In this document: one piece after another, positions 1 through 64,000 of the stretch | Position numbering within the stretch: position 1 is the stretch's first letter | Layout: every line of letters starts with the position of its first letter | DNA from: Nitrososphaerota archaeon | GTDB taxonomy: Archaea > Thermoproteota > Nitrososphaeria > Nitrososphaerales > Gagatemarchaeaceae | Assembly (NCBI GenBank): GCA_029785825.1 | Contig: JAFLYY010000001.1 | Coordinates: 1 to 64,000, forward strand | Length of the DNA: 64,000 nucleotides | Direction of reading: 5' to 3' | Program-made: the position numbers and the translations under genes | Notes under the pieces: generated by a model | The model's database searches: none | Told to the model about the DNA's origin: nothing | The model's input: only the letters and a program-made list of their open reading frames with translations

Positions 1-420
<420 letters not shown>

Positions 421-438
421 CCCAACGCAGGATGAGTG

Positions 439-491
439 ACGCCCGGCGGAGGCGCAATGAACCCTATGCACGGCGATAAGGCCTTGGGTGT
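439..491 (+). repeat. Dispersed hairpin repeat, copy R1
   Basis: First of seven copies of a short element with the core GGAGGCGCAATGAACCCTAT (447-466) followed by GCACGG. The left arm at 439-446 (ACGCCCGG) can pair with the right arm at 484-491 (TTGGGTGT) using G-T wobbles. Inner pairs are ACCC (460-463) with GGGT. It begins about 20 nt after the 23S rRNA. Its right edge touches the TATA-like box (490-497) of the next gene. See R2-R7 and the findings. Confidence 0.7.
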
Positions 492-521
492 TATATCTGG
501 CCCGAGCAACATTACCAATGT

Positions 522-1142
522 TTGACCCATTATTTTCTAGCAGTTCTACTCAATAAGGACAATGGCACTAACTTCAAAGAGAAAGCCGAGGAGCTACTGG
601 CGCCATACGACGAACAACTGAAGGGCGTTGAACACGAAGAAACTTGCTACTGCGTCGGACGGGAGGCAAGACGGAATGCCTACAACGCTGCCCGAGACAG
701 GTTCGGTTCGCATAAAGCTTCTATCGAATCTCTCGACTATGCGATGAAGACCTTCGAGTCGGACCCCAAAAGATCGTCTCCTGACTCCAAGTGCGAGTTC
801 TGCCTCGGAACAGGGAAGTGCAAGACCGTCTACAATCCCAAGGGGGAGTGGGACTGGTGGCGGGTCGGGGGACGATGGGACGGTGCGATTCAGGGCAAAC
901 CTCAGGACTACGATGGGCACGGGAATGTCTTCGGCGAAGGACACCTGGAGCACAACATCTCGACTCCAAAGTTCATGCTGGACCACGACATCATTCCTGC
1001 GGCGATAGTCACCCCCGACGGCGTCTGGCACGAGGAAGACTTCGAGAACTTCGAAGGCTGGGCACGATGGTCAGTAAGAGCCAAGTCAATTCTCTCGAAC
1101 AACCTCGAAACACTTGCGGTGGGCATTGACATTCACAAGTAG
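522..1142 (+). CDS. Phage/plasmid-type conserved hypothetical with a CxxCxGTGxC zinc knuckle
   Basis: The 206-residue protein has no firm functional assignment. Visible features are a hydrophobic N-terminus (HYFLAVLL), a single DnaJ-like zinc-knuckle motif CEFCLGTGKC at about residues 91-100, and an aromatic block WDWWRVGGRWDG at about 110-121. The combination of this block with a single knuckle resembles uncharacterised proteins of phages, plasmids and gene cassettes, as far as I recall. The TTG start at 522 is chosen because a TATA-like GTTATATC (490-497) lies about 28 nt upstream, suggesting a leaderless transcript. The stop codon is followed within 3 nt by repeat R2. Base composition is less GC-rich than the core genes. 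The function is unknown. Confidence 0.75.
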   Translation: MTHYFLAVLLNKDNGTNFKEKAEELLAPYDEQLKGVEHEETCYCVGREARRNAYNAARDRFGSHKASIESLDYAMKTFESDPKRSSPDSKCEFCLGTGKCKTVYNPKGEWDWWRVGGRWDGAIQGKPQDYDGHGNVFGEGHLEHNISTPKFMLDHDIIPAAIVTPDGVWHEEDFENFEGWARWSVRAKSILSNNLETLAVGIDIHK

Positions 1143-1144
1143 TC

Positions 1145-1190
1145 ACCGACGGAGGCGCAATGATCCCACGTGCGGCGAAATGCCGCGGGT
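1145..1190 (+). repeat. Dispersed hairpin repeat, copy R2
   Basis: The core GGAGGCGCAATGATCCCACG (1151-1170) matches R1. The left arm ACCGACGG (1145-1152) pairs at 6 of 8 positions with CCGCGGGT (1183-1190). An inner perfect 5-bp hairpin GCGGC-gaaat-GCCGC is at 1172-1186. The copy begins 2 nt after the stop codon of the upstream plus-strand gene and overlaps a tRNA-like 3' end on the other strand. Confidence 0.7.
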
Positions 1191-1206
1191 CGGATTCGAA
1201 CCGGCT
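1181..1206 (-). other. tRNA-like 3' fragment (T-arm plus acceptor strand)
   Basis: On the minus strand the segment reads as a T-arm with the loop TTCGAAT flanked by GG and CC, then CCGCGGC and a discriminator A. It looks like the last third of a tRNA gene. I could not find a matching 5' acceptor strand (GCCGCGG) at tRNA distance, nor a 7-nt anticodon loop with a good stem, so it is not called a tRNA. It could be a remnant left by integration at a tRNA 3' end, or chance similarity within repeat R2. Confidence 0.35.
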
Positions 1207-1262
1207 ACACTCATTCTAGCTCAACCTCCCAGAGTCACAAGATTCCGGCCGTGTGGACGCCC

Positions 1263-1712
1263 TCACTCGATTATCTTCTGCGATCGCAGCTCGCGGAGGA
1301 CCTTCTCGACCATGGGGTCCGTCACCCAGGGCTTCGAGACCCTCAGCGCCCCCGGCAGGTCCCTATCGTTTATCCCGCCTGGTGAGTCTTTCAGCGCGAT
1401 GGCCGCCGACGCCACCTCTATCCAGCCGTCGCTGTTGTCCATGAACCAATCCAGCTTAGACAGGATGCCAGGGTCTAGGTCTGCTTCGCCTCCTGGCTTG
1501 GCGTCGTAGTACCACTGCGCGAGGGTCGGCGAGTAAGGGCCGTGGATGTAAAGGCTGAACCCGAGGTCAGAGAAGGGCTTGACCCCAAGGTGCTTGAGGA
1601 GGAAGGCAGACTTCTGGAGCCTGAACCTAGCTGAAAAATCATCGTCAATGGCTCTCCCTGTCATCCCTAGGTGCTTCATCAGCCAGCCGACCGGTACTTC
1701 GCTCTTTGGCAT
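1263..1712 (-). CDS. SocA/YwgA-like (Panacea-type) small protein
   Basis: The 149-residue protein has a central block of the kind RLQKSAFLL then YIHGPYSPTLAQWYYD (about residues 30-67). This resembles the YwgA/SocA-like family found in toxin-antitoxin and phage-related contexts. The assignment rests on motif resemblance only. The reading frame is open upstream to 1808, but the ATG at 1712 is preferred because GGAGG sits 6-7 nt before it on the minus strand. The gene points towards R2, and its stop is about 60 nt from the tRNA-like fragment. No toxin gene is recognised next to it. A plain hypothetical protein is the alternative. Confidence 0.65.
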   Translation of the reverse strand: MPKSEVPVGWLMKHLGMTGRAIDDDFSARFRLQKSAFLLKHLGVKPFSDLGFSLYIHGPYSPTLAQWYYDAKPGGEADLDPGILSKLDWFMDNSDGWIEVASAAIALKDSPGGINDRDLPGALRVSKPWVTDPMVEKVLRELRSQKIIE

Positions 1713-2083
1713 CAGAAACCTCCAGGACACTTTCGTCCGTCTCCGGTACTTAAGAGGGGCAGCCGAAACCGGCGGTCTGAAAGGGGAGGTGTAGATGGAA
1801 GTGTTCAATGACGAGAGCTTGGGTTTGGAGCGCCTCGGCCACCGACTATCTGTCCTCCTTCAAAGATGGGAAAACCGACGAAAGAGGGGAGGCTGAGGGT
1901 CTGGGAGAAAAGGCGATTCAAGCACTGCCGAAGTCGGCCTACGAGACCCTTGTTTCCAGGCTCAAAAAGCCGCGTGCCCTGGGAGCGAAGAAACCTGCGA
2001 AGGTCTCACGCAGCAACAGACGCCAGACCAGGTCCCTTTTTCCGCATCGTCCAACGAGTCACCCTTCGGTCTAGCCGCTTTCT
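1713..2083. other. Intergenic stretch with no convincing gene
   Basis: About 370 nt. A plus-strand ATG at 1796 opens only a 33-codon reading frame. The neighbouring frame then stays open with protein-like composition up to about 2070. This could be a small gene broken by a frameshift or a chance open frame. I see no RNA gene or strong promoter here. Confidence 0.4.
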
Positions 2084-2662
2084 TCAGAGGTTGTCCCGAG
2101 GTCCAGCCTCGACCAGCTTGCTGTATTCTTCCCTGAGCCATCGGGCAAGATGCTCATCAAAGTCCATCAAGGCGCGCACGCTCTGTCTAACCAGTTCCCC
2201 GTCAGCGGAGGCTACCCTTAACTCGACTGAAATCAAGCCGCTATCTCCCCCGACGAAGTTGGCGCTGACAGAATACTTCTTGTTGACATCTGTTAGCGCC
2301 CGGTCCGCCTCGTCGAGGAGAGCCACTATCCCAGGGATTTGCTTCTCAAACTTGTGGCGAACGCCTTTATCCACAAGGTTAGGCACCGCCTTTCCCAGCC
2401 TCTTTCGTCCAACCTGCTCGGGATAGTCGAACTCGATTCTCTTCCTTACATCGAGGAACACCGAGGTCTCTAGTGTCAGCACCCGGCCCTTCTCTGAAGC
2501 GTTGTCTATCCATCCTTTTCCTTCCCCGAGGGGAAGGTGGACTAACCATGAAGAACCGTCTTTATGAACGAGGTCCGAAGTCTGTTTCAGGACGTACCTG
2601 TCGCCCGTCTCTTCTTCGAGCAACCGTTTGACGGTTTCGCCGTCTACAACCTGCTTCTGCAA
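2084..2662 (-). CDS. Hypothetical protein, third gene of the HerA-like operon
   Basis: The 192-residue protein has no family I recognise. It is charged and soluble-looking, without signal peptide or membrane segment. The N-terminal part (MQKQVVDGETVKRLLEEETG) looks helical, and the C-terminal third (about 110-185) is also rich in helix-forming residues. It starts 3 nt after the stop of the long acidic protein upstream, so translational coupling within one operon is likely. Its presence directly after an ATPase and a nuclease-like protein suggests an accessory or specificity role, which is inference only. Confidence 0.75.
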   Translation of the reverse strand: MQKQVVDGETVKRLLEEETGDRYVLKQTSDLVHKDGSSWLVHLPLGEGKGWIDNASEKGRVLTLETSVFLDVRKRIEFDYPEQVGRKRLGKAVPNLVDKGVRHKFEKQIPGIVALLDEADRALTDVNKKYSVSANFVGGDSGLISVELRVASADGELVRQSVRALMDFDEHLARWLREEYSKLVEAGPRDNL

Positions 2663-2665
2663 CTT

Positions 2666-4735
2666 CTAGGCCCTCCTAGATTTAACGTATTTGAGGTATA
2701 TAACACCCCTGCCCTCTTTGTACGACCAATGAATCTCCATCGCGACCCCTCCAGCTATACCTCTTCCAATTTTCTCCTCTAGCATCGCTAGTCGTTTCTC
2801 GTTCCCGAGTATTGCATTAACATCAGCTTCGCCCCTCGCTAGGCCTTTGTACGACTCCTTCCAGTGTTTGACCATTACAAGGACGGCTTGTTCATCTTTC
2901 TTGCAGATTAGATCGGGACCCTTCCTCTCGGAAATATGTGTCCTGGAGAAGATTGGCTCCCCAACGGGCTCCTTCGATACTATCTCGAACCCAGATTTTC
3001 GGAGCGTAATCTCTGCCACAGACTGCCCTATGTCTCCAATGTGAACCCGCCTCTCGCTTTTGGACGAAGCCATCCGCCAGTATTCCCACGCTGCCGTTTG
3101 ATTACTAGGCGAGAGCTCAATCTTCACCATTCGGGTCGAAAAGTCCAAGGGCTTGGCGATTCTCACGCCAGCTGAATCCATCTCCACCTTGTGAATTTCG
3201 GGGGGCAGGCGTTCGAGCTTACCCTCCGCAGGAACCAGTTTTACATGTGGGAACCGGTCACTTGTGGTCCGTCTGTACTCGAATTTGTATGAGTTTCCCT
3301 CGGCCCTGATTGACTGGACTTGCGAATGATCTCGCAAGCGGAAGTCGAATCCTTCGGAAGACTTGGCGATTTTCACTTGTCCCGCACCTACAAGTTCTCC
3401 GTCCAAGACCGCTTTTCCTTCACGAGTCCTGAGAGCGAAGCTGTCGAACTTCAACTCGCCACGCTCAATTCCTAACGAGAGGCGCCCTTCGGTCTCCACC
3501 AGTCGGGTGTTCTCCAGCCCCATGGGCGGGTTCTTGTTGTACTCTCTCGCGAATGACTGGGGGAGAAGAGACTCAATACTGCTGACTCTTACCTCCTCTC
3601 CAACTTCGACTCCAATGTGGCGCAGGTCTATGTACGTCTTCTGTTGCCTGGGGGTGTGACTGCAGTAAAGGACGTAGTCCGAGGACTCATTCTCTCTCAC
3701 CAGGACGACCGCAAACACGTTTTCTTTCGAGTCTTTGGGGAACTCGGACCCCTGAACGACCAGCATTGGCGACCCCATATGCTCAACAACTTGCCTAATC
3801 GCGGTGGGCTCGAACTCGCGTTCCGCACGAGCTGCCGCACCATCACTTTCACGAGGCGGCCCACGCTCCTGTTGAATCATCGCAAGTTGACTGCCCTCTT
3901 GATTATAGCGCGCCACCCCGTCAGCAGGGTACTGTAGAGGGAGAGATGTGCCTCCTTTGTCCTCGACTACAGTGGTGGCGTTGCCTTTGGAGATTGCACC
4001 GACTTCTCGTTCAGAGTCACCGGGCATGGTTACCTGAATCGCACTCGCAGCAAGCGTCCCTTCCGACTGTAAACGCTGCAAACTTTGATTTTCCCCTTCA
4101 GAAGGACCAGGGCTCCCAACTTCGCTGGGCTTCGTTTGCTCGGTGATTACGAAATGGTCGTCGTTCTTGACGTGCACCTCGACAGCCTTCGGCGCTTCGG
4201 TTTCTCTAGTAATCTCGGTCTTCTCTTCGTCTGGCTTTGCCTGCTCCGTGGGGTTCTCTGTTGCATCTCTGGTACCTGTTATGGTCCCGGCTTCCTTACC
4301 CTCGGTAGTGTCCGACCCAGGTGCTTCTTTGCCGCCCTCCGACGTCGCTTCCTTGTCTGAGCTGTCCGAACCCTTCGATTCCGCTTCCGACCCCTCTTCG
4401 CTCTCGGCCTTCCCCTCAGACCCGGCCTCCATCTCCTCCTTCGGCAGGTTGTACAGCTGGCCCTCGGGGATGTCCTCGCTCAGCCCCTCCGGCCCGTACT
4501 CATCGACGACCTGCCGCCTGAACTCCTCTAGGTCTTCCTCCGTCAGGCGGTCCGCGCCTTCCTTCTCGTCTTCCGGAAGCGGAGCCGCCACCTCCTTCTC
4601 GTCCCCCTCTTTCACCCTCAGGGCCTCGTCCGACTCCCCTGCGCCTTCATCAGCGAGCTCCTTCCTGAACTCCTCGAGATCCCCGTCCCTCGGACCCTTC
4701 TCGTCGTCCTCGGGCCTCTCCGACCCTTCACCCAC
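2666..4735 (-). CDS. Long acidic protein with restriction-endonuclease-like C-terminal domain
   Basis: The protein has 689 residues. Residues 1 to about 220 are highly acidic and low-complexity (Glu, Asp, Ser, Gly). They contain two copies of a DLEEFR motif (near 19 and 68) with matching followers, so the tail carries an internal repeat. The middle (about 300-570) looks like a beta-rich folded domain. The C-terminus has GPDLI (about 606-610) and, 12 residues further, VLVMVKHWKE. This pattern fits a PD-(D/E)xK fold (G-x-D, then E-x-K) of restriction endonuclease-like proteins, but the usual Glu before x-K is replaced by Met, so catalysis is doubtful. It overlaps the ATPase gene upstream by 8 nt and almost touches the small gene downstream. 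Function in DNA binding or processing with the ATPase is inferred. Confidence 0.8.
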   Translation of the reverse strand: MGEGSERPEDDEKGPRDGDLEEFRKELADEGAGESDEALRVKEGDEKEVAAPLPEDEKEGADRLTEEDLEEFRRQVVDEYGPEGLSEDIPEGQLYNLPKEEMEAGSEGKAESEEGSEAESKGSDSSDKEATSEGGKEAPGSDTTEGKEAGTITGTRDATENPTEQAKPDEEKTEITRETEAPKAVEVHVKNDDHFVITEQTKPSEVGSPGPSEGENQSLQRLQSEGTLAASAIQVTMPGDSEREVGAISKGNATTVVEDKGGTSLPLQYPADGVARYNQEGSQLAMIQQERGPPRESDGAAARAEREFEPTAIRQVVEHMGSPMLVVQGSEFPKDSKENVFAVVLVRENESSDYVLYCSHTPRQQKTYIDLRHIGVEVGEEVRVSSIESLLPQSFAREYNKNPPMGLENTRLVETEGRLSLGIERGELKFDSFALRTREGKAVLDGELVGAGQVKIAKSSEGFDFRLRDHSQVQSIRAEGNSYKFEYRRTTSDRFPHVKLVPAEGKLERLPPEIHKVEMDSAGVRIAKPLDFSTRMVKIELSPSNQTAAWEYWRMASSKSERRVHIGDIGQSVAEITLRKSGFEIVSKEPVGEPIFSRTHISERKGPDLICKKDEQAVLVMVKHWKESYKGLARGEADVNAILGNEKRLAMLEEKIGRGIAGGVAMEIHWSYKEGRGVIYLKYVKSRRA

Positions 4736-7433
4736 GGGCTACGGCCTCCAACTCCCTCCTGAACAGCCGCGGGAACTTCGCCCTCCGCTCGGCGTCGAAG
4801 GGGAGGTAGCGGGCCGTGGCCAGGGAAAGCATCTTCGTCGCCGCCTCGACCTGCCCCTCCCTGTCCCGGCTGAACCTGCTCGCGCTCAGCATCAGGAACG
4901 ACCCGAGGAGCTCCCCCTTCCCCGTCCTCGCCCAGATGCGGTACATCTCGAGGAACGGCTTCCTGAACCCCGCCGAGTCCACCAGCTCCCGCATCGCCTC
5001 CTCGGCGCCTCGCTCCCCCTCGCCGGGCGGGTTCCTCAGATAGAACCCGGCCATCCGGGTCCGCACGTCGTCGTCCGAAGCCTCCCTGATCCCCAGCCTG
5101 GCCACGGCGTCGTCCACCTCGACCCTGAAGGGGACCGGATGCCCCTCGACGCTCACCACCGCCTCCCCGGGCATGAGGGCCGTCAGGACCGCCGACTGCT
5201 CTCGCGTCGCGTTCATGGCCCCGGCCATCACCTTCCTGTCGTCGTAGGAGGCCACGCGGTGGACCATCTTGGTCGCGGTGTTCTTTATCGCGTCGGGGAG
5301 TATCTTCGTCGGTATCTGCTCCACCACCGCCAGCCCCTCACCGAAGGCCCTCAGCTCGGCTAACATGTTCCCGAACCGCTCCGCCAGTATCCGCCTGGGG
5401 TCCGTCGACTCGGGGTCTCCCTTCTCGGTAGAAAGCCTCGGCAGGAGCCTGTGGGCCTCCTCCACGAGGGTGAGGTGCTTCAGGTGGCGGGACGGGCCGC
5501 TGGCCTGCACGAACCCGGCCACGTTCATCAGGAGGAGCGAAGCGACGAACGCCTTCTCCTCATCGCTGGCGAGCCCCCAAAGCTCTACCACCGTCGGCCC
5601 GCTCAAAATCTCCCCTAGCGGGGTGGATGCCCGCGCCCCGAAGAGCGGCCCCTTGGTCCCTTCCGTGAGGCTGTGTAGTCTGACGCCGATGGCCGCCTCG
5701 ATGTCCATGGTCACCCTGGGCTCGTACCCAAGCTCCCTCACGACCCTCGCCGCCTGCGCCTTCACGTCCTCCAATGTCACCGGCCGCCCCTCCCTCCCGG
5801 AGGCGAGGTCCCATCCGCACGCGTTGTACGCCGCGGCGAAGACCCGGGGGATGACGTACTGCACGGGAGAGTAGGCGACGAACGACCCGTTCCAGACGGC
5901 CACCAGGTTGTCCAAGTGGGCCTGGGGGCTCACCCCCGGTGGCGGTTCGAAGATGTTCAGCCTGAGGGGGGCGGCGCCCTCGACCCCGGCAGTGAAGACC
6001 CTGAGCCCAGGCACAGCTTCCATGAGGTTCCTGTACTCCGACTTCGCAGGCTCCACAACCAGGAAGGGGACCCGCAGCCTGTCCAGCTGGACCAGGAGGC
6101 CGAGGCACGAAGTGGTCTTGCCGGAGCCAGTCATCCCCGTGACGAAGAGGTGCTTCGCCAGCTGGTCGAGAGGCATCCGCACCGCCTGGCCCGTCTTCCC
6201 GGAGACTGAGACGACCTCGCCGAGGACCACCTCCCCCTGGGTGGCTGCGGGCGCCTGGAACTCGGCCGACGGGGCGACTTTCATCCCCAGGGGGACCTGG
6301 GGGACCCAGAGGTAGGGGGCAGCCTCGGCCGGAGTCATCAGAGCGGAGGGGTGCCAGGTGGACCTGTCGGAGGCTCTCGGGCGCCGGACCCTCAGGCCGT
6401 CGATCTTCCTCTGGCTCGAGAGGGCCCCGGCGAGGACATCGGCAGCGCGGGCGGCGGTGGACGGATCTCCGGCCGAGACCTGGACCGACACCCTGACGGG
6501 TCTCCTCGCCAGCAGGCGCTCCAGACCCCTCACAGAGTCCTCGAGCCTGACTTGGTTCGGATGGTCGACTACAGTGGTGGTCCTGTCGTCGTCGGCCTGC
6601 TGATACCCCGAGCCTTCGGCGAGCTTCCTCTGTCCTCTGGCGGCGAGCCACCTGGAAGCGGGGTTGACCCATCCGGGGGAGAGCCTGATGCTGTAGCTCC
6701 CGTCGAGCCGGTTCTCCACGAAGAACCTGGCGAGGGGACCGAGAGGGTCGGGGGCGAGCGCGGGGATGCCGTCGACCGACACGGAGTAGGCCTCCACTGA
6801 CGCATGGAGCTCAGCGGCTTCGGCCCCGAACTCGGGGAGCTGGGACTTCGCTACCCTCAGCAGATCCGGGAGGCGCACTGCGGCGTCTTTGCCGGTGACA
6901 AGGAAGAGTATTCTGCCCGAGCCTCCGGAGAACTCGAGCCTCATCTCCACCGGGGCGCCTGTCTCGGCCAGGGTCTGGCTGAGGCGCTGGAACCTCAGCA
7001 GGGTCTCCTTCGGGTCGCTCTTCCTGGGGTCGAGATAGCGGAGGGGGACCTTGGTGAGCTCGACGCAGGGAACTGCTCCGGGGCTCTTCGGGCGCGAGGC
7101 GAACAGCTGAGAGGCAGGACCCCCGACCTTCTCGGCGGCGTCTCTGAGGATCCTAGGGAAGGCCCCCAGGGCCAGCAACGCCACCCCCAGCCCTCCGAAT
7201 ACGAGCGGGGAGAATGTGCCCCCCTCGACGACCGCGACCACGGAGAGGACGAGGAAGAAGGCACCCGCGCGGGCCATCCCCCTCGACGGGCCCAGGGCTG
7301 CGGGCCGGCTCTGCCTCTCTGACCACCACTTGTAGAGGAGGACCAGGAGAATCGGGACCCCGACCACCAGAGCCCCAACGTCCAAACACCAGAGGGCGAA
7401 GAGGAGCGCCAGGGCGTTGAGCTTCCACCCCAT
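4728..7433 (-). CDS. Membrane-anchored HerA/VirB4-type (DUF87) DNA-translocating ATPase
   Basis: The protein has 901 residues. Hydrophobic segments at about 4-34 and 54-92 predict an N-terminal membrane anchor. A soluble region (100-400) follows, then the RecA-like motor: Walker A GMTGSGKTT at 433-441, Walker B LTLVEEAH at 654-661, and conserved QIPTKI near 706 and NTATKMVHR near 718. HerA/FtsK/VirB4 family members pump DNA or protein through hexameric rings. Membrane-anchored versions occur in conjugation and in archaeal DNA-import systems such as CedB, while soluble HerA pairs with NurA nuclease or with defence effectors. It is the first gene of a three-gene operon (ATPase, nuclease-like, small protein). 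No NurA or Mre11 is present. The ATG at 7433 has a GGTGG run about 8 nt upstream. A TATA-like TTATAA lies 55 nt upstream. Confidence 0.9.
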   Translation of the reverse strand: MGWKLNALALLFALWCLDVGALVVGVPILLVLLYKWWSERQSRPAALGPSRGMARAGAFFLVLSVVAVVEGGTFSPLVFGGLGVALLALGAFPRILRDAAEKVGGPASQLFASRPKSPGAVPCVELTKVPLRYLDPRKSDPKETLLRFQRLSQTLAETGAPVEMRLEFSGGSGRILFLVTGKDAAVRLPDLLRVAKSQLPEFGAEAAELHASVEAYSVSVDGIPALAPDPLGPLARFFVENRLDGSYSIRLSPGWVNPASRWLAARGQRKLAEGSGYQQADDDRTTTVVDHPNQVRLEDSVRGLERLLARRPVRVSVQVSAGDPSTAARAADVLAGALSSQRKIDGLRVRRPRASDRSTWHPSALMTPAEAAPYLWVPQVPLGMKVAPSAEFQAPAATQGEVVLGEVVSVSGKTGQAVRMPLDQLAKHLFVTGMTGSGKTTSCLGLLVQLDRLRVPFLVVEPAKSEYRNLMEAVPGLRVFTAGVEGAAPLRLNIFEPPPGVSPQAHLDNLVAVWNGSFVAYSPVQYVIPRVFAAAYNACGWDLASGREGRPVTLEDVKAQAARVVRELGYEPRVTMDIEAAIGVRLHSLTEGTKGPLFGARASTPLGEILSGPTVVELWGLASDEEKAFVASLLLMNVAGFVQASGPSRHLKHLTLVEEAHRLLPRLSTEKGDPESTDPRRILAERFGNMLAELRAFGEGLAVVEQIPTKILPDAIKNTATKMVHRVASYDDRKVMAGAMNATREQSAVLTALMPGEAVVSVEGHPVPFRVEVDDAVARLGIREASDDDVRTRMAGFYLRNPPGEGERGAEEAMRELVDSAGFRKPFLEMYRIWARTGKGELLGSFLMLSASRFSRDREGQVEAATKMLSLATARYLPFDAERRAKFPRLFRRELEAVARG

Positions 7434-7487
7434 CAGGCGCCACCCGCCGGAGGTCCCCGAGTCATCGACTGTGAGGTCGTCCCCGAG

Positions 7488-7493
7488 TTATAA
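7488..7493 (-). promoter_or_regulatory. TATA-like box of the HerA-like operon
   Basis: TTATAA is an AT-rich island in GC-rich sequence, 55 nt upstream of the ATPase start. Initiation about 25 nt downstream would give a leader of roughly 30 nt carrying the GGTGG ribosome-binding run. Confidence 0.55.
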
Positions 7494-7653
7494 TGACTGA
7501 CGCACAACTTGTGCTCTCAAGTTGTGAACTTTTGCAGGAGCGCAGCCATGAGACGGCGAGGGGAGGTCAGACCGCTTTTCATAACACCCTCGGACCGGGT
7601 CTAGTTCATCCTCGGGACGAGGCATTCCCGGTGGAAGAGCAAACCCCATCCAC

Positions 7654-7674
7654 GATAACCAAGCCAAGGTTATT
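7654..7674. other. Inverted repeat upstream of the 7705 gene
   Basis: GATAACC (7654-7660) and GGTTATT (7668-7674) form a 6-7 bp stem with a 7-nt loop. It overlaps the TATA-like GTTATTCA (about 7669-7676) that lies 30 nt before the TTG start at 7705. It could be an operator covering the promoter or a terminator for leftward transcripts. Confidence 0.35.
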
Positions 7675-7704
7675 CAACTACAAGACAAAGGCTAGTGATA
7701 CAAA

Positions 7705-8067
7705 TTGCCGATCGAGGTCAAGTACGAACCATTCAAGGAACTCGTCATCAAGGATCACACTTACGAGCCAAACGCCGAGAAACTTGCTTCACTGGTCGCG
7801 CCTGCGATTGCAGTTGGCGCCCAAGCATACCTCCAATGGGCTGATGGGGTGGTGTACGTCCCATCTACTGCTCCTCCTGACGTTCAGTACGACGAATTAC
7901 TGGAGGGCAAAGTAATCTGGCTAGGAGTAACGTTCGCACCTATGCCCAAGTTCGCCTCACTAATCAAAGTCGGTGGAATCGAGGTCCCGGTCATCGACGT
8001 TTCGAAGAGTGAATTGAGCGTAGCCGCAGCCAAGTGGTTGAAGAACCAAATGCTCCAGGCGCATTGA
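7705..8067 (+). CDS. Small hypothetical cassette protein
   Basis: The 120-residue protein belongs to no family I recognise. It contains a conserved-looking core with a tryptophan-rich strand (YLQWADGVVYVPS, about 42-54) and a hydrophobic strand KVIWLGVTFAPMPKF. There is no signal peptide and no transmembrane helix. The TTG start at 7705 fits a TATA-like box about 30 nt upstream. Repeat R3 starts 3 nt after the stop codon, the same arrangement as for the genes ending at 1142 and 10425. It may be an immunity or antitoxin-like small protein, but nothing in the sequence shows this. Confidence 0.65.
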   Translation: MPIEVKYEPFKELVIKDHTYEPNAEKLASLVAPAIAVGAQAYLQWADGVVYVPSTAPPDVQYDELLEGKVIWLGVTFAPMPKFASLIKVGGIEVPVIDVSKSELSVAAAKWLKNQMLQAH

Positions 8068-8070
8068 ATT

Positions 8071-8105
8071 CTCTGCGGCGCATAATGCCCTTGGTTTCCG
8101 ACCGA
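8071..8105 (+). repeat. Dispersed hairpin repeat, divergent copy R3
   Basis: GGCGCATAATGCCC (8077-8090) aligns with the core GGCGCAATGAACCC of R1, with small indels. It sits 3 nt after a plus-strand stop codon. It is the weakest of the seven copies, and the downstream arm is not clear. Confidence 0.45.
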
Positions 8106-8120
8106 CCGTTCAAACGTATA

Positions 8121-8873
8121 TCAGGCGTTAACCTTGACACACAACGACTCGCCTATCTTTCGGTAACCTAGCCGAGAGTAGATTCTTTGCGCTTCGGTGT
8201 TGCGTTGGTCTACATAAAGCACGGCAGACTCGGCTTTCTCCAACGCCTCCTTCGTAACGGCAGACGTGACCGCTGTTCCGTACCCTCTCCGCCTATAGCG
8301 GCTGTGAGTAATCACCCCTGACACGACCCACACCTCTGGCAGCCTGGCGTAGGCGTGACCGGTGGCTGCCAATTTTCCTTGCACGTCGTCGAAGGCCCCG
8401 AAGGCGACGTCGTTTGCGAGCGATTCCCTGCTCCTCCTTAGGACAGCTTCGGTAATCCTGAATCCGTCTGGCAGGACCAACCTTGCGTAATCAAGCGCAT
8501 CTTTCGGAGTGAGTCGGACAACTGCAGGAGTTGAGGCAAGGAGATGCTCTTCGCCTCTGTGAACGACCATCACATCCTGAACGTTGGCGACCGGGTCGGA
8601 GAAGTTCCTGGTTATCGAAAGAAGGAATCTGGGATCTGAGTTGAGGTACAAGACCTTCCGCCTCCTCCGTTTCCATACCTTCTTGACGAAGAACCTCAGA
8701 AGATCGTTCGTTACGGGTTCTCCCAGTCCTCTCAACCAAACATCTACTGTCTGAGGAGTATTCAACACAGAAAGGTAGCCATCAATGGAGCCGTCAGACC
8801 CTATATGGACGAAAGTCTTCGAACCTTTGATGGAGTTGGTCAGCCGGTTCATCGCGTAGGCGTTCGGAAGCAC
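8121..8873 (-). CDS. GNAT-family N-acetyltransferase
   Basis: The 250-residue protein has a C-terminal GNAT fold. The acetyl-CoA binding signature RYRRRGYGTAV lies at about 194-204. It is followed by LYVDQRNTEAQRIYSRLGY (about 218-236), the usual beta5-alpha4 region. The N-terminal 130 residues form a second, degenerate GNAT-like half. It would transfer an acetyl group to an amine, substrate unknown. The GTG at 8873 is the only standard start in frame, yet the frame stays open for about 25 more codons with protein-like content, so the true N-terminus may differ or be damaged. The gene lies alone between R3 and R4. GNAT genes are a frequent cargo of mobile gene cassettes. Confidence 0.85.
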   Translation of the reverse strand: MLPNAYAMNRLTNSIKGSKTFVHIGSDGSIDGYLSVLNTPQTVDVWLRGLGEPVTNDLLRFFVKKVWKRRRRKVLYLNSDPRFLLSITRNFSDPVANVQDVMVVHRGEEHLLASTPAVVRLTPKDALDYARLVLPDGFRITEAVLRRSRESLANDVAFGAFDDVQGKLAATGHAYARLPEVWVVSGVITHSRYRRRGYGTAVTSAVTKEALEKAESAVLYVDQRNTEAQRIYSRLGYRKIGESLCVKVNA

Positions 8874-8976
8874 GCCGTCTCTCCGAATGAAAGCAACTGC
8901 GTCGTCCTTGGCGCTCCTAACTACCCTGACGACATTCTGTTTCGTGCGGCACTAGCGCTCAGAGGGTTTGATAGAT

Positions 8977-9020
8977 ATTCCCGGCGGGGGCGCGATGAAC
9001 CCTATGCACGGTTCTAACGG
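8977..9020 (+). repeat. Dispersed hairpin repeat, copy R4
   Basis: The core GGCGCGATGAACCCTATGCA is at about 8989-9008. Like R1, it has CCCGGCGG on its left. A perfect inner stem GAACC (8997-9001) / GGTTC (9010-9014) encloses CTATGCAC. On the minus strand the right edge reads GCCGTTAGAACC, similar to the right edge of R7 (GGTTAGAACC). Confidence 0.7.
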
Positions 9021-9032
9021 CTCGACTACGGC

Positions 9033-9899
9033 CTACCGTTTCCCTGAAGTCAAACAGATTCGGGGGCGTTTCTCTGCTTCATCCATCAGCAACTTCTCTG
9101 CGTTCTCGTACTCGTCTTTCATTCCCTTGAGCCTTGACGGGTCGTACGGGAAACAGATGGGGGCGTAGTCGAGGCCAGATTCTATGAACTCTTGCGACAC
9201 ATCATGGAATCCTTCAGCCTCGAAGAATCGGGCAAGCTCGGCGCAGGAAGGAAGGTCCAACTCCCACCCCATTCTCGTCCTCATCGAATAGAATGCTCGA
9301 TACCCAGGGCACTCGGGGTCTGACAGGTCCGATTCGGCAACCGCCAAACACCCGCCCTTTCGGAGCACCCGGCTTGCCTCGCGGGTGAATCCCCTAATCT
9401 CTTCCACGCTTCCGAAGTTTCTGAGGGAGTGAACAGAGGCTACCAACTGGACGGATCCACGCCTGAGAGGAATCGAAGTTGCGCTAGCCCTGATTCCCGA
9501 TATCCGTTGGGCGTGACCGAGGATGGCCGAAGTCTTCTTGAACTCGTTCCACCATCCTGTCCTGCCACCACCATCCATCAGGTCTAGGCTGGTCACCTCA
9601 GCTGACCTGGCTGCACACGCGAAACTGAAGAAGCCTTTCCCACAGCCGACGTCAAGCACCTGGGCGTCCTCTACCACGAGCCTATCTGCAATAAGGTTCC
9701 TTTCTGTGCCTATGTCAGAGGCATCGAATATGTCTCTCCACGTTCCCTCTTTCTTGAGGAACGCTTCCAGCGTACCGCTCCACGATTTCTTCCTTGAGGT
9801 GGGTTTCTTGTTCAGTTCGGGGAAGACCTGATCGGCAAGGATGCTCAGGGTCTGCGTGCTTTCAGGGACAGGTCTCAACGGGCAAACCCGGCAGCTCAA
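9033..9899 (-). CDS. Class I SAM-dependent methyltransferase (cassette gene)
   Basis: The 288-residue protein has the SAM-binding motif I VLDVGCGKGF at about 81-90. The acidic strand-2 end is LDLMDGG, and a motif near VASVHSLRNFG plays the part of motif IV. The layout (EASRVLRKGG, then an alpha-beta C-terminus) matches UbiE/Methyltransf_11-type small-molecule enzymes. The N-terminal 60 residues carry a Cys-x2-Cys pair (SCRVCPLRP) and are not part of the core fold. The substrate is unknown. The TTG start at 9899 gives an N-terminus immediately next to R5 (19 nt). The gene is alone between R4 and R5 and points opposite to its neighbour at 9994. Confidence 0.85.
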   Translation of the reverse strand: MSCRVCPLRPVPESTQTLSILADQVFPELNKKPTSRKKSWSGTLEAFLKKEGTWRDIFDASDIGTERNLIADRLVVEDAQVLDVGCGKGFFSFACAARSAEVTSLDLMDGGGRTGWWNEFKKTSAILGHAQRISGIRASATSIPLRRGSVQLVASVHSLRNFGSVEEIRGFTREASRVLRKGGCLAVAESDLSDPECPGYRAFYSMRTRMGWELDLPSCAELARFFEAEGFHDVSQEFIESGLDYAPICFPYDPSRLKGMKDEYENAEKLLMDEAEKRPRICLTSGKR

Positions 9900-9915
9900 C
9901 GAGAGTTAGACCTTT

Positions 9916-9961
9916 TCTCGGCAGAGGCGCAATTAACCACACGCACGGACGATACGGCCCA
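9916..9961 (+). repeat. Dispersed hairpin repeat, copy R5
   Basis: GAGGCGCAATTAACC (9924-9938) then ACACGCACGGACGATACGGCC aligns well with R1 over about 40 nt (GCACGGCGATAAGGCC in R1). The left flank TTCTCGGCAG corresponds to the CCCGGCGG arm. It separates two divergently transcribed genes. GTTAGAC at 9905-9911 and GCCCAAC at 9957-9963 lie just outside it. Confidence 0.7.
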
Positions 9962-9993
9962 ACTTCTTATCCTGTCCTTGCGAGTGTCACCCT

Positions 9994-10425
9994 ATGGACG
10001 TCCTCTTCATATGCATAGGAAACATCAATCGCAGCCAGATAGCCGAAGCCATCTTCAACCGACTCTCGGTGTCAGGTCACGCGAAGAGTGCGGGCTTGAA
10101 GCCGAGACGGGCAGGCATTCTCTTGGCAAAAGAGCACAACAACCCCGTCGAGGTGATGAAGGGGGAAGGCTACGACCTCTCGAAGGCGAAAATCAAACGA
10201 GTGACAAGGAAGATGGTGGAAGCGGCTGACAAGACGGTACTTATCTGCAGGCGCGAGAACTTGGCCGAGGCACCAGACTTTCTCAAGGGGCGTCCCAATG
10301 TCGAGTTCTGGGACATGTGGAGCATAAGCGACGAGACGGCGCCCGTTCAGTATTCGGCCCTCGAGAGGAAGAGGATCAAACTGATAGAGGCTCACGTAAG
10401 AGACCTGATAAAGCGAAGCGAGTAG
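9994..10425 (+). CDS. Low-molecular-weight protein tyrosine phosphatase / arsenate reductase-like protein
   Basis: The 143-residue protein has the typical family length. The P-loop CIGNINRS (C7, R13, S14) matches the CX5R(S/T) signature that forms a phosphocysteine intermediate. The C-terminal WDMWSISDE (about 106-114) is the position of the general-acid Asp. It could dephosphorylate protein tyrosines or act on another phospho-ester. The arsenate-reductase cysteines of ArsC are not obvious (only one further Cys, about 85). The ATG at 9994 has TTCTTATCC about 27 nt upstream, fitting a leaderless start. Repeat R6 begins 3 nt after the stop codon. Confidence 0.85.
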   Translation: MDVLFICIGNINRSQIAEAIFNRLSVSGHAKSAGLKPRRAGILLAKEHNNPVEVMKGEGYDLSKAKIKRVTRKMVEAADKTVLICRRENLAEAPDFLKGRPNVEFWDMWSISDETAPVQYSALERKRIKLIEAHVRDLIKRSE

Positions 10426-10427
10426 TT

Positions 10428-10471
10428 GTCCCAACGGAGGTGCAATGGACCCCACAACGGCTGTTTGGGGC
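10428..10471 (+). repeat. Dispersed hairpin repeat, copy R6
   Basis: This is the clearest stem of the family. The left arm GTCCCAAC (10428-10435) pairs with GTTTGGGGC (10463-10471). Inside, GGAGGTGCAATGGACCCCAC carries the core, and GTGC / GCAC and CCCCA / TGGGG can form an alternative longer helix with the AATGGA segment extruded. It starts 3 nt after the stop codon of the phosphatase-like gene. Confidence 0.7.
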
Positions 10472-10553
10472 ACCCTTCCGCAGAGTTGGCGCGTATTCAC
10501 AGTCTAGGTGCTAACAGTCCTTAAGTGGACGCGGAGGCACCAAGTATCGCTAC

Positions 10554-11135
10554 ATGGCAAGGAAGGTCACAGTCAACCTCTACATGACGCTCGACGGCTA
10601 CGGGGAGTTCCCCAAGTATCCCGGCTCGGACTTCATCCCGAAGGACCCCGACGCGCAATTCACTGAGATGTGGGTCGACCGCTACGACAACGTCGACACG
10701 GTCGTGATGGGGCGCCGCTCGTTCGAAGGCCACCTGGCTGTCCACTCAGAAAAGGCGAGGAAACCGGATGACCCGTGGTACATGTTCGAATACTCCCGAT
10801 GGCTCGACCGCGTCCAGAAGATTTGCCTGTCTCACACCCTCAAGGAGACCGACTGGCAGAATTCCAGGATAGTGTCGGGGGACCTGACCGAGATCATCAA
10901 CAGCTTGAAGGCCGAGCCAGGCAAGGGCATTATCATAGAGGGCGGTCCTGCGCTGGCCCACGAAGCCATCCAGCGCGGACTGGCGGACGACTACCGGATG
11001 GTCGTAAGTCCGGTGATCCTCGGGAAGGGCAACCACTATTGGGGGACGATGGCGAATCAGCAGACCATGAAGCTGCTGTCCGTCAAATCACTGCCCTACG
11101 GGGAGCTGGTACTGCACTATGAAGCAGTCCGGTAA
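10554..11135 (+). CDS. RibD C-terminal / dihydrofolate reductase-like protein
   Basis: The 193-residue protein begins KVTVNLYMTLDGYGEFP, the strand-1 and loop pattern of the RibD_C/DHFR-like fold. It continues with VVMGRRSFEGH (about 52-62) and IIEGGPALAHEAIQRGLADDYRM (the NADPH-binding GG turn at about 127-128), then SPVILGKG. Relatives reduce pteridine or pyrimidine-like substrates with NADPH, but many are uncharacterised stand-alone proteins, so the substrate is open. TATA-like CCTTAAGTG lies about 30 nt before the ATG. It is the sole gene between R6 and R7. The stop is 38 nt before R7. Confidence 0.82.
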   Translation: MARKVTVNLYMTLDGYGEFPKYPGSDFIPKDPDAQFTEMWVDRYDNVDTVVMGRRSFEGHLAVHSEKARKPDDPWYMFEYSRWLDRVQKICLSHTLKETDWQNSRIVSGDLTEIINSLKAEPGKGIIIEGGPALAHEAIQRGLADDYRMVVSPVILGKGNHYWGTMANQQTMKLLSVKSLPYGELVLHYEAVR

Positions 11136-11173
11136 GACCAGGCCAAGAGACGCGCCAGCCCTGGGACGAGCTA

Positions 11174-11212
11174 TTCCCACCGAAAGCGCGTTTCACCTAC
11201 GCACGGTTAGAA
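11174..11212 (+). repeat. Dispersed hairpin repeat, copy R7
   Basis: The left arm TTCCCACC (11174-11181) pairs with GGTTAGAA (11205-11212) except for two central mismatches. The core GCGCGTTTCACCTACGCACGG corresponds to GGCGCAATGAACCCTATGCACGG of R1. It is the last copy. Immediately beyond it the core-type gene at 11291 begins, so R7 marks the right edge of the island. Confidence 0.6.
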
Positions 11213-11290
11213 CCCTCGGCAAGCTGAAACGACCTCGACTGCAGGTGCATCGTATATAGGAGGGAATTCCACTCGGGGAACGGCGCTACC

Positions 11291-12940
11291 TTGAACGTCG
11301 ACGAGTTCTACGGCCACATGTCCAACGCGTACGGCAGGAACCACTTCGGGGTCGATAAGCCGTTCCAGTTGATTCTGAGGCACTTCGCGGGCAGAGTCCT
11401 CGATCTCGGTCCTCTGGGGTCGTTCGCCGGAAAGGAGCTCTACGAGCTGGCAGACTACGTCGACAAAACAGCGAGGCCCAGGCTGGTGAACTGGAGCATC
11501 AACGGCGAGAGGGTCGACGGGGTCTGGCTCGACCAATCCGAGCGGCTCGCCCTGGAGAGGCTCTTCAAGGAGTTCGCTGTCAACAGGTCCCCTTACAGGG
11601 GAGGGTCCTGGTTCGACCACTACGCCGCGATATACCTGATCTCTGACCCTGGCATAGCCTGCATCCTGACGGTCACCAACCAGACCGCCTATGCCCTCTA
11701 CAAGTACGGAGACGACGAGCAGAAGGAACTCGTCGGGGGGCTGATAGGCGAAGGGCAGATAAAATACGGCGCGACCTGGTTCACGGAACTCCAGGGAGGG
11801 AGCGACTTGGGCGCGAACCTGGTCGGGGCCCATCAGGAGAAAGGCACGTGGCGGATTGTCGGTGACACGAAGTACTTCGCCAGCGACGCAGGTCTGGCCG
11901 ACTACGCTCTCGTTACGGCGCGGCCGCAGGGGGCGCCCGCCGGCGCGAAAGGGCTGGGGCTCTTCCTGGTGCCCCGGTACGACTCGGGGGGGAGGAGAAA
12001 CTTCGATGTCAGGAGGCTGAAGGACAAGAGCGCGACCGCGAGCGTACCCACAGGGGAGGTCGAGTTCCACAGCTCGGAGGCGAAGCCCGTGGGAGACATT
12101 CGGAACGGTATCTACTACACGATGGAGAACCTGATGGTCTCACGGCTGGCGAACTCTTTCGGCGCCTTGGGTGTCGCCAGGAAGGCGTTCCTTGAGGCAT
12201 ACTACTACGCCCAGAAGAGGGCGGCCTTCGGGAAGCTCCTGGTAGAGCACCCCCTGGTCCAGAGGGACCTGCTGGACATGGAGGTATACATCGAGGGGTC
12301 GCTTGCCCTTGCGCTCAAAGCCGTCAGCCAGTTCGAGAGGTCCTGGAAGGAGTCTCCCCCGTACACCGATGCCTACCATTATGCGAGGCTCCTTACCCAC
12401 ATCACGAAGAACACGACGGCCGAGATGTCCGCCTATACGACCAAGATGGCGATGGAGCTCTTGGGAGGTCTCGGGTTCCTGAACGAATACCCAATCGAAA
12501 GGCTACATAGGGAGGCGCTCATCACGCCCATATGGGAAGGACCCAGCAACATCCAGGCCCTCGATATGCTCGAGGCCATCGCTAAGAAGGGCGCACACAT
12601 GACGATGCTGGAAGACATGAAAGGCCTCCAAGGCGGATTCGTCGAGGGACGGGAGGTGGCCGCGCTCGCCTTGAAGGGGATGGAAGAGGCGTTGGCAAGC
12701 CTCTCTTCCTCGGACGATGCTGCGGCCCAGTTCTTCGCCAAGGACGCGCTTAACACTCTGGGCCATGGGGTTGCAACCATCATGCTCCTGGAGGTCGGGA
12801 AAGGGCTAGGATTGCGGAGGTTCATCACCATGGCCCGGCTGTACGCCCATCGGTTCCTCGAAGGTAAGCCCTATCCTGCCGAGTCGCTCGCCGTCGCGAG
12901 GAAGCTGTTCGCAGTGGACGAACTGGTTCAGGACGTCTGA
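11291..12940 (+). CDS. AidB-type acyl-CoA dehydrogenase
   Basis: The 549-residue protein has the acyl-CoA dehydrogenase fold: substrate-binding TWFTELQGGSDLGANL (about 158-173), FAD-contacting FASDAG, a C-terminal helical domain, and IWEGPSNIQALDMLE near 420. The length and the extra C-terminal 120-residue domain match AidB rather than short-chain acyl-CoA dehydrogenases (about 380 aa). Family members oxidise acyl-CoAs or, for E. coli AidB, bind DNA with weak dehydrogenase activity. The position usually occupied by the catalytic Glu cannot be fixed by eye. A TATATA-containing box at about 11249-11256 precedes the TTG start. It is the first gene beyond the repeat island. Confidence 0.9.
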   Translation: MNVDEFYGHMSNAYGRNHFGVDKPFQLILRHFAGRVLDLGPLGSFAGKELYELADYVDKTARPRLVNWSINGERVDGVWLDQSERLALERLFKEFAVNRSPYRGGSWFDHYAAIYLISDPGIACILTVTNQTAYALYKYGDDEQKELVGGLIGEGQIKYGATWFTELQGGSDLGANLVGAHQEKGTWRIVGDTKYFASDAGLADYALVTARPQGAPAGAKGLGLFLVPRYDSGGRRNFDVRRLKDKSATASVPTGEVEFHSSEAKPVGDIRNGIYYTMENLMVSRLANSFGALGVARKAFLEAYYYAQKRAAFGKLLVEHPLVQRDLLDMEVYIEGSLALALKAVSQFERSWKESPPYTDAYHYARLLTHITKNTTAEMSAYTTKMAMELLGGLGFLNEYPIERLHREALITPIWEGPSNIQALDMLEAIAKKGAHMTMLEDMKGLQGGFVEGREVAALALKGMEEALASLSSSDDAAAQFFAKDALNTLGHGVATIMLLEVGKGLGLRRFITMARLYAHRFLEGKPYPAESLAVARKLFAVDELVQDV

Positions 12941-13376
12941 GCGACCAAAAATCCAGCCGCCGGGTCCAAAGCAATCGCGCATCAGGTCAGTCCTGCCTTC
13001 GGAACGCATCTCATGGGCGGAGGGGCGGGGGTTCCATGCGCGGTGAGCCCAACGCTTTAGAGCCAAGTCTACCGAGAACAGTCCAACCAAAGTTGCACAG
13101 ATCGTCCCTATGACAGGCATATCTAGCCCAGGAGAGTCGACGGTACATCGAGAGCTAAAGAGTGGAGGCTACGAGGCAGGTGGCATTGAAAAGTCCCGCT
13201 CGCGCTCCTCCATGGTCCGCAGGACAGACGCGGCCATAGGCAGATGGGAAACGGAGATGGGCGGAGACAAGACCACGGACTGCAGGCCGATAGCGATCTT
13301 ACGGCTCGGCAGCCAAGGCACCAGATACCCCGGTGGCCTTCGCCACCTACATCAAGACCAAGGGAGGATACGCTAG
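12941..13376. other. Non-coding stretch of about 430 nt
   Basis: No convincing gene is seen. Short open frames on both strands lack start signals and have mixed composition. A minus-strand frame (13120 downward) begins with a hydrophobic stretch but runs into the acyl-CoA dehydrogenase gene and is doubtful. GGGAGG at 13361-13366 may serve the MFS gene. Confidence 0.4.
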
Positions 13377-13412
13377 CTGCACACCCTCCGGATCTACGCT
13401 CTGCTCAACGCC

Positions 13413-14543
13413 TTGGCCAGCAACCTCGTAGTGCCCTTCATCAGCTTCCTGACAGCTTCGGCCGGGATAGTGGGCGAGCCCCTCGCCCTGGTCTCGTCGG
13501 CCGGGACGACGTTTCCCGGCCTGGTCCAGTACGTCCTGAGCAGGATGAAGTCGGAGGCGAAGACCCTGGTCGTCGCAGGGACAGGTCTCGCGGGCGTTCT
13601 TTGGGTCGTCATGGCCGCGCTCCAACTGTCGGGACTCCTGTTCGTGGGGGCCTTCCTGGCCATCGAGGCGCTGAGCGGGGCGTCCCTCTTCGGCTGGATG
13701 CTTCTGATGGAGAGCGTGAGCAGGACGGCGCGGGGGACGACCCTCGCGCGTTACCAAGTCTACACCTATCTTGGAGGACTGGGGGCAACACTGTTCGCGG
13801 GGGTGGTCGTCGGTCCACAGCTGCAGCTGATGCGCTTTTTCTTCGCGGGGGCGGGCGTCTTGTATCTGGTAAACGCCTGGGTGGTCAGCAGGGACGACGC
13901 CAGGGTCGAAGCAGCTCCAGGCGCGGGCAAGGCCTCTCCGAGGCTCAGGAGGTTCCTAGGGATCAACTCGCTCTTCGTCTTCGTGTGGTCCCTGGCGTGG
14001 CCGCTCTTCCCAATCGCCCAGGTCGACATCTTCAACATGAGCGAGACCGAGATAGCGATAATAGCGGTGATAGGCGGGCTCTCGTCAATCCTGCTCCAGA
14101 AGGCCATAGGCAAGGTAGCCGACAAGAGGAGGAGGCTGATGATGTTCACCGGCAGGTTCATGCTCGCCTGTTTCCCTCTAGGGTACGCCCTAGCCTCCTC
14201 GGTCTACGAGATCTACATCGTGAACATAGTCTCGGGCTTCACCAACTCCACGGGCATAGCCTACACCTCCTACCTGTTCGAGAATTCGGTAGACAAAAGG
14301 AAGGGCATCGGCCTCTACAACCTAGCGAACGCCCTGGCCGCCGCCGCCGGCTCTTCGTTCAGCGGTCTTCTCTACGTCGCGCTCTCAGGAGGCGACGCCG
14401 TCGCCGTCCTCAGGACTATGCTGATGGCCGTCGCAGGTGCGAGAATTGCCGTCTCTTTCCTCTATCTGACCCTCAAGGAGGGAGAAGGAGGGGCCGTCTC
14501 CGGCGGAGGGATGGCGGCCGAGACCAAGGGCGACCCGGACTAG
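13413..14543 (+). CDS. MFS-type transporter
   Basis: The 376-residue protein has about 11 hydrophobic segments and an MFS-like central cytoplasmic loop (about 160-180, rich in Ala, Gly and charged residues). Loop basic clusters VADKRRRLM and SVDKRKGIG are typical of MFS loops 8-9 and 10-11. The substrate cannot be told. The TTG at 13413 is the first standard start, but the frame is open back to 13377, directly after an in-frame TAG. Codons there (LRIYALLNAL) complete the first membrane helix. A CTG at 13377 with GGGAGG about 10 nt upstream is thus a realistic start. A frameshift in the 5' end is the alternative. Confidence 0.8.
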   Translation: MASNLVVPFISFLTASAGIVGEPLALVSSAGTTFPGLVQYVLSRMKSEAKTLVVAGTGLAGVLWVVMAALQLSGLLFVGAFLAIEALSGASLFGWMLLMESVSRTARGTTLARYQVYTYLGGLGATLFAGVVVGPQLQLMRFFFAGAGVLYLVNAWVVSRDDARVEAAPGAGKASPRLRRFLGINSLFVFVWSLAWPLFPIAQVDIFNMSETEIAIIAVIGGLSSILLQKAIGKVADKRRRLMMFTGRFMLACFPLGYALASSVYEIYIVNIVSGFTNSTGIAYTSYLFENSVDKRKGIGLYNLANALAAAAGSSFSGLLYVALSGGDAVAVLRTMLMAVAGARIAVSFLYLTLKEGEGGAVSGGGMAAETKGDPD

Positions 14544-14673
14544 AGCTCCTGGACCTTCCTCTTGGTAGCAGAGGCCCAGGCAACTACCAGACGACTTCTC
14601 CTTTCGGGGAGACAGCGCGACCAGAAGCTCGCGCCAGAACGACTAAATGCCCACCTCTCTACGCCGGACCAGG

Positions 14674-15009
14674 TTGAGCCTGATCCTGCACATCACTAAG
14701 AGCGCAAGGTGGAATCAGACAAGACTTACCGGGTCGTACACGGCGAAGACCCAGCAAGAAGATGGGTTCATACACTGTTCCAATCCAGACCAGCTGGCTG
14801 CCGTCGCCAAGGCTTTCTACAGCGGGAAACGGGATCTTGTGCTTCTCTGCATCGACCCTAGAAAGGTCAGGGCCGAGGTCAGATACGAGAGGTCGGGCTC
14901 GGGCATATTCCCTCATATCTACGGGCCCCTCAACACCGATGCGGTCGTTGCCGTGTTCCCATTCGAACCCAATGGCCATGGAGGTTCTTCGGCACGGACG
15001 CAACGCTGA
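14674..15009 (+). CDS. DUF952 family protein
   Basis: The 111-residue protein matches the DUF952 pattern: LILHITKSARW at the N-terminus, DGFIHCSNPDQL (about 31-42), LLCIDPRKVRAEVRYE, then FPHIYGPLNTDAVV. The family is small and has no firmly known function; a fold related to ADP-ribosyltransferase-like proteins has been proposed. The TTG at 14674 makes the protein begin as DUF952 members do (MxLILHIT) and has ACTAAATG about 30 nt upstream. An upstream ATG at 14647 would add nine residues. A short hairpin at 15043 follows. Confidence 0.85.
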   Translation: MSLILHITKSARWNQTRLTGSYTAKTQQEDGFIHCSNPDQLAAVAKAFYSGKRDLVLLCIDPRKVRAEVRYERSGSGIFPHIYGPLNTDAVVAVFPFEPNGHGGSSARTQR

Positions 15010-15042
15010 GAGTCTGAGACGGACGCAAGTTCCACGCTGACT

Positions 15043-15062
15043 TTGCCTCTTCGACGAGGCAA
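15043..15062 (+). terminator. Short perfect hairpin after the DUF952 gene
   Basis: TTGCCTC (15043-15049) and GAGGCAA (15056-15062) form a 7-bp stem with loop TTCGAC, 34 nt after the stop codon. No T-run follows, so its role as terminator is uncertain. Confidence 0.35.
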
Positions 15063-15130
15063 GACTGACCCTGGGCGCACCGGCGCCGAACGACAGGCGG
15101 GTCGTTATCTTTGAGGGGGGGCGCTTGGAT

Positions 15131-15475
15131 TCAGCCGACCTTCCGCCCGGGGAGGTCCAGGACATCATACTTCTCCCCATGCACAAGCAGGTACGATATC
15201 CTCTGGAAGAACCACCTGACGTCTTCAGGTATCTCCTGCTCTGCCTCCTCTATCGCCCTGATCACGGGCTTCACTGCATCCTCATGTAGCCAAATCCGCA
15301 GGTCTCCCCTCTCGCACCTGAACTGCACCCCTTCCCTTCGCCCGCAGATCTTCTGAGCTTCCGCTTCGATTTTCGCAGCCCACCTGCACCTCTGGTCATC
15401 GCCGAACCTGTCCAGATGCATCCCCACCTGGGAGAAGGTGACAACCTTCCCTCCCACTACCATCTCCAACCACAT
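15131..15475 (-). CDS. Hypothetical protein, divergent from the helicase gene
   Basis: The 114-residue protein is of no family I recognise. It is mixed alpha/beta with a charged C-terminal helix (AVKPVIRAIEEAEQEIPED) and a short aromatic motif (VRWFFQRISYLLV). The frame is open to 15640, but the ATG at 15475 is preferred because GTTATAT (15501-15507, minus strand) lies 26-32 nt upstream, as for other leaderless genes here. Shared control with the DinG/XPD-type helicase is possible because the two promoters are about 155 nt apart. Confidence 0.65.
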   Translation of the reverse strand: MWLEMVVGGKVVTFSQVGMHLDRFGDDQRCRWAAKIEAEAQKICGRREGVQFRCERGDLRIWLHEDAVKPVIRAIEEAEQEIPEDVRWFFQRISYLLVHGEKYDVLDLPGRKVG

Positions 15476-15658
15476 GGCTGGCCGCCGCCCGCGCTCCGAG
15501 ATATAACGGAAGGAGGTCTTGGACGAGGCCCCCGGGGGAGGGGCCGCTCGAAAGTGTGGGGCTGGAAAACCCAAACGGTCGCGACTCGGGCTGGCGAGGG
15601 CAACGAGGATGTCTACATCCGAAGTCATCAATGCGGCCAAGAGGTCCCCATGCCCGAA

Positions 15659-15667
15659 GTTTATACC
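15659..15667 (+). promoter_or_regulatory. TATA-like box of the helicase gene
   Basis: GTTTATACC lies about 30 nt before the TTG at 15694, which also makes the encoded protein start exactly at a zinc ribbon. It supports a leaderless transcript. Confidence 0.55.
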
Positions 15668-15693
15668 CGTTCAACCTGGGACAGCTTCCACCA

Positions 15694-17433
15694 TTGAAGT
15701 TCTGTCCTTCATGCGGCTCAAGGGTCAAGGGGGCCCAAAGCTCCTGTCCTAAGTGCGGAGCCAGCCTGGGATCGAATGCCAAGACCCTCCTCGAGTCCTT
15801 CCCTTTCGCAACCCTCAGGCCTTCACAGAAAGGGGCCCTCGACGACGTCGAGGCGGCCCTGTCGGCGTCGAAGCGTTTCATCATACTGGAGGCGCCAGTA
15901 GGGTTCGGCAAGTCCGCCATCGCCGCGGCACTTTGTCGCCACCTGGGTTCAGCCTACCTGCTCACCTCCACCAAGCAGCTCCAGTCGCAGTACTCTGCCG
16001 ACTTCCGCTTCCCTCTGGTCACAGGCAAGTCCAATTTCACCTGCCTAGTCCCTACTTCCAGGGGGACGTTCCCGGCCTGCAGCAGAGGGAGGTGCGAAGC
16101 CGACTGGACACTCTCCGAGTGCCCGCACCACCTGACCTTCGAGGAATACGACGAGCACGTCAGGGGTGTCTGCCGCAGAGACGCCAAGTGCCGCCGCCTG
16201 AAGGGCGATAAGCTCTGTCCCTACTACGAACAGAAGTGGGAGGCGTTCAGGGACCCCGTGATGGTCGCCAACTATCCGTTCTTCCTTTCGGAGTTGAGCT
16301 ACACCGACGACGTCAGGCGGAGGAAGCTCCTCGTCTGCGACGAGGCCCACGACATCGAGAAGCAGATGGTCGGATTCGGGTCGTTCTCCCTCAGGTCGTC
16401 GACCCTGGGAATCTATTCAGGCGCGGAAGGTGCGCCGTCTATCCCGGACATGGGGGTGGAAAACGCAGGAGCCTGGAGCGAGCCCCTAGAAGATGCTAGG
16501 AGAATCCTAGAACGGTTCGTCGAGGAGAACTTCGACGACCCCGCCGTGCAGGACAAGGTGGCCTCCTGCAAGGACTCCCTCGAGGCCCTGAAAGGGTTCG
16601 CCGACGAGCTTAGCGAAGACCCTTCAAACTGGATAGTCAACGGCGTAAGGGTAACGGCGTCCCCCGATGGGCCCTCCGTGGAGGAGGTGGCCTTCCAACC
16701 CCTCGACGTGGCGGGGTACACCAGCAGGCTCTTCGACACGGCGGATACCGTTCTCCTGATGTCTGCCACCGTCTTCTCGAAGAACGTCTTCTGCAGAACC
16801 CTCGGCATCCCCGAGGAGGAGGCTGCGTTCATCAGAGTGCCCGACTCTTCCTTCCCGGTGGAGAACAGGCCGATCCACGCCGCGAACGTCGCCCAGCTCA
16901 GCAGGAGCACTATGGACGCCTCCATGGGAGCCATAACGAGGGCCGTGGACGAAGTGATGACCCGCCATGCGGGAGAGAGAGGGGTGATCCATACGACATC
17001 CTACGGCCAGGCGAGGTACATCATGGAGCACGTCTCGGAGTACAACAGAGGGAGACTGTCGAGCACGGAGAACGTAACGTCCAGATCAGACCTCATCAGA
17101 GCCCACAGCGGACGGGACGAGTCGGTCCTAATCTCGCCGAGCCTCTACCAGGGGGTCGACCTGAAGGACGACTTATCGAGGTTCCAAGTCCTGGTGAAGG
17201 TCCCCTATCCAGACCTTTCGGAGAGGAGGACGAGGGTCAAGCTGGAGAGAGACCCTGGTTGGTACGACTGGCAGACGGCGCTCAGGCTGGTGCAGACCTA
17301 TGGTAGGAGCGTCAGGGGCGAAACGGACCATGCCGTCACCTATGTACTGGACTCGAATTTCCCCAAGTTCGTGAAGAAGAACCAGGACCTGTTCCCCGGG
17401 TACTTCTTGGAAGCACTCGTCTTTCCACAGTAG
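15694..17433 (+). CDS. DinG/XPD-like superfamily 2 helicase with N-terminal zinc ribbon
   Basis: The 579-residue protein begins with a zinc ribbon CPSCG...CPKCG (about residues 4-23). The helicase core has motif I PVGFGKSA (about 64-71) and a DEAH box VCDEAHD. Between them lies a region with many cysteines (about 112-175, e.g. CSRGRC, CRRDAKCRRLKGDKLC) where XPD/DinG proteins hold a 4Fe-4S cluster. Motif VI is YGRSVRGETD near the C-terminus, with LMSATVF as motif III. XPD/DinG enzymes are 5'-3' DNA helicases in repair. The gene is convergent with, and overlaps by 98 nt, the Fe-S nuclease gene on the other strand, so the two may act on the same DNA structures. Confidence 0.9.
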   Translation: MKFCPSCGSRVKGAQSSCPKCGASLGSNAKTLLESFPFATLRPSQKGALDDVEAALSASKRFIILEAPVGFGKSAIAAALCRHLGSAYLLTSTKQLQSQYSADFRFPLVTGKSNFTCLVPTSRGTFPACSRGRCEADWTLSECPHHLTFEEYDEHVRGVCRRDAKCRRLKGDKLCPYYEQKWEAFRDPVMVANYPFFLSELSYTDDVRRRKLLVCDEAHDIEKQMVGFGSFSLRSSTLGIYSGAEGAPSIPDMGVENAGAWSEPLEDARRILERFVEENFDDPAVQDKVASCKDSLEALKGFADELSEDPSNWIVNGVRVTASPDGPSVEEVAFQPLDVAGYTSRLFDTADTVLLMSATVFSKNVFCRTLGIPEEEAAFIRVPDSSFPVENRPIHAANVAQLSRSTMDASMGAITRAVDEVMTRHAGERGVIHTTSYGQARYIMEHVSEYNRGRLSSTENVTSRSDLIRAHSGRDESVLISPSLYQGVDLKDDLSRFQVLVKVPYPDLSERRTRVKLERDPGWYDWQTALRLVQTYGRSVRGETDHAVTYVLDSNFPKFVKKNQDLFPGYFLEALVFPQ

Positions 17434-18199
17434 AGTTCGGACCGAACTTCACCAGGCTATACGGACAGATGGCGCTATACTCGCATATCTTGCATTTCCC
17501 TGGGCTGCTGCTCGGGACGGCTCCCCTCCTGCCGAGCCAGTATCCCTGGGCCCAGGCGACCGCCCGCTCAGCCTCAGCCGCGTCATGTGGGAAGACGAAG
17601 AACCTCATCCCAAACTTCGCTTCCAACTCCTTGGTTTCGCCGTTCATCAGAGAACGCGTTATCCTCGAGAGCATCTCTTCTTTCTGAGGCCGTTTGATGT
17701 CTTCCTGCCTCCAGCGCACAAGCGCCAGCTGCATCCTCGAGCAGTCAAATCCCATCTTCTCCATCAGCAGGCCGTAGACCCTTACCTGGACCAGCTGGTC
17801 GTCCCAGAGCTTAGTTGGGTCTCCTTTTGTCGTCTTCAGTTCGATTACCCACTTGGGAACGGACTTCTCGAACACCACCGCGTCCGGCATCCCCGCGACG
17901 TCAATGTCGAGTATCCTCCCATGAACTCCGAAGGAGGCCGTGAGGAGAGGGGCTTTCTCGACGCGTTCCACCAAATCTTTCAGCTCAACTTTCTCCATCG
18001 CCAGCACTTCTTCATGGAGGTTGGTCCCGGCCTCCTTGGCTTCGCTGGGGATATCGCCGTGGACATAGCTCTGTTCTACCTTGGCTTCACAGTAGTACTG
18101 CTGGGCTATGCTCGACACAGCCACGAAGCTCTGGTCGAACCTGTATGCCTTCCCGGCGGCAAGAGGCTCGGACATCGACTTCTTCCACTCCTCCACCAC
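17336..18199 (-). CDS. Cas4/RecB-type PD-(D/E)xK nuclease with Fe-S cysteines
   Basis: The 287-residue protein has the Cas4-like layout: an early cysteine in YYCEAKVEQ, the nuclease core GMPDAVVFEKS then WVIELKTTKGD (D, E-x-K), the QxxxY motif QVRVYGLL, and a C-terminal cysteine triplet CKICEYSAIC. The four cysteines would bind a 4Fe-4S cluster as in Cas4 and AddB. Such enzymes trim 5' or 3' single-stranded ends. No CRISPR array or other cas gene is nearby, so a repair role with the overlapping helicase is more likely. The start is uncertain: GTG at 18199 fits TATA-like TATGTTA (about 18234), while the ATG at 18175 is the alternative. The last about 35 residues lie in the overlap with the helicase. 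Confidence 0.85.
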   Translation of the reverse strand: MVEEWKKSMSEPLAAGKAYRFDQSFVAVSSIAQQYYCEAKVEQSYVHGDIPSEAKEAGTNLHEEVLAMEKVELKDLVERVEKAPLLTASFGVHGRILDIDVAGMPDAVVFEKSVPKWVIELKTTKGDPTKLWDDQLVQVRVYGLLMEKMGFDCSRMQLALVRWRQEDIKRPQKEEMLSRITRSLMNGETKELEAKFGMRFFVFPHDAAEAERAVAWAQGYWLGRRGAVPSSSPGKCKICEYSAICPYSLVKFGPNSTVERRVLPRSTRGTGPGSSSRTWGNSSPVHR

Positions 18200-18484
18200 G
18201 CGTCCTCCCCTCGAGGGAGCACATCCACCCGGTAACATACTTTGAGGATGTGTCGCCCGAATCCCTCCGTCATTCTAGACGCCGTCACGTCCTGACTCAC
18301 GTCGCGTCCTCGACGAGGTCAGCCAGTTGATAACACGCTGAAGTTCTCAGTCTTCGAACAGGCCCACTATCTTGTGAAATCATAGAGATGTACTGGTCGA
18401 TGGACGTGCCTCTACCCAGATGATGTAGATACCCGCCATGAGGGGAGTCAGGTCTTCCGTAGTATGGCCGCTTCGTCGCACCAG

Positions 18485-19078
18485 TTACTCTGGCCCGTCC
18501 GGCAATCGGAAGCCGTCAAGGTCATCGGGCTCGTCGATGTCGGTCACCACTCCGTCGTCTTCCACCGGAATCTCCAGCAGGAAGTCCCGGTTCCTCTCTA
18601 CTATGGCCTTCGCGCCGACGTCTCCGCGCACCTGCGACATCTTCGGGAAGAGTGCTCTATCGAAGAGCACAGGGTTCCCCCTCCTGCCATGATAGACCGG
18701 CGCCACGATCCGTTTCTCAGAAGACCGGTAACCGGCGATCAGGGCGTCGACGGTATCCGGGAGGACGGAGGGCTGGTCTGCCAGCACGATCAAGACAGCA
18801 TCGGCCGTCCCTGCCGCGGCTATGCCCGCCCGGAGCGAACTGCCCATTCCTTCGGCGTACCCTTCGTTGTGGATTACCTCTTCTTTACCGAACTTCACCG
18901 CAGCCCTCAACTCTTCCCAGTGCGCTCCCGTGACTACGACCACCCTGTCCACCTTCGTCTTCCGCAGCATGTCCAGGACCCTCTGGAGCATCGGGACGCC
19001 GCCGACGTTCAGGGTTTGCTTCGGCCTCCCCATCCTTCTGGACTCTCCCGCGGCCAGGACTATCGCAACGATCAGCAT
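18485..19078 (-). CDS. mocA: Molybdenum cofactor cytidylyltransferase-like (MocA) nucleotidyltransferase
   Basis: The 197-residue protein starts with the nucleotidyltransferase signature IVLAAGESRRMGRPKQTL. It continues with VVVTGAH, LADQPSVLPDTVDAL (metal-binding region) and RRGNPVLFDRALFP. MocA attaches CMP to molybdopterin for enzymes of the xanthine dehydrogenase / CO dehydrogenase family, and MobA makes the GMP form. The divergent xdhC and the following cox genes favour MocA. The ATG at 19078 is preferred over upstream in-frame starts because the AT-rich run at 19101-19110 lies about 28 nt away. Confidence 0.85.
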   Translation of the reverse strand: MLIVAIVLAAGESRRMGRPKQTLNVGGVPMLQRVLDMLRKTKVDRVVVVTGAHWEELRAAVKFGKEEVIHNEGYAEGMGSSLRAGIAAAGTADAVLIVLADQPSVLPDTVDALIAGYRSSEKRIVAPVYHGRRGNPVLFDRALFPKMSQVRGDVGAKAIVERNRDFLLEIPVEDDGVVTDIDEPDDLDGFRLPDGPE

Positions 19079-19100
19079 ACAGCCGCGATCGCTCGAACAA

Positions 19101-19110
19101 GAATTATTAA
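19101..19110. promoter_or_regulatory. Shared AT-rich promoter element between mocA and xdhC
   Basis: GAATTATTAA lies about 27 nt before the mocA ATG (minus strand) and about 32 nt before the xdhC TTG (plus strand). It reads as a TATA-like box in both directions, so one site may serve two divergent leaderless genes. Confidence 0.5.
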
Positions 19111-19139
19111 GCTGGAACGTCCTTCTCGCCACGGCGCTC

Positions 19140-19997
19140 TTGAAACAGGTAGATTTTGCCAAGGCGATGGGCGCCCTTGTGGGGCGAGGCGAACCCTTCG
19201 CCGTGGCCACGGTGGTCAAGACCGAGGGGGCATCGATTGGCAAACCCGGGTTCAAACTGATCATCTCCAGCACTGGCGAAGTTCTCTACGGCACCCTGGG
19301 GGGCGCATGCCCGGAGTCTGCGGTGGTCCCCTACGCCAAGAAGACCATCAGGACTGGGCTCCCGAAGACCATCAAAGTCTACCTCGAAAGCGTAGAGGAC
19401 TCTGTGGGTGCGGTCCTGAAGAGTCAAGGCGAGGACGAGGTCCACGTGGAGACCAACTGCGGAGGAAACATGGAACTTTACATCGAACCCTATCTGCCGA
19501 CGCAGAGGCTTGTCATCGTAGGCCAGGGGGGGAAGGACGACGTGGAAGATGCACTGGTCGGCCTGGGGAAGGTGCTGGACTTCGACGTCGTGGTGATAGA
19601 CCACAGCCCTGTCCTGACCGAGCAGCCTGACCAGGTAGTAAGAGACCTGGATGGATTCGCCTTTTCGGACTCGGACTCGGTAATCGTCCTCACCAAGGGG
19701 GCGAGGGATGTGGAGACTCTGGAGGCGTTGTCCAAATTCAAGCTCAGATACGTGGGGCTTATGGCAAGCGCGCAAAGGGCGAAGGACAACCTGGCCCAGC
19801 TGAAGAAGGACGGCGTCCCGGAGGCGTTTCTGTCGTCGCTGAGGACCCCCGTGGGGCTGGACATCGGAGCGATCACCCCCACTGAAATCGCACTAAGCAT
19901 AATCGCCGAAGTGGTTGCCGACAGATATGGAAAGATCGCGGTGAGGAAAATGCTCGGCAGAAGCGCCGGCTCCGTACGAATCGAGGAATCCGGTTGA
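19140..19997 (+). CDS. xdhC: XdhC/CoxI-family molybdoenzyme maturation protein
   Basis: The 285-residue protein has an N-terminal XdhC/CoxI domain (LVGRGEPFAVATVVKTEGAS, about 11-30; GGACPES near 55; TNCGGNMELYIEPYLP near 105). A Rossmann-like C-terminal domain follows (LVIVGQGGKDDV, near 120; VVVIDHSP; TPVGLDIGAITPTEIALSI). XdhC binds Mo-cofactor and promotes insertion of the sulfido ligand into Mo-hydroxylases. The TTG at 19140 is chosen by distance to the shared promoter. Neighbours mocA and coxGSML fit this role. Confidence 0.9.
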   Translation: MKQVDFAKAMGALVGRGEPFAVATVVKTEGASIGKPGFKLIISSTGEVLYGTLGGACPESAVVPYAKKTIRTGLPKTIKVYLESVEDSVGAVLKSQGEDEVHVETNCGGNMELYIEPYLPTQRLVIVGQGGKDDVEDALVGLGKVLDFDVVVIDHSPVLTEQPDQVVRDLDGFAFSDSDSVIVLTKGARDVETLEALSKFKLRYVGLMASAQRAKDNLAQLKKDGVPEAFLSSLRTPVGLDIGAITPTEIALSIIAEVVADRYGKIAVRKMLGRSAGSVRIEESG

Positions 19998-19998
19998 T

Positions 19999-20436
19999 TT
20001 AGGCCGAGGCCGCCTTCGCCAGGTTGTCGGCCACCTGCCTGATGTACTTTTCGGCTACCCCACCTATCAGCCTCGCCCCGACCCCGGCCATGGTCCCTCC
20101 AACCTGAGCCTCAGCGACCCACTTTGCGACGCACCCGTCCTGGGCATCTTCCATTTCCATCTTCATGCTGAGGTCTATCGTGCTCTGCATCCCTCTCCCC
20201 TTTCCCACGAGGGTCGCCCTCCTCCCCTCTTCTTTGTCCGCTATGGTGAAGGCGAAGTCGATCGTCCCGCGGATTGGCCCGATCCCGGTTTTCGCCTTGA
20301 CCATGAAGTGGTCGCCGTCGACGACCTTAGACTCGACGACATCTGGCACTATGGTGATGATGCTCGCCGGGTCGGTTATGAACGAGTAGACCTTCGCCCT
20401 GCCAGCGCTGAACTGCACTTTCCCTTCGTAGCGCAT
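19999..20436 (-). CDS. coxG: CoxG-like protein (CO dehydrogenase subunit G, SRPBCC fold)
   Basis: The 145-residue protein has the CoxG/SRPBCC pattern: YEGKVQFSAGRAKVYSFITDP at the N-terminus, TGIGPIRGTIDFAFTI mid-way, and GGTMAGVGARLIGG near the C-terminus. CoxG helps recruit or anchor the Cox complex to the membrane in bacteria. A GTG three nt upstream is an alternative start. The start codon overlaps the coxS stop codon, and the gene order M-S-G on the minus strand indicates one operon. Confidence 0.9.
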   Translation of the reverse strand: MRYEGKVQFSAGRAKVYSFITDPASIITIVPDVVESKVVDGDHFMVKAKTGIGPIRGTIDFAFTIADKEEGRRATLVGKGRGMQSTIDLSMKMEMEDAQDGCVAKWVAEAQVGGTMAGVGARLIGGVAEKYIRQVADNLAKAASA

Positions 20437-20975
20437 CACAGGCTCTCACCCGGAGGTCCCTGGATCTCTCCCTCCTTCCGTCGGGGCGCCGCAGCCCTGA
20501 ACGACGTCTTCCCTTCTCTGGTGAGCTTGGCGGCGTACCGGACAGACTCGACTATCTTGACGTACCCTGTGCATCTGCATAGGTTGCCCGTGAGCGCTTT
20601 CCTAATCTCCTCTTCGTCAGGGTCCGGGTTCTTCTGGATAAGGGCATAGGCAGACACGATCATCCCGGGCGTGCAGAAGCCGCACTGCAGACCATGTTTC
20701 TTCCAGAAAGCGTACTGCACCGGGCTCAGGCTGTTCACGTCCCCCAGCCCTTCTATTGTGGTGACCTTCCTTCCCGCGGCCTGGACAGCGAGCACTGTAC
20801 AGGACTTCACGGCCCTGCCGTCGAGTAGGACGGTGCACGCGCCGCAGTTCGAGGTGTCGCAGCCGACATGGGTGCCTGTGAGGCTGGCCTCCTCCCTGAT
20901 GAAATCGGAAAGCAGCGTAGTCGCCTCGACATCCGATTCCGTCCTAGTCCCGTTTACTTCCATCTGGACCTTCAT
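20436..20975 (-). CDS. coxS: Mo-hydroxylase small subunit, two 2Fe-2S clusters (CoxS type)
   Basis: The 179-residue protein carries the plant-type 2Fe-2S site [16 protein letters not shown] with a fourth Cys (AVKSC) in the N-terminal domain. The second cluster CGFCTPGM...CRCTGY lies in the helical C-terminal domain. It passes electrons from the Mo site to FAD. The ATG at 20975 overlaps the end of coxM by 4 nt. A roughly 20-residue C-terminal extension ([11 protein letters not shown]) follows the normal end. Confidence 0.93.
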
Positions 20976-21841
20976 CTCTGCCCTCCCGCCCTCTTGAGGG
21001 CACTCTCGAGCGCTCTCCTCGCGGCCACCTTCACCATCTCCTGTTTGTACTCCGCCGTCCCTCTGAGATCGGACACTGGCCTGGCCTCCGCAGCCGCCAG
21101 CTCCGCTGCCCTGGAGAAGGCACCCGTTCCTGGTCTGCTCCCCTGCACCGCTTCCTCTGCCTTCTTCGGATGTAAAACCGTCGGCCCGACCCCGGTAAGG
21201 CCTACGCCGCACTCGCCGACGGTGCCGTCACGAACCCAGACCCTGGCCGCCACCCCGACTATGGCGAAGTCGGTGGCTTGCAGCTGCAGTTTGATGTAGG
21301 CGCTCCCCCTGCACCTCTCCGCGTCGAATCTGATCTCCTTCAGGACCTCTCCCCTCCCCGCGGCAGTAGTGAACGTGTCTAGGAAGAACTGCTGCGCCCT
21401 CACCCTCCTTTCGCCCTGCCTGCCTACCAGGACCATCTCGGCACTCGAAGCCACGACGACGGCTGGGACGTCGTTAGCAGGGTCCGCATGACAGACATTC
21501 CCCCCGATGGTCCCCATATTGCGGACCAGGGGGTCGGCGATGCTCCCAGCGCAGTCTATGAGCGCCGGACACGCCTGCTCCACCGCCCTGGATCCCTCAA
21601 CGTCGGCCATTTTGGCGAGCCCTCCTATGACTAGGACTCCGTCCTCTTTCCTGATATGGTCCAGCCCCCTCACACGCCCCAGATCGATCACATGACCCGA
21701 CGAGAAGAGCCCCAGCTTCATCAGCGGGATTATGCTCTGCCCTCCTGCGAGGAACTTGGAGTCTTCTCCATACTTTTCAGCGAGGTCGATGGCTTCTTCG
21801 AGGGTCTCAGGCGCGTGGTACTCGAAGGGGTGGAGAATCAA
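20972..21841 (-). CDS. coxM: Mo-hydroxylase medium subunit, FAD-binding (CoxM type)
   Basis: The 289-residue protein has FAD-binding signatures [13 protein letters not shown] (about 31-43) and [16 protein letters not shown] (about 108-123) of the CoxM/XdhB family. The frame is open further upstream, but the TTG at 21841 gives the family-typical start ([10 protein letters not shown]). It lies 33-42 nt from the AT-rich run at 21874-21883, which probably also serves coxL on the other strand. Confidence 0.93.
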
Positions 21842-21873
21842 AGGCCGCCACAGGGTGGGGCGAGACTCCAAGC

Positions 21874-21883
21874 AATAATATTT
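21874..21883. promoter_or_regulatory. Shared promoter region of coxMSG and coxL
   Basis: AATAATATTTA is a two-way TATA-like element. The coxL TTG is about 30 nt to the right and the coxM TTG about 35 nt to the left. The subunits of one enzyme are therefore encoded divergently from one site. Confidence 0.55.
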
Positions 21884-21910
21884 ACTTAGAGTGGTTCCGC
21901 ACCGATCCCG

Positions 21911-24319
21911 TTGGCCTCCACGGTGCAGAGCCTGGCGAGGAAGGATGAGGGAGTGCTGGGAAAGCCGATGACGAGGATGGAGGACCCGAAGTTCATCACC
22001 GGGACCGGGAAGTTCATCGACGACATCAGACTCCCTGGCATGCTCCGCGCGGCCTTCGTGCGGACGACGTACGCCCACGCCAGAATACTGCAGATCGACA
22101 TCTCGAAGGCCATCGAGTGCAAGGGGGTGAGGCTCGTCCTCACCGCGGCTGAAATCGCCAACGACATCGCTGAAGTCCCTTCGGTCGGACGGTCCAAGGC
22201 GGCGAAAGCGACCCACCGCCGGGTCCTGGCCTCGGAGGAGGTGAACTTCGTCGGCGAGCCCGTCGCCTTGGTGGTGGCGGACGACGAAAGGTCCGCCAGG
22301 GAAGGGGCAGAGCTGATTGAGGTGGAGTACGACCAGCTCCCGCCAGTCATAGATCCCGAGAAGGCACTGGAGAAGGGGTCGCCCAAGGTCCACTCCTATC
22401 TCAAGGACAACGTGGGTTACCACTTCGAGAAGAGCTTCGGGGACCTCAGGAGAGCGTTCGCCGTGGCCGAGCACATCGTGAGGGTCGACCTCGAGTTTCC
22501 GAGGCTCAACGCGGTCCCGCTCGAGCCAAGGGACATCATCGCGTCATATGACGGGGATGGAATCCTGACCGCCTGGGTCGCCAGCCAGTCTCCCCACGAG
22601 ATGAGAAGCGACCTGGCGTCGATTCTGGGCATGCCCAAGCCGAAGGTGAGGGTGATCGTTTCCGACATGGGGGGCGGGTTCGGCCAGAAGGGGTTCTACC
22701 CAGAGTATGCGTCGGTCTGCTACGCCGCGATGAAGCTCAGAAGGCCAGTGAAGTGGGTCGAGTCGAGGGCGGAGAACTTCCTCGCAGCGTCTCAGGGGAG
22801 GGGGCAGACGCAGCATGTGGAAGCGGCCGTTACCAAGGACGGCAGGATACTCGGGCTGAAGGTCAAGGTGATCTGCGACGGCGGCGCCTACAGCGACTGG
22901 TCCATTTCGATGCCCGAGACGACCGTCCAGATGTCCACCGGAACCTATGACATCGGGGCGTTCAGTGGCGAGGCGTTCACAGCGTTCACAAACAAGTCCC
23001 CCATAGGCGCCTACAGGGGGGCGTCAAGACCGGAGGCAGCCTATCTCATCGAGAGGACCATCAACGTCATAGCGAAGGAACTGAAGCTAGACCCGGTGAA
23101 GGTCAGGCTGAAGAATTACGTGCCGAGGACGAAGTTCCCCTATCACTCGGCTGGTGGGCTCACCTACGACAGTGGAGACTACGAAGGGAACATGAGGGCG
23201 GCCCTGAAGCTGGCGAAGTACGGCGACATGCTCCGCTATCAGAGGACCGCGAGGGCCAGAGGCGAACTCGTGGGCGTGGCCGCGATAACCTACGTGGAGG
23301 TCTGTGGTTTCGGGTCAGGATACCCCCAGACGGCAACTGTCACAGTAACGGACCAAGGGGAGGTCATCGTCACCAGCGGCACCACCCCCCACGGCCAGGG
23401 TCACTGGACCCCATTCGCGCAGATAGTAGCTGACGAGCTGGGGGTGGAGCCACAGGAGGTCCAGTTCCGGTCAGGAGACACCAACTCATTGCCGTGGTCT
23501 ACCGTCACGGCCGGGAGCAGGTCGGCAGTGGTCGGAGGGTCCGCCGTGCTGTTAGCGACCCGCAGGGTGAAAGAGAAGATGGCGAAGATTGCGGCGAAGA
23601 TGCTTGGGACAGGGACGCGGAGGCTGACGTTCTCGAAGGGTAAGATATACGCAGAGGGATCGGGGAAGAAGGCGTCGTTCAAAGAGGTCGCTTCGACCGC
23701 CTATCAGCCCACGGAACTGCCCGAAGGAATGGAAGCCTCGCTGTACGAATACTGCGCCTTCGCGCCGCCGGGGAACACCTTCCCGTTCGGCACCCATCTG
23801 GCTATGGTGGAAGTGGACAAGGAAACGGGGAAGGTGAAGGTCATCAAGTACGTGGCGGTGGACGACGTCGGGACGGTCCTAAACCCTCTCATAGTGGACG
23901 GACAGGTCCAGGGAGGGATTCTGCAGGGGATATCTCAGGCCCTGCTGGAAGGGATAGTCTACGATGATAACGGCCAACTCGTGACTTCCACCCTTTCCGA
24001 CTACCACATCCCTGTGTCCGACACCGCCCCGTCCATGGAATGCTACAGGACGGAGACCCCCTCCCCGCTCAACCCCCTTGGAGCCAAAGGGGTCGGAGAA
24101 GCGGGCACCATAGCGGCCACCCCCGTCATAGCTAACGCAGTAGAGGATGCCCTCTCGCCATTCGAGGCTACCGTGGAGAAGCTCCCGTTGACCCCTTCCT
24201 ACATCTGGTCCCTCATGAAGGCAGGGAGAAACAGAACCTCGGTGCCATCAGGTCATCGGAAAGCAGGACGTCTCACCCGAAGAAGCAGGCAGTCCCGTCT
24301 CAAACGCGGGCTTCCGTGA
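21911..24319 (+). CDS. Molybdenum hydroxylase large subunit (CoxL-like, form-II-type loop)
   Basis: The 802-residue protein spans the full molybdopterin-binding large subunit: GGGFGQKG (about 254-261), the active-site loop AYRGASR (367-373), TTPHGQGHWTPFAQIVAD, and the C-terminal GAKGVGEAG with the base Glu at about 730. True form-I CO dehydrogenases carry AYRCSFR, and form-II proteins AYRGAGR. Here Gly sits where the Cu-linked Cys would be, with Ser for the second Gly. It is thus a form-II-like enzyme of uncertain substrate (CO, aldehyde, purine or aromatic). The TTG start fits the promoter at 21874-21883. The 3' end overlaps the convergent MOSC gene by 20 nt, and the last about 30 residues are a basic tail. 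Confidence 0.9.
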   Translation: MASTVQSLARKDEGVLGKPMTRMEDPKFITGTGKFIDDIRLPGMLRAAFVRTTYAHARILQIDISKAIECKGVRLVLTAAEIANDIAEVPSVGRSKAAKATHRRVLASEEVNFVGEPVALVVADDERSAREGAELIEVEYDQLPPVIDPEKALEKGSPKVHSYLKDNVGYHFEKSFGDLRRAFAVAEHIVRVDLEFPRLNAVPLEPRDIIASYDGDGILTAWVASQSPHEMRSDLASILGMPKPKVRVIVSDMGGGFGQKGFYPEYASVCYAAMKLRRPVKWVESRAENFLAASQGRGQTQHVEAAVTKDGRILGLKVKVICDGGAYSDWSISMPETTVQMSTGTYDIGAFSGEAFTAFTNKSPIGAYRGASRPEAAYLIERTINVIAKELKLDPVKVRLKNYVPRTKFPYHSAGGLTYDSGDYEGNMRAALKLAKYGDMLRYQRTARARGELVGVAAITYVEVCGFGSGYPQTATVTVTDQGEVIVTSGTTPHGQGHWTPFAQIVADELGVEPQEVQFRSGDTNSLPWSTVTAGSRSAVVGGSAVLLATRRVKEKMAKIAAKMLGTGTRRLTFSKGKIYAEGSGKKASFKEVASTAYQPTELPEGMEASLYEYCAFAPPGNTFPFGTHLAMVEVDKETGKVKVIKYVAVDDVGTVLNPLIVDGQVQGGILQGISQALLEGIVYDDNGQLVTSTLSDYHIPVSDTAPSMECYRTETPSPLNPLGAKGVGEAGTIAATPVIANAVEDALSPFEATVEKLPLTPSYIWSLMKAGRNRTSVPSGHRKAGRLTRRSRQSRLKRGLP

Positions 24320-24785
24320 TGGGGTCTCCTGCCTTCACCCATCCTTCTTTGACGACCCTGGCGTACCATCCGCGCCGGCCCAGCATAGTCTTCAGGAACG
24401 CCTGTCCTCTCGACCTCACATATGGAAGGAGGAACAGGTTGTCGCAGGGCTCACAGGCCCTTGAAATCTGGAGCCGGGCCTCCCCCGCCGTGAACGCCTT
24501 TCCGACGCTAAACGAGGAGTAGGGAATCCCACTGGTGGTGAGGTTCTCGCCCAAGTCTCCTGGCTTCACCGGCCATCCTTCGGCATTGAGCTCCTCGACC
24601 GTCTCGATCGGCATTATCAGGACGGCCGAGTCCGGGTCGTCCTCGATTTCTTCATGCCTGTAGACGTTGTAGTCCCCCACAAGGCCCCCCAGACCAACGA
24701 AGGCCGAGTCCACGGACTTCTTCGGGAGTCCCCTTTCGCCAGGGGTACGGACCTTTACACTGATCTGGCGGACTGTGCCGGCCAC
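24300..24785 (-). CDS. MOSC domain protein
   Basis: The 161-residue protein fits a stand-alone MOSC domain: GLGGLVGDYNVYRHEE (about 31-46), MPIETVEELNAEG, PGDLGENLTTSGI (about 75-87), and the cysteine pair CEPC near 111. MOSC domains occur in Mo-cofactor sulfurases and in YiiM/MARC proteins that bind Mo-cofactor. A role in sulfido-ligand or Mo handling for the adjacent Cox-like enzyme is likely from context. It is convergent with the large-subunit gene (20-nt overlap). Confidence 0.88.
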   Translation of the reverse strand: MAGTVRQISVKVRTPGERGLPKKSVDSAFVGLGGLVGDYNVYRHEEIEDDPDSAVLIMPIETVEELNAEGWPVKPGDLGENLTTSGIPYSSFSVGKAFTAGEARLQISRACEPCDNLFLLPYVRSRGQAFLKTMLGRRGWYARVVKEGWVKAGDPITEARV

Positions 24786-24838
24786 GCAAAGGACCGTTGT
24801 CGGTCCCCTAGTTTAGTCTTGGGCACCGGCCCATCCTT

Positions 24839-26065
24839 TCACGATGTCTTCACGTCTACCGCAGCGCAGCCGACGAACCGTCCAAGCTCTGCGGCTTCTT
24901 CGCGTACCAGTGACGAGACCTCCTCCGAAATGTCCGAGAACGACCTGACCTGGATTTGGAGGGTTCCGTTCTTCGTCGTGTAGGACCACACCCCAGCCGC
25001 CCTGCCGTCAACCAGAAGGACCGGAGAGACCCACCCTGCGGGCCTGTAGACGTGCCCGTGGTCCGTCGGGCTGACTATGTTGCGGTGGGACTTGTGCCCG
25101 AGGAGGAAGGAGTCGAAGAACGGGAGGAGGCGCACGTTGACCTCGTCTAGGTGCGCGCTTTGCAGTTCCTCTAGGTCGCCCGCGAGGACAGAACCGCTTG
25201 AGCCTTCCACGTCAACCTGGACCGTCTCCCCTTCTACGCGGGACCAGACATCCTTCGCATCATCGGCTGTCATCCCCGTCCAGGTGCCGAAGTCCGAGAC
25301 CGTGGACGGTCCGAAAGACCTCAGATACCAGGTGACCAACTCCTTCTCAGCTTCGCGCCGGGGCACGTCTCTCCAGCTTGGTATCCACCTGTCGGCCCGC
25401 ACGAAAGTGGTCTCGTTGCCGATGCTTGGTCCGGAGCAGTAGACTCCCCGAGCGCCAGCCAGGTGCAGGAGATAGTTCGCTGGGAGGGTAAGGCCTCCCA
25501 CCTCGACGCAAGGGACCTTCCGCCTGCTCCCCCACCCCCCTCCGTGCGCGTACTTCACCTTCTGGTGAAGAGCCCTGCTTACCATTTCCGCTAGGACGGA
25601 TTGGGTGACTGGTTCCTGCATCGCCAGAAGCACTTCTTCCACCACCGCGTCGAGCTTCCGTGCCGGTACTCCCTTCGACAGAACCCATCGAATCTCCCGC
25701 TCCGCGCGCAGCGCGCTCCCCCTAACGAAGGTGGCCAATTCGCCCGAGGGGACGAGGAACATCGTCCTCCGCATGCACCAGGCCTTCGCAAGTGTCCTTT
25801 CCTTCCAGAGGGCCGAGTCCAGCCGGGAGAGTTTCACGCCTTTGACTCTCGCCCAGATGGACATCTGTCCTGCCATGAGCAGTTGCGACTGGGCGCCTCC
25901 CATGTCTCTCAATACCGAAGCCAGAGCCGTTCCAGGCTTTCTCCTGACGAGGTTGTGCCTGGAGAGCCTGAAGGCGGCAACCTGCTTCCACGTCACTTTG
26001 ACCGGACCCGGCGCCGGGGCGCTTCTACCGCGATAGAGGCCCAAACTGTCCTTCCCTCGCGTCAC
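24839..26065 (-). CDS. AlkZ/YcaQ-like winged-helix DNA-binding protein (HTH_42)
   Basis: The 408-residue protein matches the HTH_42 superfamily: three winged-helix repeats with VTWKQVAAFRLSRHNL at the start, LWKERTLAKAWCMRRTMFLVPS (about 86-107), LLPFFDSFLLGHKSHRNIV (about 318-336), and VLLVDGRAAGVW near 350. AlkZ and YcaQ are DNA glycosylases that unhook crosslinks or azinomycin lesions, but most family members are untested. The catalytic Gln-x-Gln/Asp motif is not evident by eye. Its GTG start overlaps the stop of the cyclase-like gene (GTGA), so the two are co-translated. Confidence 0.85.
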   Translation of the reverse strand: MTRGKDSLGLYRGRSAPAPGPVKVTWKQVAAFRLSRHNLVRRKPGTALASVLRDMGGAQSQLLMAGQMSIWARVKGVKLSRLDSALWKERTLAKAWCMRRTMFLVPSGELATFVRGSALRAEREIRWVLSKGVPARKLDAVVEEVLLAMQEPVTQSVLAEMVSRALHQKVKYAHGGGWGSRRKVPCVEVGGLTLPANYLLHLAGARGVYCSGPSIGNETTFVRADRWIPSWRDVPRREAEKELVTWYLRSFGPSTVSDFGTWTGMTADDAKDVWSRVEGETVQVDVEGSSGSVLAGDLEELQSAHLDEVNVRLLPFFDSFLLGHKSHRNIVSPTDHGHVYRPAGWVSPVLLVDGRAAGVWSYTTKNGTLQIQVRSFSDISEEVSSLVREEAAELGRFVGCAAVDVKTS

Positions 26066-26763
26066 CTGAACGATATCTGGTACGCTTCCTGCCCGTGGTC
26101 GGGATACTCTTTCGTCTTGGCTACGGTCGCCTGGAGTTCTATGGATCTGCTCAATGACGGTTCGGCCTCGAGCAGATGACCCATCCTGATGTTGCAGAAC
26201 GTCTGGCCTTTTACCGCCGCTTCTGCCATTCGTTTCGCTCCCACTACTGCGTGCCCGATTATCGTGAAGTCTCCGGCTATCTCCTCAAGAGCACAGCGCC
26301 CCGAGTCCACTCCCAGGGCGAGCCCTACATGGGCGGGCAGGTTCCTGGCGTTTTTCCTGTGTTCGGGGAATATCTCAATTTCGAAGGCTTCGTGCGCCTT
26401 CCTGCAGAAGAGCATAGCCTCCCTGAGGAACCTGGAGGGCTTCGTCCCATAGATCCAGTACACCACGAAGCCGTCGCCTGTGAACTTGTCGAACCAACCC
26501 ATGTTCTCGCGGGCGACGCTTCTCATCTTTTCCGTGAACGCGGTGGTGATTGTCGCGTACTCTCTTGAGGATACTGCCTCCCTCATCAGGTGGGTCGACC
26601 CACGGATGTCTCCTATCACGACGTGGATGCCTGTCTGGTCCCCCGCGCCGAGAAGACGAGTGAGCTCTTCTTTGGAGATGGTCTTCTCCCAGTCCGGGGG
26701 TGCGTGCAGGTCGAGCTTCTGGAGCGCCTTTGCCCCCCTGGCGTCGGGCTTCACTTCGGGCAC
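26062..26763 (-). CDS. Class III nucleotidyl cyclase-like protein
   Basis: The 233-residue protein has one cyclase homology domain. The first metal-binding segment VVIGDIRGSTHLM has Asp52, and FDKFTGDGFVVYW holds the second Asp (D97). The C-terminal motif reads DFTIIGHAVVGAKRM (about 165-179). The Arg is kept, but the transition-state Asn of the usual VNxAxR is Gly, so activity is doubtful. No receiver or sensor domain is attached. The GTG start at 26763 has a TTATAA-type box about 22-27 nt upstream. It is first in an operon with the AlkZ-like gene, an unusual pairing. Confidence 0.85.
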   Translation of the reverse strand: MPEVKPDARGAKALQKLDLHAPPDWEKTISKEELTRLLGAGDQTGIHVVIGDIRGSTHLMREAVSSREYATITTAFTEKMRSVARENMGWFDKFTGDGFVVYWIYGTKPSRFLREAMLFCRKAHEAFEIEIFPEHRKNARNLPAHVGLALGVDSGRCALEEIAGDFTIIGHAVVGAKRMAEAAVKGQTFCNIRMGHLLEAEPSLSRSIELQATVAKTKEYPDHGQEAYQISFR

Positions 26764-27001
26764 ACCGGTTAATTTCTGGCCTTATAACTGGATTCGCACT
26801 CATCAGCCACCGGACCGCACCCAGGGCGTTCGGCGCGACGTCTCCTCACGAGGGCGGTCGGTCACAGCCGACGAAACTTCGGGCCAGGCCGCCCGGGGGC
26901 TGCCGCCGTTGTCAAAGGCTGCCCCTCTCGTTACCAACAACGACCGGTGGAATACCGTCCGACGAGAAAAGACTATAGCCAGACATACTGATCGACCCGA
27001 T

Positions 27002-27595
27002 ATGAAATCTAGGGTCGGGATCATCGGGAAAGGCAATGTAGGAAACATCCTGAAGGACGGCCTCGAAAGGGCGGGCTATCAGGTCAGGGCAGTTGGGAAC
27101 GAACCAAGGGCCGTCGTCGAGACGGCGAAGTGGGCAGAGCTGATCATCCTCGCCGTGCCCTTCAAAGCCCTTGACGACGCGGTCAAGGAGATGGGAGACA
27201 GTGTCAACGGCAAACCTCTCGTCGATGTCACCAACCTCTACTCTCCGGAGATGCTGGCCGCCGTCGGATCTAAGAGCGGTGCCGAGGTACTCCAGGAAAA
27301 GGCGGGGAAGGCCAAGGTCGTGAAGGCGTTCAACACTCACTTCGCGAAGAACATGTCCCGGGGCCGCATCGGGGACGAGCAGCTTACCTTCTTCGTAGCA
27401 GGGGATGACAAGGACGCGAAGGCGAAAACATTGGAGCTGGGCAAGGATCTCGGCTTCGACCCTGTGGACGCGGGCCCCCTGTCCAATGCAAAGCTCCTCG
27501 AGTCCCTCGGGAACTTGAACATCCAGCTGGGTTACGCCCTTGGGCTGGGCGCCGACATCGGGTTCAAGTTGGTCAGGGCGCAGACGCCGCCCTAG
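27002..27595 (+). CDS. F420-dependent NADP reductase-like protein (F420_oxidored domain)
   Basis: The 197-residue protein begins with a Rossmann motif RVGIIGKGNVGNILKDGL (about 4-21). It contains AELIILAVPFKALDDAV (about 47-63), VKAFNTHFAKNM (near 105) and a C-terminal KLLESLGNLNIQLGYALGLG. The pattern follows the FNO/NADP oxidoreductase F420-dependent family, which moves hydride between F420H2 and NADP. Stand-alone relatives with other substrates exist. The ATG at 27002 has an ACTATA box about 30 nt upstream. Confidence 0.87.
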   Translation: MKSRVGIIGKGNVGNILKDGLERAGYQVRAVGNEPRAVVETAKWAELIILAVPFKALDDAVKEMGDSVNGKPLVDVTNLYSPEMLAAVGSKSGAEVLQEKAGKAKVVKAFNTHFAKNMSRGRIGDEQLTFFVAGDDKDAKAKTLELGKDLGFDPVDAGPLSNAKLLESLGNLNIQLGYALGLGADIGFKLVRAQTPP

Positions 27596-27726
27596 CGCCC
27601 CTGGAAGCCTCGCCAGGGCCCTTCATCGCAGGGCGGAAGGAGACGTTGACTCATTTTGACTGCTCAGGAAACCGGTCTTGACCGAGCCAACTTATGCCGA
27701 GGGCCGCTTTCATCCCGTAGGGGGTT

Positions 27727-28062
27727 CTGACGGACTTTCAGCTAGCGAAGGCCAGGGGCGAGTCTCTGAAGAGGGTTTCAAACGACTGGGTTGGCGTCGC
27801 ATCGTCCCTCGAATCTGAAGAGGCCGCTAGGCGCCTGGGGGACCTCAGCCATCCTCCAGACAGGAGGAAGGCAATGCGTAGTACCGGTCTGGCCCTGGCG
27901 GCAGCGCCGGAGCCTGTGACCACGGTCGCCGGCGTCGCTCTTCTCGTAGGCTCGTTGGCAATGAACGACGAGCCAGCCACTCTCGGCACCGTGAGCGACG
28001 CTCTCCACACGGATACGAAGGAACTCTCATCCATGCTGGATGGCCTCGATCTTTCGCTCTGA
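27727..28062 (+). CDS. Small conserved-looking hypothetical protein, probable CTG start
   Basis: The 111-residue frame shows protein-like composition from 27727: helical RGESLKRVSNDWVGVASSLE, then a hydrophobic segment APEPVTTVAGVALLVGSLAM near 59-78, and a charged C-terminus. I have the impression of similar small archaeal proteins with a PDPITTVPGVAL-like stretch, but cannot confirm it. The first ATG in frame (27874) would remove the N-terminal half. A CTG at 27727 with CTTATG about 35 nt upstream fits the leaderless pattern better. The function is unknown. Confidence 0.5.
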   Translation: MTDFQLAKARGESLKRVSNDWVGVASSLESEEAARRLGDLSHPPDRRKAMRSTGLALAAAPEPVTTVAGVALLVGSLAMNDEPATLGTVSDALHTDTKELSSMLDGLDLSL

Positions 28063-28326
28063 ACCGTTCCGCCAACCCGTCGCAGCCCCTTCGTGGTGTC
28101 CCGCGGCAGGTCTGACTGACTAGAGGCCTCCCGGCTATGTCGATTCCAGGTCCTCGGATCTCCGCGGATTGGCGCAGTGGCTCTTGCATTTGGCATCCTG
28201 CGGCCCACATCTGGTTCAGCAGCTGGCCATGGACCGGCCCCACGACACAGGAGTCTGCTACATAACGGATGACGGCCGTCTGGCTGGTCCTCATGACGTC
28301 GAAGGCCTGGACGCGGTTGACCCTCG

Positions 28327-29871
28327 TCACGCAGTCGTAGATCTGTACTTCGGCGGGGCGCGGTGGCGGGTGGCCTGTTCGTAGGAGTACGCGAGCCTGA
28401 CAAGTTTCGGTTCACTGTAGGCGCGCCCCATGAACGTGATCCCAACCGGGAGCCCGAACACGAACCCAGCGGGGACCGTGATGGCAGGATAGCCAGCGAG
28501 AGCCGTGGGCTGTGATGAGCCTCCCAATCCGTGGTCTCCGTTGACATGGTCGATTACCCACGCGGGAGATGTCGTGGGGGCCACCAAGGCGTCTAACTGG
28601 TGCTTCTCCATAACGTCGTCTATTCCCCTTTCCCTGGAGCGGCGGCGGTTCTTCTTCAGCGCCCGGAGGTATTTCCCGTCCTTCAGGCCCTTGGTCTCCT
28701 GCGCCTTCAAGAACAGGTCCTGGCCGAAGTACTTTAGCTCCTCCTCCCCGTGGTCTTTGTTGAACCCTATCACGTCATTCAGCGACCTGACCTTTGATTT
28801 CTCCAGCCCTGCGAGGTAGCCGTCTAGGTCCGTCTTGAACTCATAGAGGAGCACGGTCATCTCGTCCTCTGACGACGACATCTCTTTCGCAGTCGGGATG
28901 TCAGCAGGGTCGATTATCTTCGCTCCCAGCTTCCGCATCTGCCCTATTGCGGCTTCTACGATCTCATCAGTCCTCTCACTGTAGCCGTAGTACCCTTGGC
29001 GTGGCACTCCGATGCGGGCACCTCTGAGCCCATCGCGGTCGAGGAATTTCGTGTAGTCTCTGTGTAACCTGCCCGCACTCGTACGCGTCTCGGGGTCGTC
29101 TCTGTCGACGCCCGTCATGGCTCCGAGCATGGTCGCGGCGTCTGCCACCGTCCGCGCCATGGGGCCGACAGTGTCCTGGCTGTGGGCTATGGGGACCACT
29201 CCGGCTCTGGAGATGAGGCCCAGCGTAGGCTTGATACCGACTATCCCGTTGACGGAGGACGGGCACAATATCGAACCGTCGGTCTCGGTCCCGACGGCGC
29301 AGGCCGCGAGGTTCGCAGCCACGGCCACAGCCGAGCCGGAGCTAGAGCCACACGGGGACCTGTCGAGGGCGTAGGGGTTGAGCACCTGGCCTCCTCTCCC
29401 GCTCCAGCCGCTGGAGGAACCGCTCGACCTGAAGTTCGCCCATTCGCTCAGGTTGGACTTCGCGAGGATGACCGCCCCGGCCTTCCTCAGCCTCCGAGCT
29501 GCGAACGCCTCCTTCTTCGGGCGGGATCCCACCAGAGCCAGGGACCCGGCGGTCGTCTCCATCTTGTCAGCGGTCGTAATATTGTCCTTGAGCACTACGG
29601 GTATCCCATGCAGCACCCCGCGGGGGCCCTTCCTTTCCCTCTCGTCATCCAGGCTGCGGGCGATTTCCAATGCGTCGGGGTTCACCTGGATGATCGAGTG
29701 CAGGCCGGGGCCGTGCGCGTCCAACGCCTCTATCCGCCGAAGATACCAGCCGACGAGCTGTTCGGAGGTGATTCGACCGCGGTCCATGGCGGCCTGGAGC
29801 TCAGAGATTGTCGCCTCCTCAAAGGACTTCGGCAATTGCCCGTCGAAGCCGAACTGCATCTGTAAAACCAT
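28327..29871 (-). CDS. Amidase signature family hydrolase
   Basis: The 514-residue protein has the full amidase signature. The catalytic Lys is in PVVLKDNITT (K95), the cis-Ser cluster in CGSSSGSAVAVAANLAA (about 174-190), and the nucleophile Ser in GTETDGSI (S200). It continues with IKPTLGLISRAGVVP and QDTVGPMARTVADAA. Family members hydrolyse amides or, in GatA, make Gln-tRNA; the absence of GatB/GatC neighbours argues for a free amidase. The ATG at 29871 is used, and an internal Met five codons on is possible. Confidence 0.9.
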   Translation of the reverse strand: MVLQMQFGFDGQLPKSFEEATISELQAAMDRGRITSEQLVGWYLRRIEALDAHGPGLHSIIQVNPDALEIARSLDDERERKGPRGVLHGIPVVLKDNITTADKMETTAGSLALVGSRPKKEAFAARRLRKAGAVILAKSNLSEWANFRSSGSSSGWSGRGGQVLNPYALDRSPCGSSSGSAVAVAANLAACAVGTETDGSILCPSSVNGIVGIKPTLGLISRAGVVPIAHSQDTVGPMARTVADAATMLGAMTGVDRDDPETRTSAGRLHRDYTKFLDRDGLRGARIGVPRQGYYGYSERTDEIVEAAIGQMRKLGAKIIDPADIPTAKEMSSSEDEMTVLLYEFKTDLDGYLAGLEKSKVRSLNDVIGFNKDHGEEELKYFGQDLFLKAQETKGLKDGKYLRALKKNRRRSRERGIDDVMEKHQLDALVAPTTSPAWVIDHVNGDHGLGGSSQPTALAGYPAITVPAGFVFGLPVGITFMGRAYSEPKLVRLAYSYEQATRHRAPPKYRSTTA

Positions 29872-29875
29872 TTGG

Positions 29876-30363
29876 TATCCGGCCTGGTCCCACTTGGTCG
29901 GATTCCGGGCCTCTACGGGATGATGAGCGCGAAGTGGGTCAACAGGGTGTCTGTGACAAGTCCGGTGTACGAAGGCTACTGGCAGACCAGATGGTGGACA
30001 AACAGCGCGGCGATATACACCGAAGCTTTCGTCGTCCTTCCCTCGACCTCATCTGCAAGCATATCCCAGGCGGAGGTTCAACCATTGTCGCCGGGTACGC
30101 GTTCGCTGGTGACAGGGGGTATCCAAGGCGGAGGTCAACTTCGACAACTGAATGACATGGGAAGAGGCGGAGTTGAAACCTCACATCTCCGACCTGACTC
30201 GGGCCCTCTGGGCCTACGAGTGGACCCCCGCTGGTCTGGGCGAATACTAGGTAATCGCAAGGGCCGCGGACGGGACAGGGCAGGTCCAGACATCTCGGTC
30301 GAGGGGGACCTTCCCTAACGGGGCCACAGGGTACGTCCCGAGGACCCTCCAGGTCACCGACTA
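29876..30363 (+). pseudogene. Decayed C-terminal part of a sulfite-oxidase-type molybdopterin oxidoreductase
   Basis: Three different frames read in succession like the Mo-co dimerisation domain of sulfite-oxidase family enzymes. Frame one gives YGMMSAKWVNRVSV and YEGYWQTRWWTNSA (about 29918-30010). After a shift, VAGYAFAGDRG follows. After another, MTWEEAELKPHIS, LWAYEWTPAGLGEY, an in-frame TAG at about 30247, and VIARAADGTGQVQT with a tail to the TAA near 30361. The catalytic domain is missing upstream. At least two frameshifts plus a nonsense codon indicate an inactivated gene. It lies inside the Mo-cofactor gene block, next to moeA. Confidence 0.75.
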
Positions 30364-30399
30364 AAAGGCCAAAGCACGGCATCGGGTGGCGCCGAAGCG

Positions 30400-31641
30400 A
30401 TGGCCTGGGAGAAGGAAGGGTACACGACGGTCGAAGATGCACTCCGCAAGGTGAAACGGTGTCTCCGGGCAGAGGTGAAGACAGAGACCGTCGCGACGAA
30501 AGAGTCGTTCGGCAGGATCGCAGCGCGCGATCTCTTCTCTCCCTCTGACATGCCGCCGTTCGACATCTCCCACATGGACGGCTTCGCCGTCATTGCCTCG
30601 GACCTGAAAACGGCGACGAAAACCAGGCCGACGGTCCTGAAGATGGCGGGAGAATCGAAGCTCGGAGCAAAACCGGGGCCGTCAGCAAGGCATCGGCAGG
30701 CCATCCACGTCTTCACCGGAAGTCCCGTTCCCCCAGGGGCTGATGCAGTGATACCTCTTGAGCGGGCGGAGGTGCGGGAGGGCGTGATTTCCGTGGCCTA
30801 CCCCCCAGACCGCGGGAGCTTCGTTTATGCGAAAGGGAACGATCTTCGAAAGGGGGAGAGGGTGGTGAAAAAGGGGCAGACCATCAGGGCCCAGGACGTA
30901 GGCGCCCTCCTGAGTCTCGGTCTGAAGAAGGTGCGCGTGAGGCGGAGGCTCCTGGCTTCGGTGATAGCAACAGGAAGCGAGCTGACAGACGAAGTGGAGC
31001 CGGCACAGGAGAAGGTGGTTAACAGCCACGGCCCGTACTTCCTCTCGCTTTTGCATGCCTTGGGGTGCGTCCCGGTCGACATGGGGGTTGCGAAGGACGA
31101 CCCGGCCGAGATACGGGGCGCACTACGGACGGCATTGGCGAGGTCGGACTTCGTCCTCACTCTGGGTGGAACTTCGGTTGGGCGGGCGGACCTGGTGGGG
31201 GAGGCTGTCAGGTCCCTGGGCCCGGCTGTCTTCGTCCAAGGGATCAAGATGGACAGGGGTAGGGTGGCGGGCATCGCAGTCATCGAGGGGAAGCCTGTCC
31301 TGATGATGCCGGGGCCGATACAGGGGGCAATGAATGCCTTCGTCCTCCTCGGCGCCAGGGTGATCGGTTGGTTGCAGGGGGGCGGAAAGATAGGGGTTGA
31401 AGTGAGCTGTCCTCTGGAAGGCCAATGGGAGGCCAGGAAGAGGTTCTCCCACTTCAGAAAGGTGCTCTACGTCAAGCTCGTCCCTGGGGACCGGACGTCC
31501 GCCCGGCCTCTAGCTGGAGACACCGAGTCAATCAAAGTCCTGTGCGAAGCGGATGGCTACGTGGTAGTGCCAGAGGAAGTCGCCCACCTCGCAGAAGGGA
31601 GCGTCGTCCGGGTCAACCTCTTTCCCGGGTTCTCCTTCTAG
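30400..31641 (+). CDS. moeA: Molybdopterin molybdotransferase MoeA
   Basis: The 413-residue protein has MoeA domains in order: the N-terminal DMPPFDISHMDGFAV (about 49-63), GSPVPPGADAVIPLE (about 109-123), DVGALLSLGLKKVRV, the MogA-like core IATGSELTD with LTLGGTSVGRADLV, and the C-terminal beta barrel. MoeA inserts molybdate into adenylylated molybdopterin. The ATG at 30400 has CTAAAAG about 35 nt upstream. It is convergent with moaE (4-nt overlap). Confidence 0.92.
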   Translation: MAWEKEGYTTVEDALRKVKRCLRAEVKTETVATKESFGRIAARDLFSPSDMPPFDISHMDGFAVIASDLKTATKTRPTVLKMAGESKLGAKPGPSARHRQAIHVFTGSPVPPGADAVIPLERAEVREGVISVAYPPDRGSFVYAKGNDLRKGERVVKKGQTIRAQDVGALLSLGLKKVRVRRRLLASVIATGSELTDEVEPAQEKVVNSHGPYFLSLLHALGCVPVDMGVAKDDPAEIRGALRTALARSDFVLTLGGTSVGRADLVGEAVRSLGPAVFVQGIKMDRGRVAGIAVIEGKPVLMMPGPIQGAMNAFVLLGARVIGWLQGGGKIGVEVSCPLEGQWEARKRFSHFRKVLYVKLVPGDRTSARPLAGDTESIKVLCEADGYVVVPEEVAHLAEGSVVRVNLFPGFSF

Positions 31642-32069
31642 GCCTCGATGGGCTCTCCCTTCGTCCAAGCCTCTCCGCCGCCGGGGAGGCTCTCTCTCTT
31701 CCAGAGGGGAAGAGTCCGCTTTATGGTGTCTATGGCGTACCTGCACGCCTCGAACGCCTCGGCCCTGTGCTCCGAGGCTACAGCCACTGCCACGCTCACC
31801 TCCCCGATGCGGAGCCTGCCATACCTGTGGACCATCACCATCTTCCTGACGGGCCATTTCATCCTCACTTCAGCCTCAATGGCTGACATCTTCTTCTCAG
31901 CCATCCCCCTGTAAACTTGGTACTCCAGCCCTCTGACCGCCTTCCCTTCGTTCCTGTCCCTGACAGTCCCGAGGAAGAGCGCCGTCCCTCCGGCCGAGGG
32001 GTCCCGCACCGCCCGCAGGATCTTCGCGACGTCGATGGGGGCTCTGGTTATCCTGACGGTCGAGGCCAA
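31638..32069 (-). CDS. moaE: Molybdopterin synthase large subunit MoaE
   Basis: The 143-residue protein has the MoaE pattern: ALFLGTVRDRNEGKAVRGLEYQ (about 29-50), VHRYGRLRIGEVSVAVAVAS (about 80-99), a conserved Lys in TIKRTLPLWKRE, and GGEAW. With MoaD it converts precursor Z (cPMP) to molybdopterin. It follows moaD after 1 nt, in an operon moaA-moaD-moaE. Confidence 0.93.
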   Translation of the reverse strand: MASTVRITRAPIDVAKILRAVRDPSAGGTALFLGTVRDRNEGKAVRGLEYQVYRGMAEKKMSAIEAEVRMKWPVRKMVMVHRYGRLRIGEVSVAVAVASEHRAEAFEACRYAIDTIKRTLPLWKRESLPGGGEAWTKGEPIEA

Positions 32070-32070
32070 C

Positions 32071-32310
32071 CTATCCTCCCGCCACCGGAGGGAGCACTCC
32101 GACTTCGTCCCCTTCGTTGAGCGCAGTCCCGAGTTCAGCGACGTCGAAATTGACCGAGAACTTGAGCGACCCTCTCAGAGAGCTCAGGGCAGGGTGCGCC
32201 TCCTCCAGCATCCTGGCCAGGTCTCGCACTGACGACCCGACGGGGACGGTCACGGCCTCGGACTCGGCAGACGCAAGCTCCCTGGCCGAGGCGAAGTACC
32301 GCACTTTCAA
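32071..32310 (-). CDS. moaD: Molybdopterin synthase sulfur carrier subunit MoaD
   Basis: The 79-residue ubiquitin-like protein ends in VLPPVAGG, whose terminal Gly-Gly is adenylylated and thiocarboxylated by MoeB. The N-terminus KVRYFASARELA is typical. It lies 12 nt downstream of moaA and 1 nt upstream of moaE. A second MoaD-like gene is at 35670. Confidence 0.93.
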   Translation of the reverse strand: MKVRYFASARELASAESEAVTVPVGSSVRDLARMLEEAHPALSSLRGSLKFSVNFDVAELGTALNEGDEVGVLPPVAGG

Positions 32311-32322
32311 CCTCGTATGTCG

Positions 32323-33339
32323 TCACCCTCCAATGGCGTTCATGTTCCTGGGCTTGGCCCAGCCGTCGTTTATCCAGGGCATATATCCCACCCCATCCGG
32401 CTTCTTCCAGACCGCGGCCAGAATCTTCTTCGCCAGCTCCTCGTCGCTCGCGCCGTTCCTAACCGCGCCCCTGAGGTCGTGATATTCGGTGTCGAAGAGG
32501 CACGACAGCAGCTTCCCGTCAGCCGTGAGCCTGACCCTGTCGCAGTCGTCGCAGAACGGCTCGCTCATGGGCGTAATCAATCCGAGGCTCCCCTTCCCAT
32601 CCTCGAACTCCCAGAGCGCAGAAGTTTCCGCAGACCCTCGCCCCCGGTGGACCATCGGATACTTGGCCGACACCCTGTCGACTATCTCCTTTCCGCTGAC
32701 CACCCTGTCGTGGCTCCAGATGCCAAGCCCGTCGAGGGGCATGAACTCTATGAACCGTATCGCAATACGCCGCTCGCGGGCATATTCGACCAGCTCAAGC
32801 ATTTCGTCGTCGTTGAAGCCACGTATGGCCACCGAATTGATTTTCACCGGGTTCAGCCCCTCGCCCACGGCCTTGTCGATGCCGCGGAGGACCCTCGGGA
32901 GGGCGTCGATGCCAGATATCTTGGCGAACCTGTCTGCCCTGAGGCTGTGGAGGCTTACTGTGACCCCTCTCAGCCCGGCATCCCGAAGCTGCTTCGCCTT
33001 CTGCTCCAGGTGCCATCCGTTGGTCGTCATGTCCACGCTCCGAATGCCCTGGACTTGCACAAGCGACTTCACCAGGCGCTCTAGGTCCCTTCGAAGGAGA
33101 GGTTCCCCACCGGTGACTCGAATCTTCTCTATCCCGAGCGAGGCCAGTACCCTCGCTATCCTCTCGACCTCCTCGAAGCTCAATATCTCTTCCTGTGGGA
33201 TCCATGACACCTTGTCCTTATCGGGCATGCAGAACAGGCAGGCGAAGTTGCACCGGTCCGTGACTGAAATCCTCAGTTTCTTGGCGACTCTCCCCTTCCT
33301 ATCCAGCAGCTTCCTTCCACCGACTGCGGCCCCTTCCAT
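32323..33339 (-). CDS. moaA: GTP 3',8-cyclase MoaA (radical SAM)
   Basis: The 338-residue protein has the radical SAM motif CNFACLFC, the GGEPLLR motif, and a second cluster site near the C-terminus (FCDDCDRVRLTADGKLLSC). It ends with Gly-Gly (MNAIGG), needed for maturation of cPMP synthesis. It makes 3',8-cyclo-GTP with MoaC completing cPMP. The ATG at 33339 is chosen over GTG 33354 because GTTTTTACGG (33363-33372) lies about 28 nt upstream. It is first in the moaADE operon, divergent from moaCB. Confidence 0.93.
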   Translation of the reverse strand: MEGAAVGGRKLLDRKGRVAKKLRISVTDRCNFACLFCMPDKDKVSWIPQEEILSFEEVERIARVLASLGIEKIRVTGGEPLLRRDLERLVKSLVQVQGIRSVDMTTNGWHLEQKAKQLRDAGLRGVTVSLHSLRADRFAKISGIDALPRVLRGIDKAVGEGLNPVKINSVAIRGFNDDEMLELVEYARERRIAIRFIEFMPLDGLGIWSHDRVVSGKEIVDRVSAKYPMVHRGRGSAETSALWEFEDGKGSLGLITPMSEPFCDDCDRVRLTADGKLLSCLFDTEYHDLRGAVRNGASDEELAKKILAAVWKKPDGVGYMPWINDGWAKPRNMNAIGG

Positions 33340-33362
33340 CTGAGGCCGAACCACACCGTCTC

Positions 33363-33397
33363 CGTAAAAACGTTCCCGGCGAGGGAACGGCTATAAC
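33363..33397. promoter_or_regulatory. Divergent promoters of moaADE and moaCB
   Basis: The minus-strand TATA-like element is at 33363-33372 (for moaA) and the plus-strand GCTATAAC at 33390-33397 (for moaC, 24-31 nt before its GTG). The tight spacing suggests coordinated transcription of cPMP genes. Confidence 0.5.
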
Positions 33398-33420
33398 GGG
33401 CGGAGTGGAACTGACGGGAC

Positions 33421-33864
33421 GTGCCATACCGTCAGGCCGACGTCTCGGAGAAGCCGGTGATCTACCGGGAGGCTACCGCGACCGGGAGGATTCGGCTGAA
33501 GAAAAGGACCATCAGTCTCATCAGGAAGGGAGAATTGGCGAAGGGGGACCCTGTCTCCCTTGCGGCGATGACCGCCATAACCGCGGCCAAAAAGACACCC
33601 GAAATCGTCGCCCTCTGTCACCCCCTCAGAATCGAAATGATCGAGCCGAAGGTGAAGGTCGGGGACGGGTGGGTAGAAGTGACCGTCAGGGTCGCAGCCC
33701 ACGAGAAGACCGGAGTCGAAATGGAGGCGCTGACCGCGGTCTCAGTCGCGCTGCTCAACATATGGGATGTGACCAAGGCTTACGAGAAGGACTCCAGCGG
33801 CCAGTACCCAAGTACGCTCATCGAGTCCATCAAGGTCATCAGCAAAGTGAAGGGCGGAAAGTGA
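33421..33864 (+). CDS. moaC: Cyclic pyranopterin monophosphate synthase MoaC
   Basis: The 147-residue protein fits MoaC: AATGRIRL-type start (REATATGRIRLKK), GDPVSLAAMTAITAAKKTPEI (about 44-64), LCHPLRIEMIE, and EKTGVEMEALTAVSVALLNIWD (about 98-119) with the active-site Lys and Asp segment. It turns 3',8-cyclo-GTP into cPMP. The GTG start at 33421 is leaderless by TATA spacing. Its stop overlaps the start of the moaB-like gene (GTGA). Confidence 0.93.
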   Translation: MPYRQADVSEKPVIYREATATGRIRLKKRTISLIRKGELAKGDPVSLAAMTAITAAKKTPEIVALCHPLRIEMIEPKVKVGDGWVEVTVRVAAHEKTGVEMEALTAVSVALLNIWDVTKAYEKDSSGQYPSTLIESIKVISKVKGGK

Positions 33865-34382
33865 ACCCCCCCGAGGAGCATAGGAAGGCCGGGGCGAGGA
33901 GGCTGAGGGCGAGGGTGTTCACGGTGAGCACGAGCAGGTACACGGCGATGAAGGAAGGGGGGAAGTTCACCGACGAATCGGGAGACGTCGCCGAGGAAGA
34001 ACTGAAGGAAGCCGGACACGACATCGCATCACGCAGACTCATCTCTGACGACGCCAAGATGCTCCGGGGGGCGGTGAGTGAGTTCCTTTCTAGCAAAGAC
34101 GACGTGCTCCTGTTCACCGGTGGGACCGGCGTTTCGAGCCGCGACATAACGATAGAGACGGTAAGGCCATTCTTCGAGAAGGAGCTTGATGGCTTCGGAG
34201 AGCAGTTCAGACGGGTCAGCTTCGACGAGGTGGGAGCCGCGGCTATGATGACCAGAGCTACCCTGGGGGTGGCGAAGGGGAAGCTCATCCTCTGCCTGCC
34301 AGGGTCGCCCAGCGCAGTAAGGACAGCTCTGAGGGAGGTCGCAGGGGAGCTGCCCCACGCCGTGCACATAGCCCGCAGTTAG
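33861..34382 (+). CDS. moaB: MoaB/MogA-family molybdopterin adenylyltransferase
   Basis: The 173-residue protein has the MoCF_biosynth fold: RRLISDDAKMLRGAVSEFL, DVLLFTGGTGVSSRDITIETVRP (about 82-104), and CLPGSPSAVRTAL near 154. It activates molybdopterin with AMP before metal insertion by MoeA. The GTG at 33861 overlaps moaC by 4 nt, and the first 15 residues (Lys/Arg-rich) are longer than usual, so an internal GTG may be the start. Confidence 0.9.
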   Translation: MNPPEEHRKAGARRLRARVFTVSTSRYTAMKEGGKFTDESGDVAEEELKEAGHDIASRRLISDDAKMLRGAVSEFLSSKDDVLLFTGGTGVSSRDITIETVRPFFEKELDGFGEQFRRVSFDEVGAAAMMTRATLGVAKGKLILCLPGSPSAVRTALREVAGELPHAVHIARS

Positions 34383-34436
34383 TGTCCGGCGGTACTCGGG
34401 CACGGCAGAAGAGCGTCCGGACCCGTAAATCCGTCC

Positions 34437-35582
34437 CTAGAAGACGGGGAAGTCAGGGTCCACGGTGTCTGCCCAGGCCCGGACCCCTCCACGAAGGTTC
34501 CTGGCCGTGTACCCCTTCGACGCGAGGAAGTCGACGGCGACGGCGCTCCGGGTCCCCACCAGACAGTATGCTATGATGGGGTCGTTGACATTCAGCTCTC
34601 CGAGCCTCTTCTCGAGCTCTCCTAGAGGGATGTGCTTCGACCCCTCGAGCTCACCGAAGCTGTTTTCGAACGGCTCCCTGACGTCGAGGAGCTGGATCTT
34701 CTTTCCTTCATCCAGCATGCGCTTGAGCTCCACGGGCGTGATCTCGCTGGGCGATGGCTCCCTCCTGAGGCCGCAGAACGCATCATAGTCGACCAGGGCT
34801 CTTATCGAAGGCTCTGGCCCGCACACAGGACACGCTTTGTTCTTCTTGAAGCGAAGCTCGTTGAATGTCATCCCTGCGGCGTCGAAGAGGACAAGCCTCC
34901 CCACCAGAGGATTGCCCCTCCCCAGCAGGAGGTTGGTCGCCTGCGCCGCCTGGATGCTCCCCATTATTCCGGGGAGGACCCCGAGTACCCCTGCCACCGA
35001 GCAGTCCTGGACCGTCTCGGGAGGAGGGGGTTCTGGGAACAGGCACCTGTAGCATGGGCCCTTCGACGCGTAGAACACCGAGGCTTGACCGTCGAACCTG
35101 AACACACTGGCATAGACGTCCGGCTTGCCTGACAGGACGCACGCGTCATTGATCAGGTAGCGGGCCGGGAAGTTATCGGTGCAGTCCAAGATGACGTCGT
35201 AGGCCGAGACCATCTCGAGGGCGTTCCCCGAGTCGAGCCTCACCCTGTGCGGCACAGGGTTCACATGCGGGTTGACTTCACGGAGCCTCTGGGCCGCGAC
35301 GTCGGCCTTGCTTCGTCCGACGTCTGCTTCTGTGTAGATGACCTGTCTATGGAGGTTGCTCTTGGCTATGATGTCGTCGTCGACGATTCCCACCTTCCCT
35401 ACGCCAGCTGCCGCGAGATAGACTGACGCCGGGACCCCCAGGCCTCCAGCTCCGACCACCAGGACGCTGGATCTTTTGAGCTTCCTCTGCCCCTCAGGGC
35501 CTATCTCAGGCATGGCCAGTTGCCTGCTGTATCTCTCTATCTCGTCTCTGGAAAGTTCGGCCGCGTCGGCCTGTCCGGGCAT
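34437..35582 (-). CDS. moeB: MoeB/ThiF-type adenylyltransferase fused to a rhodanese domain
   Basis: The 381-residue protein has an N-terminal E1-like domain with VVGAGGLGVPASVYLAAAGVG, DDDIIAKSNLHRQVIY and DCTDNFPARYLIND. It keeps CxxC zinc pairs (one is CPVCG) and the catalytic-cysteine region DCSVAGVLGVLPG. The C-terminal 100 residues form a rhodanese domain with active-site loop AYCLVGTRSA. This MOCS3-like fusion adenylylates MoaD and donates sulfur. The ATG at 35582 has TTTTAAC about 30 nt upstream. Confidence 0.92.
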   Translation of the reverse strand: MPGQADAAELSRDEIERYSRQLAMPEIGPEGQRKLKRSSVLVVGAGGLGVPASVYLAAAGVGKVGIVDDDIIAKSNLHRQVIYTEADVGRSKADVAAQRLREVNPHVNPVPHRVRLDSGNALEMVSAYDVILDCTDNFPARYLINDACVLSGKPDVYASVFRFDGQASVFYASKGPCYRCLFPEPPPPETVQDCSVAGVLGVLPGIMGSIQAAQATNLLLGRGNPLVGRLVLFDAAGMTFNELRFKKNKACPVCGPEPSIRALVDYDAFCGLRREPSPSEITPVELKRMLDEGKKIQLLDVREPFENSFGELEGSKHIPLGELEKRLGELNVNDPIIAYCLVGTRSAVAVDFLASKGYTARNLRGGVRAWADTVDPDFPVF

Positions 35583-35669
35583 GGTCGTGGAAGGAACGCC
35601 CTCGGCGCGTTAAAAGATTTGGAGCGCTTCACGCTCCCCATAAATAGCCAGGGGTGCTCCTGACCTCGC

Positions 35670-35945
35670 TTGATCCACGTCAAGCTGACGGCACAGTTGA
35701 GGGACTGGACCAACGGAGTCTCCAGCCTGGAGATGGACAAGGTCCCGGACCTCCAGTCGATGGTGAGGAGCCTGGACGCCAGATTTCCGGGCCTCGGGCA
35801 GAGAATCGTCGACGATCAGGAGAAAATCAGGATCCACGTGAACATATTCGTGAACTCAGAAAACTCGAAGGACCTGCAGAGGGAGAAGACGAAACTTCGC
35901 GACGGGGACACGGTGCATATTTTACCATCTGTAGCGGGAGGATAG
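35670..35945 (+). CDS. Second MoaD/ThiS-family sulfur carrier-like protein
   Basis: The 91-residue ubiquitin-like protein ends LPSVAGG, so the C-terminal Gly-Gly needed for thiocarboxylation is present. It has a longer middle than MoaD (RIHVNIFVNSENSKDLQ), resembling the archaeal MoaD/SAMP-type subfamily. The TTG at 35670 has CCATAAATAG about 28 nt upstream. It is divergent from moeB and 11 nt upstream of a BNR-repeat gene, a conserved-looking pair rather than a normal molybdopterin synthase set. It may thiolate something other than molybdopterin. Confidence 0.88.
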   Translation: MIHVKLTAQLRDWTNGVSSLEMDKVPDLQSMVRSLDARFPGLGQRIVDDQEKIRIHVNIFVNSENSKDLQREKTKLRDGDTVHILPSVAGG

Positions 35946-35956
35946 GGGGGAGATAG

Positions 35957-37045
35957 ATGGCAAAGGACGACGGAAAACAGATCTTGATGGTAGGGACCCG
36001 CAAGGGCGCATTCGTCTTCACATCTGATGGCGGGCGGAGAAGCTGGAAGTTGTCAGGCCCCGAACTGAAGGGGAACGAGACCTACCACATGGCCTACGAC
36101 AGGCGCAGTAAGACCATGCTTGCGTCCGTCAGCAGCAGCCACTGGGGTCCCACCGTCGCAAAGAGCAAAGACCTGGGCAAGTCCTGGAAGGTCTCCAGGA
36201 CGCCGCCGAAGTTTCCGAAGGGCTCGGGCCTGTCCGTCGCGAGGATCTGGCAGATCAAGCCAGGGATAGATGACGACGAAGGAGTGGTCTACGCAGGGGT
36301 GGAGCCTGCATGCCTTTTCAGGTCGGACGACGGCGGGGAGAAGTGGACGGTCAACGAAGCCATGCTGAACCACAAGACCAGGAAGAAGTGGGAGCCAGGA
36401 GGGGGAGGGCTCTGCCTCCACACCGTGGTCCTGAGCGAGCGGCGCCCGAAGAGAATCCTGACCGCGATTTCCGCCGTAGGCGTCATGCGGTCGGACGACA
36501 GTGGAGAGACGTGGAGTTTCAAAAACAAGCACCTGCTGGCAGACTTTCAGCCGGAGAAGTACCCCGAGTTCGGCACGTGCGTACACAAGCTGGCCATCAA
36601 CCAGTCCAAGCCTGACACGATTTTCCAGCAGAATCACACCGGGGTCTACAGGAGCGACGACGCAGGAGATGATTGGAAAGACGTCAGGAGCAACCTTCCG
36701 TCCCGCTTCGGGTTTCCTGCCGCCGTGGATGCGAACGAGCCGGAACGGTTCTACCTCGCGCCGCTCGAAGGCGATTTCTCCAGGATACCTCTGGGGGGCC
36801 ACTTCGCGGTGTGGGCGACGGACAACGGAGGGAAGGAGTGGAGCAAGCTGGACTCGGGCATCCCCAAAATGTCATACTTCACCGTGCTGAGGGACGCGAT
36901 GGTGACAGACCAGGGAGAACCCTGCGGCCTCTATTTCGGCTCCACGACGGGCCAGCTGTTCGCCAGCAGGGACCAGGGTAACAAGTGGGAGAGGATTGCG
37001 GACGGTCTCCCCCCAATACTGTCGGTTTCAATATCTCCCACATGA
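35957..37045 (+). CDS. BNR/Asp-box repeat beta-propeller protein (sialidase/VPS10-like fold)
   Basis: The 362-residue protein has several Asp-box repeats, S-x-D-x-G-x-x-W type: SDGGRRSW, SKDLGKSW, SDDGGEKW, SDDSGETW, SDDAGDDW, TDNGGKEW and SRDQGNKW. They are spaced roughly 50 residues apart, forming a six- or seven-bladed propeller. There is no signal peptide, so it appears cytoplasmic. Catalytic sialidase residues are not evident. Its tight linkage to a MoaD-like gene (11 nt) recalls bacterial pairs of MoaD-like and BNR proteins. The function is unknown. Confidence 0.85.
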   Translation: MAKDDGKQILMVGTRKGAFVFTSDGGRRSWKLSGPELKGNETYHMAYDRRSKTMLASVSSSHWGPTVAKSKDLGKSWKVSRTPPKFPKGSGLSVARIWQIKPGIDDDEGVVYAGVEPACLFRSDDGGEKWTVNEAMLNHKTRKKWEPGGGGLCLHTVVLSERRPKRILTAISAVGVMRSDDSGETWSFKNKHLLADFQPEKYPEFGTCVHKLAINQSKPDTIFQQNHTGVYRSDDAGDDWKDVRSNLPSRFGFPAAVDANEPERFYLAPLEGDFSRIPLGGHFAVWATDNGGKEWSKLDSGIPKMSYFTVLRDAMVTDQGEPCGLYFGSTTGQLFASRDQGNKWERIADGLPPILSVSISPT

Positions 37046-37076
37046 TGTTTCTGGAGACACCAGAGGAAGACGCAAG

Positions 37077-37304
37077 ATGAACGGGCGCAAGGTCTGCCTT
37101 TCGATGTTAGGGATAATGGCCCTGCTCGTGGGGGCAGTCTTCTCCCTACAGGGAGCGGGTACATCCCAGGGAGCTACACGTCCGGAGACCCTACTTACAT
37201 CTATGTGGGATGCGGTAATCGCGGCGATAGGATTGCTGATCATCCTCGGCGGCAACTGGCCCAAGGCAGGACGACAAGTTTCCGCACCAGCGCCGCCTCG
37301 ATAG
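37077..37304 (+). CDS. Small two-helix membrane protein
   Basis: The 75-residue protein has a hydrophobic segment at about 7-25 (LSMLGIMALLVGAVFSL) and another near 48-60 (AVIAAIGLLIILGG), followed by a basic, Pro/Ala-rich end. It may be a membrane protein or a secreted peptide with a C-terminal anchor. The ATG at 37077 is 31 nt after the BNR gene, perhaps the same transcript. It has no recognised family. Confidence 0.5.
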   Translation: MNGRKVCLSMLGIMALLVGAVFSLQGAGTSQGATRPETLLTSMWDAVIAAIGLLIILGGNWPKAGRQVSAPAPPR

Positions 37305-37338
37305 GCGTCCGTCGTGGGTTGGCCCCTCCCTAAGACGG

Positions 37339-38151
37339 TCACCTTGCCAGGATGTCGTACCCGCACTGCAGAGACTGCCCGGGGGCAAGCACCGTCAACC
37401 CTATGCCGTTGTTGTAAGCGTCCGGGAGCCCGGTGTATGGCTCGATGGCTACCGACTCTCCCTCGGCATATTTTCCGTCGTACACGACGAAGTAGGGCAT
37501 CCCTCTCCGGACGAGCGTCAGTTCTCCTCCTTCCCTCTCGAGCCTGATCTCCCCGTCAGTCCTGAAGCAGTCGTCAAGGGCCGTTTCCCGACATACTCCT
37601 TCGAACGAGAACCTGTCCGTCCTCCCTGTGGGGAAGAAGCCATCATTCAGCTCATACTTCACCACATCAGACCCCGGCTTGATTTTCCAGTCCCTGGCCC
37701 TGAAGTACGGATGGAATCCAACTGTCACAGGGGCGTCGCCTCTCCCCGAATTCTCAAACACGCAGTCTGTCGAGAAACTTCTCTCGCCCATGGCGTAGGT
37801 TATTGTCGCTTCGAGCTTCCCCGGATACCCCTCCCCCTCTAAGGCCGCCTTCAGCACCACCGAGCTCCTTCTCGCTTCGACGGCGTCCCAGAGGACGTCC
37901 TTGGCGAACCCATGTATCGCGTTGCCATCCTTTCCGGTGGGGAGCTGGAAATCCTCCCCTTCAAAGCCGAAACGCCCCCCCTTGACCCTGCCGGCAAAGG
38001 GAGCCAGCACGGCAATCCCGCCATGCGTCTGGGACCCGTCCCTGTTTGGCTTGACCACTTCGCTGCCTCCCAGAAACATGGCGGCGACATAGGCGCCGAA
38101 CGTGTCGATGTAGGCCCTCGATGTCCCGACCTCCATGACAAGCCTGCCCAT
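37339..38151 (-). CDS. Aldose 1-epimerase (galactose mutarotase)-like protein
   Basis: The 270-residue protein has the galactose-mutarotase-like fold: AYIDTFGAYVAAMFLGG near the start, ...LPTGKDGNAIHGFAKDVLW (catalytic His region), VTVGFHPYFRARDW (second His), and IEPYTGLPDAYNN near the C-terminus (Glu base). It may interconvert sugar anomers or act on sugar phosphates (YeaD type). The ATG at 38151 has AGGA 8 nt upstream. An earlier ATG at 38211 lies too close to the TATA-like run to be transcribed. Confidence 0.88.
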   Translation of the reverse strand: MGRLVMEVGTSRAYIDTFGAYVAAMFLGGSEVVKPNRDGSQTHGGIAVLAPFAGRVKGGRFGFEGEDFQLPTGKDGNAIHGFAKDVLWDAVEARRSSVVLKAALEGEGYPGKLEATITYAMGERSFSTDCVFENSGRGDAPVTVGFHPYFRARDWKIKPGSDVVKYELNDGFFPTGRTDRFSFEGVCRETALDDCFRTDGEIRLEREGGELTLVRRGMPYFVVYDGKYAEGESVAIEPYTGLPDAYNNGIGLTVLAPGQSLQCGYDILAR

Positions 38152-38212
38152 AGTAGCTTCCTGGATCCCGAGGTTTATGCGTCTTTCAGGGCCTTTTCCT
38201 GACCTCGACATC

Positions 38213-38219
38213 TTTTTAT
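38213..38219. promoter_or_regulatory. TATA-like run between the epimerase and hsp20 genes
   Basis: TTTTTAT (plus) / ATAAAAA (minus) lies about 30 nt before the hsp20 TTG at 38245, suggesting a leaderless mRNA. In the other direction it would give a 40-nt leader containing AGGA for the epimerase gene. Confidence 0.5.
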
Positions 38220-38244
38220 CCCAAAGGAGGTCCGAACCTCACGC

Positions 38245-38622
38245 TTGCTCAGGCATATGTCCCACGAGTTAGGGCGTGACCTTAGCGCGAAGTCAAGACA
38301 GTTCTTCGAGCTGGTCCTCCCGCCCGCCGACGTGTACGAGGACGGGTCAGACCTAGTCATAGTCGTCGACATGCCAGGTTTCCAGAAGGACGACATCAAG
38401 ACGAGGCTCAACGAGTCCGCTTTCACTGTAACAGCAAAGAGGGTGACAGTGGAAAGAGACGGTGTCTCCTACATGGAACAGAGGCCCCTCAAGCTCAGCA
38501 AGAGGATTCCTCTCCCAGTCAAGGTGGAGTTGGGGGACGACGAAGTGAAGGGGAAGTACGAAGAAGGGGTCCTGACCGTCCGACTCCCCGTGAAGGGGGT
38601 CGGCAGGGTCGTAATCGAATAG
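38245..38622 (+). CDS. Hsp20/alpha-crystallin-type small heat-shock protein
   Basis: The 125-residue protein has the alpha-crystallin domain: PPADVYEDGSDLVIVVDMPGFQKDDIKTRLNE-type strands (about 25-58), LSKRIPLPVKVE, and the C-terminal YEEGVLTVRLPV (about 104-115) with the G-x-L motif. It is an ATP-independent holdase chaperone forming oligomers. An ATG four codons in is an alternative start. Its stop is 2 nt from the end of the convergent UbiB gene. Confidence 0.92.
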   Translation: MLRHMSHELGRDLSAKSRQFFELVLPPADVYEDGSDLVIVVDMPGFQKDDIKTRLNESAFTVTAKRVTVERDGVSYMEQRPLKLSKRIPLPVKVELGDDEVKGKYEEGVLTVRLPVKGVGRVVIE

Positions 38623-38624
38623 CG

Positions 38625-40193
38625 CTATCCTCGCGCGGTCAGCGCTGCTACACCAAGCAGCACGAGAGACGCCACGAACCCCTCCTTCCCGAGCGCCCTC
38701 TGAAAGAAGAACGCCGACGCTACCAGTCCGCTCACCCCGAACCCTGCTAGAGCGCCAGAAGCGAACGGCCTTCCACCTCCCCGGGCGGGGGCCTCTGCCT
38801 TCGACCTGTACTCCTCAAGCACTCCTTTGAGGAGAGGAGCTACTTCTATGGTCGCCTCGAGCCCTGACCTGATCTTCTTGAGCTCGTCCGAAAGGTCCCG
38901 CTTGTACGCTTCATTCACCAGCCCCTCGTCCTCGAGGAGCCCCCCAAGCATGCGGACGAACCCGAAGTCTGGGTCCAGAGCCGTGCAAACTCCTTCCAGG
39001 ATCGACGACATGCGCATATAGAGGACCAGGTTCCTCGGAAGCCTGAAGGGGAACTGGTAGATCGTCCTGTTGGCTATCTCCATCAGGGCCCTCACCTCGG
39101 TCTCCTCAACCCTCTTTCCGTGCATGTCAGCGATCGCCAGCTCGATGCCACGCCTCACTACCGTCCTGTTGGCGGCAGGGTCGAGGATCCCAAGCTGCAG
39201 CATCATGTCCACGACCTTGTCTGGATCCCCAGTGACCAGGGCGAGGTAGAACCTGATCAGGTTGGTTCGCGTGTCTTCGTCCAGAGTCCCCGCCATGCCA
39301 TAGTCGTAGAGCACCAGCTTCCCCTCTCCCGTCACCGATATGTTCCCTGGATGTGGGTCGGCGTGGAATATCTCGTCGGTTAGCAGCATCGACAGGAACA
39401 CCTGGGCCACTTTCCTCGCGAGCCTCTTCCTGTCGAGCCCCGCCGCGTCTAGGGCTTTCAGGTCCCCGATCTGGATCCCGCCGACCCTCTCCATCACCAA
39501 TGCCTTCTCAGACGACGCATCTCTGTACACGTCCGGGACGATCACGCCTTTGTCCTCGCGAAGGTTCCTCTTTATCGCAAGGAGGTGTTCAGCTTCTTTC
39601 CTGTAGTTCATCTCCTCGACCACGGTCAGGGAGAACTGATCGACAATCGACTCGGCACTAACCCTCAGCCCCTTGTCGACGAGCCTCGCCACAAGGGGGA
39701 CAAGCTTCTTGAGGACCTTGACGTCGACAGACACCACTTCTCGGATCCCCGGCCTGTTGACTTTGACCACCACGTCCTTCCCCTTGTAGCGTGCCCCGTA
39801 TACCTGTCCGAGGCTTGCCCCCGAGATGGCTAACTCGTCGAAGGAGTCGAAGACGCTGTCTATGGGCCCCAGATCCGCCTCGATGATCGGCCTGACCTCC
39901 TCGAAGGGGGCCGGGGGAACCTCGTCCTGAAGCCTGGCGAACTCCTCCACGTAAGGCTCCGGAAGCACGTCGGGCCTGACGGAAAGGAGCTGTCCGAGCT
40001 TGACGAAAGCGGGCCCGAGCTCTATGAACGTCTCCACAGCCTTCCGTCCATGGGCCCTGTACTTCTCAGGGTGCAAGATCTTCCCTTCCGCCCTGAGTAT
40101 CTCTTTCCTGTCGCTCCGGTATCTGAGCCCGACGAGGAAGAGCTTGGAGACGACCCCTATGAACCGCCGGTCTTCCTTCCCCAGGAGAGCCAA
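38625..40193 (-). CDS. ABC1/AarF/UbiB-family atypical kinase
   Basis: The 522-residue protein has the UbiB kinase-like signature: ELGPAFVKLGQLLSVRPD (about 56-73), ASLGQVYGARYKGKDVVVKV (Ala-rich loop and Lys), DEIFHADPHPGNIS (catalytic HxDxHxGN), and LYDYGMAGTL (metal-binding Asp). Two hydrophobic helices at the C-terminus (about 478-520) anchor it to the membrane. UbiB proteins act in quinone or isoprenoid lipid biology. Its TTG start is preceded by TTCAATAGG about 35 nt upstream. Confidence 0.9.
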   Translation of the reverse strand: MALLGKEDRRFIGVVSKLFLVGLRYRSDRKEILRAEGKILHPEKYRAHGRKAVETFIELGPAFVKLGQLLSVRPDVLPEPYVEEFARLQDEVPPAPFEEVRPIIEADLGPIDSVFDSFDELAISGASLGQVYGARYKGKDVVVKVNRPGIREVVSVDVKVLKKLVPLVARLVDKGLRVSAESIVDQFSLTVVEEMNYRKEAEHLLAIKRNLREDKGVIVPDVYRDASSEKALVMERVGGIQIGDLKALDAAGLDRKRLARKVAQVFLSMLLTDEIFHADPHPGNISVTGEGKLVLYDYGMAGTLDEDTRTNLIRFYLALVTGDPDKVVDMMLQLGILDPAANRTVVRRGIELAIADMHGKRVEETEVRALMEIANRTIYQFPFRLPRNLVLYMRMSSILEGVCTALDPDFGFVRMLGGLLEDEGLVNEAYKRDLSDELKKIRSGLEATIEVAPLLKGVLEEYRSKAEAPARGGGRPFASGALAGFGVSGLVASAFFFQRALGKEGFVASLVLLGVAALTARG

Positions 40194-40297
40194 TCTCTGC
40201 CGCCTCTGTGTCAGTCCGGGGCGGGCCTATTGAATGATGCGCGGTCCGGTCTCAGAGCCGAGTCCGCCCGGTTTCACAGCCGGGAGAGACACTTCGC

Positions 40298-40474
40298 TTA
40301 CGCCTTGTTCTTGGATCCCACTTCAACGAGTTGGAACTGAGCCTGGTACCGCTTCCCGTTTATCTCAACCTTCTGGGTAGCCCAGTATCCCACGGATCCG
40401 GTCGAGAATTTCTTTTCAGGGAGGCCGATGTCGGCAACCTTCTGCGACCCTTCGTACAGCTCGATTCGAGGCAT
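40298..40474 (-). CDS. 58-residue small protein, unknown function
   Basis: The ATG at 40474 opens a 58-codon frame with clean protein-like content: PRIELYEGSQKVADIGLPEK, a WATQKVEINGKRY strand pair, and a lysine-rich end (VGSKNKA). TATA-like CTTTAACTAA lies about 30 nt upstream on the minus strand, matching the leaderless pattern. It looks like a small beta-rich protein, perhaps nucleic-acid or protein binding. No family is recognised. Confidence 0.6.
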   Translation of the reverse strand: MPRIELYEGSQKVADIGLPEKKFSTGSVGYWATQKVEINGKRYQAQFQLVEVGSKNKA

Positions 40475-40607
40475 GCCTCGGGCGAGAGGCCGACCTTAGT
40501 TAAAGTCTGTCCACGACCTGATGGAACAGCCTTCCACATACGAAGTCGAGGTCTTCCTGCGGCAGCCTGCCACCGTCTGACTGTGGGAGGCAGGACGATC
40601 AGACCCC

Positions 40608-41045
40608 TCAGGGCTTGAACCCCGAGCCGCCTTTGAGGGTGGTCGTGTCATCGAGCCTTTCGACCCAAGCCACCAGGCCCTCGACCCGGATTACCCTGAC
40701 CTTGGTTCCAGGCATCAATCTGTCTTCGCTCATGCATGTCCACTGCTCTGACCGCACCCGTGCTACGCCCCTCCTCCCCTCGCCGACCTCTCTGACGACC
40801 TCCCCCACCTCACCCACGATGTCCCACTTGGCCGTCGCTGGATGTATCTCTTCGCCTAGTTTAACGGCGAACACGGCCACCCCACCCACTAGGCACACCG
40901 ACCCAAGCACTTGGAGCCCCGTCGACCTGACGTCCAATCCATAAACGAACAGCGACGCGCCCAGCACAAGGAGCACCACCACAGAGGCGATGCCGCCTAT
41001 CCCCCATCTCCTGGAGTCGAACGCCGTGACAGGCCTCTCGCTCAA
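40608..41045 (-). CDS. NfeD-like membrane protein
   Basis: The 145-residue protein has two hydrophobic helices (about 17-37 and 43-62). A C-terminal OB-fold domain of NfeD type follows: GRRGVARVRSEQWTC (about 89-103), MPGTKVRVIRVEGLVAWVERL. NfeD proteins work with stomatin-like partners in membrane quality control. No stomatin gene is adjacent. The start codon is TTG at 41045. An ATG 75 residues further would cut the membrane part. Confidence 0.85.
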   Translation of the reverse strand: MSERPVTAFDSRRWGIGGIASVVVLLVLGASLFVYGLDVRSTGLQVLGSVCLVGGVAVFAVKLGEEIHPATAKWDIVGEVGEVVREVGEGRRGVARVRSEQWTCMSEDRLMPGTKVRVIRVEGLVAWVERLDDTTTLKGGSGFKP

Positions 41046-41151
41046 TGGCTCTCCACGCGCCTCCCACCTGATATGAGCTCTCCGGTGCGGGACTCCGTTT
41101 GCGCGGGAGCCAACGGTTTAACATCCCCTCTGCACCCCCCGAGGATTCGCT

Positions 41152-43110
41152 TTGGCTTCATCCAGAGACCCGAAATTCTCCGTCAGCTACATGGACCGAA
41201 AGGCAGACCCGCGAAAGGACTTCTACCGATATGCAGCCGGACGGTGGATCAAGACTCACCCGCTCCCCCCGGACAAGTCTAGGTACGGGACCTTCAACGA
41301 GGTGGACGAGACGAACCTCCTCCGATTGAAGAGGATAGCGAAGAGGTGCTCCCAGCTCAGCAGGACGAGCCGAGCAGATTCGGTCTCAGCCCTGGTCGGA
41401 GACTTCTACAGGTCGGCCATGGACACCAGGAGAATCGAGGCCCTCAAGTTCCGCCCCATTGAAAAGATGTGGGAGCTCGCAGAAGGGATAGGGTCGGCCC
41501 ACGACGCCGTCAGGGTTGTGTCCCAGCTTCACCGGATGTTCATCGAGCCCTTATTCGGAACCTATTCGGGGCCCGACGAGAAGGACAGTGGGGTCTATGC
41601 CTTCTATCTGCAGCAAGGGGGACTCTCCCTACCCGACAGGGACTACTACCTGTCTGGGACGTTCGGGAAACTCCGCCGTCAGTACCTGGAGCACATCGCC
41701 CGGATGTTCGTCCTGAAGGGGCTTACCCGGAGCCGAGCCAAAGACTGGGCCAAGAGGGTACTGCGTGTCGAGACCGCTCTGGCCAAGGCCAGCAGGACGA
41801 GGACGGAACTGAGGGACAGCGAGAAGAACTACAACCGGGAGGATATCGCCAGCCTCGGGTCAGACTATCCGAACCTCTCCATCAGGAAGTTCCTCGACGC
41901 TGCAGGGGTACCTGCGGTGCCGTACATAGTGGTCCGTCAGCCTGAGTTCCTCAAGGCAGTCGACGGCCTCGTCAGGGGCTCCGACCTGGAGGACCTGAAG
42001 GCCTATCTGTGTTGGTGTGTCCTTCACTCGTCCGCTCCTTACCTGCACGCCGCCGTGGAGAGGGAGAACTTCGACTTCTTCAACAGGAAGGTCACGGGAC
42101 AGAAGAAACCAGAGCCGAGGTGGAAGCGTTCCGTCAGGTTAGTTGACGGACTCCTGGGGGAGGCCCTTGGGAAGCTCTTCGTCGACGAGCACTTCCCCGA
42201 GGAAGCAAGACAGAGGGCCGTCATACTGGTCGACGACCTGAGGAGCGTGTTCACAAAGAGGTTGGAGGGGCTACCATGGATGTCCGAGCAGACCCGCCAG
42301 CTCGCCCTCGAGAAGTTCCAGACCTTCAGAGTGAAGATAGGGCACCCTCCGAAGTTCCGTGACTACTCGTCTGTAAGGGTCGACCCGGCTGACCTACTGG
42401 GGAACGTCCTCAGGGCTTCGGAGTTCGAGTTCGACAGGCAGGCAGGGAGGGTCGGGGGGCCTGTCGACAGGGATGAGTGGCAGATGAGCCCCCCAACTGT
42501 GAACGCCTACTTCGAGCCGACCATGAACGAGATAGTGTTCCCGGCCGGGATACTCCAGCCTCCGTTCTTCGACCAAAGGGCCGAAGACGCTGTGAACTAC
42601 GGGGCCATCGGCGTGGTCATCGGCCACGAAATCACCCATGGCTATGACGACCAGGGGAGGAGGTACGATGCGAAGGGGAACCTCAGGGACTGGTGGACAC
42701 CCACAGACAAGAAGGAGTTCGATAGGAGGGCGCAGGGGGTGGTAAAGACCTACAGCTCTGTCCAGGTCCTCCCCGGACTGCATGGGAACGGAGAACTCAC
42801 CCTCGGAGAGAACATCGCTGACCTCGGAGGGGTGAGCTTGGCATACGAGGCCCTCCAGAGGAGGCTGGCTAGATCGAAGCGCCCCGGAGAGAAGGACGGC
42901 ATGACCCCCGAGCAGCGCTTCTTCATCTCCTACGCCCAGATCTGGAAACAGGTCATGACCGTGGAGGAGGTCAGAAGGAGGACCACCATCGACCCCCACT
43001 CCCTTGGAAAGCAGAGGGCGGAGATACCAGCCATGAACCATCCGGCGTTCGACGGCGCCTTCCCACCTAAGCGCGACGAAAAACCTGCGGCGAAAGTCGG
43101 CGTATGGTAA
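41152..43110 (+). CDS. M13-family (neprilysin/PepO-like) zinc metallopeptidase
   Basis: The 652-residue protein is of full M13 length. It contains the substrate-binding NAYF (near 446), the zinc motif HEITH at 492-496, the third zinc ligand Glu in GENIADLGG (E553), and a C-terminal FFISYAQIWK. There is no signal peptide, so it appears cytoplasmic. It would cleave short peptides on the N side of hydrophobic residues. TATA-like TTTAACA at about 41117 and the TTG at 41152 fit a leaderless start. Confidence 0.93.
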   Translation: MASSRDPKFSVSYMDRKADPRKDFYRYAAGRWIKTHPLPPDKSRYGTFNEVDETNLLRLKRIAKRCSQLSRTSRADSVSALVGDFYRSAMDTRRIEALKFRPIEKMWELAEGIGSAHDAVRVVSQLHRMFIEPLFGTYSGPDEKDSGVYAFYLQQGGLSLPDRDYYLSGTFGKLRRQYLEHIARMFVLKGLTRSRAKDWAKRVLRVETALAKASRTRTELRDSEKNYNREDIASLGSDYPNLSIRKFLDAAGVPAVPYIVVRQPEFLKAVDGLVRGSDLEDLKAYLCWCVLHSSAPYLHAAVERENFDFFNRKVTGQKKPEPRWKRSVRLVDGLLGEALGKLFVDEHFPEEARQRAVILVDDLRSVFTKRLEGLPWMSEQTRQLALEKFQTFRVKIGHPPKFRDYSSVRVDPADLLGNVLRASEFEFDRQAGRVGGPVDRDEWQMSPPTVNAYFEPTMNEIVFPAGILQPPFFDQRAEDAVNYGAIGVVIGHEITHGYDDQGRRYDAKGNLRDWWTPTDKKEFDRRAQGVVKTYSSVQVLPGLHGNGELTLGENIADLGGVSLAYEALQRRLARSKRPGEKDGMTPEQRFFISYAQIWKQVMTVEEVRRRTTIDPHSLGKQRAEIPAMNHPAFDGAFPPKRDEKPAAKVGVW

Positions 43111-43134
43111 TCCGTAGGTAGGTAGCGCCCGCGA

Positions 43135-43659
43135 CTAAGATGCCTGAGCGGCTGGGGCCTCGGCCTTCTGGCGTTCGACGATCTCCGTATGGGTCTTCAT
43201 GGGTAGCTTCGTCCCCGCGGCCCACATGGCCAACTTCGCCTTGTCGAGGTTCTCTTTCATCACGCTGAGCTCCAAAATCACGCTCCCGATCCCGACTCTG
43301 GCTGCCATGCCTATGGGTTTCCCGAACGCCTTCCTCATCCCTTCCTGAAGACGGTCCGCTCCCGCCGTAGCGATCATCTTGTTCTCCCTGAGAATCGAGA
43401 ACGGATACGTAACCACCCTCAGGCAGAACTGCTCTTCTGTGAGGATGGCGACCTTCTTGCTTGCCGCTACCCTGGCGGCCTCCAGGGCGTTGCTCCTTAT
43501 CTGGACCCGACCTTCTGAGACGAGGCTCAGTTTCACATCGTAGTCCGGCCTGCTCTTGCCGGTGGTGAACCTGGCTACCTTGGGGTTGGGCGCTCCAGGG
43601 GCGTATTTCTTCGAGGTGTACGCCATGCCTCTGATGACACGATAGTTCTTTCCATGCAT
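43135..43659 (-). CDS. rpl10e: Large ribosomal subunit protein L10e (uL16)
   Basis: The 174-residue protein matches archaeal/eukaryotic L10e: an N-terminus of the YRVIRGMAYTSKKY kind, VSEGRVQIRSNALEAARVAASK (about 47-68), and GKPIGMAARVGIGSVILELSV (about 113-133). It sits near the peptidyl-transferase centre. The ATG at 43659 has GGCGAAGGA just upstream and an AATTA box farther upstream (about 43695). Confidence 0.95.
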   Translation of the reverse strand: MHGKNYRVIRGMAYTSKKYAPGAPNPKVARFTTGKSRPDYDVKLSLVSEGRVQIRSNALEAARVAASKKVAILTEEQFCLRVVTYPFSILRENKMIATAGADRLQEGMRKAFGKPIGMAARVGIGSVILELSVMKENLDKAKLAMWAAGTKLPMKTHTEIVERQKAEAPAAQAS

Positions 43660-43869
43660 TTCCTTCGCCTTTCAGAGCCGCGCGTCCGCGACCCCTAATT
43701 AAGCTTCAAAGGGACCGCCCTGGCCTGAGGTGCCAGGCTTGCAAGGTGGAGCCGTCGGCCAAACAGCTCCTTGGTCTCTCTCCCTTGCCTCCGGACGGCT
43801 TCCCATCAGCCCGAGGTCTTCCGCCTCCTCTATGGCCCCTGCCCAGGCCCCGTCCAAGGTGCCCGGACT

Positions 43870-44606
43870 CTAAGGTGCCCCTGGATACCTGACGCCGACG
43901 TAAAGTCCCCTCCCGGGGGCCAGCGACCGCTTCAGGTACCTTGCTTCCATCCCTGCCCTTCCCATCAAGTCCAAGAACTTGTCCACCTCGAAGAGCCCCA
44001 TCACCATCCTGTCCCTGTATGCTTTCATCCCCTTCCCGCCCTCGGCGACTACGATCCTCATGTCCAGGACAGAACGCCCTCTCTGCACGGTCGCGGGCTG
44101 ACCCTGACGACCTTGAAGCCGTCGGTCCCCTGGGTCAACACATGGACGTGACCGTCTTTGAACGTCGACCTCGTGAGCCAAGGCTCTATGATCGCTACGC
44201 CTCCTGGTCGGAGGTGCCTGGCGAAGTTGCGGAGGGTCCTGGCGAGGCGGGGGTAGGTCTCCACATGCCCGATGGCGCTGAAAAGGCAGAGGACGACGTC
44301 GAACTCCCTTCCCAGGTTGAACGTCTCCATATCACCGCAGATGAACTCCACTCCGGTGACGTTCCGCCTCGCCAGCCTGAGCATGTCCCTGGACGAGTCG
44401 ACTCCTACGCAGTCGAAGCTCCCTGTCAGCGCCTCGAGGTGCTTCCCGGTACCGCACCCGACGTCGAGGAGCGCCTTCCCCCGGGACCGCTTGTACCGCT
44501 TTATCAGTTGACGAACTATTTCTGATTCCCTGCGGTAGTCCTTCCAGGAATACATGACATCGTAGTACTTGGCGAGCTCTCCATATTCCAGTATCCCGCC
44601 GGCCAC
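43870..44606 (-). pseudogene. Frameshifted class I SAM-dependent methyltransferase
   Basis: The first frame (44606 to about 44095) encodes a typical methyltransferase: YGELAKYYDVMYSWKDYRRE, ALLDVGCGTGKHLEAL, DVVLCLFSAIGHV and RHLRPGGVAIIEPW. It then runs into a stop at 44058. A second frame takes over from about 44105 with SVLDMRIVVAEGGKGMKAYR, DRMVMGLFEVDKFLDLM and PGRGLYVGVRYP, which is the normal C-terminal half. A single indel near 44085-44110 would join them. It may be a real frameshift or an assembly error; the rest of the sequence looks intact. Confidence 0.75.
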
Positions 44607-44687
44607 GCCGCAACGGGGGGACTCTCCCTCTAATCGGTCTTGTCCCCCGGTCCACCCTTAATATCACGGGTCGGCTGAGCCGTCCAG

Positions 44688-45869
44688 ATGCCGTCCGTCC
44701 TTCCCTTCTCGCTTCTCGAGTCAGACTCCGTCGCAGCGGTCCTGGCTTTCGGGAAGCTCTCCGTGCTCGAGGCATGTTCGCTCCTGGAGGGTTTCGTGCA
44801 GCGTGCCGAGGCTCCCTGCGAAAGGGTTTCCGTCCTCCAGGGCGACCACATCGCCGCAGAGCGTCTCGCGGAACTCGCGGGAGTCCACAAGCTCGCACCT
44901 CTGGTTTCTTTGCTCGATGGGCCGTCCGAAGTCCAGGGGGCCCTTGCGGACCTGATGGTGGAGCATCTAGACGAGAAGTCGAACGTCTCTCTCAGCGGCT
45001 ACGGGCTGGAGGAAAGCGACTACGAGGACCTCGTCAGAGGGATGCTCGACGGGCTCAGGGAGCGGGGGCTCAGAAAGGTCAGGCTGCTCAGGCCAAAGGG
45101 GAACGAGCTCCTCGCCGAGGACGTCCTCGCGAGGAAGGCGCTCGACGTCGTGGCCTTCCCATATCACGGAGGGTTCGCCCTCGGGCCGACCGTGTGGATC
45201 CCCGACTCCGCATCCATGCGCCAGAGGGGGACACAGAGGCCGGCGCCCCGGCCCGAAATCGCGCTCTCCCCTCGGCTCGCGAGGACGCTCGTCAACCTGG
45301 CGGGGGTGACACAGGGGCAGACCGTCCTTGACCCCTTCTGCGGCTCGGGAACCGTGCTCGTAGAGGCGCACAAAAAGTCCCTCCGGTGCCTTGGCCTGGA
45401 CGCCCGAGCGAGCAGGGTCCAGGAGGCAAGGGAGAACCTTCGCTGGTCGGCGGCCGGTGGGCCCGGAATGGGGTATGACATCAGGAAGGGGGACGCCAGG
45501 GACCTCTCCCGTATGCTCAGAGGGACGAAGGTGGACGGTATAGTGACCGAACCGCTCCTCCTTCCCAGCCTCGACGCCAGGCCGAGGACGGCGACGGCGC
45601 AGGCGATGGTCGGAGAGGCGGCGGAGGTCTACAACGACGCCCTCGCCTCCATGGCCGAGTCCATCCGCCCCGGAGGACGAATCGTCGTGGCGGTCCCGGT
45701 GGTCCAGACAATGGACGGAGACGAAGTCACGCTCACCTTGGACGGTAGGAGCCTCGGCTTACACCTGTTCCAGCCGGGACCGGTAGGGTTCGAATACCCG
45801 GTCAGGCTGTCCTTTGAGAGCACCCGCTGGATAAAACGAGCAGTCTACGTCTTCGAGCCCCGGTCCTGA
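44688..45869 (+). CDS. Trm11/TrmG10-like tRNA guanosine methyltransferase
   Basis: The 393-residue protein has an N-terminal half with the features of a THUMP-containing RNA-binding region. A C-terminal methyltransferase follows with TVLDPFCGSGTVLVEAH (about 211-227), LGLDARASRVQEAREN, and the motif IV position IVTEPLLLPSL instead of the usual DPPY. The TEP-type motif IV also occurs in some archaeal relatives. The likely target is G10 of tRNA. TATA-like TTAATAT (about 44659) precedes the ATG by about 29 nt. Confidence 0.85.
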   Translation: MPSVLPFSLLESDSVAAVLAFGKLSVLEACSLLEGFVQRAEAPCERVSVLQGDHIAAERLAELAGVHKLAPLVSLLDGPSEVQGALADLMVEHLDEKSNVSLSGYGLEESDYEDLVRGMLDGLRERGLRKVRLLRPKGNELLAEDVLARKALDVVAFPYHGGFALGPTVWIPDSASMRQRGTQRPAPRPEIALSPRLARTLVNLAGVTQGQTVLDPFCGSGTVLVEAHKKSLRCLGLDARASRVQEARENLRWSAAGGPGMGYDIRKGDARDLSRMLRGTKVDGIVTEPLLLPSLDARPRTATAQAMVGEAAEVYNDALASMAESIRPGGRIVVAVPVVQTMDGDEVTLTLDGRSLGLHLFQPGPVGFEYPVRLSFESTRWIKRAVYVFEPRS

Positions 45870-46609
45870 TTTTCCAGCCCTGCGACGGCCTTCCTGAAGA
45901 CCCCCGACAGCAGGTTGAGCTGTGCGTCAGTCATCCGCGAGGTGGCCGCCATCCTCTTCCCCGCCTGGAACATGCTCCCGCCCCTGTGCTTGGGTACCCT
46001 GGACGCCTCGGCGAGCTCGTAGAGGCTCCTGGCAAAAACCTCCCTCGCCGTTCGCCCCTGGGCGGGTCCCCTCCTCCTGTCCCCCCTAGACGCAAGGTAG
46101 AGCACGATGGCAGCCGCATGACCGATGTTAAGGGACCTGTACGCCTGCCCTGTATCTATGGTGGTGGTGACATCGCAGGTCCCGATCTCTCCGTTGGTGA
46201 GCCCTGTCGTATCCCTCCCCAGGACTATGGACGACGAAGCCGCAGAGGCGAGCATCTCATGCAACCGGTCGGGGTTGACGGTCCTCCTGACCACATTAGA
46301 TCTCTTTGACGCCCTCACGGCGGTAGTTGCAACCAGGAATTCGTTCTCTTTCCTCACCGCCTCGAAAGTCGTCACGACCGCCCTGTCAAGGACCTCGGAC
46401 GCGTGTGAGGCGTACACCGCTGCCACGGAAAGGTCGACCTTGGGGTTCACAAGGTAGAGCTTCTCGACGCCGAAGTTCTGGACCAGCCTGGCCACATGAC
46501 CCACATTGACCGGTCCCCTTGGCTCGACCATGGTGAGCGAGACTCCTCTGGGAAGCATGGGGACGCCTGGGCTTGACGGGATAAAGCCGCTACCTTCCGC
46601 AGATTTCAT
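45845..46609 (-). CDS. trmJ: TrmJ/SpoU-family RNA 2'-O-methyltransferase
   Basis: The 254-residue protein has an N-terminal SPOUT domain: VEPRGPVNVGHVARLVQNFGV (motif 1, about 28-48), SSIVLGRDTTGLTNGEIGTCD (motif 2, about 126-146), and YRSLNIGHAAAIVLYL (motif 3, about 157-172). The C-terminal tail is helical. TrmJ methylates the ribose of residue 32 in tRNA in archaea. The gene overlaps the Trm11-like gene (25 nt, convergent) and the start of ksgA's 3' end by 20 nt. Confidence 0.9.
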   Translation of the reverse strand: MKSAEGSGFIPSSPGVPMLPRGVSLTMVEPRGPVNVGHVARLVQNFGVEKLYLVNPKVDLSVAAVYASHASEVLDRAVVTTFEAVRKENEFLVATTAVRASKRSNVVRRTVNPDRLHEMLASAASSSIVLGRDTTGLTNGEIGTCDVTTTIDTGQAYRSLNIGHAAAIVLYLASRGDRRRGPAQGRTAREVFARSLYELAEASRVPKHRGGSMFQAGKRMAATSRMTDAQLNLLSGVFRKAVAGLENQDRGSKT

Positions 46610-47291
46610 GGACTTCGGAGGGCGTGAGCGAATATACTCTCCGCCTGCCGTAGTCTCCCTGCCCTCTCATTTCCAGCTCAGCCAGGGCTCCGACCACTTC
46701 GCGCCGCCTCAGCGAGAAGAGCCGGGCTATCTTCGACTCCTCCTCCCGGGTCACCAGGCGCCTGGGGGTGATTGAGACGACGGCCGAGCTGACCTTTGGA
46801 CGGGGCGAAAACGCCTCCCTCCCCACCCGCTCCAGGACCTCCACGTCTAAGGCGACCTGGGCGAGGGCCGAGACCCCCCGATAGTCCCTGTCCCCTGGGG
46901 GCGCAGTCAGCTTCCTGACGAAGTCCTCCTGCAGCATCACCACGGCCCTGGAGAACCTTGCCCGGCTCAGCCAGTCTACGAAGGCGGACGACTCGGAGTA
47001 GGGGAGGCTCGCAACCAGCACGTCGAACACCGGCGTCGCTTCGAAGGCGTCCCCGAGGCGGATGTCCGCTCCCGTCCCCTCCAGAGCCCTTGTCGTTTCT
47101 TTGTGGTTCACGGGGTCCACCTCATACCCGGTCAGGGACGCGCCTCTCCCTGCGAGGAGCCTGGTCAGCGTCCCCCTTCCGGTCCCTATCTCAAGCACCC
47201 TCTCCCCTGGACCGATGGCGGCATAGGACACCATCCTCCCGGCGAGCTCCTGGTCCACCAGGTAGTGCTGCCCGAGTCTATGCCTCTTCAT
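46590..47291 (-). CDS. ksgA: 16S rRNA dimethyladenosine methyltransferase KsgA/RsmA
   Basis: The 233-residue protein has MKRHRLGQHYLVDQELAGRM at the start, VLEIGTGRGTLTRLLAG (motif I, about 32-48), VVMLQEDFVRKLTAP (motif V region) and a C-terminal helical domain. The usual motif IV NLPY is ASLPYSES here. It dimethylates two adenosines in the 3' end helix of 16S rRNA. The cluster partners DUF655, Rpb4 and L21e follow after a permease insertion. Confidence 0.93.
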   Translation of the reverse strand: MKRHRLGQHYLVDQELAGRMVSYAAIGPGERVLEIGTGRGTLTRLLAGRGASLTGYEVDPVNHKETTRALEGTGADIRLGDAFEATPVFDVLVASLPYSESSAFVDWLSRARFSRAVVMLQEDFVRKLTAPPGDRDYRGVSALAQVALDVEVLERVGREAFSPRPKVSSAVVSITPRRLVTREEESKIARLFSLRRREVVGALAELEMRGQGDYGRRRVYSLTPSEVHEICGR

Positions 47292-47664
47292 CTACTTCCT
47301 GACAGTTACGTCAACACTCGTACGAGCATCTATTGTCCTTATCCTCTCACTCGCATACGTCTGAAGGCAGGACCAACGGGAAACCAAGGCGGCCCGGACT
47401 CGACGAATCAATCGAGAGACCGCATGTTAAGCTTTGGCTTGCCGGCATGCCGAAGTCTCGGCGAGCTAATCCTGCCATCCATCGCAGCTCGCACGACCAG
47501 GGGCATTTAGCGTCCTGCGTCGCAGACCTTGTCGCGCGAACACAGACCTTGCCAGAGATTTGACGGGCCACGCGGTTTCCGTAACGGAAGTGACAGGTTA
47601 TGAAAGGCTGTGACCAAGGGCCCTCTCCTTGCCTAGACGAGGGTTGCGAGGTAGAACATAGCTC
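47292..47664. other. Intergenic stretch of 370 nt
   Basis: No gene is seen. CTTTGGC / GCCGAAG around 47431-47454 (loop of 10 nt) could form a hairpin. The minus-strand promoter region of ksgA lies near 47330-47350 (GGATAAGGACAATAG). The permease gene to the right is not part of the usual KsgA-DUF655 neighbourhood. Confidence 0.4.
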
Positions 47665-48975
47665 ATGAGTAGAAGGAAACTGAGCTTCTGGGAGGCCACG
47701 GCCATCGGGCTGGGGAACATCGTCGGCGCAGGTATATTCGTGATGGCTGGGGCTGCTGTCAACGAGGCCGGAGCCGGGGCCTTGGTGGCGTTCGTCATCA
47801 CCGCCGCCCTCGCGATCACGGTCGGCCTGAACAGCGCGGAACTCTCTTCAAAACTGCCGGACATACAAGGAGGGGTCTACAGCTTCGCCAAGGCCACCCT
47901 CGGGGACACCATCGGCTTCCTCGTGGGATGGTTCAGGCTCATATCTTACGCGGTGAGCGGCGCGGCAGTCGCTCTTGGCTTCGCGGCTTACCTCATAGAC
48001 TTTGGGTTGCCCCGACTGGCATACTTCCCACTTGCGGCGACCCTCATCGTGACCCTCTGCCTTGTTGAGATGAGGGGGATCAAGATCGCGTCCGAATTCG
48101 AAAAGTGGCTCGTGGCCTTCACAATCGTGGGCCTCGGTCTGACTGTCGCAGCGATTCTTTTCTTCGGGAGGTATTCTCCCAGTAACTTCGCTCCCCTGTT
48201 TCCACTTGGATCTTTGGGAGTCATCCAGGCCGCGAGCCTGGCCTTCTTCGCTTACTCCGGCTTCAACACGATTGCAACCCTCACCCCCGACGTGGAGGAC
48301 GGGGCAAAGAAGGTCCCCAAGGCGATAATGACCTCTCTCGGGATAAGCTCAGTCTTCTACATATTGGTGGTCTTTTCGTTGCTGTATGCTACGAAATGGA
48401 CTGGGTACGGGACTGCCTCGAACCCTGTTTCGCTCGCCCTCGCCGCGGTCCGAGCCCCAGGCCCGATTTCCAGCGTCGTCAGCGTGGCGGCGCTGACGGC
48501 GACTCTGACCGTGACGCTTTCTCTAATCATAGCTGGCTCGAGGACCGCCAAGCAAATGGGAGAGGACAGGATGCTCCCCTCCTTTCTGGGCAGGGGCTCA
48601 AGAGTACCAACACTGGTCATAGCCGTTGTGATGCTTTCATCGCTTGCGCTCGGAAACGTGGAGTCGATTGCTCTCGTGGCGAACTTCGGCGTCATATTCT
48701 CGTACATGCTCTCCGGGGTAGAAGTCGCGATAACGAGGAAAAGGCTGATGCGTGGGAGCTACCTTTCGCTAGGCTATCCTTACGTCCAGATATTCTCCGT
48801 CGTGCTTTCGGGTTCCTTGATGCTCGGCCTCGGCGAGCAGTCCCTCGTGATTGGATCTTTGACGTTGCTGGTGGGGCTTGTCTTTCACTCGGTATACGAG
48901 CGCATCGTCAAGGCATCACCACGGGATGGCTCGACGGAGCACGGTCAGAGTCCACAGGACGGCGGCCCGTCCTAA
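47665..48975 (+). CDS. APC-superfamily amino acid/polyamine permease
   Basis: The 436-residue protein has about 12 predicted membrane helices. It starts KLSFWEATAIGLGNIVGAGIFVMAG, the conserved helix-1 unwound motif (GxG) of APC transporters. AFFAYSGFNTIATLTPDVEDGAKKVPKAI (helix 6 and following loop) is also typical. The substrate is unknown. The C-terminal 20 residues are polar. It sits between ksgA and the DUF655 gene and interrupts a cluster otherwise common in archaea. Confidence 0.9.
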   Translation: MSRRKLSFWEATAIGLGNIVGAGIFVMAGAAVNEAGAGALVAFVITAALAITVGLNSAELSSKLPDIQGGVYSFAKATLGDTIGFLVGWFRLISYAVSGAAVALGFAAYLIDFGLPRLAYFPLAATLIVTLCLVEMRGIKIASEFEKWLVAFTIVGLGLTVAAILFFGRYSPSNFAPLFPLGSLGVIQAASLAFFAYSGFNTIATLTPDVEDGAKKVPKAIMTSLGISSVFYILVVFSLLYATKWTGYGTASNPVSLALAAVRAPGPISSVVSVAALTATLTVTLSLIIAGSRTAKQMGEDRMLPSFLGRGSRVPTLVIAVVMLSSLALGNVESIALVANFGVIFSYMLSGVEVAITRKRLMRGSYLSLGYPYVQIFSVVLSGSLMLGLGEQSLVIGSLTLLVGLVFHSVYERIVKASPRDGSTEHGQSPQDGGPS

Positions 48976-49001
48976 GATAGTCCTGCGCAGAATGTGTGGG
49001 G

Positions 49002-49556
49002 TTACTTCCTGACGAATATGCTCACCCTGGAGTCGCCGGCGAGCTCTTCCACGATCCGCTTGGCCATCATCTTTGCAGGCTCCCTGAGTCCCACCCTCTT
49101 CTGGACGTCGTCGAAGCTGGCGAAGGGCTGTTTCTCCCTCATCTCGACGATCTCCTTCATGAATGTCTTCCCTATGCCGGGTATCAACTCGAGGGCGTGC
49201 AACCTGGGGGTGAGCGGCTGCAGGTCGTTAAGGTATGCCACGTACTTCTTCTCGTTCTCTTTGACCAGGTCTTCAGCGACAGAGGGGAGCGACGCCCTGG
49301 CTTCGGGAGTGAGCTCTTCATAGGCGAGCTTCCCCAGCACGCTCGCTATCTTCTCGCGTCCTTCCTTCCCTATCTTCACTTTCTCTCCGACCTCGAAGTC
49401 TTGGTTCTCCATGGCCAGGAGCTCAAGGAGGGTCAGCCTGTCCTCACCCAGAGCCTGGACCATCGGTCCCTCTCTCCCCTTGATCACCACAGACTTCCCC
49501 CTCTGAAGGAAGTCAAGGACATAGGCGCTCTCCTCGTACTTCTTATCCGCTGGCAT
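49002..49556 (-). CDS. DUF655 family protein with helix-hairpin-helix motif
   Basis: The protein of about 184 residues matches DUF655: EESAYVLDFLQRGKSV near the start, ALGEDRLTLLELLA, and a C-terminal helix-hairpin-helix region LHALELIPGIGKTFMKEIVE (about 120-139). FxSFDDVQKRVGL follows. DUF655 proteins are archaeal, bind nucleic acid by fold, and lie next to rpoF, rpl21e and ksgA in many archaea. The ATG at 49556 is chosen over TTG 49559. Confidence 0.9.
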   Translation of the reverse strand: MPADKKYEESAYVLDFLQRGKSVVIKGREGPMVQALGEDRLTLLELLAMENQDFEVGEKVKIGKEGREKIASVLGKLAYEELTPEARASLPSVAEDLVKENEKKYVAYLNDLQPLTPRLHALELIPGIGKTFMKEIVEMREKQPFASFDDVQKRVGLREPAKMMAKRIVEELAGDSRVSIFVRK

Positions 49557-49703
49557 CAAATCCCAGGACTACACTTCCTTTTGGGCCAGCTAGTTGGACG
49601 GGGACCTCGGCCTGCGGAAGAGAATCGCGAACACGATGTGCATGCCCCCCGGCCTTTCCCTATTCGCATTCAGGGACGCCTTGCTATTTAACGGTGTCCC
49701 GAG

Positions 49704-50030
49704 TTAAGACTTCGGATGCAGTATCTTCAGTATCTTTTCGAGCGTCTCGGTCGAGAGGAGCTTCCTCCACCCTGACGTGAATGTCCTCAACTCTTCCACC
49801 GACTTCGGCGAGACATTGACTAACTCCACCGCCTCCTCTTCACTCAGCCCCGCCTCCGTCTCCAGTTCCTTCCTCAGCTTCTTGGCGGTGTCCGCCTGGA
49901 CCTTCGAAAACTTCGTCGTGTAGTCCAGGGTCCTCTTCTGAATCTGGTCCGCCTTCTCCAGGTCAATCTTCTCCAGTATCTGGTTTGCCTCCGGGATAGT
50001 CAGTAGTTTCTTCTCGGGTTTCTCTGACAT
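49704..50030 (-). CDS. rpoF: DNA-directed RNA polymerase subunit Rpb4 (RpoF)
   Basis: The 108-residue protein has the Rpb4/RpoF helical fold: LTIPEANQILEKIDLEKADQ, RTLDYTTKFSKVQADTAKKL, VELVNVSPKSVEELRTF, and a final LEKILKIL. With Rpo7 it forms the stalk of archaeal RNA polymerase. Its ATG overlaps the rpl21e stop codon. Confidence 0.93.
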   Translation of the reverse strand: MSEKPEKKLLTIPEANQILEKIDLEKADQIQKRTLDYTTKFSKVQADTAKKLRKELETEAGLSEEEAVELVNVSPKSVEELRTFTSGWRKLLSTETLEKILKILHPKS

Positions 50031-50314
50031 CAGTTTCCCTCCATCCTGACCACGTGCTCCTTCCTGGCGATAAGAGTCTTGACCTTGTCCCCGACCCTGA
50101 CATCGATGGTGACGGCCCGCCTCCCCACCTTGGTGACCGTCCCTACCAGGCCGTTGAACCTTCTGTGCGGCATCCCCTTCACTTGAGCAGGGTCGATTTT
50201 GATTACCACCTTGTCGGTGGGGGAGTACTCCACCAGCAGGCTGCTGAGCCCCTTCTTAGCCGACGATCTAAGGAGCGACCTGGTCCTTCTCCTTGTTCCG
50301 TGCGACTTCGGCAA
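50030..50314 (-). CDS. rpl21e: Large ribosomal subunit protein L21e
   Basis: The 94-residue protein is basic: PKSHGTRRRTRSLLRSSAKK at the N-terminus, then YSPTDKVVIKIDPAQVKGMPHRRFNGLVGTV-type KOW-like beta strands. It starts inside the end of pus10 (47-nt overlap) and ends on the rpoF start codon, so pus10-rpl21e-rpoF form one operon. Confidence 0.94.
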   Translation of the reverse strand: MPKSHGTRRRTRSLLRSSAKKGLSSLLVEYSPTDKVVIKIDPAQVKGMPHRRFNGLVGTVTKVGRRAVTIDVRVGDKVKTLIARKEHVVRMEGN

Positions 50315-51410
50315 ATCTGAAACCCCCTTTCTCCTTGACTCTGCAGATGTCGAAGGTGCGGCAACCGACTTCAGTTTTTAAGACTTCCGACACCGAGGGC
50401 GAGACGAGTTCCCCGCTCACGAACCTCTTCACCGGGAGGCCGCCGTCCAGTTCGGCGTCTATCACCAAGGCCCTCCCTCTCGCGGAGGCGGCCACACTGT
50501 AGACCTTCTTGAAGGCCGGCCTGCTGCCTGGCCTCTCGAAGGTGACCTCAGCCCCGCGGAACCTCGAGCGGAGCTCTCTGAGCCCTTCGGGAGTGACCCT
50601 GGCGGCGGCTCTTGCCCTGATCTTCGTAAGGAATCGGAACGGCGGGAGCATGACCGGCTTGGACGGGAGCGTCCTCCCGGACGACACCGAGACCAGCCCC
50701 CCCTTGACCCTCGCTCCGAACTTCTTGGGGATCCTCCTTATCTTCGGGCTCTTCACCTCGACGACGAACGGCCTCCCAGGAGGGAAGACCCTGCTCTCTC
50801 TATCCTCGCTGCCGAGCCAGGTGAAGACCATCCTCTCACTCCCGGTGAACCCCCCTATCTTCCGCCTGAGCGCCTCCTCGACGCTTGGTTTCCTGTCGAA
50901 CCCAGTCCCTCCGCACTTCTGGCACCCTCCCCCCCTGCAATCCGGACAGAGCGTCTTCCGCTGGGAAATCCCTGCCGGCTTGGAGTACCTTCCATAGAAG
51001 AAAGCCGGCCTGGACGCGACCGAGACCTCCCCTGTCCCGAAGTCGGCGAGGATGCTGAGATCTGGTCTCCCTTTGTCCACCCGCCTGCGGGTCGACCGGA
51101 CGACGCCGAAGGCGACGAGCCTCGCCGCTTGCGCCTTCACCGTCTCGCTCCCCTTCAACCTGAGCTCTGACCTGAGTTCATCCTCCCGCTCCTGAACCCC
51201 TTCCGGGAGCGTGACTCCGACGGCGAACGTCCTGAACTCGTAGGCTCGGACCTTCCTCCTCGCCCGTTCGGCCATTTCATCCGTCGCATCCATGGTCCCT
51301 GAGCAGACTGAACACTCGCTCCCGGGGACGACCTCGAAACGCGGCGCCCCCGCCCCTTGTCTCTCAGAACAGAGTCTGCAGAGACGATGCCACCGCTGCG
51401 TCAGCTGCAC
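50268..51410 (-). CDS. pus10: tRNA pseudouridine synthase Pus10
   Basis: The 380-residue protein has an N-terminal zinc site (CRLC, then CSVC about 22 residues later) and a THUMP-like region. The catalytic segment is GSEDRESRVFPPGRPFVVEV (about 200-219), with Asp in SED. A second zinc-like CPDC...CQKC motif is near 155-170. It makes pseudouridine 54/55 in archaeal tRNA. The GTG at 51410 directly follows the SRP54 stop codon. Confidence 0.92.
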   Translation of the reverse strand: MQLTQRWHRLCRLCSERQGAGAPRFEVVPGSECSVCSGTMDATDEMAERARRKVRAYEFRTFAVGVTLPEGVQEREDELRSELRLKGSETVKAQAARLVAFGVVRSTRRRVDKGRPDLSILADFGTGEVSVASRPAFFYGRYSKPAGISQRKTLCPDCRGGGCQKCGGTGFDRKPSVEEALRRKIGGFTGSERMVFTWLGSEDRESRVFPPGRPFVVEVKSPKIRRIPKKFGARVKGGLVSVSSGRTLPSKPVMLPPFRFLTKIRARAAARVTPEGLRELRSRFRGAEVTFERPGSRPAFKKVYSVAASARGRALVIDAELDGGLPVKRFVSGELVSPSVSEVLKTEVGCRTFDICRVKEKGGFRFAEVARNKEKDQVAP

Positions 51411-52733
51411 CTACCCTTCGCCCATGCGGCGCATCATCTGCCTGAGCTCGCGCCCCTTGCTGGTTTTCACCAGGGTCTTCATCTGCTTGTACCTCGTCAG
51501 AAGCTCTCTCACATCCTTGTCGCTCCGGCCGGACCCCTTCGCTATGCGCCTCAGCCTGGAGGCGTTTATCGTCTCCGGGTTTTCCTTCTCGTCCCCTGTC
51601 ATCGACTGGATTATGGACCTATAGACCTTGACCCTGTCCTCGGCCTTGTCGAGCTCCTTGGCATCCACCTGGCCCGAGAACCCGGGGATGTGCTCGAGGA
51701 TCTTCTTGAGCGAGCCGAACTTCTTCATCTGCTCGAATTGGACCAGCAGGTCGTTCATGGTCATCTTCCCCGACATCACGCGCTGGGTCATCTTCTCGTC
51801 GACCACCACCTCGGACTCCCGTACCATGTCCATGAGGGCCCTCAGGTCCCCCATCCCGAGGAGCCTCCCTACGAACCTCGTGGGGACGAACTCCTCCAGG
51901 TCGTCGATTCTCTCTCCGGTGCCGATAAAGTGGACCTTCGCCCCGGTGGCTGCCGACGCAGCCAGGGCGCCGCCTCCCTTCGCGGCACCGTCCAACTTCG
52001 TCACTATGATGCCTCCTACGGGCGCGGCCTGATGGAACGCCTTTGCCTGGTTGTAGCACTGCTGGCCTATGGTCCCGTCTATGACGAGGATGGTCGCATC
52101 GGGCTTGACGCCACTTACCACCTCCTTCATCTCCTGGAGGAGGCCCTTCTCCTCCTTGTGCCTCCCAGCGGTGTCTATAATCACCAAGTTCTTGGACCCT
52201 TCAAACGCCTTCCTCCCGTCCTTCGCTATCTTCACCGAGTCTTTCTCCTTCCCGTCGCTGTACACCTCTACCCCGGCCGACGCCGCCAGGGCCTTCAACT
52301 GAGCCACAGCTCCCGGCCTGAAGGTGTCTGCAGCCACCACGCCGACCTTGAACCCGCGCCTGGAGTACAGCCGTGCCAGCTTCCCGGTCGTCGTCGTCTT
52401 CCCTGACCCCTGGACCCCGAGCATCACCAATACGTTGGTCCTGTCCCTGTCGAGCTTGAGCCCTCCTTCGCCGCCAAGGACCCCGGCGAGCTCCTCGTAC
52501 AGTATCGAGACTATTTGGTCCTTCTTGGTAACGCCAGCCGGGGGCTTCTCCTCCAGGGCCCTCTTCTGGACCCTCTCCGTCGCCTCCAGGGCTATCCTCA
52601 CGTTGACGTCAGACTGGATGAGGGCCCTCTGAAGGTCGCGGACGAACTCCTTCACCGACTTCTCGTCGACCAGGTTCGCCCCGACGAGCTTGCGGACAGC
52701 GGCCTGGAGCCCATCTCGCAGAGAGTCTAACAT
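51411..52733 (-). CDS. srp54: Signal recognition particle GTPase SRP54
   Basis: The 440-residue protein has the N domain, the G domain with GVQGSGKTTTTGKLA (about 106-120), ADTFRPGAVAQL, DTAGRHKEE, TKLDGAAKGGG, and a Met-rich M domain (MTQRVMSGKMTMNDLL...MKKFG). It binds signal peptides and 7S RNA for co-translational targeting. It is first in the srp54-pus10-rpl21e-rpoF operon. The ATG has a TATTAAAG box about 33 nt upstream. Confidence 0.95.
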   Translation of the reverse strand: MLDSLRDGLQAAVRKLVGANLVDEKSVKEFVRDLQRALIQSDVNVRIALEATERVQKRALEEKPPAGVTKKDQIVSILYEELAGVLGGEGGLKLDRDRTNVLVMLGVQGSGKTTTTGKLARLYSRRGFKVGVVAADTFRPGAVAQLKALAASAGVEVYSDGKEKDSVKIAKDGRKAFEGSKNLVIIDTAGRHKEEKGLLQEMKEVVSGVKPDATILVIDGTIGQQCYNQAKAFHQAAPVGGIIVTKLDGAAKGGGALAASAATGAKVHFIGTGERIDDLEEFVPTRFVGRLLGMGDLRALMDMVRESEVVVDEKMTQRVMSGKMTMNDLLVQFEQMKKFGSLKKILEHIPGFSGQVDAKELDKAEDRVKVYRSIIQSMTGDEKENPETINASRLRRIAKGSGRSDKDVRELLTRYKQMKTLVKTSKGRELRQMMRRMGEG

Positions 52734-52764
52734 GAAACGAACTCGGAACTCCGCGTTCCGGTTC

Positions 52765-52771
52765 TTTAATA
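52765..52771. promoter_or_regulatory. Divergent promoter between srp54 and the 52796 methyltransferase
   Basis: TTTAATA reads as TATA-like in both directions: about 33 nt before the srp54 ATG (minus) and about 28 nt before TTG 52796 (plus). Confidence 0.5.
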
Positions 52772-52795
52772 GGGTTGAGCCCGCAGGAGACAGGT

Positions 52796-53593
52796 TTGCT
52801 CAGGTCAAGCACAGCTAAGCGGGACGGCTGGGACGATCTTTCTGACTGGTACGATCGGAAGCAGGGGGATTCGGGCGACCTCTGGCACAGGACCCTCATA
52901 GACCCTGGCCTGCTGCGTGTGGTGGGAGACTGCAGGGGGAAGGATGCCCTAGACCTCGGGTGCGGCAACGGTTACCTGTCTCGCCGGCTCGCGGCCCTTG
53001 GAGCGCGGGTGACAGCGGTGGACGGGTCCTCCAGGATGATCAGGAACGCGAAAGCCCGCGACAGGGGCACCGGGGTGCGATACCTCAGGCGCGACGCCGA
53101 CGCGCTGAGGGGGGTACCCAGTGCGGCGTTCGACATCGTCTTCGCGAACATGAGCCTGATGGACATGGCAGACCTGACCGCGGAAGGCGCTGTGGGAGAG
53201 GCTGCGAGGGTCCTGAAGGAAGGAGGGCGGCTCGTCGCCAGCATCTCTCATCCGTGCTTCGACGTCATGTCGAATTCGGGCTGGATAGCGGAGAAAATGT
53301 TCGGGGGTCGCCGCGTAATCTACCGGAAGGTCACGGGGTACCGCAGATCGTTCTCCGAGCAGGCGCCATGGCGGATGGCGGACGGTTCGAAGAGGTATAC
53401 CGCCTGCTACCACAGGCCCCTCAGTTGGTATGCGCGGTTGCTGCGTTCGATGGGGTTCGTAATCACTTCCCTCGAAGAGCCGGAACCTACCGACGAGTTC
53501 GTTGAGAAGGAGCAGGTGGAAGGGGACCTGGACGGCCCCGGGGCAATGGAAGTCCCGCTCCACCTAGTGATTGAAGCGGTAAAGTCAGAATGA
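52796..53593 (+). CDS. Class I SAM-dependent methyltransferase
   Basis: The 265-residue protein has ALDLGCGNGYLSRRLAALGA (motif I, about 46-65), VDGSSRMI, FDIVFANMSLMDMADL (motif IV, about 108-123), EAARVLKEGGRLVASISHPC and a C-terminal lid with RPLSWYARLLRSMGF. It resembles small-molecule enzymes. The TTG at 52796 is preferred by promoter spacing. A TTG at 52775 would lie too close to the TATA-like box. Its stop overlaps the dph6 start by 4 nt. Confidence 0.87.
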   Translation: MLRSSTAKRDGWDDLSDWYDRKQGDSGDLWHRTLIDPGLLRVVGDCRGKDALDLGCGNGYLSRRLAALGARVTAVDGSSRMIRNAKARDRGTGVRYLRRDADALRGVPSAAFDIVFANMSLMDMADLTAEGAVGEAARVLKEGGRLVASISHPCFDVMSNSGWIAEKMFGGRRVIYRKVTGYRRSFSEQAPWRMADGSKRYTACYHRPLSWYARLLRSMGFVITSLEEPEPTDEFVEKEQVEGDLDGPGAMEVPLHLVIEAVKSE

Positions 53594-54312
53594 GGGTGGG
53601 TGTGCTCTGGTCGGGAGGGAAGGATTCCACCTACGCCGCCTGGCTGGCCTCCAAGAAGGAAGAGCTCGCCTGTTTGGTAACCATCACTCCGAAGTCCGAC
53701 GAGTCATACATGTTCCACTACCCAGACCTGAAGTGGACGGCTCTACAGGCCGAAGCGATGGGAGTCCCGCAGCTCACCTCTGACACCGAGGGGGTCAAGG
53801 AGGAGGAGCTGAAGGACCTGGAGGACGCCCTGGGTGAGGCGAAGTCCAGGTTCAGCCTCGAAGGGGTGTATACAGGCGCCCTGGGGAGCGTCTACCAGAA
53901 GAGCAGGGTCGAAAAGGCCTGCGGGAAGCTCGGCCTGACCTGCGTCTCTCCGCTGTGGGGCGCGGACCCCGAAGCCCACCTGCGGAGGCTGATAAGTGAC
54001 GGGTTCTCCGTCATGATGGTGAGCGTGTCCGCACTCGGTCTGGACGAAGGGTGGCTGGGAAGGGTGCTCGACGATGGTGCGGTCGACGAGCTTGTCGCCC
54101 TGGGGAGGAAGTACAGGTTCCACGTCGGGCTGGAAGGGGGCGAAGGCGAGACGTTCGTGCTGGACGCGCCTATGTTCTCTAAGAAGGTGGAGGTCCGCTC
54201 GGCACTGAATCACTGGCGCGGAGACAGAGGATACCTGGAGATAACCGACGCCAGGCTGATACCCAAGTCTAGCCCGAGGGTGGAGGCGGCCTGGTCCCCA
54301 AGACCAGGTTGA
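53590..54312 (+). CDS. dph6: Diphthine-ammonia ligase-like (Dph6) ATP pyrophosphatase
   Basis: The 240-residue protein has the PP-loop WSGGKDSTYAAWLA (about 7-20), YTGALGSVYQKSRVEKAC, and GLEGGEGETFVLDAPMF (about 178-194), all typical of Dph6/ATPBD4. It completes diphthamide on elongation factor 2 using ATP and ammonia. It is co-translated with the methyltransferase. Its 3' end overlaps the convergent HtrA gene by 44 nt. Confidence 0.9.
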   Translation: MRVGVLWSGGKDSTYAAWLASKKEELACLVTITPKSDESYMFHYPDLKWTALQAEAMGVPQLTSDTEGVKEEELKDLEDALGEAKSRFSLEGVYTGALGSVYQKSRVEKACGKLGLTCVSPLWGADPEAHLRRLISDGFSVMMVSVSALGLDEGWLGRVLDDGAVDELVALGRKYRFHVGLEGGEGETFVLDAPMFSKKVEVRSALNHWRGDRGYLEITDARLIPKSSPRVEAAWSPRPG

Positions 54313-55468
54313 TGGTCATCTGCTGCCCGTCCCTGATTATGCTGAGGGACAGGGTCTGACCGGGTAGGGTGTACTCTTCCAGGTAGGTGGACAGCGAGTC
54401 GGAGTTCACGATTTTCGTCCCGTTGACTGCCGTGATTATGTCTCCGCCGATGAGATAGCTGCTCCCGCTCACATCTGCCGTGCCGGTCCCCCCCTTTAGC
54501 CCAGCGGCCTGGGCCGGTCCTCCGCTTACGACCTGCTCGACCAGGACACCATAGGTGACGTTTGCGTTCTCCAGTTGGGCGAGCTGGTAACTCATGTCCA
54601 CTGTGGTGATCCCCATGTAGGAGTGGAGGTCATAGGAGCCGGTAGTCACTAGGGAAGAGAGCTCCTTCAGGATGGTGTCAGAAGGGATGGCGAACCCGAC
54701 CCCCTGAGAACTCTGGACCGTCGCCGTCGTTATCCCCACCACCGCCCCCTGGGAGTCCAGCAGCGGACCTCCGGAGTTCCCGGGGTTGATCGGGGCGCTG
54801 AACTGGATGACGTCGGCTATCGCGAAGTTCCCTGCCAGAGGGTCGGAGATGGTCCTCCCCAGCTGGCTGACTATCCCCGCGGTCATCGACCCGGCGAGCC
54901 CGAAGGGGTTGCCGATGACGGCCACTGGCTGACCGACGGCCAGGAGCGCTGAACTGACCAGGTCGAGGGGGTGGAACTCAGAAGCGGGCGCGCTCACGTT
55001 CAGCACAGCGAGGTCGCTGTAACCGTCGCTCCCCAGCACCGTGGCCGGGTAGGCGTCCCCGTCCTGGAACGTCACCGTGATGCCGTTCACCCCGCTTACT
55101 ACGTGGAAGTTGGTGACGATGTAGAAGTTCCCGGTGTAGTTGATCACGAACCCCGACCCAAGGACCGTCGAGTTCGTCCCGCCAGAGATGCTCGTCCCCT
55201 GGACTGTCACCACACCGCCGGAGTCGGCCTTGTAGATCTGGACCGTGTCAAGCCCCTGGAATGTGCTATTCGTCTGCTGGGTGGCCGCCGCCAGTTGCTT
55301 TTGGAGTTGAGAGTTCTCGGAAATCAGGGAGTTGATGAGAGTACTGTCAGATTTGGCCTTCGCCTGGCTCATTTCAGAAACCACCGAGAAGGTCAGGATG
55401 GAGGCGAGCACCACGGCGACCGCCAGCACCCCCCAATACGCCGTTCCGGCTCCTCTGCGGACCTTCAT
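54269..55468 (-). CDS. HtrA/DegP-type membrane-anchored serine protease
   Basis: The 399-residue protein has an N-terminal transmembrane anchor (about 11-33). A Gln-rich helix follows, then a trypsin fold with triad residues His in TNFHVV, Asp in YSDLAVL and Ser in NPGNSGGPLLD. A C-terminal PDZ domain follows (AQAAGLKGG, GGDIITAVNGTKI, LxxYLEEYTLPG). It probably faces outward and handles misfolded surface proteins. The ATG at 55468 gives a normal anchor, while an ORF open to 55588 would add an implausible extension. Confidence 0.9.
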   Translation of the reverse strand: MKVRRGAGTAYWGVLAVAVVLASILTFSVVSEMSQAKAKSDSTLINSLISENSQLQKQLAAATQQTNSTFQGLDTVQIYKADSGGVVTVQGTSISGGTNSTVLGSGFVINYTGNFYIVTNFHVVSGVNGITVTFQDGDAYPATVLGSDGYSDLAVLNVSAPASEFHPLDLVSSALLAVGQPVAVIGNPFGLAGSMTAGIVSQLGRTISDPLAGNFAIADVIQFSAPINPGNSGGPLLDSQGAVVGITTATVQSSQGVGFAIPSDTILKELSSLVTTGSYDLHSYMGITTVDMSYQLAQLENANVTYGVLVEQVVSGGPAQAAGLKGGTGTADVSGSSYLIGGDIITAVNGTKIVNSDSLSTYLEEYTLPGQTLSLSIIRDGQQMTINLVLGTRPPPPSG

Positions 55469-55666
55469 CTTCGGGGAGTTTGCCCTCCGACCGACACAAA
55501 AACCTATATCCGAAAACGCGCCAGATGCGGTTGCTCTAGATGAAGGGGTTTCGGGAAGAGCCGTCTGAGATATCCGATGAAGAGCCAAACCGTCGATAGA
55601 GCACTTCTGGCTCTTCCACTACCGTCCTGAAAACAAAACGGAGGGGAGAGCCGCAAGGCTCTCCGT

Positions 55667-56644
55667 TCAGACTGGGCTACCCGCAGTTGCCGTTGCCAGG
55701 GGCTTCCTCTTCGACCTGAGGAAGAGATACCCGGCGGCGAGGGCCACCAGGCCGACTCCCGCCCCTGCTTCTAGGTATACTGCTGTCGCCGGCGGAGCCG
55801 ATGCCATGACCAGGGTGTCCCCCTGGGCGTTGGCGTATCCCTGAATCGCCACCACCCCAGTGGGGTCGGACACGGCCGACAGGGTGTAGTTCTGGTTGTT
55901 GATCGAGTAGTCGGCGGTGAGCTTCGACTGGCCCGAGACCGTCTTGGAGAACGTGGTGGTGTTGGTGGCGGAGTTGTAGCTCTTGCTCCAGGTGCTCAGG
56001 GGGGTGTTGAGGGCTGTGAAATTGAGCGTAGGCGTCCCCCATATGCTGTCTCTGCTGAACGCATCCATGAGGAAGCCGGTCGCGTAGGCCTGTGAAGATA
56101 GGGAGTACTGGAAAGCTGAGCCGACCTGGTTGATGTCGACCATGTGGTTCTCCATGTCCAGGTTCATTGGGCCTGCTACCACGAACGATCGCCAGCCGAG
56201 GTTGGCTTCGACGGTGCCGTTGACCACGGTGAAGACCCCGGTAACCCAAGCTGTGACGTTGGTCACCTTGTTGATGACCAGAGCCGTGGAGTTCCCTATG
56301 GCCGTGTACTCGAGTGACACAGACATGTTGCTCACGGAGACATGGCTCCGGGAGTCGCCGCCCAGGTGGTCGAAGCTACCCTGGAGCTCCGTTACCCCCT
56401 GGTCGCTCCCTGTGAATGACGAGTTCAGCTTGACCGACGAACTCACATTCTCAAGGTGGCTGGCCACCTCAGAGCCCGCGGGGTAGGTGAAGATGATCTT
56501 CGTGGTGCTGACGCTGTCGACCCTGGCCACCTTGTCGGTGGGGTTGAGGGTCACGGTCAGGGTAGAGGCTCCGACGACGGGGGCGAGTGAAAATAGCGCG
56601 ATGACGAGCGCTGCGAGTGGGAGTATCCTCTTCGTTTTTTCCAT
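55667..56644 (-). CDS. Secreted, membrane-tethered surface protein of unknown function
   Basis: The 325-residue protein has a Sec-type signal peptide (MEKTKRILPLAALVIALFSL, then ...VVGAS). The body is Ser/Thr/Asn-rich and beta-strand-like with many NxS/T sites, and a C-terminal hydrophobic helix (about 290-310) is followed by Arg-Ser-Lys-Arg-Lys. This is the layout of archaeal surface proteins tethered by a C-terminal helix. It has no enzymatic motif. It lies downstream of aIF5A. Confidence 0.8.
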   Translation of the reverse strand: MEKTKRILPLAALVIALFSLAPVVGASTLTVTLNPTDKVARVDSVSTTKIIFTYPAGSEVASHLENVSSSVKLNSSFTGSDQGVTELQGSFDHLGGDSRSHVSVSNMSVSLEYTAIGNSTALVINKVTNVTAWVTGVFTVVNGTVEANLGWRSFVVAGPMNLDMENHMVDINQVGSAFQYSLSSQAYATGFLMDAFSRDSIWGTPTLNFTALNTPLSTWSKSYNSATNTTTFSKTVSGQSKLTADYSINNQNYTLSAVSDPTGVVAIQGYANAQGDTLVMASAPPATAVYLEAGAGVGLVALAAGYLFLRSKRKPLATATAGSPV

Positions 56645-56696
56645 AAGACGGCTCAGCCGTAGTTTCGGGGTTAAACCTACAGATTTGAACGGCCGC

Positions 56697-57107
56697 TTAG
56701 CTCCCGCCTTTGACGCGCATTATCCTGTTCCGGCCCAGCATCGACCAGTATTCGACCTCGACCCCGGGGACGAGTTCCCCACTGAGCTCGGCCATCTCCT
56801 CGGGCGTAGGCTTCGACGTCTCAAGCACCTCGAAGGTCTGAAGGTCCATGATCTGGATGGTGTTGTCCATTATCGAAGTGACCTGCCCCGACCTCTTGTC
56901 TATCATGGGGATGTCGACCCTGGACTCGGCTGGCGCCACGTAGCTCTTCTTCGACCCCGTGAAGAGAGAAAGTGCGACGAGCCTCACCTTGGCGCTCCCG
57001 TGCTTCCCCGGTTTGAAGTGCTCCCGGCTGACTACCTTGCACGGCTCATCGTCGATGATGATGTAACTCCCTTCTTTCACGCTTCCGAGTTCTGCGGGCC
57101 TGCTCAA
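56697..57107 (-). CDS. eif5a: Translation initiation factor aIF5A
   Basis: The 136-residue protein starts SRPAELGSVKEGSYIIIDDE, carries the hypusine loop with Lys in FKPGKHGSAKVRL (about 33-45), and has a C-terminal OB-fold domain. The TTG at 57107 gives the family-typical N-terminus; upstream frame residues would not match. A TATA-like AACAAA run at about 57125-57140 fits a leaderless start. It promotes peptide-bond formation at difficult sequences after hypusination. Confidence 0.94.
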   Translation of the reverse strand: MSRPAELGSVKEGSYIIIDDEPCKVVSREHFKPGKHGSAKVRLVALSLFTGSKKSYVAPAESRVDIPMIDKRSGQVTSIMDNTIQIMDLQTFEVLETSKPTPEEMAELSGELVPGVEVEYWSMLGRNRIMRVKGGS

Positions 57108-57240
57108 GAACTGACGCGTTTGCCTTTTTGTTAAAGTAAATAAACGTCTCACCGAAGGACAGCCTCCACGGGTCGATGATGGCGCGTCCCCAGGCCGGCA
57201 CCTGAGAAAGGCAAGATTGAATCTTTGAAGGCAACAACAA

Positions 57241-57735
57241 TTGTCTGATCCGGCGTACGTCCTTGACTCTACAGCGTTCTACGCGGGGATACCCTACCAG
57301 GGGAGCGGCCGATATTATACCACGTATCTCGTCCTAGAAGAGGTCAAGCACCACAACGTAGGGTCTTCATTCATCCAGACCCGGGTGATGGTCACCGAGC
57401 CGTCCCCCGAATCCACGAACAGGGTGAAGACCACCGCAGCGAAGACGGGGGACCTGGGCGCCCTCTCACAGACTGATATCTCGCTGCTGGCGCTCGCCCT
57501 CGATCTGAATGGGGTCGACGGAGGTGCGAGCCTCATCTCAGACGACTTCGCGGTCCGGAACGTAGCCGAGGTCCTCTCAATCCCTCTCGCGCCGACCGCT
57601 ATGAAGGGAGGAGAGTGGAAGAACATCACCTGGAAGATCTACTGCAGGGGGTGCGGGAAGAACTACACCAACCCGAAGCTTGTGGTCTGTCCCGTCTGCG
57701 GGACACAACTCGTCAGGAAGGCCTCCAACGCCTGA
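57241..57735 (+). CDS. nob1: Nob1-type PIN-domain endonuclease with zinc ribbon
   Basis: The 164-residue protein has a PIN domain with acidic residues at YVLDSTAFYAG (D9), LVLEEV (E near 33) and LSQTDISLLALALDL (D near 80). ISDDFAVRNVAEVL and a C-terminal zinc ribbon CRGCGKNY...CPVCG (about 136-156) follow. Nob1 trims the 3' end of 16S rRNA. The TTG start lies 133 nt from the divergent aIF5A start. Confidence 0.92.
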   Translation: MSDPAYVLDSTAFYAGIPYQGSGRYYTTYLVLEEVKHHNVGSSFIQTRVMVTEPSPESTNRVKTTAAKTGDLGALSQTDISLLALALDLNGVDGGASLISDDFAVRNVAEVLSIPLAPTAMKGGEWKNITWKIYCRGCGKNYTNPKLVVCPVCGTQLVRKASNA

Positions 57736-58013
57736 GGCGAGGCCCGTCCCTGGGCTCTCACTTCCGCTCTTCATACCGTGTCGGGAATGAACGAAAGTCG
57801 CTTCGTACCACGCATTCTCGTCCTGGGTACGGCCGTCCTGGCGCTCGCCGTGTATACACATTCTTCCAGATTTCCAGGGAGCCAGAGGTGTGGTGGACCA
57901 GGGCGTTAATCCTGGAGGACATGGGCGCGAGGGAACGGCTCTTCCCTCGGTGACCGCGCTTCGTCGGCCAGTTTCGAAACCGTCATATCCGTCTATGGCA
58001 GTCGGCCGCAGGG

Positions 58014-58541
58014 ATGTCCGCCTTCATTGGTTGGGTCCTGATTGCGGTCGCTGTGGTCTCCGGGGTGTTCCTCCTCTGGACGGCCGCCATAGGAGCCGGA
58101 TGGGAGCCCACCTCAAAGAGAAAGGTGAGGAAGATGCTCGAGATGAGCGGGGTGGGGCCTTCCGACTTGGTCTACGACCTGGGTTCCGGAGACGGGAGGA
58201 TCATAGTGGAGGCGGCGAAGGTCTACCACTCGCGGGCCGTCGGAGTGGAGGCCGACCCGGTCCGGGTCTTCCTATCGCGCCTGGTCGTGTCAGCCAACCG
58301 TCTGAAGGGGCAGGTCAGGGTCGTGTGGGGGAACCTCTTCCACGTCGACTTGAGCGAGGCGACGGTGGTGACCGTCTTCCTTTCCCAGGGCGCCAACCAG
58401 AGGCTGATGCCGAAGCTCCTGTCAGAGTTGAGGCCGGGAGCGAGGGTGGTCTCTTATGTCTGGACCTTCGAGGGATGGACGCCTGCTTCCAGAGACGCGG
58501 CCGACAGGCTGTCACTTTATGTCGTCCCGGCACGCGGCTAG
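58014..58541 (+). CDS. Membrane-anchored SAM methyltransferase, FAM173/aKMT-like
   Basis: The 175-residue protein has an N-terminal transmembrane helix (about 4-28). The SAM site VYDLGSGDGRIIVEAAK lies at about 53-69, and VGVEADPVRVFLSR and GNLFHVDLSEATVVTVFLSQGAN follow. The length and order follow the FAM173 protein-lysine methyltransferases and the soluble archaeal aKMT. The likely substrate is a membrane protein lysine, by analogy. The ATG at 58014 is used. Confidence 0.85.
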   Translation: MSAFIGWVLIAVAVVSGVFLLWTAAIGAGWEPTSKRKVRKMLEMSGVGPSDLVYDLGSGDGRIIVEAAKVYHSRAVGVEADPVRVFLSRLVVSANRLKGQVRVVWGNLFHVDLSEATVVTVFLSQGANQRLMPKLLSELRPGARVVSYVWTFEGWTPASRDAADRLSLYVVPARG

Positions 58542-58829
58542 ATTCCGAGGTTCCCAACCTTATCGCGGGAGCGTTCCAGAGGGACTGAAAGAGCACAGGT
58601 CACGTGGCACTTGACTCTCCCTGGGCCCTGGAGGGCTGTGACGGCTCTTGCCTTGGCGCTCTGGTACCGTTGACTTTGGAAGGAGCCGGTGAGAACAAGG
58701 CTTCTCAACAGAAGCACGAACGCAGCCGAAACTTGAACGCCCCGAACCCGTGGGCCAAGATTTCCCTTCAGAGTCATGTTCCATTGGTATGCTCAGGTTT
58801 TGCTACTAATGCAGAGAATACTACCGCAC
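58542..58829. other. Intergenic stretch before tfb
   Basis: About 290 nt with no gene seen. It contains CAGAGGG- and CCTGGAGGG-type GC-rich segments but no strong hairpin or tRNA-like pattern. The promoter of tfb follows. Confidence 0.35.
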
Positions 58830-58852
58830 TTATATACTCAAGGTTGTATACT
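58830..58852 (+). promoter_or_regulatory. Tandem TATA-like boxes before tfb
   Basis: TTATATAC (58830-58837) and TGTATAC (58846-58852) lie 35 and 20 nt before the ATG at 58872. The first is well placed for a start near 58860. The second could be an alternative box or the site through which TFB or another regulator acts. Confidence 0.55.
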
Positions 58853-58871
58853 AGCCACTGATTGAATAGAT

Positions 58872-59837
58872 ATGAGATACACTAGAACATCCGTTCTTCA
58901 AGTTTCGGACAGGTGCCCGAATTGTGGCAAGAGGACGCTGGTCGAGGACGTCAACACTGGCGAGCTCTCCTGCAACAACTGCGGCTATGTGATTACCGAG
59001 AAGTCGGTGGACCAGGGCCCCGAATGGCGCAACTTCGGGGACGAGAAGGGAGGGGACAGGGCCAGGGGTGGCGCGCCGATTTCTATAACCTACAGGGACA
59101 TGGGGCTGTCAACCATGATAGGGAGCTCCAACAGGGACGCCTCCGGCCGCGCTTTCGCGTCTCCCATGCGCAGCACGATAGATAGACTGAGGAAGTGGGA
59201 CAACCGCTCCCCCGCGTTCGGCAATCAAGAGAAGAACCTGAGCGTGGCCCTCCGCGAGCTCGAGAAGATGGCCGACAAACTGGGCGTCTCCCAGGCCGTG
59301 AGAGAGCGCGCTGCCTACATCTACAGGAAGGCGCTCGAGAGAGGGCTCCTCAGGGGCCGGTCCATCATCGGCATATCGGCGGCCTCGCTTTATGCGGCCA
59401 TGCGGGACACGGAGACCCCGCGGACGCTCAAGGACATAGCCGAAGCCAACAACCTCGACAGGAAGGCGGTCGCGCGCGACTACCGGATCCTCCTCAGGGA
59501 GATGGACCTCACCATGCCGGTGGCAGACGCCGCCAGGAACGTTAACAGGATAGCGTCCCATGTCGGGCTGTCAGAAAGGGTCGCCCGCAAGGCCATAGAG
59601 ATAGTCCGGATTACAGAGGAGAAGGAGATCTCCGCGGGCAAGTCCCCCATGGGGCTGGCGGCTGCCTCCTTATACCTCGCCGGGGTCCTGGAGGGCGAGG
59701 TCAAGACACAGAAGGACATCGCGGAAGCGGCAGGTGTCACGGAGGTAACTGTCCGCAACAGGTACAAGGGGCTCCGCGCAGACTTGGGGAAGCAGCTCGG
59801 CCTGTCGGAGACCGAGGACCACACTTCATCACAATAG
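58872..59837 (+). CDS. tfb: Transcription initiation factor IIB (TFB)
   Basis: The 321-residue protein has the N-terminal zinc ribbon CPNCGKRTLVEDVNTGELSC...CNNCG (about 15-37), the B-reader region (WRNFGDEKGG), and two cyclin repeats (about 120-300) with SIIGISAASLYAAMR and SPMGLAAASLYLAGV. It recruits RNA polymerase to TATA/BRE promoters. Confidence 0.95.
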   Translation: MRYTRTSVLQVSDRCPNCGKRTLVEDVNTGELSCNNCGYVITEKSVDQGPEWRNFGDEKGGDRARGGAPISITYRDMGLSTMIGSSNRDASGRAFASPMRSTIDRLRKWDNRSPAFGNQEKNLSVALRELEKMADKLGVSQAVRERAAYIYRKALERGLLRGRSIIGISAASLYAAMRDTETPRTLKDIAEANNLDRKAVARDYRILLREMDLTMPVADAARNVNRIASHVGLSERVARKAIEIVRITEEKEISAGKSPMGLAAASLYLAGVLEGEVKTQKDIAEAAGVTEVTVRNRYKGLRADLGKQLGLSETEDHTSSQ

Positions 59838-59999
59838 GCTCCAGACTGGCCGACGCGTACCGGCGCTCAGACTTGGACAGGGCAAAGACGTTCACTTGGG
59901 CGGAACGTCCCTTCCCTGATTGGACCTGCACTTTCCCGCCCTCCGGTCGGCTCACAAATCCAGAAATACCAAACCCAGCCACGTCAAGGCACGCGCTCC

Positions 60000-60848
60000 A
60001 TCGATTGCCACATCCACATCCTCCCGGTCGAGATGGTGAAGCCGGCTATACGCGACGCAATTCTCTCGTCGAAGGGCATCGATTCGGAGGTGTACGCCAG
60101 GGTGTGCAAGGACCCTGCCGAGCTCATCCGGATGCTCGACTCGGCCGACGTCGAGAAGGCGGGGTTGATGTCGTATCAGTCTCCGGACGTCATCGGGGTG
60201 AACAACGAGCAGGTCGAGTTCGTCTCGAGGTATAGGCGTCCCTACCGAGATAGGTTGGTCCAGATAGGCTCTGCGAACCCGGTCATCGACGAGAACCCTG
60301 TGAAGACCTTGGAGTGGCTCTACAGTAAGCTGGAGGTGGGGATAGTCAAAATCCATCCCGTCCATCAGCTCTACAAACCCAACGCCTACCGCAGAGAGGA
60401 AGGGGGGCTCTCCTCGCTTCAGAAGATGTACGAGTTCCTCGACGACCACGAGATGCCAGTGATGGTCCACACCGGGTCGAGCATCTTCCCTGGCGCAGGA
60501 CTGAAATACGGCGACCCCATCTTCCTCGACGACGTCGCCAACGACTTCCCGGGCCTTCGGCTGATAATGTGCCACGCTGGGAGGCCTACATGGACCGGCA
60601 TGGCTTCGCTCTTGATGAGGAAGCACCCAAAGATGATGCTCGACCTGACGGGGATTCCCCCGAAGCGCCTCCTGGAGTACCTCCCCAAACTCGAAGAGTT
60701 CCAGGACAGGGCCATCTTCGGCACGGATTGGGCGAGCCCAGGGGTCAAGGGGATAAAGGAGAACAAGGATGAGTTCGAAGGAATAGGGATCTCTGCCGAA
60801 GCGAAAAGGAAAATACTCTACGAGAACGCGAAACGCATCTTCGGTTAA
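60000..60848 (+). CDS. Amidohydrolase_2-family metal hydrolase/decarboxylase
   Basis: The protein of about 283 residues fits amidohydrolase_2 (ACMSD/isatin hydrolase-like): PVMVHTGSSIFPGAGLK, LRLIMCHAGRPTWTGMASLL, DLTGIPPKRLLEYLP, FGTDWASPGV with the final Asp. The metal motif IDCHIHIL (HxH) lies at 60000-60023, before the first ATG at 60033. No ATG, GTG or TTG precedes it in frame nearby. Either a rare start (ATC or ACG) is used or the 5' end is changed. The substrate is unknown. Confidence 0.82.
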   Translation: MDCHIHILPVEMVKPAIRDAILSSKGIDSEVYARVCKDPAELIRMLDSADVEKAGLMSYQSPDVIGVNNEQVEFVSRYRRPYRDRLVQIGSANPVIDENPVKTLEWLYSKLEVGIVKIHPVHQLYKPNAYRREEGGLSSLQKMYEFLDDHEMPVMVHTGSSIFPGAGLKYGDPIFLDDVANDFPGLRLIMCHAGRPTWTGMASLLMRKHPKMMLDLTGIPPKRLLEYLPKLEEFQDRAIFGTDWASPGVKGIKENKDEFEGIGISAEAKRKILYENAKRIFG

Positions 60849-61402
60849 TGGTTCTTACGACGCCGAGGCGAGAAGCGCGCCTCCGGAGGCCGGCATCTGC
60901 GTCCGAGGCGAAGGCCGCCAACGAAACCCGTCTAGCCTAAGTCCTTGACCATCTGCCAGGCCAGCCCTATGGACGGATATATGAGACCATGCAGTGAGAC
61001 CATCAGGTCTCACCCAGAGTCGATTCACCGTTGCCGACCTGCTGGCCGCTGCCGCCTACGACTATCACAGGATTCTCGTAGCGCATCAGCTTGCCGGCGC
61101 CGTCGGATCTGCGACGGCCTTCCCGCCCGACGGAACTGGAGTGGCTTCGGTCATCTCTGTCTGTCTGCCCCCGAACTCTCGACCCGGTGATAGGCCCGGC
61201 TCCAGAGGAAGGCGCGCCCACGTCATGCGCTTCGCCGACCTTGGCAGTGCGGTGAACGCCGAGCCGAAGAGAAGAAGGAATCGAACCAGGCGATCTGCTC
61301 GCTGATGCCCATCGGGACAGGCTGGCAACGTCACAGTCGGACCGGCTCTGGGAAAACTAGAACGACCAGATTCATGACATATGTGATATAATCATGATTG
61401 TG
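60849..61402. other. Non-coding stretch of about 550 nt
   Basis: No credible gene is seen. A minus-strand frame around 61100-61010 reads MRYENPVIVVGGSGQQ and could be a decayed remnant, but nothing confirms it. The right end becomes AT-rich (61376-61412) and carries the promoter of the MFS gene. Confidence 0.4.
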
Positions 61403-61412
61403 TTTATATAAT
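61391..61412 (+). promoter_or_regulatory. Promoter with palindrome before the MFS gene
   Basis: The palindrome ATCATGAT (61391-61398) lies next to TTTATATAAT (61403-61412), 27-36 nt before the TTG at 61439. The palindrome could be an operator for a local regulator. The two dyads CATATG (61379-61384) and ATCATGAT are 7 nt apart. Confidence 0.5.
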
Positions 61413-61438
61413 TAGGTTCGGGAGATAGGAGCGCACAT

Positions 61439-62908
61439 TTGGCAGCAGGTTCGACTGAGGAATCGGGCGGTCAAATCATCGCACGGCTGGACAGGATTCC
61501 TATCTGGGCGCTTTCCTATCTGTTCATAGGGATCATAGGAATCGGATACATATTCACCTTCTTTGACATCTTCAACATCAACGCTTCTTGGATACAGACC
61601 TGCTTCGGGCTCAACGTCGGCGGCAATTGCGCGCCCTTGGGTCCACCGGGGACCGCCGCGTTCGCCACGGCGATTAAGAACGCTGCCAACTACGAAGGGC
61701 CTGCAGTCCTCGTCAATTTGATTGGTTACGTCGTCGGCGCTCTGGCCCTTAGCCCACTTTCCGACAGGATTGGTCGCCGAAACATGCTACTGATTACGCT
61801 TATGATAACCGGTCTCGGGTCGCTCTACAACGCCTTCGTGTCCGACTACTACAACTTCATCGCTGCGAGGTTCATCACCGGTGTCGGCATAGGAGCAGAC
61901 CTAGCCATCGTCAACACCTACATCAACGAGGCAGCGCCCAAGAGCGGCAGGGCAAGGTACACATCGCTGCTGTTCGTCCTCGCAGGGATAGGCGTCTTCT
62001 CCGCAATCTGGACCGCCGTCTTCCTCACGACTCCGTCGGCTCCCTTCCCGTATGGTATCCCCTGGGCGATAAACCTCGCAGGCGGCTGGCGCTGGATGTA
62101 TGGTCTCGGCGCAATTCTTGCGCTGTTTGGCATCCTGATGAGGCTCGGAGTCCCAGAGTCTCCGAGATGGCTGATAAGCAAAGGCAGGATTTCCCAGGCG
62201 GACGCTATAGTGGCGGACATGGAGCGCAGGGCCACGGAGTCCGTGGGGACCCTGCCACCTATACCTCAGGTGATCTCCGTCCCCACACAGACGAAGGCGG
62301 CCCCATTCTCAGAGATTTTCAGCAATACTTTGTACAGGAATAGGACGATTCTCCTGTTCGTCATCTGGTTCCTAGGATACATGACTGTCTACACTGTCGC
62401 AGCCGGCGCCACCGTGGTATTGGCTGCGATAGGCTTCGCCTTCCCCGAGAACAACGTGATAGTGGCGGTGGGCATCATCGGCTTCGTCATCGCGGGCGTC
62501 CTAGCCGCCTTCCTCGGAGACAAGATGGAGCGGAAGAAATGGCTCCCGATATCGGCGGCCATCACGCTTGTCGGCGCCCTCCTGGTGGGGTCAGGAACGA
62601 CCGAATTCACCACAGCCGTAACCGGTATCACTCTAATATTCATCGGCATGGACTTCTGGGTCCCGATCACATATGCATGGGTGAGTGAAAGCTTCCCAAC
62701 ACGCGCCAGAGCCACGGGGTTCGCCCTGGCTGATGGAGGCGGACACCTCGGAGGGGGGGTGGGGTTGATTATAACGGCCGCTCTGGTAACTACCCTTCCG
62801 GTCATGGGGGTCATGCTGACCATCGCAGGATTCCAGATAGCGTCAGCGCTGATCGCCCAGATAGGGCCGAAGACAGCTAACAAGCGCCTCGACGAAGTAT
62901 CTCCATAG
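61439..62908 (+). CDS. MFS transporter, metabolite:H+ symporter-like
   Basis: The 489-residue protein has 12 predicted helices and MFS loop motifs: PLSDRIGRRNMLLITLM (about 103-119) and the repeat in the second half, DKMERKKWLP (about 361-370). RFITGVGIGADLAIVNTYINE and VSESFPTRARATG are also typical of sugar/organic acid porters. The loop after helix 1 is unusually long with two cysteines (QTCFGLNVGGNCAP). The adjacent PaaI and acyl-CoA ligase genes suggest uptake of an organic acid. The TTG start is leaderless by spacing. Confidence 0.9.
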   Translation: MAAGSTEESGGQIIARLDRIPIWALSYLFIGIIGIGYIFTFFDIFNINASWIQTCFGLNVGGNCAPLGPPGTAAFATAIKNAANYEGPAVLVNLIGYVVGALALSPLSDRIGRRNMLLITLMITGLGSLYNAFVSDYYNFIAARFITGVGIGADLAIVNTYINEAAPKSGRARYTSLLFVLAGIGVFSAIWTAVFLTTPSAPFPYGIPWAINLAGGWRWMYGLGAILALFGILMRLGVPESPRWLISKGRISQADAIVADMERRATESVGTLPPIPQVISVPTQTKAAPFSEIFSNTLYRNRTILLFVIWFLGYMTVYTVAAGATVVLAAIGFAFPENNVIVAVGIIGFVIAGVLAAFLGDKMERKKWLPISAAITLVGALLVGSGTTEFTTAVTGITLIFIGMDFWVPITYAWVSESFPTRARATGFALADGGGHLGGGVGLIITAALVTTLPVMGVMLTIAGFQIASALIAQIGPKTANKRLDEVSP

Positions 62909-62919
62909 AACCTGCTCAG

Positions 62920-63384
62920 TTGTCGCAGGGTCTTGGGAAGCTAAAGTTAGTAGGAGCCCATGGCAGGCTCATGAGGCATGGAGATGTCTCCCACTCGACG
63001 GAGAAACTGATACGGAGCGACCCCTTCTCGAAGTCCTTGGGGGTCCATATCATCCGTCTGGGAAAGGGCGAAGCCACCACCTCCCTGAAGGTAACCAGGG
63101 GGATGCTGAATTTCCATGGGGTCGCCCACGGTGGCGTGGTATTCTCGTTAGCCGATGCGGCGTTCGCCGCAGCCAGCAACTCGCACGGAACCAGGGCCCT
63201 GGCCCTGAACTTCGACATAGCTTACAGACGCCCGGGCCTCTTGGGGGACACGCTCACGGCGGTTGCGACCGAAGAGAGCAGGGGCGCAAGGACCGCCCTC
63301 TATCATATCGGGGTAGTCAACCAGGACGGGAAGGTCGTGGCGGCCTGCCATGGGACCGTCTTTATGACGGGCGAGAAGTTCTGA
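62920..63384 (+). CDS. PaaI-type hotdog-fold acyl-CoA thioesterase
   Basis: The 154-residue protein has the PaaI/4HBT pattern: LGVHIIRLGKGEATTSLKVT (about 40-59), LNFHGVAHGGVVFSLADAAFAAASN (about 64-88; HGG turn and Asp), LNFDIAYRRPGLLGDTLTA. It would hydrolyse aromatic or hydroxylated acyl-CoAs to release trapped CoA. The start codon is unsure (TTG 62920, or the ATG near 62971). It is 11 nt downstream of the MFS gene, likely the same operon. Confidence 0.88.
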   Translation: MSQGLGKLKLVGAHGRLMRHGDVSHSTEKLIRSDPFSKSLGVHIIRLGKGEATTSLKVTRGMLNFHGVAHGGVVFSLADAAFAAASNSHGTRALALNFDIAYRRPGLLGDTLTAVATEESRGARTALYHIGVVNQDGKVVAACHGTVFMTGEKF

Positions 63385-63490
63385 CGCGCCACGATACTGT
63401 ATCACTATGATCTTCGGGGAACCTGAACATCGCTTCCTGAAGTGCCCCAGGCCAGACATGCGGCCCACCAATTTATACAAATAGACAATA

Positions 63491-63500
63491 TTTATATTAA
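63491..63500 (+). promoter_or_regulatory. TATA-like box of the ligase gene
   Basis: TTTATATTAA lies about 29 nt before the TTG at 63524, in an AT-rich island of a GC-rich region. It fixes the start of the next gene. Confidence 0.6.
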
Positions 63501-63523
63501 ATGCATGCACAGGACTGTGCGGA

Positions 63524-64000
63524 TTGCCTCATAACTACTGGAATCCCCATGTTGAACTGGCTTCGCAGGCTGAACTCGCCGAAATGCAGCTGAAGAGGCT
63601 GAGGCACATCCTGGCTTACGTGAACAGATACAGCTCGTTCTATCGAAGCAGGTTCAAGGAACTTGGGCTGGATCCGGAGTCGGTCACCTCTCTCTCCGAC
63701 CTGCAGAAGTATCCCTTCACCACCAAGGACGACCTGAGGAGGCACAGCTACCCCAACGGGGGCGACTTCCTGTGTGTTCCTCCGAACAGGGTGAAGCTCT
63801 ACCACATGACCTCGGGGACCACTGGCAACCCTCAGACGGGCCCCTACACCGACAGGGACTATCAACAATGGACGGACCTGATGACGAGGTGCTGCGTCGC
63901 GGCCGGGGTGAAGGAAGGGGATGTGGCCCTCAACGCCTTCGGGTACGGGCTGTTCACGGGAGGCGAGGGGTTTCACCAGGGATTGCGGGGCGCAGGAGCC
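63524..64000 (+). CDS. Phenylacetate-CoA ligase-like AMP-forming enzyme (5' part, runs off window)
   Basis: The first 159 codons encode PHNYWNPHVELASQAE, a RLRHILAYVNRYSSFYRSRF segment, SLSDLQKYPFTTKDDLR, and the P-loop YHMTSGTTGNPQTGPYTDRD (about 93-112) of PaaK-type enzymes. FGYGLFTGGEGFHQG follows. These enzymes form aryl-acyl-CoA with ATP. The gene is truncated by the window end. The TTG start is set by TATA spacing, and no in-frame ATG exists nearby upstream. It is preceded by the MFS and thioesterase genes, consistent with aromatic acid use. Confidence 0.9.
   Translation, partial: MPHNYWNPHVELASQAELAEMQLKRLRHILAYVNRYSSFYRSRFKELGLDPESVTSLSDLQKYPFTTKDDLRRHSYPNGGDFLCVPPNRVKLYHMTSGTTGNPQTGPYTDRDYQQWTDLMTRCCVAAGVKEGDVALNAFGYGLFTGGEGFHQGLRGAGA

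Follow-up and report, generated by a model that had tools for sequence, protein, structure and literature searches.

A MoaD-like sulfur carrier gene linked to an Asp-box beta-propeller gene in archaea and bacteria: a candidate two-gene carrier–partner module

In a 64,000-nucleotide stretch of DNA from a Nitrososphaerota archaeon (hereafter, the window), the gene for a small MoaD-like protein, MoaD2, is located immediately upstream of the gene for an Asp-box beta-propeller. The earlier note, made from the sequence, had drawn attention to this arrangement and had suggested that a thiocarboxylated form of the carrier could have the propeller as its target or acceptor. Both open reading frames, the C-terminal Gly-Gly of the carrier and the spacing of 11 nt between the genes were verified. 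The neighbourhood conservation that had been proposed as a check was found in most loci: the carrier and propeller genes are adjacent in 20 of 21 readable archaeal loci and in 12 of 16 bacterial loci. Unlinked genes, which had been named beforehand as refuting the idea, are a minority only (1/21 and 4/16, respectively). Thus, the part of the claim that concerns a functional pairing is strongly supported by linkage and co-occurrence in archaea, in beta- and gamma-proteobacteria and, with the gene order reversed, in two actinobacteria, while the chemistry of the pair is something that we infer. From these data we consider the chances about even that the two genes constitute a dedicated carrier–partner module, in which the propeller would be the acceptor, or a thiocarboxylate-using partner, of MoaD2.

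Structure of the locus

The positions of the relevant genes are listed in Table 1.

Table 1 Genes in and around the carrier–propeller pair (positions in the window)
Feature	Position	Strand	Remarks
MoaD2, CysO/SAMP1-like beta-grasp sulfur carrier, 91 aa	35670..35945	+	TTG start; C-terminal SVAGG; ORF, profile and PDB matches
Asp-box beta-propeller, class-1 family, 362 aa	35957..37045	+	ATG start; full-length homologue of PDB 3b7f
MoeB-rhodanese, E1-like adenylyltransferase with C-terminal rhodanese domain (ThiF-rhodanese)	34437..35582	-	Profile matches
Short gap shared by the divergent moeB and MoaD2 genes	35583..35669		ORF coordinates
Genuine moaD, adjoining moaE; with MoaD2, one of two ThiS-family genes in the genome	32071..32310	-	Profile matches
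moaE	31638..32069	-	Profile matches
moaA	32323..33354	-	Profile matches
moaC	33421..33864	+	Profile matches

The genes moaE, moaD, moaA and moaC and the MoeB-type ThiF-rhodanese gene span positions 31638–35582 according to profile matches, and moaB was named by eye only. A separate moaA/D/E set is therefore present in the window, as the earlier note had stated. The whole genome contains two ThiS-family genes, moaD and MoaD2, and one class-1-type propeller gene. When compared with two close relatives, the propeller and MoaD2 gave dN/dS values (NG86) of 0.07–0.09 and 0.12–0.13, respectively, and these low values indicate that both are real genes. The description of the propeller as cytoplasmic comes solely from a reading by eye, in which no obvious signal sequence was seen.

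A small ORF for a predicted membrane protein follows the propeller gene (37077–37304). It is common to G416 and G412, and G410 and G418 have similar ones; over one stretch, the copy in the window deviates in the manner of two frameshifts that compensate each other. Since this ORF occurs in some relatives only, it was left out as a member of the module.

Sequence characteristics of the carrier

MoaD2 scored above the cut-offs of Pfam ThiS (46.4 bits; cut-off 22.5) and of the archaeal MoaD subfamily TIGR01687 (moaD_arch; 50.2 vs 49.5). It scored below the cut-offs of the SAMP1 model NF041918 (53.1 vs 60) and of the MoaD equivalog TIGR01682 (23.4 vs 66.15); the genuine moaD is also below the latter (60.3). 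Among solved structures, the best matches were mycobacterial CysO (3dwg, E 4.4e-9) and the ThiS/MoaD protein 4n6e (E 5.9e-9). The TTG start lies at the same place in all seven of the nearest relatives read.

In a tree of 92 columns, the carriers of the pairs are split from genuine moaD by a branch with 100/100 support. The archaeal pair carriers form two supported groups of 4 and 13 rows, with G447 apart, and this grouping agrees with the propeller tree for the genomes present in both trees. The two actinobacterial carriers were placed apart in this short tree, and a single origin of all pairs is therefore not claimed. The assignment of MoaD2 as a MoaD equivalog was rejected on the basis of the TIGR01682 score, the position outside moaD in the tree and the fact that the neighbour of moaE is the other gene.

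A Gly-Gly occurs at the same place in all 20 archaeal carriers: it is terminal in 12, and it is followed by 1 to about 14 residues in the other eight (G441, G435, G454, G458, G457, G461, G455 and G447; loci L039, L040, L077, L088, L089, L090, L091 and L093). The retention of an internal Gly-Gly points to probable trimming before use, as in ubiquitin precursors. The motif is also kept in the Arthrobacter carrier and in every proteobacterial carrier read. The Nonomuraea carrier (L008, 5069–5383) ends in LPALA without a Gly-Gly before the stop codon, and the neighbouring propeller keeps the conserved residues. This last case would fit an explanation in which the propeller has MoaD2 as a non-covalent subunit or as a regulator and the chemistry of the tail is inessential to the pairing, since a carrier without Gly-Gly still adjoins an intact propeller there. 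However, the presence of Gly-Gly in all of the other carriers mentioned, even in those with residues after it, makes this explanation distinctly unlikely.

Linkage in archaea

The archaeal genomes comprised a draw over the phylum (398 genomes), 61 relatives and the family f1 (46 genomes). The propeller is patchily distributed among them: it was found in one phylum genome (that of the window itself), in 17 relatives and in 23 members of f1. Eighteen of these 23 carry a class-1 propeller, and five (G409, G430, G431, G434 and G462) carry subfamily 2 only. MoaD2 lies directly upstream of the class-1 propeller in all 18 readable loci of f1 (17 genomes, G456 being represented twice) and in G441 and G447 outside the family; the single exception is G448, in which a truncated propeller stands alone. 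G418 does not belong to the readable loci, because its contig begins inside the propeller gene.

Co-occurrence was examined in the 46 genomes of f1. The class-1 propeller is present in 18 and MoaD2 in 17, and the 17 are all genomes with both (Fisher p 1e-11, uncorrected for relatedness). Among the f1 carrier matches at E 1e-10 or better, no lone MoaD2 without a propeller was found. The remaining f1 carrier matches (G430, G434, G455 C45, G456 C65 and G459) sit in long reading frames. Two of the five frames were read and are carrier–ThiF fusions, and the other three are presumably the same, as judged from the frame length and the neighbouring JAB gene. In relatives (L078, L079, L083 and L085), a ThiF or ThiF-rhodanese protein begins with an in-frame fused MoaD-type domain that retains Gly-Gly. 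The fusion genes of G430 and G434 adjoin a JAB gene.

The gap between the carrier and propeller genes was measured in 16 archaeal relatives, and in 14 of them it is about −8 to +14 nt, with overlaps of −4 included. The outliers are G441, with a larger gap, and G455, without a start codon near the carrier. These tight gaps and overlaps suggest that the translation of the two genes is coupled. The next neighbour of the pair is moeB in the window and in G416, G412, G410, G426 and G403, while neither moeB nor moa genes lie beside the pair in G408, G421, G435 and G441. Accordingly, it is the pair itself, and not the moa setting, that is conserved.

Linkage in bacteria

The bacterial evidence came from a plasmid collection, in which 19 records matched, 16 of them being class-1-like by length and identity; the loci of 18 records were fetched. 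The records are few and not independent, and only three are actinobacterial. Among the 12 loci with adjacent genes, the carrier lies upstream in ten, all from beta- or gamma-proteobacteria (Burkholderia, 4; Cupriavidus, 2; Paraburkholderia, 2; Mitsuaria and Pseudomonas), and downstream in two, from the actinobacteria Nonomuraea and Arthrobacter. The four loci without a carrier beside the propeller, where the locus only was read, belong to three Rhodobacterales and one Streptomyces. Wherever annotation exists, the bacterial pairs lie outside moa operons. In the public record of Paraburkholderia phymatum, both the carrier and the propeller are interrupted (L017, 3530–5121). A general contig scan with a single propeller protein as the query yielded three matches, two of them in near relatives and one, which was weak, in Bacteroidales, and viral contigs scanned with the propeller alignment A1 gave no match. 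The pair may correspond to PA1355/PA1356 in P. aeruginosa; one paper that mentions PA1356 comments on colonisation and biofilm in the manner of an annotation, with no function test, and was therefore not used.

The propellers of actinobacteria and proteobacteria form sister groups in the propeller tree (91/88), and their gene orders are opposite. This indicates that the order changed while the adjacency persisted or was regained. If the linkage were incidental, that is, if two unrelated genes merely travelled together, the patchiness of the pair, with the propeller in 1 of 398 phylum genomes, would be understandable. Nevertheless, such a coincidence is extremely unlikely, given the adjacency kept between sister groups of reversed order, the co-presence in 17 of 17 genomes in the family and the absence there of a lone MoaD2-type carrier.

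Characteristics of the propeller

The propeller matches Sortilin-Vps10/BNR models. It is a full-length homologue of 3b7f, with E values of 9e-67 for the single protein and 2e-111 for the profile, the latter covering positions 4–354 of 357. In the part of PMC2716378 used here, 3b7f is described as a seven-blade Asp-box propeller with the function listed as 'Not known'. Seven residues (H155, S172, H210, Q225, H227, R276 and R312) are invariant in the alignment of the 27 carrier-linked propellers, and K16 is found in 26 of them. Most of these polar residues would be situated on the face that surrounds the central channel, as estimated from their positions relative to the Asp-boxes. An AlphaFold2 prediction of the propeller, based on three near-identical sequences, had a mean pLDDT of 31 and was not used.

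Two sets of propellers without a linked carrier were compared with the above. The four class-1 propellers keep all eight residues. Subfamily-2 propellers (36–44% identity; L044–L051, L094 and L096) belong to the same archaeal family, and a carrier was never seen adjacent to them; in six such proteins, K16 and R276 are replaced in all, and H155, S172, H210, Q225, H227 and R312 are invariant. The latter six residues are therefore not specific to the pairing.

The catalytic triad of sialidases consists of Asp, Tyr/Glu and Arg. Outside the Asp-boxes, no Asp or Glu is invariant in the 27 linked propellers (D48 and D318 are found in 25), while R276 and R312 are present in all 27. None of the curated sialidase models gave a match over its own cut-off among the proteins of the window. 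GH33 propellers are six-bladed according to a table of PMC2716378, and the homology to the seven-bladed 3b7f led us to reject the GH33 exo-sialidase candidate. The public name exo-alpha-sialidase thus appears to be poorly founded for these propellers.

E1-like enzyme, JAB peptidase and molybdenum cofactor genes

The MoeB-rhodanese of the window is the only full ThiF-family protein in the genome, a second match being sub-threshold, and both CXXC motifs are read in its sequence. In the part of PMC3227635 used here, the mycobacterial rhodanese-bearing E1 MoeZR charges both MoaD and CysO, while MoeBR, which is of the both-CXXC type, does not charge CysO. As the only full E1-like enzyme, MoeB-rhodanese probably charges both the moaD product and MoaD2. 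Among 13 genomes that were scanned for ThiF and carry the pair or a class-1 propeller, three (G418, G428 and G435; 85–90% complete) gave no match, nor did G448, which has the truncated propeller.

One Prok-JAB gene exists in the genome, away from the pair (L106, G000 C1:364500-370000, at 2585–2977), and its neighbours there, as judged by eye, resemble genes for the alpha subunit of the proteasome and for an SBDS-like protein. Prok-JAB is present in 41 of the 46 members of f1. These data bear on a ubiquitin-like modification, in which, in the manner of archaeal SAMPs, MoaD2 would be joined by its C-terminus to a propeller lysine, or would have targets presented to it by the propeller, and the JAB peptidase would reverse the reaction. 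Such a system is compatible with the wide occurrence of JAB, with the SAMP1 match at 53 bits, with the 8 of 20 archaeal carriers that run past Gly-Gly like ubiquitin precursors and with K16, which is found in 26/27 linked and 4/4 unlinked class-1 propellers and in 0/6 of subfamily 2. However, the SAMP1 score is under the curated cut-off, the four class-1 propellers that lack a linked carrier conserve K16 just as well, and a gene partner as a fixed target is unlike the known use of SAMPs. We therefore regard this modification as unlikely.

MoaE was found in 14 of the 18 genomes of f1 with a class-1 propeller and in 10 of the other 28 (p 0.007); at a completeness of at least 85%, the association was not clear, the corresponding values being 9/12 and 5/13 (p 0.11). 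There was no MoaE match in the pair-bearing genomes G421, G456 and G458 (76–90% complete), and in G421 (88% complete) both the pair and an E1 are present. The genome of the window has a second moaA–moaE locus (L105, G000 C1:1370500-1377500, at 3275–4818), in which moaD is a remnant in the gap 3655–3805, still reading VIPPVAGG just before the stop codon. In the relative G399, the apparent second moaE is closely preceded by a ThiS-family gene that is intact.

These features may be taken to mean that molybdopterin synthesis uses MoaD2 as a second MoaD and that the propeller aids the maturation of a molybdoenzyme: MoaD2 adjoins moaA, moaC, moaD, moaE and moeB in the window, the second locus has a moaD remnant only, and the class-1 propeller is positively associated with MoaE over the 46 genomes. 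Against this, the equivalog score is low (23 vs 66), moaD is separate in the tree, pairs lie away from moa genes both in the four archaeal genomes noted above and in the annotated bacteria, and MoaE has no match in three pair-bearing genomes, although these are only 76–90% complete. This role for MoaD2 is very unlikely on balance.

Proposed mechanism

A gene neighbour of a carrier usually encodes the protein that uses this carrier. By analogy with MoaD–MoaE and CysO–CysM, the propeller may therefore be the dedicated partner of MoaD2. In the first step, MoeB-rhodanese would adenylate MoaD2 at the C-terminal glycine and, by means of the rhodanese domain, convert this end to the thiocarboxylate; carriers with residues past Gly-Gly would be trimmed beforehand, most likely by a JAB/JAMM peptidase. 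In the second step, MoaD2 would dock on the propeller, and its charged tail would reach a putative polar pocket made of K16, H155, S172, H210, Q225, H227, R276 and R312, where the sulfur would be used on a small substrate or a bound cofactor. Several observations weigh against the module, namely, the loss of Gly-Gly in Nonomuraea, the class-1 loci without a carrier, the conservation of six of the polar residues in subfamily 2, the association of the class-1 propeller with MoaE, the genomes without ThiF and, mildly, the both-CXXC type of the E1. As a more specific and rather doubtful possibility, the propeller may represent a new class of thiocarboxylate-using protein, in which H155, H210 and H227 hold a metal or cofactor and sulfide from the carrier is incorporated into a propeller-bound centre or passed on to a substrate bound there.

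Comparison with known systems

An understanding of the well-characterised thiocarboxylate carriers came by way of the enzymes with which they are partnered (MoaE, ThiG and CysM). A conserved carrier–propeller unit, shared by a soil-type archaeon with unrelated bacteria, some of them from genera that are widely studied, suggests a step of sulfur transfer or modification that has yet to be described. A catalogue of prokaryotic ubiquitin-like gene neighbourhoods published in 2006 (PMC1779556, in the part used here) covers numerous carriers of the ThiS/MoaD type, together with their E1, JAB and sulfur-metabolism partners, and its main text does not contain the words propeller, sialidase, neuraminidase, BNR or glycosyl hydrolase. 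In the titles, abstracts and listings of the open-licence PubMed Central literature, we found no account of the carrier–propeller pair and no beta-propeller partner of a MoaD/ThiS-type carrier; one paper on food fermentation contains both MoaD and exo-alpha-sialidase as terms. Within this literature, a carrier with a dedicated partner is known, and the propeller as the type of partner is new.

Among the known systems, the mycobacterial CysO–CysM–Mec+ system with MoeZR resembles the present one in the CysO-like carrier (3dwg being the best match), a rhodanese E1 able to serve more than one carrier and the JAB in the genome. It differs in that the partner is the PLP cysteine synthase CysM and not a propeller; in the window, moreover, JAB is not adjacent, and the E1 has both CXXC motifs. 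The molybdopterin synthase MoaD–MoaE likewise has a small Gly-Gly carrier encoded beside its partner and the same type of E1, whereas MoaD2 is not a MoaD equivalog, its partner is not MoaE, and moaD and moaE exist separately in the window. The archaeal carriers running past Gly-Gly, which imply trimming, recall the Caldiarchaeum ubiquitin precursor, processed by an Rpn11-type JAMM enzyme (PMC6043591, in the part used here); no E2 or RING gene was noticed beside the pair. Finally, the Cupriavidus (Ralstonia eutropha) BNR-repeat protein 3b7f is similar to the propeller over the full length and has the same conserved His, Gln and Arg residues in the alignment, and the pairing with a sulfur carrier provides a functional hypothesis for this structure.
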